The position numbers were made by a program, and so were the translations under genes. The notes beneath the pieces were generated by a model. That model worked only from the letters and a program-made list of their open reading frames with translations, was not told the origin of the DNA and ran no database searches. Positions 1 to 29,166 of a stretch of DNA of 29,166 nucleotides are shown here, piece by piece; within the stretch, counting starts at the first letter, position 1, and each line of letters starts with the position of its first letter. Location: positions 1-29,166 of the IMG/VR virus record IMGVR_UViG_3300031608_000027; one strand, 5' to 3'. This DNA comes from a virus.

Positions 1-26
1 CCACTCTTTGATTCTTTATTACTCAT
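1..26 (-). CDS. 5' end of an unidentified leftward gene (partial)
   Basis: A minus-strand ATG at 26-24 opens a frame that stays open to the window edge and reads M-S-N-K-E-S-K-S. A purine-rich AAGGGA ribosome-binding sequence lies about 6 bases upstream of the ATG. A near-consensus promoter (193-165) points at it with a leader of about 130 bases. Only eight full codons are visible, so the product cannot be named. A packaging or head gene would fit, because this arm would lead towards the capsid gene at the right edge if the genome is circular; that is inference from position only. Confidence 0.45.
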
Positions 27-42
27 TGTATTTCCCTTAGCC

Positions 43-126
43 CTTAAGGATACTTAAGTACACTTTAATTGATTTCTTTAATTATTAATAAAAGATCAAG
101 CCTAACGATGCTTAAGGCTACTTAAG
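43..126. repeat. Two copies of a CTTAAG-N4-CTTAAG double palindrome
   Basis: CTTAAG-GATA-CTTAAG at 43-58 and CTTAAG-GCTA-CTTAAG at 111-126 are separated by 68 bp, start to start. Each copy holds two self-complementary hexamers 10 bp apart, about one helical turn. Both lie in the leader between the leftward promoter (193-165) and the leftward start codon at 26. They could be operators for a regulator, or 6-bp stem-loops in the leader RNA. Confidence 0.55.
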
Positions 127-164
127 GGCGCGAGGTAGTCTTTATCTTCTTTACTATACAGTAG

Positions 165-193
165 ATTATACCATATTTACAACCAAAAGTCAA
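165..193 (-). promoter_or_regulatory. Leftward sigma-70 promoter with extended -10
   Basis: On the minus strand TTGACT (193-188), a 17-base spacer and TATAAT (170-165) match the bacterial consensus at 11 of 12 positions. The -10 is preceded by TG-N, an extended -10. The predicted start is near 158. It reads leftward through the CTTAAG repeats to the ATG at 26, so it is probably an early host-RNA-polymerase promoter for the minus arm. Confidence 0.72.
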
Positions 194-432
194 GTCTTTT
201 CTACTCTTATGTCAACATATTTATACATAAGGGCCGTCCCTTTAATAGCTAAAGGCTATACTCGTGTGTGTCAAGCTTTATTTAAGGAAAACAAGGGCTT
301 AGTATACACATGGATTACCGGATTATACACACATTAATTACCTTTTTCCTCTAAATTGCTACTTTTTTGTATCTAAGGGGGTACAGTAACAATCTTGGGC
401 CAGCCCCGCGCCCCCCCGTGGCCTCCCAGGAC

Positions 433-496
433 TTATCCACAGGTTATCCACATGTCATCCACAGGCTGTGCATAAGTTATACACAAGTTATCCACA
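433..496. other. Phased array of six DnaA boxes (candidate replication origin)
   Basis: Nine-base DnaA boxes (consensus TTATNCACA) occur at 433-441, 444-452, 455-463 (one mismatch, TCATCCACA), 467-475 (minus strand, TTATGCACA), 477-485 (TTATACACA) and 488-496. The five forward boxes sit on an exact 11-bp grid (433, 444, 455, 477, 488) and the inverted box fills the missing slot. AT-rich DNA suitable for unwinding lies to the left and imperfect repeats to the right. Host DnaA binding here is strongly suggested by sequence. Function as an origin is inference. Confidence 0.7.
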
Positions 497-506
497 GGCC
501 CGCATG

Positions 507-523
507 TTGGCACGAGTATTGCA
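507..523 (+). promoter_or_regulatory. -24/-12 (sigma-54-like) element 1
   Basis: TTGGCACG-AGTA-TTGCA matches the sigma-54 promoter consensus TGGCACG-N4-TTGCW exactly, with GG (509-510) and GC (521-522) ten bases apart. It begins 11 bases after the last DnaA box. It is the best of three such elements upstream of the first rightward gene. Confidence 0.5.
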
Positions 524-596
524 TGGGGCGAGTGTGAGTATGCCATAGGATACCACATGGCCCAACAGTGGCATGACTATTGCATGACACAAGTGT
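508..596 (+). repeat. Imperfect direct repeat, 61-bp period
   Basis: Positions 508-535 and 569-596 align without gaps and agree at 22 of 28 bases, sharing TGGCAYG, TTGCATG and AGTGT blocks. Besides carrying two of the -24/-12 elements, such repeats next to DnaA boxes resemble the iterons of plasmid origins. The sequence alone does not separate the promoter reading from the iteron reading. Confidence 0.5.
568..584 (+). promoter_or_regulatory. -24/-12 (sigma-54-like) element 2
   Basis: TGGCATG-ACTA-TTGCA keeps the invariant GG (570-571) and GC (582-583) with ten bases between them. The only departure from TGGCACG is the allowed C/T position. It lies in the second copy of the 61-bp repeat. Confidence 0.42.
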
Positions 597-603
597 ACAC
601 AAG

Positions 604-620
604 TTGGCATGGTTCTTGCT
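604..620 (+). promoter_or_regulatory. -24/-12 (sigma-54-like) element 3
   Basis: TTGGCATG-GTTC-TTGCT again has GG (606-607) and GC (618-619) with a ten-base gap. It is the element nearest the first rightward gene, about 145 bases upstream. No comparably good rightward sigma-70 promoter was found between 200 and 760. Confidence 0.42.
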
Positions 621-764
621 ACGCGGGCGCGCATGATTAAAGGTATACAGTAGTCATGCACAGGATGCATAAAGTTAATTGAGGTCATGCGTTTAAATCA
701 TTAGACAATAATGCGTCAGCCTGTAAAATAGCACCATCAAGCAAACAAACACAGAGGTTACATG

Positions 765-950
765 ATGAAAAAGTCCACAGTTCAAAAGCTTACTACCATC
801 GCCACCGCCATACTAGATCACAGCAGCAGCATCTCGGAGGTTGGTGTTGCAGTATCAAAAGCAAACGCCATGTTGTCATCTGTACAGGTCGTATCTACAT
901 TAGAAGTATTAGAAGCCTACGATGCGGTGCTACTACGCAAGTCTGCATAA
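765..950 (+). CDS. Small hypothetical protein (early gene 1)
   Basis: A 61-residue protein beginning MKKSTVQ. An ATG also exists at 762, but the AGAGG ribosome-binding site at 753-757 is 7 bases from 765 and only 4 from 762, so 765 is preferred. The sequence is mostly helical-looking, with alternating short hydrophobic and small residues, no cysteines and no recognisable motif. It is the first gene of the rightward small-gene cluster, and its leader (AACACAGAGG) closely resembles that of the gene at 1543. Function unknown. Confidence 0.65.
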   Translation: MKKSTVQKLTTIATAILDHSSSISEVGVAVSKANAMLSSVQVVSTLEVLEAYDAVLLRKSA

Positions 951-993
951 ACTAAACAACGGCCAAGGACGGCCACAAACCAAGGGGCATATT

Positions 994-1179
994 ATGGATA
1001 CTAACAACTTACCAATTGAAATCGACCTACTGCCAGCAGACGCGAAAGCTTTTGTCATTCGACTGGCAAACGATGGCCACATCTCAGACTGGGGCGAGGC
1101 GTTTGACGCGCTAAATGAGTGCGCTGCTTATCGGGCAGAGCCTAACCCAGACACCTACGCTTACAATGGGAGAGGATAA
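994..1179 (+). CDS. Small acidic hypothetical protein
   Basis: A 61-residue acidic protein starting MDTNNLP. An in-frame ATG at 922 would overlap the preceding gene and has no ribosome-binding site, while the ATG at 994 follows AAGGGG at a good distance, so 994 is chosen. The chain carries several Asp/Glu residues and aromatic residues near the end, and no known motif. It is probably co-transcribed with its neighbours. Small acidic early proteins of phages often bind host enzymes, but nothing here shows a target. Confidence 0.65.
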   Translation: MDTNNLPIEIDLLPADAKAFVIRLANDGHISDWGEAFDALNECAAYRAEPNPDTYAYNGRG

Positions 1180-1183
1180 TAAC

Positions 1184-1273
1184 ATGTTCGGATTTGGAGA
1201 CGTAGTAGCTATATTAGTATTAACATGGGTATGCATGCTGTATATCGCAATGGACTTGGCTGGAGTTATATAA
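1184..1273 (+). CDS. 29-residue membrane peptide
   Basis: Translation from the ATG at 1184 gives MFGFGDVVAILVLTWVCMLY followed by nine more residues, essentially one transmembrane helix from about residue 7 to 22. GAGAGG lies just upstream. The TAA stop overlaps the next start (TAATG at 1271-1275), the coupling used throughout this cluster. Function unknown. It could be an inner-membrane peptide affecting host physiology or superinfection. The coding call rests on ribosome-binding site, coupling and hydrophobicity. Confidence 0.5.
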   Translation: MFGFGDVVAILVLTWVCMLYIAMDLAGVI

Positions 1274-1461
1274 TGATTAAAATTATGAGTAAAAAAGATT
1301 TAAAACCAATTGTCAAACAATTGAAAGATGGCGGGTTTGCTGTCACCAATAAATCAGGATGGTGGAAGGCGCTAGATGATGACGGCACGACAGTCATGGA
1401 AGCAATGCCACATTCCAATGGGAGCATGATGCTCAACCTAAACAATGATTATTTTGCATAG
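1273..1461 (+). CDS. Small hypothetical protein
   Basis: A 62-residue protein starting MIKIMSKKDLK. The start at 1273 overlaps the preceding stop, and TGGAG lies about eight bases upstream. A longer in-frame start at 1225 would sit inside the membrane-peptide gene. The N-terminal half is lysine-rich; the middle has a Gly-Trp-Trp-Lys stretch followed by an acidic turn, and the end is Asn-rich. A small alpha/beta fold is plausible. A hairpin without a U-tract follows at 1479-1499. Function unknown. Confidence 0.6.
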   Translation: MIKIMSKKDLKPIVKQLKDGGFAVTNKSGWWKALDDDGTTVMEAMPHSNGSMMLNLNNDYFA

Positions 1462-1542
1462 GGTAGTAGCTTTATCGTGTCCACTAGTCTATAGTGGGCA
1501 TCGTTAAACCAACTAAACCAAACCAACACAGAGGCAGTACAG

Positions 1543-1806
1543 ATGAAACTAAAGCAATTTGGAAGTAACATGACAGTATTAGATCTAGGCTTTGCACAAG
1601 TATTTTTTAGCTACGAGACACCAGTGGCTGCATGTCTGACAGATGGCTCGTTAGTACGTACAGAGACCAAGTACAGTGTCACCACTACCAAGCACATCAA
1701 CAAATGGTTAAACGGCTGTGAGGCGCTTACAGTGCCACAGGATCGCATTGATTGCCTGCTAACGTCTAGCAGCGAATGTAATCCAGACTATAGCGAGGTG
1801 GCATAA
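1543..1806 (+). CDS. Hypothetical protein, 87 residues
   Basis: Begins MKLKQFGSNM and has a clear AGAGG site in a leader (AACACAGAGG) similar to that of the gene at 765. The sequence alternates hydrophobic and polar residues in a beta-rich pattern (TVLDLGFAQVFFSYE), then has a Thr-rich segment and a tail with three cysteines. It looks like a compact soluble domain. Its TAA stop shares its last base with the next ATG. Function unknown. Confidence 0.65.
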   Translation: MKLKQFGSNMTVLDLGFAQVFFSYETPVAACLTDGSLVRTETKYSVTTTKHINKWLNGCEALTVPQDRIDCLLTSSSECNPDYSEVA

Positions 1807-1979
1807 TGAATAAGCGAGTAATGAACGCACAGCTAATGGACTTTTACTTGGACTGGGTCAATAATTACCTGACAGTGGAAGTAATGGCAGAGCATCACGG
1901 GCTAGATGTGAGACATGCACTGGTACTGATAGGCATAGGCAGGGACGCGCACCAACAATATATAGATGAGGCGGCATAA
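1806..1979 (+). CDS. 57-residue helical hypothetical protein
   Basis: Starts at the ATG overlapping the previous stop (TAATG), with GAGG about 8 bases upstream. The core reads YLDWVNNYLTVEVMAEHHGL, then a helix with DVRHALVLIGIGRD. The segment 'LTVEVMAEHHGLDVRHALVLIGIGR' is arranged like a helix-turn-helix (helix, Gly turn, helix), so DNA binding is possible. I recall similar short proteins in the early regions of marine phages, but cannot verify that here. Confidence 0.6.
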   Translation: MNKRVMNAQLMDFYLDWVNNYLTVEVMAEHHGLDVRHALVLIGIGRDAHQQYIDEAA

Positions 1980-2098
1980 TGTACAGGGTATATTATTACA
2001 TGTTTGATTATAGCAAATACTATGCTACAATGTCTGGGGCGCATGCAGCGGGTCGCGCTTCGGGCTTTAAAGAATACACTATTACGAGGGTTAAATGA
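1979..2098 (+). CDS. 39-residue Tyr-rich peptide
   Basis: ATG at 1979 overlaps the preceding TAA, and GAGG lies upstream. The product is Tyr-rich at the N-terminus (MYRVYYYMFDYSKYY), followed by a Gly/Ala/His turn (SGAHAAGRASGFKEY) and a basic end. It looks like a small beta-sheet peptide. It ends at the TGA shared with the next ATG. Function unknown. Confidence 0.5.
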   Translation: MYRVYYYMFDYSKYYATMSGAHAAGRASGFKEYTITRVK

Positions 2099-2253
2099 TG
2101 GAACTAGGATATAACCAAGAATGGCAAACACAGGCGCGAGGTTCTAATGATTCGGAGTATCAGATTTACCTTTCCTTTGCTGATGATGGTGCCGGTATTG
2201 ACTTTACCACAGGAAAGCCCTTAAAAACTTATGATGAATGGTTAAATACATAG
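2098..2253 (+). CDS. 51-residue hypothetical protein
   Basis: The ATG at 2098 overlaps the previous stop (TGATG) and lies 7 bases from GAGGG (2086-2090). The ATG at 2095 is also possible but only 4 bases from that site. The protein has an acidic middle (LSFADDGAGIDFTTGKPLK) and ends TYDEWLNT. The 'DDGxGxDxxTG' turn suggests a metal-binding-like or beta-turn loop, without proof. Function unknown. Confidence 0.55.
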   Translation: MELGYNQEWQTQARGSNDSEYQIYLSFADDGAGIDFTTGKPLKTYDEWLNT

Positions 2254-2265
2254 CGAGGTTGCGTG

Positions 2266-2358
2266 ATGAATGAATTATACTGGTATGTGAAATGGTGCAG
2301 CATAGGGCTTGTGTTTGGCTTCTGTGTGGGATATGGTGTAGGCACATGGCTCCTATAA
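2266..2358 (+). CDS. 30-residue membrane peptide with glycine zipper
   Basis: From ATG 2266, with GAGG eight bases upstream, the frame gives one hydrophobic helix after MNELYWYVKWC. The helix contains regularly spaced glycines (IGLVFGFCVGYGVG), the spacing seen in glycine-zipper helices that pack against each other in membranes. It ends at a TAA overlapping the next ATG. Function unknown; an inner-membrane effector is a reasonable guess. Confidence 0.5.
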   Translation: MNELYWYVKWCSIGLVFGFCVGYGVGTWLL

Positions 2359-2462
2359 TGATTGACGCACTAGGCTGGTCTATCTTGACAGCCATTGTAA
2401 TAGCAGTTCATAAGGGCGTGTTCTGGATGATGACTAACAATATACTAGAGGTGATACTATGA
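2358..2462 (+). CDS. 34-residue membrane peptide
   Basis: ATG 2358 overlaps the preceding stop (TAATG). An in-frame ATG at 2346 would add four residues. The product is hydrophobic at residues 5-16 (LGWSILTAIVIA), followed by HKG and a second hydrophobic stretch. It may span or lie along the membrane. The stop overlaps the next gene's ATG (ATGA). No strong ribosome-binding site is visible, so translation probably depends on coupling. Confidence 0.42.
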   Translation: MIDALGWSILTAIVIAVHKGVFWMMTNNILEVIL

Positions 2463-2596
2463 GCAATAACGAATACCACGGTGATGAGCATTTGCATGAC
2501 GCAGACGACTACCCACCCATGGAGCAGTGGGAGATTGACGAGGCACTGGCTGACATCAAAGCTGACAGCAATTGGTTAGAGGCGTACAGCGAATGA
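2459..2596 (+). CDS. 45-residue highly acidic peptide
   Basis: Starts at an ATG within the ATGA overlap, with AGAGG eight bases upstream. It is rich in Asp, Glu and His (DEHLHDADDYPP), followed by an acidic amphipathic helix. Such a charge pattern resembles DNA-mimic or enzyme-inhibitor peptides of phages, but there is no direct evidence. The TGA overlaps the ATG of the following gene. Confidence 0.5.
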   Translation: MSNNEYHGDEHLHDADDYPPMEQWEIDEALADIKADSNWLEAYSE

Positions 2597-2790
2597 TTAT
2601 CTTTGGTAGACAATTGACAATGGAGTACAGGCTGGGTGTCGGGTTTGACCTTGAATTCCCAGATAGTAGAGCAGTGTGGACGTATAACGAACGTACAGGG
2701 GCCACAGAGGCGATGCCCTTCATGGGTACAGTACTGCACTTGCCCCTGTGCATTGTGACGTACGGCAGAGTTTACGAGGTTATAGACTAA
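2593..2790 (+). CDS. 65-residue hypothetical protein
   Basis: MIIFGRQ start at 2593 overlaps the previous stop and follows AGAGG by about 10 bases. A longer in-frame start at 2572 lies inside the previous gene. The sequence looks like a small beta-barrel or beta-sandwich of alternating strands (YRLGVGFDLEF, RAVWTYNE, TVLHLPLCIVTYGRVYEV). Function unknown. Confidence 0.55.
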   Translation: MIIFGRQLTMEYRLGVGFDLEFPDSRAVWTYNERTGATEAMPFMGTVLHLPLCIVTYGRVYEVID

Positions 2791-2912
2791 TGGCGATTAT
2801 GGCTCTCAGTGTGTTGGTTGTATTCCTTAGTTGGTTATTGTATACTGGCCTCACTATGGAAGATTACCATACAAAAACAAGCTACCATGACGATGACGAG
2901 GACGGTATATGA
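2790..2912 (+). CDS. 40-residue membrane-anchored acidic peptide
   Basis: The ATG at 2790 overlaps the preceding TAA, and GAGG lies about 10 bases upstream. Residues 2-21 form a strong transmembrane helix (AIMALSVLVVFLSWLLYTG). The tail is cytoplasm-like and very acidic (HDDDEDG). Its TGA overlaps the next ATG. The arrangement suggests a small bitopic inner-membrane protein with an acidic tail; function unknown. Confidence 0.5.
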   Translation: MAIMALSVLVVFLSWLLYTGLTMEDYHTKTSYHDDDEDGI

Positions 2913-3127
2913 GCAAAATAAAGGAACATATGATAGGATACGAGATAAGCGATTGGATAGAACCAGAGGCACACGTAATGGTTGACGAGCTTATAGAGTA
3001 TCAGATATACTGCATGACAATGTCAGAGATTACCCAGAGGGTGACCAAACAAATGAAGGATGATTACTATAGTAATCCCTATAGTGAAATGACACAGCAA
3101 TATAGAGAGGTATTTCATAATGAGTAG
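2909..3127 (+). CDS. 72-residue hypothetical protein
   Basis: Starts MSKIKEHMIGYEISDW, with GAGG eight bases upstream and an ATGA overlap with the previous gene. It is predicted alpha-helical and acidic, and rich in Met, Tyr and Gln (MDELIEYQIYCMTMSEITQR-like helices). No signal peptide, cysteine pair or known motif. The next gene begins eight bases inside its 3' end. Confidence 0.6.
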   Translation: MSKIKEHMIGYEISDWIEPEAHVMVDELIEYQIYCMTMSEITQRVTKQMKDDYYSNPYSEMTQQYREVFHNE

Positions 3128-3299
3128 ATGCAAAGCGTGTGACGTTATACTGACAGAGTATGAGCTAAAGAAAAAAGACAGAGAGACAGGGATACACCTA
3201 GACCTTTGCAATGCCTGTCTGGCACATAGTGACGAGGCCATGCATGACAGTTTTAATAATTTAAACATAAAAGAGGTTGACAGCATATTGAGTAGCTGA
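3120..3299 (+). CDS. 59-residue zinc-ribbon protein
   Basis: MSRCKACDVI starts at 3120 inside the end of the previous gene and follows GAGAGG. Two CxxC pairs, Cys4/Cys7 and Cys30/Cys33, separated by 22 residues, form a classical zinc-ribbon arrangement. The tail is acidic. Such proteins bind nucleic acid or protein partners; a role as an early regulator is possible. The last codons overlap the perfect sigma-70 promoter at 3277-3305. Confidence 0.65.
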   Translation: MSRCKACDVILTEYELKKKDRETGIHLDLCNACLAHSDEAMHDSFNNLNIKEVDSILSS

Positions 3300-3305
3300 T
3301 ATAAT
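3277..3305 (+). promoter_or_regulatory. Perfect consensus sigma-70 promoter for the replication operon
   Basis: TTGACA (3277-3282), exactly 17 bases, then TATAAT (3300-3305): 12 of 12 consensus matches with optimal spacing. AT-rich DNA just upstream (3251-3270) could act as an UP element. The predicted start is near 3312, about 80 bases before the ssDNA-binding protein gene. The -35 lies inside the zinc-ribbon gene and the -10 overlaps the last base region of its stop. Confidence 0.85.
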
Positions 3306-3390
3306 ACTCAGGTATTAAAGGGAAATGTTTTATTAATAATTAAAGAATAACCAATAGACCCTTAGGGGGTCATAACTAGAGGCAGTAACC

Positions 3391-3756
3391 ATGGCAGTAT
3401 TAGAAGGATTAGTAGCATTTGAGAACCTTGACGAACACGAGATGTATCAGGGCCAGTCAACAGGTAAGTACTCGCTGGTACTCAGCTTAGACGAGCCAAC
3501 AGCAGGCACATTGGCTGATTTAGGTGTCAAGCTCCGTGAGTATGAGGGCGTTAAACAACGCAAGTTCAGCACCAAGTACGATGTTCCAGTGATGGACGCA
3601 GAGGGCAACACCTTCAAGGGTCGCATTGGTCGAGGTTCCAAGGTGCGGATCATGTACGCAGAGGGCGCACCCCATCCGGTACACGGAACCAGCACGTACC
3701 TTAATAAGATCAAGGTGCTAGAGGTCGCAGAACAGGAGGGAGGCGAGGACTTCTAA
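3391..3756 (+). CDS. ssb: Single-stranded DNA-binding protein (T7 gp2.5-like)
   Basis: A 121-residue protein in the place where T7-like phages carry gp2.5. It has the beta-rich composition of an OB fold and ends in an acidic tail with a C-terminal phenylalanine (EGGEDF). That tail type in gp2.5-like proteins contacts the polymerase and helicase. It is much shorter than T7 gp2.5 (232 residues). TAGAGG at 3377-3382 sets the start. Its stop overlaps the primase-helicase start (TAATG). Assignment is from position, size and tail rather than a diagnostic motif. Confidence 0.6.
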   Translation: MAVLEGLVAFENLDEHEMYQGQSTGKYSLVLSLDEPTAGTLADLGVKLREYEGVKQRKFSTKYDVPVMDAEGNTFKGRIGRGSKVRIMYAEGAPHPVHGTSTYLNKIKVLEVAEQEGGEDF

Positions 3757-5384
3757 TGACAGACGAGTCAACATTTGTTCAACATGAGTCATGCCCTTCG
3801 TGTGGCTCATCTAACAATCTGGCTCGTTATAGTGATGGACATGCAGTCTGCTTTTCTGGGGGCTGCAACCATTACGAACACGGCAAAGGCCAGATGGGTC
3901 AACCAGCACAGGAACGCAAACCAACGAGGTCACTAGAGATGACAGGTACAACAGCAGCAATTAGTGACAGACGAATTTCGTTGTCAACGTGTAAGCGTTA
4001 CGGTGTCACTGTGGAGTATGGTACAGATGGTAAGATAACCAAGCACCACTACCCATACCACGACAAGGACACAGGCACAGCGACAGGCACCAAGGTGCGT
4101 ATCGTGGACAACAAATCTTTTTATGCGACAGGAGGTTTTGATAATGCGGGTCTCTTCGGCCAACAGGCGTTCAAGGGTGGCGGCAAGTACATTACGGTCA
4201 CAGAGGGCGAGGCAGACGCAATGGCTGTCAACGAGATGTTTGACGGCAAGTGGCCCGCAGTCTCCATTAGATCAGGGGCAGCAGGAGCAGCCAAAGACAT
4301 CAAGGCCAGCTTAGAATGGCTAGAGACCTTTGAGAATGTAGTCATATGTTTTGACAACGACAAGGCAGGACAGGAGGCAGCCAAGTCAGTGCTTGATTTG
4401 TTCACCCCCAACAAAGCAAAGAACGTCACGCTACCTATGAAGGACGCAGGCGACATGCTACGGGACAACAAGGTACAGGCATTTGTCAAGGAGTGGTGGA
4501 ACGCCAAGACATACCAGCCGGATGGCATTGTTCGTGGTAGTGACACATGGGAGATGATCATTGAGCAGTCGGATGTTAAGTCCATACCCTACCCGTGGGC
4601 TTGCTTAAACGAGATGACGCACGGCTTCAGACCTAAGGAGCTGGTGACTATCACATCAGGCTCAGGCATGGGCAAGAGTCAGATCGTCAGGGAGCTGGAG
4701 CATTACCTACTGGGTGCGTCCAAAGATAACATTGGTATCCTCGCGCTTGAGGAGGACATACCAAAGACAGCGTTGGGCATCATGTCAATTGAGGCCAACA
4801 AGCAGCTACACCTTGACAAGACAGTGACACAGGAGGAGAAAAAAGGCTATTGGGATCAGACCATGGGGTCAGGACGTATCTTTATGTTCGACCACTGGGG
4901 ATCAACCAGCGAGGACAACCTGCTAGGGCGCATACGCTACATGGCTAAAGGTCTGGACTGCAAGTGGATCATCTTGGATCACCTTAGCATTGTAGTCAGC
5001 GATCAGGACAACGGTGACGAGCGTAAAGCAATTGACAGTATAATGACCAACCTACGTAAGCTGGTTCAGGAGACAGGTGTAGGACTATTCCTAGTGTCAC
5101 ACCTACGCAGACCTAGCGGCTCCAAAGCGCACGAGGACGGTGGTAAGATTAGTTTAGGTGAGCTACGAGGCTCTGCATCTATCGCCCAGCTCAGTGACAT
5201 TGTCATTGGTTTGGAGAGAGATCAGCAACACGCAGACCCAGAGACACGCAACACAACCTGTGTCCGTGTGTTAAAAAATAGGTTCGTGGGCTTGACAGGG
5301 CCTGCCTGTTACCTGTATTATGATAAGGAGTCTGGTCGTATGATTGAGACCAGTTGTCCAACAGGAGATGAAGCGGAGTTCTAA
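3756..5384 (+). CDS. Primase-helicase (T7 gp4-like)
   Basis: A 542-residue bifunctional replication protein. The N-terminus has a zinc-binding motif, Cys13/Cys16 and Cys32/Cys37, for template recognition. A TOPRIM primase domain follows, with Glu150 (TEGEAD) and Asp200/Asp202 (CFDND). The C-terminal hexameric helicase has Walker A GSGMGKS (302-308), Glu332/Glu333 as likely catalytic acids, Walker B ending in Asp408 (WIILDH) and the VSHLRRP motif near 447. Length is close to T7 gp4 (566). It would unwind DNA at the fork and make lagging-strand primers for the next gene's polymerase. Start and stop overlap both neighbours by single bases. Confidence 0.95.
   Translation: MTDESTFVQHESCPSCGSSNNLARYSDGHAVCFSGGCNHYEHGKGQMGQPAQERKPTRSLEMTGTTAAISDRRISLSTCKRYGVTVEYGTDGKITKHHYPYHDKDTGTATGTKVRIVDNKSFYATGGFDNAGLFGQQAFKGGGKYITVTEGEADAMAVNEMFDGKWPAVSIRSGAAGAAKDIKASLEWLETFENVVICFDNDKAGQEAAKSVLDLFTPNKAKNVTLPMKDAGDMLRDNKVQAFVKEWWNAKTYQPDGIVRGSDTWEMIIEQSDVKSIPYPWACLNEMTHGFRPKELVTITSGSGMGKSQIVRELEHYLLGASKDNIGILALEEDIPKTALGIMSIEANKQLHLDKTVTQEEKKGYWDQTMGSGRIFMFDHWGSTSEDNLLGRIRYMAKGLDCKWIILDHLSIVVSDQDNGDERKAIDSIMTNLRKLVQETGVGLFLVSHLRRPSGSKAHEDGGKISLGELRGSASIAQLSDIVIGLERDQQHADPETRNTTCVRVLKNRFVGLTGPACYLYYDKESGRMIETSCPTGDEAEF
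5292..5321 (+). promoter_or_regulatory. Possible internal promoter before the polymerase gene
   Basis: TTGACA (5292-5297), an 18-base spacer and TATTAT (5316-5321) lie inside the 3' end of the primase-helicase gene, about 60 bases before the polymerase start. It matches 11 of 12 consensus positions. Coding constraint could have produced it by chance. Confidence 0.35.
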
Positions 5385-7114
5385 TGCAGATTGTATTCGA
5401 CATAGAAGCTAATGGATTACAACCTACAAAGGTCTGGGTAATTGTAGCTACGGAACTAAGCACCAGTGAGACACACACGTTCTCAGGTGACACGTTACTA
5501 GCCTTCAACGATTACATAGCAGGGCTTGGAGAGTGTGAGATCATAGGCCACAACATAATTGGCTATGACATACCTGTCCTTGAGCAGCTACTAGGTACGG
5601 ACTTTAGCAAGTGTAAGGTCACTGACACATTAGTGATGTCGAGACTAGCTAACCCTTCACGAGAGGGTGGACACTCTCTACGTAACTGGGGTGAGAAGTA
5701 TTTAAACCAACCGAAAGGCGAACACAATGACTGGGATAATTTTTCGCAGGATATGGTGGACTATTGCGAGCAAGACGTTAATGTTAATGTGCTGGTGTAC
5801 AAGAGATTACTTCTTGACCTTGCAGATTTTGGAGCTGAAAGCATTAGCCTTGAACATAGAGTGCAAAGCATTATATCACAGCAGATTAAAACAGGCTGGA
5901 CGTTAGATCAAGAGAAAGCATTTATATTATTAGCGGAATTAAAGGAGAAAAAGTATGACTTGGAAGACAAAGTGCATGAGGTTTTCAAACCGTTACCGAC
6001 ATTTGTCAAAGAAATTACACCCAAGATTAAGAAAGATGGTACGTGTTCGGTTGTTGGGCTTAAATTTCTAGGCGATCATTGGGAGACAGCGGTAGCACCA
6101 TTCAGCCGTATAGACTTTCCAGAGTTTAACCTAGGTTCACGACAGCAGATAGGGAGATACCTACAATACTTTGGCTGGAAGCCACAACAGTTCACTGAGA
6201 CAGGACAGGCCATCGTAGATGAGGCAGTGCTAAGTAAGGTGACAGGTATACCACAAGCGTCATTGATAGGTGAGTACCTAATGATACAGAAGCGTATCGC
6301 ACAGGTACAAAGCTGGCTAGACGCAGTTAAGGACGATGGTAGAGTACACGGGTACGTTAACCCCTGCGGAGCAGTGACGGGCCGCATGACCCATTCTAGT
6401 CCCAACATGGGGCAGGTTCCAGCAGTCTACTCACCCTACGGCAAGCAGTGTCGTGATGTGTGGACAGTACCGGAAGGTTACAAGCTGGTAGGTATGGATG
6501 CAAGCGGGCTTGAGCTACGTATGCTGGCTCATTACATGAATGACGAGGGATACACTAATGAAATACTCAACGGAGATATACACACGGCAAACCAGTTGGC
6601 TGCGGGCCTTGAAACTAGAGATCAAGCAAAGACTTTCATCTACGCTTTTCTTTATGGGGCCGGAGATGCCAAGATTGGGAGCATCGTTGGAGGAAACAAG
6701 CGTGATGGTAAACGACTTAAGGAAAAGTTCCTTGCAAATACGCCTGCTCTTGGAGAGTTACGAACACGAGTTGGAATGGCGGCTACAAGAGGCTATGTTT
6801 ATGGCTTGGATAGGAGAAGGATCACAATACGATCAGAACACGCTGCATTAAATAGCCTATTACAGTCAGCAGGCGCGATAGTAATGAAGAAAGCGTTGTG
6901 TTTGCTTGACGAGTATGCTATACTATGGGGTATAGACTATAACATATTAGGGAACATACACGATGAAATCCAGACAGAGGTCAAGCAAGAGAGAGCAGAG
7001 GTTTTCGGAAGGTTGGCAACAAGCTGTGTTGAAGCTGCCGGACTGTACTACAAACTCAACTGCCCTCTCGCAGGAGATTACAAAGTTGGAAACACATGGG
7101 CAGACACACACTAG
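5384..7114 (+). CDS. polA: DNA polymerase A (T7 gp5-like, family A)
   Basis: A 576-residue polymerase with an N-terminal 3'-5' exonuclease: Asp6/Glu8 (FDIEANG), Asp62 (NIIGYD) and Asp131 (YCEQDV). Polymerase motif A contains Asp372 (GMDASGLE). Motif B has Arg412, Lys416 and Tyr420 (RDQAKTFIY). Motif C is His526-Asp527-Glu528. Tyr420 occupies the position of E. coli Phe762 and T7 Tyr526. It is about 130 residues shorter than T7 gp5. Roughly 55 residues (about 200-255) stand where T7 carries its thioredoxin-binding insert, so thioredoxin use is uncertain. The 3' end overlaps the nuclease gene that follows. Confidence 0.96.
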   Translation: MQIVFDIEANGLQPTKVWVIVATELSTSETHTFSGDTLLAFNDYIAGLGECEIIGHNIIGYDIPVLEQLLGTDFSKCKVTDTLVMSRLANPSREGGHSLRNWGEKYLNQPKGEHNDWDNFSQDMVDYCEQDVNVNVLVYKRLLLDLADFGAESISLEHRVQSIISQQIKTGWTLDQEKAFILLAELKEKKYDLEDKVHEVFKPLPTFVKEITPKIKKDGTCSVVGLKFLGDHWETAVAPFSRIDFPEFNLGSRQQIGRYLQYFGWKPQQFTETGQAIVDEAVLSKVTGIPQASLIGEYLMIQKRIAQVQSWLDAVKDDGRVHGYVNPCGAVTGRMTHSSPNMGQVPAVYSPYGKQCRDVWTVPEGYKLVGMDASGLELRMLAHYMNDEGYTNEILNGDIHTANQLAAGLETRDQAKTFIYAFLYGAGDAKIGSIVGGNKRDGKRLKEKFLANTPALGELRTRVGMAATRGYVYGLDRRRITIRSEHAALNSLLQSAGAIVMKKALCLLDEYAILWGIDYNILGNIHDEIQTEVKQERAEVFGRLATSCVEAAGLYYKLNCPLAGDYKVGNTWADTH

Positions 7115-7631
7115 AGATTGTATTGATTGTGGTACAGGGCTTGTTCTGGGAGAGAACTGGACAGGAGCTAGGGAGAGACAGGGTAAGTATGTTTGCAAAC
7201 CTTGTTGGCATGTGAGAGACTCCCAACGTATGTATGTCAACGGTAAACATATTTCCAAGTCTCACCCACTATACAAAGCAGGAAAGTACAAAGGGTTTGA
7301 GGATGCAGCCTTTAGTTCCTTAGAGAACTACAAAGACAACCCACAGGGTCAGGTGTATATAATCACGAACCCTGCGTGGGAAGGTTGGGTAAAGGTAGGC
7401 ATGGCAGTAGATGCAAACGATAGGGCCGGAGGTTATCAGACAAGCTCACCTTACAGGGACTACGAGCTGGTCTACGTAGTGGACACAGAAGACCGTAGAG
7501 CTACAGAAGCAGAGACCCACGCTAGACTAGGTGAGTTGTTTGAACAGCGTAACGAGTGGTTCAAGTGTGATGTAGAGATGGCTAAACGTATTATAGATGG
7601 TGTAACAGGAGAGTACGATGAAGCGTGTTGA
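7086..7631 (+). CDS. Zinc-finger / GIY-YIG nuclease (T5orf172-like)
   Basis: From a TTG start at 7086, 9 bases after AGGAG (7072-7076), the protein has 181 residues. A zinc finger comes first (Cys12/Cys15 and Cys37/Cys40). It is followed by a GIY-YIG-type nuclease domain: VYI (90-92), VKVG (102-105), candidate catalytic Arg113 in DANDRAGGYQTSSP, Glu143 and NEWF (156-159). This matches the T5orf172/MUG113 branch of GIY-YIG enzymes. The only in-frame ATG upstream (6963) lies deep inside the polymerase gene and has no good ribosome-binding site. The enzyme may cut host or branched DNA; a free-standing homing nuclease is an alternative. Confidence 0.75.
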   Translation: METHGQTHTRDCIDCGTGLVLGENWTGARERQGKYVCKPCWHVRDSQRMYVNGKHISKSHPLYKAGKYKGFEDAAFSSLENYKDNPQGQVYIITNPAWEGWVKVGMAVDANDRAGGYQTSSPYRDYELVYVVDTEDRRATEAETHARLGELFEQRNEWFKCDVEMAKRIIDGVTGEYDEAC

Positions 7632-8496
7632 AGATGTAGTCGAGGACATCTACGCTCTGATGGTCAGTAAGGACGCTGACCCATCTGTTGATGTAGAGGC
7701 AGAGATAGACAGGTTTGGGGAAGGTGTCAAGGCTCTAATGCGTACTGAGTTTGGTCGAAAGAAGCGAGAGGATAACCGCAGGCTACGCCTGTCAAATATT
7801 GGCCGCACCGACAAGTACCTTTGGAATCACTTTAACGGTACAGGTGGCGAAGAGATACAGCCACACACCTACGTCAAGTTTATGTATGGTCACTTGATTG
7901 AGGAGATGTTGATCTTCCTAACACGCATGGCAGGACACACAGTCACGGACGAACAGAAGGTATGTAAGGTTGATGGAATCGTGGGTCATATGGACTGCAA
8001 GATTGACGGTATTGTTACTGATGTCAAGTCAGCAAGCAGCTTTGGGTTCAAGAAGTTTAAGGATGGCACACTGGCCTACGATGACCCCTTTGGTTATATT
8101 GATCAGATCAAAGCCTACGCTTACTCAGAAGGGCAGACAGAGTTTGGATGGCTTGCAATGGACAAGGCCAATGGACACCTGACCTACCTTAAGTATGACT
8201 TGAATGACACAGAAGCACCTGTCTATGAGATGCTTAAGCAACCTATAACAGAGAGAGTAGCCCATGTAAAAAAGCTAGTAGAGCAACCAGAACCAAAGGA
8301 ATGGTGCTATCAACCCGTACCGGACGGCAAGTCAGGAAACTTAAAGCTTGCTATTGGTTGCTCGTACTGTCAATTCAAAGACCATTGCTACCCAGATTTA
8401 AGGGTGTTCAGCTACTCATACGGGCCAAAGTATCTCGTCAACGTAGTAAGCGAGCCAAGAGTAAGAGAGGTAATGCCAGATGAAGCAGGCTTTTAG
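7618..8496 (+). CDS. PD-(D/E)XK exonuclease, Cas4/RecB-like, with CX2CX5C
   Basis: A 292-residue nuclease in the place of the T7 gp6 exonuclease. Candidate active-site elements are His92 (GHLIEE), Asp126 or Asp130, the DVK triad Asp135-Val-Lys137, and Gln163 with a following Tyr (QIKAYAY), as in RecB-family nucleases. The C-terminus has CX2CX5C (Cys248, Cys251, Cys257), the spacing used by AddB/Cas4-type Fe-S nucleases. The fourth ligand expected at the N-terminus is absent; Cys230 could replace it. It probably degrades host DNA and processes phage DNA ends or primers. GGAGAG precedes the ATG, which overlaps the previous gene. Confidence 0.8.
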   Translation: MKRVEDVVEDIYALMVSKDADPSVDVEAEIDRFGEGVKALMRTEFGRKKREDNRRLRLSNIGRTDKYLWNHFNGTGGEEIQPHTYVKFMYGHLIEEMLIFLTRMAGHTVTDEQKVCKVDGIVGHMDCKIDGIVTDVKSASSFGFKKFKDGTLAYDDPFGYIDQIKAYAYSEGQTEFGWLAMDKANGHLTYLKYDLNDTEAPVYEMLKQPITERVAHVKKLVEQPEPKEWCYQPVPDGKSGNLKLAIGCSYCQFKDHCYPDLRVFSYSYGPKYLVNVVSEPRVREVMPDEAGF

Positions 8497-8851
8497 ATCA
8501 GGACTAGAGAAGGACTTAGCGGCAAAGCTGGACGGACAGTATGAGTTTGAGCCTTACGGTCTGCCCTACACAACACACAGGAAGTACCTACCGGACTTTG
8601 TACACAAGGCTAAGGCAGTACTGATAGAGTGCAAAGGTTTCTTCAGGGTAGGTGACACACAGAAGTACACGGCTATCAGAGACTCTATGCCAGAGTGGGA
8701 GTTAATCTTTGTGTTGTCAAACCCCAGCAAGAAGGTACGTAAGGGTGGTAAGATTACGATGGGTGAGTGGTGTGAGAAGGAAGGCTTTAAGCATTACACA
8801 ATCGACACAGCTAAGGAGCTGACCAAGTACATCAAGGGGAAGAACGTATGA
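8480..8851 (+). CDS. Endonuclease I / Holliday-junction resolvase (T7 gp3-like)
   Basis: A 123-residue homologue of T7 endonuclease I. It opens with RSGLEKDLAAKL, has PDF around residue 39, then an ECKG block, and near the end MGEWCEKEGF, all in the order found in T7 gp3. The four catalytic residues are present: Glu10, Asp39, Glu50 and Lys52. The enzyme cuts four-way junctions and branched DNA, freeing the DNA for packaging. It overlaps the exonuclease by 17 bases and the next gene by the ATGA quartet. Confidence 0.92.
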   Translation: MKQAFRSGLEKDLAAKLDGQYEFEPYGLPYTTHRKYLPDFVHKAKAVLIECKGFFRVGDTQKYTAIRDSMPEWELIFVLSNPSKKVRKGGKITMGEWCEKEGFKHYTIDTAKELTKYIKGKNV

Positions 8852-9018
8852 AAGCGTTGACTCTTGAAGAACTTAAAGAAAAGATGTTACTGTTCCTTGA
8901 TGAAGATTTGATATGTGAACTGCTGGAGATTTCAACCACTGACCTGATAGAAGCTTTTGAAGGTAGAATAATTAGAAACTTTGATAGAATTGCAGAGGAT
9001 TTTGAAGATGAGTATTAA
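8848..9018 (+). CDS. 56-residue acidic helical protein
   Basis: Begins MKALTLEELKEKM at the ATG overlapping the previous stop (ATGA). It is strongly acidic and helical, with a leucine-rich N-terminal half and an acidic end (DRIAEDFEDEY). A helix-turn-helix-like pattern (LLEISTTDLIEAF) is visible but not conclusive. I recall small proteins of this kind between nuclease and RNR genes in marine podoviruses; that is memory, not a search. Function unknown. Confidence 0.65.
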   Translation: MKALTLEELKEKMLLFLDEDLICELLEISTTDLIEAFEGRIIRNFDRIAEDFEDEY

Positions 9019-9325
9019 TGACGCAACAAGATTTGAATGGGACAGAGCAACCAACAAGACAGGACTAGAGCCTTGGGCTACAATGGCTGAGGAAGAACAA
9101 GAAGACATGGTAGGTGCGCCCAAGCATTACAACTCAGGCAACATAGAGTGTATTGATGCAATAGAGGAGTCCATGTCCAGTCACGCATTCAAAGGCTACC
9201 TCAAGGGCAATTGCATGAAGTACCTGTGGCGCTATGACTACAAGGGCAAGCAGGTGGAGGACTTACAGAAAGCAGGTTGGTACTTACGTAGATTAACAGA
9301 TATGGTAACAGAGGAGAACACATAA
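9008..9325 (+). CDS. DUF3310-family protein
   Basis: The 105-residue product starts at ATG 9008, 9 bases after AGAGG. An upstream in-frame start at 8981 lies inside the previous gene. It carries the family signature PKHY (38-41), then IECIDAIE, FKGYLKGNCMKYLWRYDYKG and a C-terminal DLQKAGWYL helix. DUF3310 proteins are common beside nucleotide-metabolism genes in phages; their biochemical role is not established. The position immediately before RNR suggests a link with dNTP supply. Confidence 0.85.
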   Translation: MSINDATRFEWDRATNKTGLEPWATMAEEEQEDMVGAPKHYNSGNIECIDAIEESMSSHAFKGYLKGNCMKYLWRYDYKGKQVEDLQKAGWYLRRLTDMVTEENT

Positions 9326-11205
9326 TGGATCAGTACCAACAGTTTATACACAAGAGCAGATACGCACGATGGATACCAGAGGCAGGCAGACGTGAGACAT
9401 GGGAGGAAACAGTACAACGATACGTAAACTTCTGGACGGAACGTGGACAGATAGATGACAAGGTAGCTAGTAAACTGTACAAGGCTATACATAACCTAGA
9501 CGTTATGCCATCCATGCGCTGCATGATGACAGCAGGAGTAGCATTAGACAAGGACAACGTAGCAGGCTTCAACTGTAGCTACCTAGCCATTGACTCACCG
9601 CGCAGCTTTGACGAGCTGATGTATGTCCTGATGTGTGGTACAGGTGTAGGCTTCAGTGTTGAACGTAACTTCATCACCAAGCTACCTGTCATTGCAGAGA
9701 CATTCCACAAGACTGACAGCACCATTGTCGTGTCGGACAGTAAGATAGGGTGGGCCTCTGCATTCCGTGAGCTTATCGCTATGCTCTACGCAGGTAAGAT
9801 ACCTAACTGGGACATGAGCAAGGTACGTCTGTCCGGTGAGAGACTTAAGACCTTCGGTGGTAGAGCCAGTGGCCCTGAGCCTTTGATTGATCTGTTCAAC
9901 TTCTGTGTTGAGAAGTTCAGCAAGGCAGCAGGACGCAAGCTGACCAGCATTGAGTGTCACGATGTTGTGTGTAAGATTGCTGACATTGTAGTTGTAGGTG
10001 GTGTTAGACGTTCAGCATTGATCAGCCTGTCTAATCTATCTGACCCACGTATGGCTAAGGCCAAGTCAGGTAACTGGTGGGAGCTGGAAGGACAGCGTAG
10101 ACTAGCCAACAACAGCGTAGCGTACACAGAGAAGCCAGACTTTGAGTCATTCCTGTCAGAGATGCAGACAATGTACGAGAGTAAGGCAGGTGAGCGTGGT
10201 ATCTTTAGTCGTGTAGCAGCACAGAAGATAGCAGCACGTAACGGACGTAGAGATGCAGAGCAGGACTTTGGTACTAACCCATGCTCAGAGATCATCCTAC
10301 GCAGTAATCAGTTCTGTAACCTGTCAGAGATTGTTGTCCGTGAAGATGACACACTCAAGACACTGAAGGCTAAGGCAGAGATTGCGTCCATCATAGGTAC
10401 GCTACAGGCTACGCTAACAGACTTTAGATACCTGCGTAACATATGGAAAAGAAACACTGAGGAAGAGGCATTGCTGGGCGTTAGCATGACAGGTATAATG
10501 GATCACTACCTGCTGAGTAAGGGAGAGTCAAAGGACTTGTCGAAGTGGCTAGAGGAGATAAGAGATGTTTGTGTGGAGACTAATAGAACATGGGCTGCAA
10601 CACTTGGGATTGCTCAATCTGCGGCTATTACATGCGTTAAGCCAAGTGGTACTGTTTCTCAGCTTGTCGATTCTGCTTCTGGCATCCATCCTCGCTTCTC
10701 TGAGTATTACATTCGCAGAGTACGTAGTGACAACAAAGACCCGCTTGCAGTCTTCATGTCCAACATGGGCTTCCCTGTGGAACAAGACCTGATGAGTCCA
10801 TCGTCATCTGTGTTTAGCTTCCCTGTGAAAGCACCAAGCACTAGTGTGACGGTCAAACAAGTAGGAGCAATGCAGCAGCTAGAACTTTGGAAAGCATATC
10901 AGAACCACTGGTGCGAACACAAACCAAGCATCACTGTTTATTACACTGATAACGAGTTCCTCCAAGTAGCTCAATGGATATGGGATAACTTCGACTTGTG
11001 TAGTGGTATTAGTTTGTTGCCATTTAGTGATCATGTATATCAACAAGCTCCGTATGAGGACATCACTGCTGAGAAGTACAAAGAGTTAGTAGCAGCAATG
11101 CCAGTGGATGTTAAGTGGACTGACCTAGAACAGTATGAGAAGGAAGACAACACGACAGGTAGTCAAGAGTTAGCATGTGTAGGGGGTGCATGTGAAATAG
11201 TATAG
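9325..11205 (+). CDS. Class II (adenosylcobalamin-dependent) ribonucleotide reductase
   Basis: A 626-residue monomeric reductase that makes deoxyribonucleotides, using vitamin B12 coenzyme rather than oxygen or a second subunit. The active site is visible: Cys84 (FNCSY), Asn318/Cys320/Glu322 (NPCSE) and Cys331 (FCNLSE). The C-terminal redox pair is Cys618/Cys623 (CVGGAC). The CVKPSGTVSQL phosphate-binding segment is intact. There is no beta-subunit gene nearby, as expected for class II. It resembles the monomeric RTPR type. It is the last gene of the replication operon and ends just before the central terminator. Confidence 0.93.
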   Translation: MDQYQQFIHKSRYARWIPEAGRRETWEETVQRYVNFWTERGQIDDKVASKLYKAIHNLDVMPSMRCMMTAGVALDKDNVAGFNCSYLAIDSPRSFDELMYVLMCGTGVGFSVERNFITKLPVIAETFHKTDSTIVVSDSKIGWASAFRELIAMLYAGKIPNWDMSKVRLSGERLKTFGGRASGPEPLIDLFNFCVEKFSKAAGRKLTSIECHDVVCKIADIVVVGGVRRSALISLSNLSDPRMAKAKSGNWWELEGQRRLANNSVAYTEKPDFESFLSEMQTMYESKAGERGIFSRVAAQKIAARNGRRDAEQDFGTNPCSEIILRSNQFCNLSEIVVREDDTLKTLKAKAEIASIIGTLQATLTDFRYLRNIWKRNTEEEALLGVSMTGIMDHYLLSKGESKDLSKWLEEIRDVCVETNRTWAATLGIAQSAAITCVKPSGTVSQLVDSASGIHPRFSEYYIRRVRSDNKDPLAVFMSNMGFPVEQDLMSPSSSVFSFPVKAPSTSVTVKQVGAMQQLELWKAYQNHWCEHKPSITVYYTDNEFLQVAQWIWDNFDLCSGISLLPFSDHVYQQAPYEDITAEKYKELVAAMPVDVKWTDLEQYEKEDNTTGSQELACVGGACEIV

Positions 11206-11215
11206 ATAAAACTAA

Positions 11216-11239
11216 GGGGCCTTAAGTGGCCCCTTTTTT
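11216..11239 (+). terminator. Strong terminator between converging arms
   Basis: GGGGCC (11216-11221), a six-base loop TTAAGT and GGCCCC (11228-11233) are followed by six T (11234-11239). It closes the rightward replication operon. The stem also ends the leftward arm: that arm's last stop codon lies in the T-run (11240-11238), although the U-tract on the minus side is weaker. Confidence 0.9.
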
Positions 11240-12995
11240 ATTCCTTATTGCCTGTAGTTGCTGCCATTAGTCCAGTCCCTGTTAGAGGGTCAAAACCACG
11301 AGCTACTCCGTAAGCTGTCGGTCTGGCAGATACATAGTCTTCAAGTGTTTTATTTATGTCAGGTCTGTCATCTCTTTTGTTGGGACTAGACTTTTCTCTC
11401 TTGACTATTTTTTTACCTGCTTTTTCTAAAGCTTGTTCTGCCCAACGAGTACCCATTATATCCATATGCATAGGGCCAGATACCGCCATTAGTTCTCTAG
11501 GCAGGGCCTTCTCAAGAAACTTGCCAACAACGGGTAACTTCTCCAAGAAGTCATGTTTGTCTGACATGAAACCAATGGCTCTTCCATTGGGTAGAATCTT
11601 CATTAAACCGTTAACTCCTCCTTCAACAACAGCAGTTCCTTTCATACCTGACTGAACCCATAGACCCTCTTTTTTTACTTGGTCTAATGTTTGTGTAATT
11701 TGGAATGTCTTTTCTTTATCTGCAATAACTTTAAGCTTTTTCCATAACTCCTCAACACTAAGTGTTCCTTTGTGTTCTGAAATAACTTTTCTGATGTGTT
11801 TGTTTGCTGGATGTTTAAACGCTAAATCTTTAAGATGATCCCCAGACCTCCCACCGCTAGGTTCTTTGAATACAATTTTTCTTTTAGAATCTGTTTTATT
11901 CCCCCAAGCCTTGTTTATTTTAGCATAGGCTGTATCAATAACAGTACTCGCAGTTCTACGTTGTTTCCCGTCAGGTGTGGTAAATTTAGTAGCCGCTGCA
12001 CCCTTACGGAAGTTTTCAAGAGTGTCTGGTTTATAGCCTTGTAGATTAGAAAAATCTTCAATCTCAAGAAGAGGGCTACCTATTTCACCTTGACGATCTG
12101 ATTGTTCTATAAGGTGTCTGTTAAAGATTACTTGAGCTACTGCCTTGTCTAAATCTCTATCAGTAGGCTTGCCGTTATTTTTAAGAAGTAAATCATTAAC
12201 AGCCTTTTGTCCTTTCCTGCTTATTCCAGTTTCTTTGTATAAACCACGAGAAACGGGGTTAAAAAGACTATCAATAGCAGATGCAGCACCACCAGCTCCC
12301 CACTTCATAAGACCAGTAATCTTTTTACCGGCCATTGCTACGTTTGTGTCCGTAGTGCTTGCGCCTTTAAATTTTAAAGCTATTCTTCCTAAAGTTTTTT
12401 CTAGTTTTGAGGGGTCAACATCTGGCTTGTCATTACCATAAAAATTATCAATGTAGTTTTTAACACCAGCAGCCCAAGCACCCTTGTTAGCAGTTGCTCC
12501 TGATTTGACTAGCCCACCACCAACTACTAGCGAACCTGCGTTAAACACATTCCCTAAGTTCTCCGAAGCTCGTGGGTTTTCCTTAGAAAAATCTAATATA
12601 AGCTCTCCTGCTTTCTGACCCACGTCAGTGGACATGACAAGCTCCCCTGCTTTCCCTAACGTGTCCTCTACCCACTGAGGAACAAACGCCCCTACAGAGT
12701 CACCCAGTAAGCCTGCGGTCTGTCCAGCGCCTGACAACGCTGTCTCCGCTAGATTAGCATACTGTGGTAACTGTTCGGTAGGTGGCAAGGCAGCATTAGC
12801 ACGAGCAATAGCTTCAGGGTTACGGAACCTCTCAGGAATCCTCTCGTCAGCATAAAGAGCCTGACGGTTTGCATTGTCTTCAAAGTTTGCTTTTCTTTCG
12901 TCATACAAGCCCCCCAGTTCGTCAGCTTTCTGAGAACCAGTTAAACCAAGAGATCGTAAAAACTCCGCTGCGTTTAATGCTTGATTAATAGCCAT
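11238..12995 (-). CDS. Large virion protein, probable ejection/internal protein
   Basis: A 585-residue protein at the end of the minus arm. The N-terminal third is Ala/Gly-rich and helical, with a short hydrophobic stretch (GSLVVGGGLVKSGA). The rest is Lys-rich and mixed helical, ending TGTGLMAATTGNKE. No enzyme motif was found. Its position after the tail-nozzle gene, its size and its composition match internal core or ejection proteins (T7 gp14-16 analogues), which leave the head with the DNA. That role is inferred from position. Separated by 3 bases from the gene upstream of it. Confidence 0.55.
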   Translation of the reverse strand: MAINQALNAAEFLRSLGLTGSQKADELGGLYDERKANFEDNANRQALYADERIPERFRNPEAIARANAALPPTEQLPQYANLAETALSGAGQTAGLLGDSVGAFVPQWVEDTLGKAGELVMSTDVGQKAGELILDFSKENPRASENLGNVFNAGSLVVGGGLVKSGATANKGAWAAGVKNYIDNFYGNDKPDVDPSKLEKTLGRIALKFKGASTTDTNVAMAGKKITGLMKWGAGGAASAIDSLFNPVSRGLYKETGISRKGQKAVNDLLLKNNGKPTDRDLDKAVAQVIFNRHLIEQSDRQGEIGSPLLEIEDFSNLQGYKPDTLENFRKGAAATKFTTPDGKQRRTASTVIDTAYAKINKAWGNKTDSKRKIVFKEPSGGRSGDHLKDLAFKHPANKHIRKVISEHKGTLSVEELWKKLKVIADKEKTFQITQTLDQVKKEGLWVQSGMKGTAVVEGGVNGLMKILPNGRAIGFMSDKHDFLEKLPVVGKFLEKALPRELMAVSGPMHMDIMGTRWAEQALEKAGKKIVKREKSSPNKRDDRPDINKTLEDYVSARPTAYGVARGFDPLTGTGLMAATTGNKE

Positions 12996-12998
12996 ACT

Positions 12999-15002
12999 TT
13001 AGTCACCTAAGTTATACTGTTCTCTAATGTTGTTGCGTAGCTCCGCTTGCTCTTCCTTTGTAAGTCCATTTAACACATCACTAATAATCAAGGTCAAGGC
13101 TTTCTCTTTAAAGATATCATTCTTAAACGTCATCTTATCAAAAGCTAACAGCTTGTTGACAGCTTTAGGGTTAACGGCTGCTTTAGCAAGAAACACAGGA
13201 GCCATAAGCACAGCGGCAGCAGAACCCATGCCCAACAGTGGGCCACCAACTGCTGTACCTCCTACGGCTGCTCCTACAGTTGCAAATTCCTTACCTCGTA
13301 AAAACAATGTTCCAAAGTTACCCTCTGGTCTTTTACTTGCTTCCGTAAATAAGTTAAACACTTGTTTTACAGGAGCATAGTCCTTACCCAGTATAACTTG
13401 TAATCTTTTGTTACCTGCTGGCGTGGAAAACTGAGAAGCTAAGGAAGCATACTCTTTAATATCAAAGGTAGCAGAATTTACATTAGGCATTAGGTTCTTT
13501 AAAAATGACTGCTTAATTGCTTGTTTAGCTTCCTTAGCTGTAGCGTAAGGTATTTCAGAAGGCAATCCTTTTACTTTGCCTAACTGAACGTATGCCTCAT
13601 CAATGCTATTCATCATGGCTGCTATTTTACTAGTGTTAGTCTGAGTAGTTAGTAAATTACCCAGTACGTCAAAGTTTCCTTTATCTGCATTCTGTATTGT
13701 GCCTTTATTAATAACAGGTAACAAGCCAGAACTACCTTCTTTATATGACAATTTTAAAAGACGATAGGCTTCGGCAGCTTTAGGATCAGCCTGTTTTAAC
13801 GTGTCGATAAAGGCTGTTTTTAGAATGTCCTGCATTTCTCCCAACTGCGCGTCTGCAACACTGTTGTAGCTAGGAGACTTAATGTCACCAAACTTACGTA
13901 GCTGTTGTGTAATCAACTTGTCTACCTTAAGTAGGCTTTGTGCAGACATATTACCTAGTTCTAACGCACCTGAAAGCTGCTCTTTAATAAACTTAGCTGC
14001 TTCAGGGTCTAGTGTTGATATTAGTTTTGTTTTTTCTTTTCCGTTAACCAAACCAAAAGTTTTTTCCTGCTTAGAAGCTAAGAAACTTTGTAGTTTTTTA
14101 CTAATGCCTTTTGTGTTTACTACGTTATTAGCTACCTTAGTAGAGATTTTTTCTAGTCCTTCACCGTAGACTTGACTGAGTGCTTGTTTTCCTGCATTAA
14201 TAACATCATAAAGACCAGCCCCTAGCTCAGTAGGGGAAGCACCTGTTCTTATATCTACTGCTCCAATAAGATCATTAAGGGTTGTTTGAGCAGCAAGATT
14301 AACTTTATCCATGTTTTCAGTCGCTTCTCTACCTGACACAACACCAGCTTGTCCTAGTTTTTCACCAAAGACTTCTAAAGCACTTGCGTTACCTGTCTGA
14401 TAACGAGACAAAGACGCGCCCTGTGCCTCTAATAACTTTTGTGTGGCTTTTAAAGACTCTGTTGTTCCTGCATCCGCTACTTTACCAGCGTTAGCTATAA
14501 TTTCGTTAGCTACTTCTCTAGGGCTAAAACCTAATGCTCTTCTAGTAGCAAAGAATGATGCTCTAATAGGAGCAGGGAACGCAAGCATAGCTATGTCAAC
14601 ACCACCAGTAAGTAGGGCGGTTTCAACTGCTTTTCCAAAATCTAAATCTTTACCTGCCAGCTCATCTGAAATTAAAGTACCGCTAAAAGCACCTACTACG
14701 CTTCCCACAGTTCCTAAAATAGCAGAACCAACAAGCCCTCCTGCTGTTCCAATCTTTGCCCCAGCAATACCCATAGTTATACTCATGGGGATGTCCATGT
14801 TTTCCTTTACAAAGTCTGAAGCCCCTTCGTACCAAGGGTCTTGAGTATCTTCAGTTACATTAGTAGGTGTTGTGTTAAAATCCTCAATGGTTGCCAAACC
14901 GCCACGTATCGCTACATCTTGTATTTCAGCAGGCGTAGCAGACATAGGGACTTTAGGTAATTTCCTACCGTTAGGAAGAACTGCTGTATATGTCTCTGTC
15001 AT
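12999..15002 (-). CDS. Large virion protein with membrane-active segments, probable ejection protein
   Basis: 667 residues. Two hydrophobic Gly/Ala-rich segments are visible, about residues 72-113 (MSITMGIAGAKIGTAGGLVG and following) and about 565-610 (VGAAVGGTAVGGPLLGMGSA and following). The middle is a long amphipathic helical region. Glycine-rich hydrophobic segments flanking a helical core are typical of podovirus ejection proteins that cross the host envelope. No transglycosylase motif was recognised. Function inferred from architecture and neighbours. Confidence 0.55.
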   Translation of the reverse strand: MTETYTAVLPNGRKLPKVPMSATPAEIQDVAIRGGLATIEDFNTTPTNVTEDTQDPWYEGASDFVKENMDIPMSITMGIAGAKIGTAGGLVGSAILGTVGSVVGAFSGTLISDELAGKDLDFGKAVETALLTGGVDIAMLAFPAPIRASFFATRRALGFSPREVANEIIANAGKVADAGTTESLKATQKLLEAQGASLSRYQTGNASALEVFGEKLGQAGVVSGREATENMDKVNLAAQTTLNDLIGAVDIRTGASPTELGAGLYDVINAGKQALSQVYGEGLEKISTKVANNVVNTKGISKKLQSFLASKQEKTFGLVNGKEKTKLISTLDPEAAKFIKEQLSGALELGNMSAQSLLKVDKLITQQLRKFGDIKSPSYNSVADAQLGEMQDILKTAFIDTLKQADPKAAEAYRLLKLSYKEGSSGLLPVINKGTIQNADKGNFDVLGNLLTTQTNTSKIAAMMNSIDEAYVQLGKVKGLPSEIPYATAKEAKQAIKQSFLKNLMPNVNSATFDIKEYASLASQFSTPAGNKRLQVILGKDYAPVKQVFNLFTEASKRPEGNFGTLFLRGKEFATVGAAVGGTAVGGPLLGMGSAAAVLMAPVFLAKAAVNPKAVNKLLAFDKMTFKNDIFKEKALTLIISDVLNGLTKEEQAELRNNIREQYNLGD

Positions 15003-15004
15003 TG

Positions 15005-16042
15005 TTATTTACCACCCGCTGTAATGGATTCCCAAGTTTTTTCTTCTTCTGCTTCTTCTACAGCCGCTGGCTTCTCAAACAAAGCTTTAACTAAGCCCAT
15101 ATACTCTTCTTGATTACTCGCTTGAGTATAAAGCAAAGCGTTTTCAGATTTACTCTGCATATAGTCAACCATTGAACGAAGGATTGCTCTGTTAGCAGGG
15201 TTACCTTTTTCAATGTTAGCTGAGATAGCCGTTAAGGCTTGACGCTCACCGTCACTAATTAAGCCACCAAAAAGAGGCTTAAGAGACGTTAAGATGCTCA
15301 TAGACATCTCACGTTCAAGTTCTGCTCTAGTGCCTGTAGTTAAACCAAAGAAGTTCTCTATTCCATACTTTGCTAAGTTTACGGGGCCACCAGTCTCTAC
15401 TTGATCTAGTAATTGTAAAGACTTTCTAAGCTTATTTATTCTTGTCTTCATCATTGGCAACAATGCTAACGCTTCGTTCCTAGACGCGGAAAACGCTTTG
15501 GCAGTTTCTCCTGCTCTTTCTATATTTCCTTTATTAGTAGCTTTCCGCACACCTTCAGCAGTAGCTGTCATTCCAAACTCACCGCCTGTAATTACTGTTT
15601 CACCTTCAGGCTGTGAGTCCCCACCACCAATGGCTTTATACTGTAGTTCCATTTCACCAGTACCTGTGTTTACAGTAGGTATAGCAATAAAGTTATTCTC
15701 AACTGAATCTTGTACAGTAAACGTAGCACCTTTTGCGTACTTTTCCTTTGTTCCACCTATAAGCTGACCAGCCAAAGCCGTTTGACCTGTGGCTTGTAGT
15801 ACACCTATTATCTTCTTTTTCTCTTCAGGAGGAAGATTGCTAAAGTTAGCTATTTTGCCTGACAACTGTGTTTGTAACTGCGCTGAAGGGTCTGTCTGAC
15901 CAGTCATAGACTGAATTCCACCCTTCATCATGTTGGCAGCGTTAGCCCCCATAGCTAACTGCTGCTGTTGCATATTTAAGTTCGGATCAACACGTTGCTG
16001 TGATGATATACCTGTTAACATACCTGCTAAATCTTGTGCCAT
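15005..16042 (-). CDS. Virion protein, probable internal/ejection protein
   Basis: 345 residues. The first 80 are rich in Gln, Met and Ala (LNMQQQQLAMGANAANMM). A beta-rich middle carries a KAIGGGD turn, and the second half is helical and charged, ending in an acidic run (EEAEEEKTW). Together with the Gln-rich protein upstream and two large proteins downstream it forms a four-gene block after the nozzle gene. No enzymatic motif was seen. Function inferred from position. Confidence 0.5.
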   Translation of the reverse strand: MAQDLAGMLTGISSQQRVDPNLNMQQQQLAMGANAANMMKGGIQSMTGQTDPSAQLQTQLSGKIANFSNLPPEEKKKIIGVLQATGQTALAGQLIGGTKEKYAKGATFTVQDSVENNFIAIPTVNTGTGEMELQYKAIGGGDSQPEGETVITGGEFGMTATAEGVRKATNKGNIERAGETAKAFSASRNEALALLPMMKTRINKLRKSLQLLDQVETGGPVNLAKYGIENFFGLTTGTRAELEREMSMSILTSLKPLFGGLISDGERQALTAISANIEKGNPANRAILRSMVDYMQSKSENALLYTQASNQEEYMGLVKALFEKPAAVEEAEEEKTWESITAGGK

Positions 16043-16044
16043 TA

Positions 16045-18081
16045 TTAACCACCTCCAGACATTAAATCATTAAAAGCATCTAACTTGCTTTTGCTACTCT
16101 CTGATTGTTGAGAATTCCCTTGATCAAGGATATACTGAGCAACAGCGTTATCAGAAGAGTTGCCTAAAGGACTGCCTAAAGGATTGTCTTCACCACCAAA
16201 GTATTTTTTAACTGCGTCAATGCCTTGAGTTACAAGCCCACCCTCATTTTGGAACTTACCACCGGACAGTGCCATTAGTGCTTGTTCCATAGCTGTTGGT
16301 TGATTACCAAACATACTACCCATCATGCCCTGTAGCTGCTGCTGTTGTAACAAGTTAGCCATGTTACCGCCTTGCATATAAGACTCAAGACCACGACCAC
16401 CCATCTGTGATTGTAACTCAGCACCTGCCAACTGACCACGTTGTGCCATCTGTCCACCTGCCTGACCTAACTGAGCCAGTGCCAAAGCTTGCTGTTGAGG
16501 CATATAGCCAGCACCTAACATGCCAGTACCCATATCTAAGCGACCCTGCTGTAGAGCCTGTTGTGCTGCTGCTGCACCTTGGTCTGCACCCTGCAAAGCC
16601 ATAAGGTTCTGCAAGTTCTGCTGGTCAAACCCTTGTCCAGTCTGCGCCCCTTGCATACCAACGCCTGCTAGTGTAGCACCACGGCCTATACCTGCTGTCT
16701 CTAGGTCTGAACCCATGCCTGCTAGGTTCTGTGTCATACCTGTCAACGTCTGTGCGCGTTGTAGCCCCTGTGCTTGCTCCTGCATACCCATCTGACGAGC
16801 TTGTAGAGATGCTGAGTTCTGAGCTTCGGCCTGTGCCTTAGCCATAGCTAGTTGCTCTGGTGTACCGCCATAGGCTCCTGTTGAAACACCTAATCGTCCT
16901 TGTGCTAATAGTTTTTCTTCCAGCTCCATAGCGTTACGTTGTTCTTCAGGACGCTGTGTTGCTCTAATAGAAGAGTAAATGTCATTCTGTGCTTGCTCAG
17001 GGGAAGTCAGTAGCCCTTGACCTGCTTGTGCTGCAAGGTTGCCATACTGTGTGCGTAGGTTTTGTAAGTCTTGAGGCTGACCAGCAGCTCCAAACTGTCC
17101 CATTGCACCGCCTAGTCCTGCCTGTGTAATGCCTTCCATACCTGTAGGCTGGCCTTGCTGACCTAACTGTTGACCAAACATACCACCCATAGCACCACGT
17201 TGAGCTGCAATAGAAGGATCAATAGAGTTGACATTACCAAACTGCTGCTGTGCGCCAGACATCAACTGGTTCTGCATACGTTGTTGTTGTTGGTTAAGCC
17301 CTATGTTAGTACCACCTGAGGCATCTGTCTGTATATTGGCTAGGTTGGACGTTACACCATAAGGTTTAAACTGAGCAGCGTCAGAGCCTCGTTGACCCAT
17401 CTGTTCAGCCATGTCTAAACCAGCAACACCTGTCTGATAAGCACCCTCTATGCCCTTCTGTCCTGCGTAGTAACCACCTGCGGCCTGTAAAGCACCACCT
17501 AAGTTACCACTCAACAAGCCACCTATGGCAGCACTACCGTAAGCGCCAGCACCATTGTTGCCTGAAGCATACGGGTTTTTACCTGCGGTGATTGGGCCTT
17601 CATCAAATCCGCCACTCAAGTCAGGAGGCATGCCGAAGTCAGGAGGCATGCCGACATAGTTGCCGCCGCCATCAAAACCTAACTGGCCTGTTCTTTGGAC
17701 ATTAGTCCCAAAAGGATTAAAAGTATTAGGTGACAGACTCTGATTGACGAAGTCAGGATCGCTGACTATAGGAGTTTGCTGCTCATATCTAACTTCTTGC
17801 TGTGGGGCAAAAGGAAACTGGGAAGTCCTAGGGCCAACAGTTCCTCTGCCTGTCATGCCTGTGCCACCTGTGTCAGTCTGCGCTGCGCCACCTGTGCCAA
17901 ACATATCGTTCAACATACCTTCCATATAGTCAGCCTGCGAAAACCCACCTTGTGGTGGTCTTGGCCCAGCAATACCTGACTGAGGTAAAAACCCAGCGCC
18001 CTGCCCACCTTGTTGCATACGCGGCTGCATCATGCTTAATCGTCCACCGTATTGTAGGTCTCTATTTATAGGACTAGCCAT
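16045..18081 (-). CDS. Gln/Gly/Met/Ala-rich virion protein
   Basis: 678 residues of unusual composition: stretches of QQ, GG, MG and AA fill most of the chain (for example MGMQEQAQGLQRAQTLTG). The N-terminal 200 residues look disordered and Pro/Gly-rich; the middle is helical and Gln-rich. A perfect 18-bp tandem duplication at 17618-17653 encodes two MPPD units. Its position directly after the nozzle and mini-fibre genes suggests a structural or internal virion protein. The Gln-rich helices would suit extended coiled assembly. Function unknown. Confidence 0.5.
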   Translation of the reverse strand: MASPINRDLQYGGRLSMMQPRMQQGGQGAGFLPQSGIAGPRPPQGGFSQADYMEGMLNDMFGTGGAAQTDTGGTGMTGRGTVGPRTSQFPFAPQQEVRYEQQTPIVSDPDFVNQSLSPNTFNPFGTNVQRTGQLGFDGGGNYVGMPPDFGMPPDLSGGFDEGPITAGKNPYASGNNGAGAYGSAAIGGLLSGNLGGALQAAGGYYAGQKGIEGAYQTGVAGLDMAEQMGQRGSDAAQFKPYGVTSNLANIQTDASGGTNIGLNQQQQRMQNQLMSGAQQQFGNVNSIDPSIAAQRGAMGGMFGQQLGQQGQPTGMEGITQAGLGGAMGQFGAAGQPQDLQNLRTQYGNLAAQAGQGLLTSPEQAQNDIYSSIRATQRPEEQRNAMELEEKLLAQGRLGVSTGAYGGTPEQLAMAKAQAEAQNSASLQARQMGMQEQAQGLQRAQTLTGMTQNLAGMGSDLETAGIGRGATLAGVGMQGAQTGQGFDQQNLQNLMALQGADQGAAAAQQALQQGRLDMGTGMLGAGYMPQQQALALAQLGQAGGQMAQRGQLAGAELQSQMGGRGLESYMQGGNMANLLQQQQLQGMMGSMFGNQPTAMEQALMALSGGKFQNEGGLVTQGIDAVKKYFGGEDNPLGSPLGNSSDNAVAQYILDQGNSQQSESSKSKLDAFNDLMSGGG
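17618..17653 (-). repeat. 18-bp perfect tandem duplication
   Basis: Two adjacent identical 18-bp units (17618-17635 and 17636-17653) lie within the Gln-rich virion gene and duplicate the peptide GMPPDF/GMPPDL. The exact identity suggests a recent slippage event. Confidence 0.85.
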
Positions 18082-18314
18082 CAGTAAGCTCCTCCGGTTA
18101 TAATTCCAGCCGTGAGTGTACCCGACACAGTAACTGCGGCTGCGGTGACAGTTCCTGTAAATGTTGGCCCAGCAGTATTAGATTTACTGTTAACAGCAAC
18201 AGCAATATTATTATACTCTGCATCAATCTCTGTACCTCGTACAATCTTATTGGCATTGCCAGTAGCAAGTGCATCTTTAGCTGCAAAATTAGTAGTCTTT
18301 GTGTAATTAGACAT
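18081..18314 (-). CDS. Mini tail-fibre-like protein, 77 residues
   Basis: It starts MSNYTKTTNFAAKDALATGN and then reads NKIVRGTEIDAEYNNIAVAV, the attachment-type N-terminus I recall from large phage tail fibres. Only a short repeat-like PTFTGTVTAAAVTVSG segment follows before the end. It has an intact start and stop and overlaps the next gene by one base, so it may be a real short protein rather than a fragment. It may mark the particle-binding part of a fibre whose tip genes were moved to the adhesin cassette. Confidence 0.65.
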   Translation of the reverse strand: MSNYTKTTNFAAKDALATGNANKIVRGTEIDAEYNNIAVAVNSKSNTAGPTFTGTVTAAAVTVSGTLTAGIITGGAY

Positions 18315-19844
18315 TTAGATAAGTCTCCCCATTAAGGCATGTATGTCAATTTTTTGAATAGATAAAGGTACTGCATCAATCTGTGCTTCAATGCCAATAG
18401 TAACGACTGAACCACTACCCCCTGTGTTAACAGAAGGTGTGTTAATTAAAGCATCAATACCACCGGAGTATTCTCCTATTGCATACTCTGCAACACCGTA
18501 TTCAGCAATAGTGCTTGCCGAAGAGAAAGTAAAGACTTGCTTATTATAGGCGCTGGTGTAATCATAACCCCAGTTAAGAGTAATGTCCGTACCATGCGCC
18601 CCCACAATAGTCAAGTTAAATTTCTTTAGGAACTTTAGGTTTGACCCATTACCGAAATCAGTAGGATTGCTGAAGTAACGTAACTGATACGTAGCTGCAC
18701 CATCTAAATAACCTGAGTACTTAACAATACCTGTAGATTTACCTAAGTATATTGTACCGTCCTCTAGATTACCGAAGGATATAGGGTCTATCTCTGACCA
18801 TGTGGTTACTCTGTGCGCCCCTGATTGATCTAGAGGGCCACGCATATCAAAGCAATACACCTCGTTACTTGTTGGCAATGAAAGAAGGTAGAAGGCTTCC
18901 CCTGCGCTGTACAGTGACTTAATAGGTAACACCTGTTGTGCTACTTCAGCCATTAGATCGTTACGTACATTCTTGCTAATGTCCCGCATAGGTAGAGACT
19001 TTTCTTGTATCACTCTACCAAAGCTACGAAGACCGGAGTCTGACAAAAACAAAAGATCAGTACCTGTAAGCTGAACAGAGTCTCTAGCAATACAACCTAC
19101 ACCATCAACAGTATCTGCAAGAACCATATTTGCTGGACTAGAAGCTCCAGAATAAACAATAATAGAATGCTTACCAAAGATAACTAAGAAGTCATTGTGT
19201 GCCGCTAGTGCCACAACCTCGTCATAACCAGAAGGCCATACTAATGTTAAGTCAATGTTTCCTGATTCGGAACCATGCCAATCGTTAGGGTCTAAGATAG
19301 CAGACCAATAAATTGTATGAGCATTCCCTGTCACATCTACTGTCCATGCACGACCAAAGGCTCCTAAGACTTCATTGCCAAAAGGTGCGTTGTTGCCACT
19401 GTCAACTAATTTTGTTAATGTAGTGCTACCACCTGAAGACCTTAGCGGATGATGTCCTTTCTGAAAGAACAAAACACTGTTGTTAAAAGATATAATCTTC
19501 CAGTTGTTAGCAGTAATAGAATAACCAGCAGGCAGAGTCACTACAACCAACGTGCTTGTTCCTGTAAATATCTTGTTGTTGCCTGTGGAAAACACTGTCT
19601 TAGTGCCAGTCCTAGCTGTAAACTCAAAGATAGTTTCTATGCCACGGCTACTACCTAACACAGCAGAGCCGTTAGTTGTGACTGCGCTATAGCCCTTACG
19701 TGCGCCTATACGTCCTAGCTTATCAATGACACAGTTATCAGCAACAGCAGCAAAGGAAGGGTCTACACTAATAGGTGAATCCTGTGTATTAAGCCCAGCA
19801 AATCCTGGACTTGCTATGGTAATGTTCTGTAATTGTTGAGCCAT
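18315..19844 (-). CDS. Tail nozzle / tail tubular protein B-like
   Basis: 509 residues. The N-terminus (SPGFAGLNTQDSPISVDPSF, then CVIDKLGRIGARKGY) is typical of podovirus tail proteins that close the tail tube, such as T7 gp12 and P22 gp10. The rest is a series of beta-strands with repeated aromatic and glycine turns, consistent with a propeller. Its position immediately after the adaptor gene agrees. It would form the distal ring of the short tail and hold DNA in the head. Identified from its N-terminal pattern and context, not by alignment. Confidence 0.68.
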   Translation of the reverse strand: MAQQLQNITIASPGFAGLNTQDSPISVDPSFAAVADNCVIDKLGRIGARKGYSAVTTNGSAVLGSSRGIETIFEFTARTGTKTVFSTGNNKIFTGTSTLVVVTLPAGYSITANNWKIISFNNSVLFFQKGHHPLRSSGGSTTLTKLVDSGNNAPFGNEVLGAFGRAWTVDVTGNAHTIYWSAILDPNDWHGSESGNIDLTLVWPSGYDEVVALAAHNDFLVIFGKHSIIVYSGASSPANMVLADTVDGVGCIARDSVQLTGTDLLFLSDSGLRSFGRVIQEKSLPMRDISKNVRNDLMAEVAQQVLPIKSLYSAGEAFYLLSLPTSNEVYCFDMRGPLDQSGAHRVTTWSEIDPISFGNLEDGTIYLGKSTGIVKYSGYLDGAATYQLRYFSNPTDFGNGSNLKFLKKFNLTIVGAHGTDITLNWGYDYTSAYNKQVFTFSSASTIAEYGVAEYAIGEYSGGIDALINTPSVNTGGSGSVVTIGIEAQIDAVPLSIQKIDIHALMGRLI

Positions 19845-20476
19845 TATGAGTACCAGATAGTTTCTTCAGGATGTAATGCAGCATCCATAGCTATTGCATC
19901 TGCTAATGAATCATCAGCTAATGCGAATAACTCCGCTGCGCTAGTACCGCCAGTCTCTCCTCTCTCTCGTGCTGCTAAAGCTGTAGCCTGTCGAACAACA
20001 GGGTTAAAGGGTACGTTCAGTACGTCAGTATCTGCTGTGAACTCTGAGGTACGCAACACAAGGTTAAAACGTAATGTATATGCTTTGTCTGGTATAGGAT
20101 ACAAGTCAACACTATTGATACCGTTGATACTATAGAACTGTGTAGTTCCTTTAGGTACGCTTGTGAAGTCTAGGAATGCGTTGTCAAACCAACGAGATGT
20201 CTTGTACTGTAGGAAAGAGTTTAAGCTATCATTGGTAGCGTCTAGCATTTTAATGGTGTTGTCAGCACCTGTAAGTACGTAGTTAAAAACATTAGCTTGT
20301 GTATCTACTGTGAGTGTAGTGCGTAGCCCTGTCCAATCCCAAGCAGTCTCTACTGATAGTTTAGCGTCATTGACATACTCACCTATCAGCTTAGAATACG
20401 AGTTTTCATTAACAGTAGCTACTTCATCCTCACGAAGTCTAACTAATACTTTGTTTACTAGCTGTAAGTAAGTCAT
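19844..20476 (-). CDS. Head-tail adaptor / tail tubular protein A-like
   Basis: 210 residues beginning MTYLQLVNKVLVRLREDEVA. The helical N-terminus, the VNDAKLSVETAWDWTGLR segment and the following beta-rich middle (TTLTV...YVLTGADNTIKM) follow the pattern of podovirus adaptor proteins such as T7 gp11. It lies directly upstream of the nozzle gene and overlaps it by one base (TAATG). AAGG precedes the ATG at about 8 bases. Predicted role: dodecameric ring under the portal. Confidence 0.68.
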   Translation of the reverse strand: MTYLQLVNKVLVRLREDEVATVNENSYSKLIGEYVNDAKLSVETAWDWTGLRTTLTVDTQANVFNYVLTGADNTIKMLDATNDSLNSFLQYKTSRWFDNAFLDFTSVPKGTTQFYSINGINSVDLYPIPDKAYTLRFNLVLRTSEFTADTDVLNVPFNPVVRQATALAARERGETGGTSAAELFALADDSLADAIAMDAALHPEETIWYS

Positions 20477-20492
20477 TATATAACCTTATTGT

Positions 20493-22205
20493 TTAACTAA
20501 ATTGAGATGTAAAGGGTGACGTAAGTAAATCTTCAAGAGATACTTGATTAGGTGACAGAATGTCCTCAAACTCTCCAAGACCTATTTCACCCTTAAATCT
20601 AAATAGTTCATTATTAAATATTTTATCTGTTGTTCTTGAGCCTGAGGGCATAGGCATATTAAAGCCACCACCTAACTTAGGTAAGTTTATCTCAGGTAAG
20701 TCTATCTTAGGTAGGTCTATCTTAGGTAGGTCATCAACCCAGTTGTCTAAAGGATTAACTGCTGCTCTAAATGCATCTTCAACAGGCTTTAAATTAACAT
20801 CGTCAACCCAGTTGTCTAAAGGATTAACAGCGCCTCTAACCCCTGTGTCTACAGCGGAGAGTAATTTCCCTGTGGGTCTTGTAACGGCATCATCAAAGCC
20901 ACTACCGACTGTCCTGAGAGTATCTTCAATACCTTTTAAATCAGTATCTTTTACTTTCTCCCATGTGTTATCATCTATAAGACTACCTACTGCTCTTGTG
21001 CCGTCTTCAATCTTACTACCTGCCCAACGAACAGCGTCCTCTAGTTTACCAAAGTCAACACCAAAGTCTGGGAACTTACCATCAAAGTCAGGTAATGAAT
21101 AGTTGCCTAACGTACCGCCTTCTTTAATGTATTCAACAAAGCCACTCTTTAAAGCGTCTTTAGCTGAACCACCCTGTGCTACTTTTGAAATAGCTTTGTT
21201 AAGTCCAGCAGTGAAGTCATCTACTTGTATGCCCTTGCTTTGAAGGAAGGCATTATCTACACCTACCTTACCCAACGCACCTGCTGTAAGTTGTGGGCCG
21301 TAATAACCAACAAGCGCACCACCTATGTCTCCTGAAGCGCCAGCTGCTGCTGCGTTCATCAAGCCCATTGTTTGTCCGTAGTTTAGACCACCTACTCCTT
21401 TACCTACAAGAGCCGCTGTCTCCGCTGCTTTACCTGCGTTTATAGCATCACCGAAAGCAGAGCCACTGGTCATAGCAGCACTTCTAGCAGTCTCTCCTGC
21501 CTTCTTAGCTGCTGCTGCACCTTGTGGTGGCTTGAGCATACCTGTAACTTTAAGTCCATCGACACCAGCCATTAATAAATCTGTAGCTGTAACCTTTTGA
21601 CCTGTCGCTACTTTAACAGCGGTAAGTGCTGCTGTGGCTCCGGGAATAAAGGAAGCACCCATAGCAATATAAGGGTTTGTAGCCAGCTTTTCAAAGCTAG
21701 ATTGATCTTCTACCCATACGGAAGAATAAGAACCTACAGGGCCTGAGGCTTCATAATGTCCACCTTTCTTGTGGTCATCCCCTGCAACACGCATGATAGA
21801 CTCTTGACTACCTGTGTTTAAGAATAACTTAGTACCGTCTTCTGCTTCTTGGTAAGCAGGTAGTTCATTCTTATTAACGTAATCAACAACATTGGTATCT
21901 ACTTCTTTCTTGTAGTAGTCTTTTAGCTGACCAGTAGGGTCACGTTGTAGTTTGTTTATATCTCTATTTTTAATATTACTAAAGTCACCAGACTCTCTAG
22001 CCATGTCGGATAACGCACGACTTTGACCTTCTTGTTGGTTACGGAAATTACCCAGATTACCAAAGGCTTCTTGTGTGCTGCCTAGCTTTGACGCTCCTAT
22101 AAGAGAAGGAGCAGCAGGACGAGACAAAGCAGGAGCTGCTTGTGCTATGGGTTCAGGAGCAAAAGCATCTTCTGTGTCAAAAGGACTAGCGAAAGCATCA
22201 ACCAT
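20493..22205 (-). CDS. Large virion-associated protein of unknown function
   Basis: 570 residues. The N-terminal part is Ala/Pro-rich (APEPIAQAAPALSRPAAP), then mixed. A Gly/Ala-rich region of weak hydrophobicity follows, and the C-terminal third has repeats: VNPLDNWVDD occurs twice, and four LPKID-type pentapeptides occur in tandem. Those repeats suggest a fibrous or linker region. It lies between the 3TM holin and the adaptor, so it could be a virion protein, an ejection protein or a lysis-linked protein. No lysozyme or peptidase motif was recognised. Confidence 0.5.
   Translation of the reverse strand: MVDAFASPFDTEDAFAPEPIAQAAPALSRPAAPSLIGASKLGSTQEAFGNLGNFRNQQEGQSRALSDMARESGDFSNIKNRDINKLQRDPTGQLKDYYKKEVDTNVVDYVNKNELPAYQEAEDGTKLFLNTGSQESIMRVAGDDHKKGGHYEASGPVGSYSSVWVEDQSSFEKLATNPYIAMGASFIPGATAALTAVKVATGQKVTATDLLMAGVDGLKVTGMLKPPQGAAAAKKAGETARSAAMTSGSAFGDAINAGKAAETAALVGKGVGGLNYGQTMGLMNAAAAGASGDIGGALVGYYGPQLTAGALGKVGVDNAFLQSKGIQVDDFTAGLNKAISKVAQGGSAKDALKSGFVEYIKEGGTLGNYSLPDFDGKFPDFGVDFGKLEDAVRWAGSKIEDGTRAVGSLIDDNTWEKVKDTDLKGIEDTLRTVGSGFDDAVTRPTGKLLSAVDTGVRGAVNPLDNWVDDVNLKPVEDAFRAAVNPLDNWVDDLPKIDLPKIDLPEINLPKLGGGFNMPMPSGSRTTDKIFNNELFRFKGEIGLGEFEDILSPNQVSLEDLLTSPFTSQFS
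20686..20733 (-). repeat. Tandem 15-bp repeats (about 3 copies)
   Basis: About three 15-bp units with a fourth partial one, each resembling TTAGGTARGTCTATC, encode consecutive LPKID-like pentapeptides near the C-terminus of the 570-residue protein. The unit boundary was set by eye. Confidence 0.75.
20734..20828 (-). repeat. Two perfect 26-bp direct repeats
   Basis: Identical 26-bp sequences at 20734-20759 and 20803-20828, 69 bp apart start to start (23 codons), encode the repeated VNPLDNWVDD. Nucleotide identity over the whole unit implies recent duplication or conversion. Confidence 0.85.
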
Positions 22206-22207
22206 AA

Positions 22208-22591
22208 TTATTTCTCTCTTTGAACACCCTTAGTTTTTTCTACGGTACGCATAGCGCCTAGACCTAGCATACCCATGAGAACAGTTGTAAGCAGTGAGCT
22301 GTCAACAGGAGGTACAGTAAACCAGATGCCTAAGATAGGGGATAGGATTGTAGAGTAGACTAGAGCAAAGCAACATGACCAACCGACTGCTGGTCTCCAG
22401 CCTGCTACAAATAGATTCTTGTGTGCCGCCTCTACCTTATTGACTTCCAACTGGCCCTTGGATAACTCTAAGGCATGACGCTCTGCCATAGTACTAATTT
22501 CGTGTGCTAAAGCATTCTTAGTATCTTTATCTTCAATAAATTTATCTAATAAAGAAGTTACTGGACTAATTAAACTATTTAAAATACTCAT
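22208..22591 (-). CDS. Holin of the 3TM type (GTA_holin_3TM-like)
   Basis: 127 residues. After a charged N-terminal half, the conserved HKNLFVAGWRPAVGW block (57-71) leads into hydrophobic segments at about 70-92 and 99-115, as in the 3TM holin family. It would form the membrane lesion that releases or activates the lysis enzyme. The ATG at 22591 lies two bases past the -10 of a perfect promoter (22622-22594) and no ribosome-binding site precedes it. Translation therefore needs a longer transcript, or leaderless initiation. The next internal Met is residue 35. Confidence 0.8.
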   Translation of the reverse strand: MSILNSLISPVTSLLDKFIEDKDTKNALAHEISTMAERHALELSKGQLEVNKVEAAHKNLFVAGWRPAVGWSCCFALVYSTILSPILGIWFTVPPVDSSLLTTVLMGMLGLGAMRTVEKTKGVQREK

Positions 22592-22593
22592 AT

Positions 22594-22622
22594 ATTATAC
22601 ACTATTTTTAGTTGAATGTCAA
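22594..22622 (-). promoter_or_regulatory. Perfect sigma-70 promoter overlapping the holin start
   Basis: On the minus strand TTGACA (22622-22617), 17 bases and TATAAT (22599-22594) match 12 of 12. The expected start point, 22587 or 22588, lies just inside the holin gene, after its ATG. The promoter therefore naturally serves the downstream genes (large virion protein, adaptor, nozzle and ejection block), or makes a truncated or leaderless holin message. Confidence 0.8.
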
Positions 22623-22783
22623 GGTTTATTAAACAATTTCTTAACAGTGTCAGTTTCCCATATACGGATACCTAGCCACACTATAGTAAATATAGAGGCC
22701 GTAGGTGGAAGCCAAGCTGCTAAAGCAAGAACACCTGTAGAGGCAGCAGCTAAGTCAATAACATCCTTACCTGTATCAAGCAT
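22619..22783 (-). CDS. 54-residue membrane protein, candidate second holin
   Basis: ATG at 22783 lies eight bases inside the end of the upstream gene. The protein starts MLDTGKDVIDLAAASTG and has one or two hydrophobic helices (LAAASTGVLALAAWLPP and IFTIVWLGIRIW). A short charged tail follows (ETDTVKKLFNKP). Size, topology and the adjacent 3TM holin suggest a small holin or lysis-timing protein; a generic membrane peptide is the alternative. The stop lies within the promoter at 22622-22594. Confidence 0.55.
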   Translation of the reverse strand: MLDTGKDVIDLAAASTGVLALAAWLPPTASIFTIVWLGIRIWETDTVKKLFNKP

Positions 22784-23000
22784 AGTTAAGTCCTGCTGTG
22801 ATTGCAGCGTTAAGAGGTGTCATGTCCTCTGTAGTCCAGAAGTCTTTGGCTATCATAATCTGTAGATGTTGTACGTTACGGTCTACAGTAGCGGCAGGCT
22901 CGTAGTGGCTAGAGTCATCAGCAACAATAGCATTGATAAGGTCTACACTGGATAAGCACCAGAGATACTGCTGTGCTGGGGTTGCGTCTTGATGGCTCAT
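22776..23000 (-). CDS. 74-residue hypothetical protein
   Basis: Starts MSHQDATPAQQYLWCLSSVD, then LINAIVADDSSH, and ends DFWTTEDMTPLNAAITAGLN. It is an acidic, mostly helical protein without transmembrane segments. It lies between the S74 tail fibre and the small holin-like gene and overlaps the latter by 8 bases. A tail-assembly or lysis-linked role is possible but not supported by any motif. Confidence 0.6.
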   Translation of the reverse strand: MSHQDATPAQQYLWCLSSVDLINAIVADDSSHYEPAATVDRNVQHLQIMIAKDFWTTEDMTPLNAAITAGLNYA

Positions 23001-23902
23001 TAGTTATTCTCCAGTTCTGTTACACGCGCTGAAAGCTCTTGTATGGCCTTCACAAGGATAGGAATAAGATTACCTGCCGTAGCCTCTAGCTTCTCAGGGT
23101 TAGACTCATAGACTAAGTTAAGCTTGTTCTTGTCTGCTCCAGCAGCCTCTAGCAACTCTTGTGCAATAAAGCCCTGCTCTACCTTACCGTCCTTAGAACT
23201 ACCATCACGAGTAGCCCATGTAAACTGACGTGGCTGTAGCGTGTTAAGAAAGTCTACACCGTAAGATGTGTCAACAATGTTAGTCTTGTCTCTAGCATCT
23301 GACAACGTAGAGATACTCTGTACGTTACAACGTAAAGCAGCACTATTGGCATTACCTAATGTAATTTCGTTACTGACTGTAGCAGCAGAAGCCAAGGAGT
23401 TTTGACCTACATTAACATTGCCTTGTCCTGTAGTGACGTTAGCACCTGCTGAGTCACCTAGAAAAGTATTACTAAAGGCCGTTGTTGCAGCGTTGCCAGC
23501 AATAAAACCAATAGCAGTGTTGAAGTTACCAAGACATTTATTAAGAGCATTCTTACCTATTGCTGTGTTACCTGCTCCTGATACATCATCTCTAAGAGCC
23601 TCATTCCCTAACGCTGTATTGCTAACGCCTGTAGTAACAGTCTTACCCGTTTGTGAACCAATAAAAGTATTAGAAACGCCAGTCGTTAGAGCCACACCAG
23701 CGTTAGCACCTAGTGTTACATTATTAGATGCTGTAGGGTTGTTTGCTGTCAGGTCTGCACCTAGCGATACAACAGCATTACTAGCATTTTTAGTGTACAG
23801 CTTCCTATCTGTTACGTTGACAGCCAGCTCACCTTGAGTTAAAGCTCCAGCAGAAGGTACAGCATTTGCAGTGCTTGAGTTCTTTGTAATAATTGTAGTC
23901 AT
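23000..23902 (-). CDS. Tail fibre with C-terminal S74 intramolecular chaperone
   Basis: 300 residues. The N-terminus (TANAVPSAGALTQGELAVNV) is a common tail-fibre start. Residues 60-185 are beta-helical repeats with NTxxG and LGxxAG units, typical of trimeric fibres. The C-terminal domain starts at LSDARDK: Ser201 and Lys206 match the S74 self-cleavage motif, which releases the chaperone after trimer folding. The chain ends in a coiled coil (LVKAIQELSARVTELENN). It would be a fibre tip or whole short fibre for host recognition. Confidence 0.88.
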   Translation of the reverse strand: MTTIITKNSSTANAVPSAGALTQGELAVNVTDRKLYTKNASNAVVSLGADLTANNPTASNNVTLGANAGVALTTGVSNTFIGSQTGKTVTTGVSNTALGNEALRDDVSGAGNTAIGKNALNKCLGNFNTAIGFIAGNAATTAFSNTFLGDSAGANVTTGQGNVNVGQNSLASAATVSNEITLGNANSAALRCNVQSISTLSDARDKTNIVDTSYGVDFLNTLQPRQFTWATRDGSSKDGKVEQGFIAQELLEAAGADKNKLNLVYESNPEKLEATAGNLIPILVKAIQELSARVTELENN

Positions 23903-23903
23903 T

Positions 23904-24359
23904 TTACTGACCTCCAGTAATTAAGATATATAGTCCAATTCCTACAATGATTAGTAAGACTGTCCCTAAGATTGTTTTGACTGCTTCTGTTGCTTTAGTC
24001 TGCTTGCGTAACTTAGCTAGACGTTGCTTCTCTAGCTTGTGCTTGTGTTCCATTAGAGACTTGTGTTGTATGTGTAACATGTCACGCCACACTTCTCTAG
24101 GGGTTATCTTCTTGAGTTCCTTCTCACGCTCTCTAATGGCGTTCTTAGCCCATGCAAGCTCTAAGGCTTCCTCCTGTGTCAGTACATGATCACCCTGCTT
24201 AGAAGCCTCCTCAATCGTTTCTACGGCTACCTTGCTTTCCGTAAGACTTGTAAAAATACCAGCAAGGTCTGACAAGTTTGACCCAGACTCCTTCACAGTC
24301 TTTATGCCTGCGTTCAGAGTCTTGAGTACACCAACTACTGCTGAGATTTCTACAATCAT
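23904..24359 (-). CDS. Coiled-coil protein with C-terminal membrane anchor
   Basis: 151 residues. The middle is a long charged helix (about 65-127), rich in Lys, Glu and Arg (AKNAIREREKELKK). A single hydrophobic helix follows near the end (about 128-147, TILGTVLLIIVGIGLYILIT). No signal peptide. The topology suggests a tail-anchored inner-membrane protein, perhaps involved in lysis (spanin-like) or assembly. Position between fibre genes also allows a structural role. Unidentified. Confidence 0.55.
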   Translation of the reverse strand: MIVEISAVVGVLKTLNAGIKTVKESGSNLSDLAGIFTSLTESKVAVETIEEASKQGDHVLTQEEALELAWAKNAIREREKELKKITPREVWRDMLHIQHKSLMEHKHKLEKQRLAKLRKQTKATEAVKTILGTVLLIIVGIGLYILITGGQ

Positions 24360-24360
24360 A

Positions 24361-24660
24361 TTAGCTTCCTAGTTCGGGAGGTATGTCAGGGAAGTCTGAG
24401 GTAGACGGCCATTGACGCAATGCAGTCCGGTAGGTCAGGATGTTGTCACGATTCGGCCAGTCTGGTATTTGCGAAGCTGTGTCTGTAGCCAATAGTTCTT
24501 CATCACGCCATATACGAGCAGTCTCTGCTGCCGTAGGTTCTCTAACTTGAGGTTCTGCCCACTCTTCATAATGCGTAAAAGTAGCTGCCATAAACTCAGC
24601 ACTAGCTTTGATGCAAGGATTTGTTACATTGCCATCTGCGTCTTTAATTATATAATTCAT
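24361..24660 (-). CDS. Phage tail assembly chaperone-like protein (copy 1)
   Basis: 99 residues with the core ARIWRDEELLATD, then PDWPNRDNILTYRTALRQWP and a Pro-rich end (FPDIPPEL). This block (W-R-x-E-L, P-x-x-x-x-R-D, YR-x-ALRxWP) is the signature of the Phage_tail_APC family, which helps tail-fibre assembly. A paralogue with the same block lies at 25786-26004. Its N-terminal 45 residues are absent from the paralogue. Confidence 0.72.
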   Translation of the reverse strand: MNYIIKDADGNVTNPCIKASAEFMAATFTHYEEWAEPQVREPTAAETARIWRDEELLATDTASQIPDWPNRDNILTYRTALRQWPSTSDFPDIPPELGS

Positions 24661-24670
24661 TTAATTCTCC

Positions 24671-25468
24671 TTATGCTGGTAAGTATTGGATAATTACGAT
24701 GCCGTCACCGCCACAACCGCCAGCAGCCACTCCCGCATTACGAGCGCCTCCGCCACCTGCGCCAGTACCACCGTCAGAACCGTATGCACTGCCAGTACTG
24801 GGATTTCCAAACAGTGAACCACCTCCTGCTAAAGCAGGCGCAGGGAAGTGGCTAATGGGAGAATAGTTTGCAAAAACAACTGCTTTAGTGCCTTTACCAC
24901 CAACAAGATACCCATAGCCTGTCAATCCATCCCAACCTTGAGCATCAGAAGAACCACCACCCGCACCACCTTGTGCGTTATCTCTTCCGGGATTTCCTGT
25001 ACCGTAAACACCTACAGCACCGCCTCCGTAAAAAGAGCCAGCGCCCCCAGAGTTATTTACGTCACCATTAGCTGCCGACCCACCCGCACCACCGGCTGAA
25101 GAAGTTCCGTACATCCCGCCATCAGTGTTGAGAGTGCTTGATAAACCAGTACCGGAAAAAGCACTGTTTCCACCTGATGCTCCGTTGTAGGTTCCGTTAG
25201 TGTAGCCGCCTAAACCACCAACGCCAATCACCACGGTAAAGGAACCTGATGTAGTCACGGCTAAAGAGTTCTTTTTACAATAGCCACCCGCACCACCACC
25301 GTAAGGGCCGTCATTTGTATGGGCATGACCTCCACCACCAGCAGCAATAACGTGTATACATATTGTGCCGTCCTGCGGTGGAACCCATGTTTGGGATTGT
25401 GTTAATGCGATTTGTGGTAATGCACCACCACCGCCGCCTGCTGAGATTAGGTCTGTTAGATTACTCAT
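24671..25468 (-). CDS. Glycine-rich adhesin / fibre-tip protein
   Basis: 265 residues starting MSNLTDLISAGGGGG. A GTG at 25483 is an alternative, but the ATG at 25468 overlaps the stop of the gene before (TAATG), the usual coupling here. The middle has many poly-Gly blocks (GGGGA, GGAGG, GGAGGGS). This matches the polyglycine-II fold described for T4-type fibre-tip adhesins, in which Gly-rich strands form a lattice with loop tips that contact the receptor. Likely receptor-binding tip. Variable loops between Gly blocks would set host range. Confidence 0.68.
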   Translation of the reverse strand: MSNLTDLISAGGGGGALPQIALTQSQTWVPPQDGTICIHVIAAGGGGHAHTNDGPYGGGAGGYCKKNSLAVTTSGSFTVVIGVGGLGGYTNGTYNGASGGNSAFSGTGLSSTLNTDGGMYGTSSAGGAGGSAANGDVNNSGGAGSFYGGGAVGVYGTGNPGRDNAQGGAGGGSSDAQGWDGLTGYGYLVGGKGTKAVVFANYSPISHFPAPALAGGGSLFGNPSTGSAYGSDGGTGAGGGGARNAGVAAGGCGGDGIVIIQYLPA

Positions 25469-25782
25469 TAAATAAATACCCACGAAGAAGTTGAAGTTCC
25501 AATAAGCCCGATAGACATATTAGCTACGTTAATTGTTAGGTCTGATGCAGAGCCTACGATGGTGCTGCTATTGCGCCCAATGATTGTGTTCACAAAGTTA
25601 CCTACAGTAACGTAGACCCTCATGCCCACAGTAGGCGTAGGTAGCGTCAGTGTTACCCCAGCAGTACCAACAAAATGATGCGTGTTAGCTGTTGCGTTAC
25701 CGTTGCTCCCAACAGTAGCTGTGGGAATACCAGCGGCTATCGTGTCAGCAAGAACTCCTGATGTTACTTTAGTTAAAGCCAT
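25468..25782 (-). CDS. Small tail-fibre protein, 104 residues
   Basis: Starts MALTKVTSGVLADTI, a start often seen in marine phage fibre proteins, followed by a beta-strand-rich body ending with TSTSSWVFI. It lacks the long repeat stalk, so it is either an adapter or a short tip domain. It lies upstream of the Gly-rich adhesin and overlaps its start. Confidence 0.6.
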   Translation of the reverse strand: MALTKVTSGVLADTIAAGIPTATVGSNGNATANTHHFVGTAGVTLTLPTPTVGMRVYVTVGNFVNTIIGRNSSTIVGSASDLTINVANMSIGLIGTSTSSWVFI

Positions 25783-25785
25783 GTT

Positions 25786-26004
25786 TTAAACCTCTGGTCT
25801 TGTGTTGGGAAAGCCGTTGATGTATTCACCAGCTTCGTTTGTAGCAGGCCAATCTCGTAATGCCGCACGATAAACTATTAATTCGTCACGCTGCGGGTGG
25901 TCAGGTGTTGCGACCAGTATGTCAGTGCGCGAAAGTTCGTCATTGCGCCAAACAAAGGCAGATGATATTGGACAGACATATGGATTATATTGTTCAAAAC
26001 TCAT
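25786..26004 (-). CDS. Phage tail assembly chaperone-like protein (copy 2)
   Basis: 72 residues with VWRNDELSRTDI, then PDHPQRDELIVYRAALRDWP, then NGFPNTRPEV: the same block as the gene at 24361-24660, so the two are paralogues. Each lies next to a different adhesin gene, suggesting that each assists a different fibre protein. The ATG at 26004 overlaps the stop of the gene upstream of it. Confidence 0.72.
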   Translation of the reverse strand: MSFEQYNPYVCPISSAFVWRNDELSRTDILVATPDHPQRDELIVYRAALRDWPATNEAGEYINGFPNTRPEV

Positions 26005-26894
26005 TATTTAATCCTCGTATAAATAGTGCCACCATCAGACTCAACCTTGCCGCCCAAACCAACACTCAATGCTTCATTAAATTTAAAGACTTTTCCGTCA
26101 GTGGCATTCGTGGAATATAATTCTGTGCCTTTAAAAGCAAGACCGCCATATTCAATAGCCGTACTAGACAAAGCATTTACACTGAATGAAATTCCTAGAT
26201 AACCAGCCCCGCCAGATTTCGGGTCATATTTATACGCCACACCTGAAGTAGAAACAGCATAGAGATACTCTCCATCAGTAGCTAAAGTTTGCTCTGCACC
26301 TCCTAATTGCCCAGCAGTGTTAATGTTGTGTGAAGTAGTGCCGCCTGTTGACGTAATGTTGTAGGCATATATATATCCATTATTTCTCAATACATATATA
26401 ACAGAGCCTATAACAGCTACGCCCTGCACCCCCGACACACCTGTTATTGACCAATTTTGTAATGTAAATGACGAGTTATAGCGGTAGACATAGCCACCAT
26501 TACTCTCGCCCATATAAAAATACGTCCCGTCCCACATCAGCCCCATGTTTTCAGAGCCATTACTTGTGAAACTGCTATTAGTGTATGTGCCTGTAGAAGT
26601 ATATTTATAAACGCTGCCATTGGTGTATCTATCACATACGTAGAAAAAGCTGCCATCCCATGTGATTCCAGACGGTATAGCAACTTGACCGCCAGTAGAC
26701 CAATTAGTATTCGTATATGTCGCGCCTGTAGCTACACCTGTGGCATCTGGGTATGCTGTAGTATCTGTCGATACAACTCCAGACTTTAACCAGACTTCGC
26801 CACTTTCTGTTGTTATTGAATTAGCATTGCTGTTGATAACCTTGTTGTCATTTACTTCTGAGCCGCCACCAGCTCCACCTAATTTAATAGCCAT
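26004..26894 (-). CDS. Five-repeat beta-propeller-like adhesin
   Basis: 296 residues. Five repeats of about 40-47 residues start near residues 77, 118, 158, 204 and 251. Each has a hydrophobic-Gly start, an Asp-Gly turn, YFY or LY, and a VYKY-type end (for example WDGTYFYMGESNGGYVYRYN). They look like propeller blades. The N-terminus (MAIKLGGAGGGSEVND) resembles the gene upstream (MAIFRGDGGAGDSNTD). The product is probably a virion-attached receptor-binding protein. The exact propeller type is inferred from the repeat pattern. Confidence 0.6.
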   Translation of the reverse strand: MAIKLGGAGGGSEVNDNKVINSNANSITTESGEVWLKSGVVSTDTTAYPDATGVATGATYTNTNWSTGGQVAIPSGITWDGSFFYVCDRYTNGSVYKYTSTGTYTNSSFTSNGSENMGLMWDGTYFYMGESNGGYVYRYNSSFTLQNWSITGVSGVQGVAVIGSVIYVLRNNGYIYAYNITSTGGTTSHNINTAGQLGGAEQTLATDGEYLYAVSTSGVAYKYDPKSGGAGYLGISFSVNALSSTAIEYGGLAFKGTELYSTNATDGKVFKFNEALSVGLGGKVESDGGTIYTRIK

Positions 26895-26895
26895 C

Positions 26896-28575
26896 TTATA
26901 GCTCCTTCCAGCCTATGGTTGCGTCAACAAAGACCAGAGTTGCACCAGCGTCTGCCGCCAATGTTCCGTCCTGTGTTTGAGAATTAATCTTAGAGCCGTT
27001 ACGGCCCACGGTTACAGCGCCTGTACCAGCGTTCTTTATGAAGACTACATTGCCAGCACTAGGGCTTGCAGGCAGGGTAATTGTCACTGTGCTGCTTGAG
27101 TTTACAATGAGCTGGTCGCGTGTAACTGCGGTGTACGCAGATGTCTTGACAGCAAAGTCATTAAAGGCTCCACCAACGCCTGCGCCAAGTTTGGCAGAAG
27201 TAATTGCTCCGTCAGTTATCTTTGCTGTTGTGACAGCGTTGTTGACAATCTTAGCTGTTGTCACCGTGTTATCGTCAGGGGTACTAACAGACACAACAAC
27301 AGCGTGTGCTGCCATAACTTCTACCGCAGAACCATTTGGAGGCGCTGTGCTGAAGGTAAGCGTTGTGCCTGAAACAGAATAGTTGGACTTGCTCTGATAG
27401 ACACCATCAATATAGACGTTGGTGTTGTTCTCTGGGGACTGTGCAGACAGCGTAAAAGCAACTGTGCTTCCGTTGCCAGCAAACTGACTTAGCTTGAATT
27501 CAGTGCTTGCTGTGACTGGAGCAATTGTTGCCGCTGTAATTTCAATAGCAGAACTGTTAGGAGGAGCAGCAGAGAACGTCAGCACATTACCGACAATCGC
27601 ATAGCTGGTTTTGTTTTGATACACACCATCTATATATACAAGAGTATTGTCTTCAACAGGATTTGATGACAGTGTATAAGCAACAGTTGAACCATTACCT
27701 GTAAAGCTGTTAAGTTTGAGGTCGGCAGCACCACCACCAATTTCTCCCCACGCTGTAGAGTATCCTTCAAACTTCCCAAGCGTAGAGTTGTATCTAAACT
27801 GACCAGCTACGCCTGATGGACGTTGAGCTGTAGTACCTGCTGACATCTTGACAGCGGTAGTTCCTGTAACTGTAACTGAGGTAAAGCTAGGGTTAGCACC
27901 TATAGACGCTGCACTGTTAGCAGCAGCAGTAGCTGAATTAGCAGAGGCCGTAGCAGAGTTAGCGCCAGCAGTAGCTGAGTTAGCGGAAGCAGTCGCAGAA
28001 TTGGATGCATTAGTAGCACTTGTGGCTACAGCAGATACAGAATTAGCAGCACTTGTTGCTGAATTACCAGCATTAGTTGCTTGTGTTGTAGCTAGTGCTA
28101 CCTGAGCAGTGGCGAGTACTACTTTACTAGCAGCAGTAGTGGCGCTGGTAGATGCGTTAGACGCGCTTGTAGAGGCGTTTGAGGCTTTAGTAGTAGCTGT
28201 GCTTGCGCTTGCAGCAGAAGCAGTAGCGGAGTTGCCTGAGTTGGTAGCTGAAGTAGATGCCCCACTAGCTGAGTTACCAGAAGCAGTAGCGGAATTAGAT
28301 GCGGTTGTTGCGGATGTAGATGCGCCTGACGCACTAGTAGCTGCGGCATTCGCGGATGCTTGGGCTGCTGAAGCATACCCTGCAACACCTGTTGCACTAG
28401 TGGCTGCATTATTAGCACTTGATAATGCACTGGTTGCGCTAGTTGCTGCGTTACTTGCACTTGTTGCTGCTTGACTTGCTTTGTCCGTTGCTATTACAGC
28501 TTGTGCGGTTACTGCGGTTAACGTGGCATCTGTGTTGGAATCACCAGCACCACCGTCCCCTCTAAAAATTGCCAT
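26896..28575 (-). CDS. Long tail-fibre protein with Ala/Ser/Thr stalk
   Basis: 559 residues. After a short head (MAIFRGDGG), residues about 25-225 are almost only Ala, Ser, Thr and Asn, ending in NSATA heptads (192-222), like a coiled-coil stalk. The RPSGVAGQFRYNSTLGKFEG segment (252-271) is a familiar fibre motif. Two homologous domains of about 64 residues (286-349 and 360-423) share the GNGSTVA, VYIDGVYQ and LTFSxAPPN elements. The C-terminus is beta-rich. AGGAG precedes the ATG. The long fibre probably reaches the host. Confidence 0.75.
   Translation of the reverse strand: MAIFRGDGGAGDSNTDATLTAVTAQAVIATDKASQAATSASNAATSATSALSSANNAATSATGVAGYASAAQASANAAATSASGASTSATTASNSATASGNSASGASTSATNSGNSATASAASASTATTKASNASTSASNASTSATTAASKVVLATAQVALATTQATNAGNSATSAANSVSAVATSATNASNSATASANSATAGANSATASANSATAAANSAASIGANPSFTSVTVTGTTAVKMSAGTTAQRPSGVAGQFRYNSTLGKFEGYSTAWGEIGGGAADLKLNSFTGNGSTVAYTLSSNPVEDNTLVYIDGVYQNKTSYAIVGNVLTFSAAPPNSSAIEITAATIAPVTASTEFKLSQFAGNGSTVAFTLSAQSPENNTNVYIDGVYQSKSNYSVSGTTLTFSTAPPNGSAVEVMAAHAVVVSVSTPDDNTVTTAKIVNNAVTTAKITDGAITSAKLGAGVGGAFNDFAVKTSAYTAVTRDQLIVNSSSTVTITLPASPSAGNVVFIKNAGTGAVTVGRNGSKINSQTQDGTLAADAGATLVFVDATIGWKEL
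27307..27720 (-). repeat. Duplicated fibre domain (two ~190-bp copies)
   Basis: Residues 286-349 (27720-27529) and 360-423 (27498-27307) of the long fibre align over their whole length as protein, with shared GNGSTVA, VYIDGVYQ and LTFS blocks. The nucleotide sequences differ, so the duplication is old. Confidence 0.75.
27908..28002 (-). repeat. 21-bp tandem repeats encoding NSATA heptads
   Basis: About four consecutive 21-bp units encode heptads of the type NSATASA (residues 192-222 of the long fibre). Variation is mostly at the third codon position and in one Gly/Ala residue, giving a regular coiled-coil period. Confidence 0.75.
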
Positions 28576-28589
28576 GAATAGCTCCTAAG

Positions 28590-28628
28590 AAAACAAGAAA
28601 TAAGAAAGGAGGGTTCCGTTAAGAACCC
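28590..28628 (-). terminator. Terminator after the capsid gene
   Basis: On the minus strand a stem GGGTTC/GAACCC (28628-28623 and 28616-28611) with loop TTAACG is followed by a T-rich run (complement of 28607-28590). A partial terminator directly downstream of the capsid gene recalls T7 T-phi and would set the ratio of capsid to fibre proteins. Confidence 0.7.
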
Positions 28629-28643
28629 CCCAGTTACTACAGT

Positions 28644-29166
28644 TTACTTAACAGCTAGGTTAAAGCCAGCTTCAGGACGCATAACCTGACAACCGTACAG
28701 AGTATCAGCAGTATACAGAGTGCCTAAGAACTCCTGCTTGTACTGAGTCTGTGAACGTACAGCTTGCTGCTCTGCAAGAACACTGGTGTCCTTGTGGATT
28801 AGCTGGGCAGCACGTACCTTAATAGCGTCAGTTGGGTCCATGATGGGGCAGTTAGTAGATACAAATACATCTACACCATACAAGTTACCAATCTTACCTG
28901 TTTCAACAGACTTGCCGTTAACAAAGTCAGTAGAGGTATAACGATCAATACCCATGATCTGATTACGCAGAGTAGGTGGTACAATGAAGCTACGACCGTC
29001 CATAGGTACGTCTGCATCGTCCATCTTCTGAATCAAGTCACGGAATACCGCGTCAGAGAAAGCACCAATGTCAGCCTGACCGTCAATGTCAAAAGCTTCC
29101 AAAGCACCAGAAGTAGTGTTGATCTGGAAAGAGCCAGTGTTGACCCAGCTAGAACCGTTACCGTTA
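28644..29166 (-). CDS. Major capsid protein, C-terminal part (partial)
   Basis: The frame runs open to the right edge (29166), so the start is missing. The visible 173 residues include WVNTGSFQIN, EAFDIDGQADIG, a VPMDGRSFIVPP segment, NLYGVDVFVSTNCP and LIHKDTSVLAEQ, and the end TADTLYGCQVMRPEAGFNLA. These blocks, and the place before a terminator and fibre genes, are those of podovirus major capsid proteins with the HK97 fold. A TTG at 29102 is not a real start, because coding sequence continues upstream of it. Stop codon at 28646-28644. Confidence 0.85.
   Translation of the reverse strand, partial: NGNGSSWVNTGSFQINTTSGALEAFDIDGQADIGAFSDAVFRDLIQKMDDADVPMDGRSFIVPPTLRNQIMGIDRYTSTDFVNGKSVETGKIGNLYGVDVFVSTNCPIMDPTDAIKVRAAQLIHKDTSVLAEQQAVRSQTQYKQEFLGTLYTADTLYGCQVMRPEAGFNLAVK

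Follow-up and report, generated by a model that had tools for sequence, protein, structure and literature searches.

We find that the viral DNA analysed here, a stretch of 29,166 nucleotides to which we refer as the window, carries at positions 363-730 what is best explained as the phage's only divergent control region; the phage itself belongs to a family with no cultivated member. An array of six DnaA-type boxes (433-496) lies in this region just upstream of three elements of the sigma-54 type, and its sequence features point with high probability to a cooperative site that docks host DnaA. As the best explanation of the whole, and as an evenly balanced proposition, we suggest that the region docks host regulators, would thereby control early transcription and perhaps helps to open the DNA for replication. 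The parts of such an arrangement are known singly, sigma-54 dependence from phage YuA, DnaA boxes from T5 and box arrays from T7-like phages, none of which joins the two; their combination is not described in the literature that we searched, and a search for DnaA boxes with sigma-54 in phages returned nothing relevant.

The array comprises exact boxes at 433-441 and 444-452 (both TTATCCACA, + strand), forward boxes with one mismatch at 455-463 (TCATCCACA, +) and 477-485 (TTATACACA, +, which fits TTWTNCACA), an inverted box with one mismatch at 467-475 (TTATGCACA, - strand), and a third exact copy of TTATCCACA at 488-496 (+), which ends 11 bp ahead of a sigma-54 TGGCAC. All six boxes reported in the initial annotation are therefore found where it placed them, three exact and three with a single mismatch. 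Its exact 11-bp grid holds for the five forward boxes (433, 444, 455, 477 and 488), which are 11 bp or multiples of 11 bp apart, and fails for the inverted box: the empty slot begins at 466, the box one base later at 467. An isolated box of the same type (TTATACACA, one mismatch) is found left of the array at 323-331 (+). Over the whole window, matches with at most two mismatches are at chance level (98 vs. 95 expected), and what is unusual is thus the clustering: no 64-bp stretch in 60 trinucleotide-model shuffles holds more than three boxes with at most one mismatch, compared with six in the array, where several TTWTNCACA-type boxes are helically phased. Of the DnaA, sigma-54, NtrC and parS consensus sequences used here, two are backed by an E. 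coli glnA control.

Comparison of box spacing among related contigs, proposed with the initial annotation, reveals arrays at the homologous place in which most boxes are spaced by 11 or 21-22 bp; when spacings on the same strand are pooled from every homology-selected locus, the peaks fall at 11 (37), 21-22 (21) and 33 bp (9). Relatives with polymerases that are 82-91% identical carry arrays at the same place in which boxes have been gained and lost; the number of boxes, their orientation and their spacing are all freely variable. At least three boxes are present in 21 of 52 control regions selected by terminase vs. 0 of 260 shuffles, counts that are inflated by kinship among contigs that are mostly fragments. 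Units lying between two exact boxes, picked regardless of their own sequence, retain T4, C6 and A7, with most of the variation at positions 3, 5 and 8, as would be expected of DnaA sites rather than of copied repeats. Retention in relatives, helical phasing and this DnaA-like degeneracy all argue for the DnaA-type identity that the initial annotation assigned. That the repeats instead bind some other phage or host protein is highly improbable, as their degeneracy, their spacing and the fact that they recur in unrelated phages are all consistent with DnaA.

Rightward from the array region run a first early ORF of 62 aa (762-950, +; from the ORF list, without a Pfam match), a Gp2.5-like ssDNA-binding protein (3391-3756, +; phrog_112, E 1e-6), a T7-type primase-helicase (3756-5384, +; phrog_239, E 4e-184), a family A DNA polymerase (5384-7114, +; phrog_17, E 3e-146), nucleases and then a B12-type ribonucleotide reductase (9325-11205, +; profile matches). 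ORFs in the far half of the window point left, towards these replication genes, and in one relative, L008, the left side of the homologous intergenic region is where leftward genes start, among them the terminase and probably the portal. Since replication genes leave rightward and, in L008, terminase genes leftward, the array region is a divergent control region. The isolates with the closest polymerases are pelagiphages (about 53% identity); the terminase has no good full-length match in any isolate, and its partial matches go up to 43%. A polymerase search of bacterial genomes for the host found none.

The initial annotation presumed that a phage with this T7-like replisome would start replication through RNA polymerase, and that recruitment of host DnaA would therefore be unusual. 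The T7 premise fits poorly. Ahead of the ssDNA-binding protein gene there is no rightward ORF longer than 87 aa, too small for a phage RNA polymerase, and the early region thus probably encodes no such enzyme; a phage RNA polymerase search in the relatives gave no match, with the positive control likewise silent, and is not counted as proof. DnaA-box arrays at 11/12 bp are found, moreover, in the T7-like isolates P483, A7 and Kp7.

The imperfect repeats that the initial annotation noted on the right-hand side of the array are indeed present, and their nature, which it overlooked, is that of three sigma-54-type elements on the + strand: TGGCACGAGTATTGCA at 508-523 (12/12), which is kept beside the array in relatives, TGGCATGACTATTGCA at 569-584 (11/12) and TGGCATGGTTCTTGCT at 605-620 (11/12). 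Scores refer to the -24/-12 consensus, which we take to be YTGGCACG-N4-TTGCW; the elements read TGGCAC(G)-N4/5-TTGCW, GG lying ten bases from GC, and face the early genes. Sites of at least 11/12, of which these are three, occur 0.2 times per shuffle. Seeding homology-selected control regions with TTGGCA alone recovers TTGC at the right distance, and only in the early-gene direction, with 22 of 25 seeds oriented forward; a sigma-54 site is found in 21 of the 52 terminase-selected control regions vs. 2 of 260 shuffles. These patterns strongly suggest that the elements at 508, 569 and 605 are functional. In the window and in relatives, tandem sites lie 26-36 bp apart and look too close for simultaneous polymerases. 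A search for a phage-encoded sigma-54 activator in ten relatives found none, and the control worked; no NtrC-like site is present in window positions 131-760 with up to three mismatches allowed, which, like the crowding of the tandem sites, counts against our best explanation.

The first sigma-54 element begins 11 bp past the last box, a spacing common to many relatives. A search of viral contigs for a box and, after it, a sigma-54 element finds 114, with the gap peaking at 11 bp, and the same search with a scrambled -12 finds 0; with an inverted box it returns 68 contigs, many with a 15-bp gap. Genes of the window's phage family are present at about 80 of the 112 loci tested, and the remaining combinations include other phages: L306 (PurZ-like), L258 (N4-like RNA polymerase) and L283 (rIIA and primase-helicase). 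The 64-kb contig L339, which encodes a PurZ-like protein and is possibly from a Z-DNA phage, carries some eight DnaA boxes, most of them on a 12-bp grid, as well as four sigma-54-like sites in tandem. Plasmids gave no match to the composite, and 19 matches in bacterial genomes, none of them with an array, are taken as chance. Over the 52 terminase-selected regions the association of array and sigma-54 element has p = 0.02 and is not significant once kinship is allowed for. Functional coupling of the two is, on such sequence patterns, a real possibility that falls somewhat short of an even prospect.

Several further elements adjoin the array. An anchor at 363-384 (TTTTTTGTATCTAAGGGGGTAC, +) is found as the same element in relatives with and without an array, and between it and the array lies a C/G-rich stretch at 403-432 (+; 13% A+T) whose C-run recurs in many relatives. 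The anchor TTTTTTGTAT..GGGTAC followed by the C-run (window 363-432) is widely kept, array present or absent; the anchor may be nearer the obligatory core than the array is, as an origin or packaging site. Comparison with relatives also reveals an operator-like element at 543-560 (CCATAGGATACCACATGG, +), which is a perfect palindrome, CCATAGG-ATA-CCTATGG, in L007 and L008, and which is kept in L023 and L037, two relatives that have lost the array and sigma-54 element. Two sigma-70 promoter-like sites are present: TTGACT-17-TATAAT at 165-193 (-; 11/12, with TG ahead of the second hexamer) reads leftwards, and TAGACA-16-TAAAAT at 702-729 (+; 10/12) reads into the early genes. Judged by its sequence, the latter could drive the early genes alone, which counts against our best explanation.

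Other host-type sites occur in the homologous regions of relatives. The NtrC-like motif TGCACYA-N3-TRGTGCA is present in some of them, with 19 exact copies in 2.7 Mb vs. 0 in shuffles, and 110 viral contigs (L493-L571 and others), mostly from the window's phage family, contain tandem NtrC-like pairs. A sigma-54 element lies 70-195 bp from such sites in 12 of 64 cases (about 1.4 expected), and the same scan of E. coli glnA recovers both NtrC sites and the promoter. Our limited literature search turned up no NtrC-controlled phage. Candidate parS sites lie in phage control regions, often beside arrays (L374:2641, L270:752, L129:4204, L338:124). In L558 (884-1481) the order is anchor, C-run, DnaA array, a perfect parS (TGTTTCACGTGAAACA), two NtrC-like sites and, 70 bp on, a sigma-54 element. 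We also considered whether the array simply takes the place of NtrC enhancers and rejected this, as L558 and L376 carry both.

This gathering of host sites might instead act as a decoy, with the array soaking up host DnaA, and tandem sigma-54 and NtrC sites those regulators, so that the host is disturbed. Host sites of several kinds do cluster and repeat, and in some relatives the boxes are surrounded by as many as four sigma-54-like sites; titration, however, needs neither the 11-bp gap to sigma-54, nor the early-gene orientation seen in the seeds, nor NtrC sites at enhancer distance, and at anything but a high copy number six sites are few. We regard this possibility as improbable.

The cassette turns over rapidly among close relatives. 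The 52 control regions picked with the terminase as sole criterion comprise 13 with array and sigma-54 element, 8 with array only, 8 with sigma-54 only and 23 with neither, and on the terminase tree the array changes state 13 times and the sigma-54 element 12 times. The array is absent from L023 and L037, with polymerases 88-89% identical, and from L344, with a terminase 96% identical; L415 and L416 have identical terminases, and one has a ten-box array, the other three sigma-54 elements. We reject the idea that array and sigma-54 element form an inseparable unit, since each is found alone and this identical-terminase pair differs. In L023 (4230-4590) and L037 (4160-4530) a strong sigma-70-like TTGACA-TATACT promoter and a structured-RNA-like stretch replace array and sigma-54 element; the fold z of that stretch in L023 is only -1.9, and an Rfam search of the window and relatives, this stretch included, gave no match. 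Rapid cassette swapping between near-identical phages is in effect a natural experiment.

The same turnover weakens the replication-origin role proposed in the initial annotation, by which host DnaA would bind the array and melt the adjoining DNA, onto which the phage primase-helicase would load. In its favour are a DnaA-type array placed in non-coding divergent DNA, helical phasing, the A+T-rich left flank, and parS-like sites that adjoin box arrays in 8 of 19 distinct sites vs. a 2% background (L558, L374, L270, L129 and others), an arrangement that resembles bacterial origin regions. The flank described in the initial annotation is A+T-rich at 133-402 (60-72%) and is not so at 403-432, directly at the boxes. 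Next to the boxes the longest DnaA-trio run in the left flank is no longer than in shuffles. The array is not kept wherever the same replisome is used, as L023, L037, L344 and others with near-identical replication or packaging genes do without it, and the frequent state changes and the free variation in box number, orientation and spacing likewise stand against an origin. GC skew, which had been suggested as a check, tracks gene direction in the window and is thus uninformative. With the array dispensable under the same replisome and no DnaA-trio beside it, we judge a DnaA-dependent origin unlikely, though it is the most serious of the alternatives and a form of it can coexist with our best explanation; given turnover among relatives so close, the array is probably not an obligatory replication origin.

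Our best explanation, a control region that docks host regulators, would operate as follows. Host DnaA would occupy the boxes along one side of the helix, immediately upstream of the first sigma-54 element, while host sigma-54 RNA polymerase would be brought in by the sigma-54 elements and transcribe the early and replication genes. Array-bound DnaA would then regulate the sigma-54 promoter, help to open the DNA for the phage helicase, or both, and early transcription, hence the first replication opening, would become dependent on the growth and nutrient state of the host. The homologous region in relatives would draw also, or instead, on NtrC enhancer and parS-like sites. We infer that the DnaA and sigma-54 sites may act together, as activation or as repression; to our knowledge DnaA is not a sigma-54 activator, and direct activation is therefore treated as hypothetical. 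More tentative still than coupling itself is the broader proposal that the lytic programme of a widespread phage family is gated by the state of the host, sensed via modular host-regulator sites (DnaA array, sigma-54, NtrC, parS), with the array acting directly on the adjacent sigma-54 promoter. If true, the start of phage development would be wired to the replication state of the host through DnaA and to its nitrogen status through NtrC and sigma-54, and lytic phages would repeatedly build early switches out of host regulatory sites.

Known systems share parts of this arrangement. Development of the Pseudomonas phage YuA is described in one paper as strictly dependent on host sigma-54 (PMC5053324), and YuA uses -24/-12 elements read by host sigma-54 polymerase, as is predicted from sequence for the window. 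Unlike those of the window, the annotated YuA promoters lie among structural genes and reach with the same matrix at best 10/12, on the opposite strand, and the whole YuA genome has one box with at most one mismatch. In E. coli glnA, a sigma-54 element is preceded by two NtrC sites at a distance of about 90-120 bp, a layout shared with the window's relatives; the window itself has no NtrC sites, and the glnA sequence examined has no DnaA array. Bacterial oriC and parS regions likewise combine DnaA boxes with nearby A+T-rich DNA, and parS stands beside the arrays of some relatives, whereas the window's array has no DnaA-trio and no conserved layout and is dispensable in close relatives.

DnaA-box arrays are also present in the Berlinvirus phages P483 and A7 and the Molineuxvirinae phage Kp7 (L331, L332 and L333), each with at least seven boxes, many at 11, 12 or 22 bp. 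The A7 array lies in a terminal repeat, whereas those of P483 and Kp7 are non-coding and are found at a comparable position or close to the end of the record, all without sigma-54 elements; the A7 paper makes no mention of DnaA. DnaA boxes are also contained in the injection stop signal of T5, as described in a 2026 paper (PMC13250531). This signal, like the window, has a DnaA-box cluster in non-coding phage DNA; the T5 boxes, unlike those here, are four arranged as 12-bp pairs in the terminal repeat, with no sigma-54 element of at least 11/12 and a proposed role in DNA entry. By analogy, array-bound DnaA in the window could pause DNA entry, and the position of the A7 array inside a 177-bp terminal repeat fits such a role; contigs of the window's family are, however, permuted differently around the array, and the absence of sigma-54 elements from T5 and A7 also speaks against it, leaving an entry stop quite improbable, more so than a decoy. 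The isolated Limnohabitans phage DC31 (PQ492658; L334:5004-5247) has, like the window, both kinds of site in one intergenic region, where five exact DnaA boxes are accompanied by two sigma-54-like elements; it differs in its 76-kb genome and in a forward sigma-54 site about 110 bp from the last box, and is a possible laboratory system.
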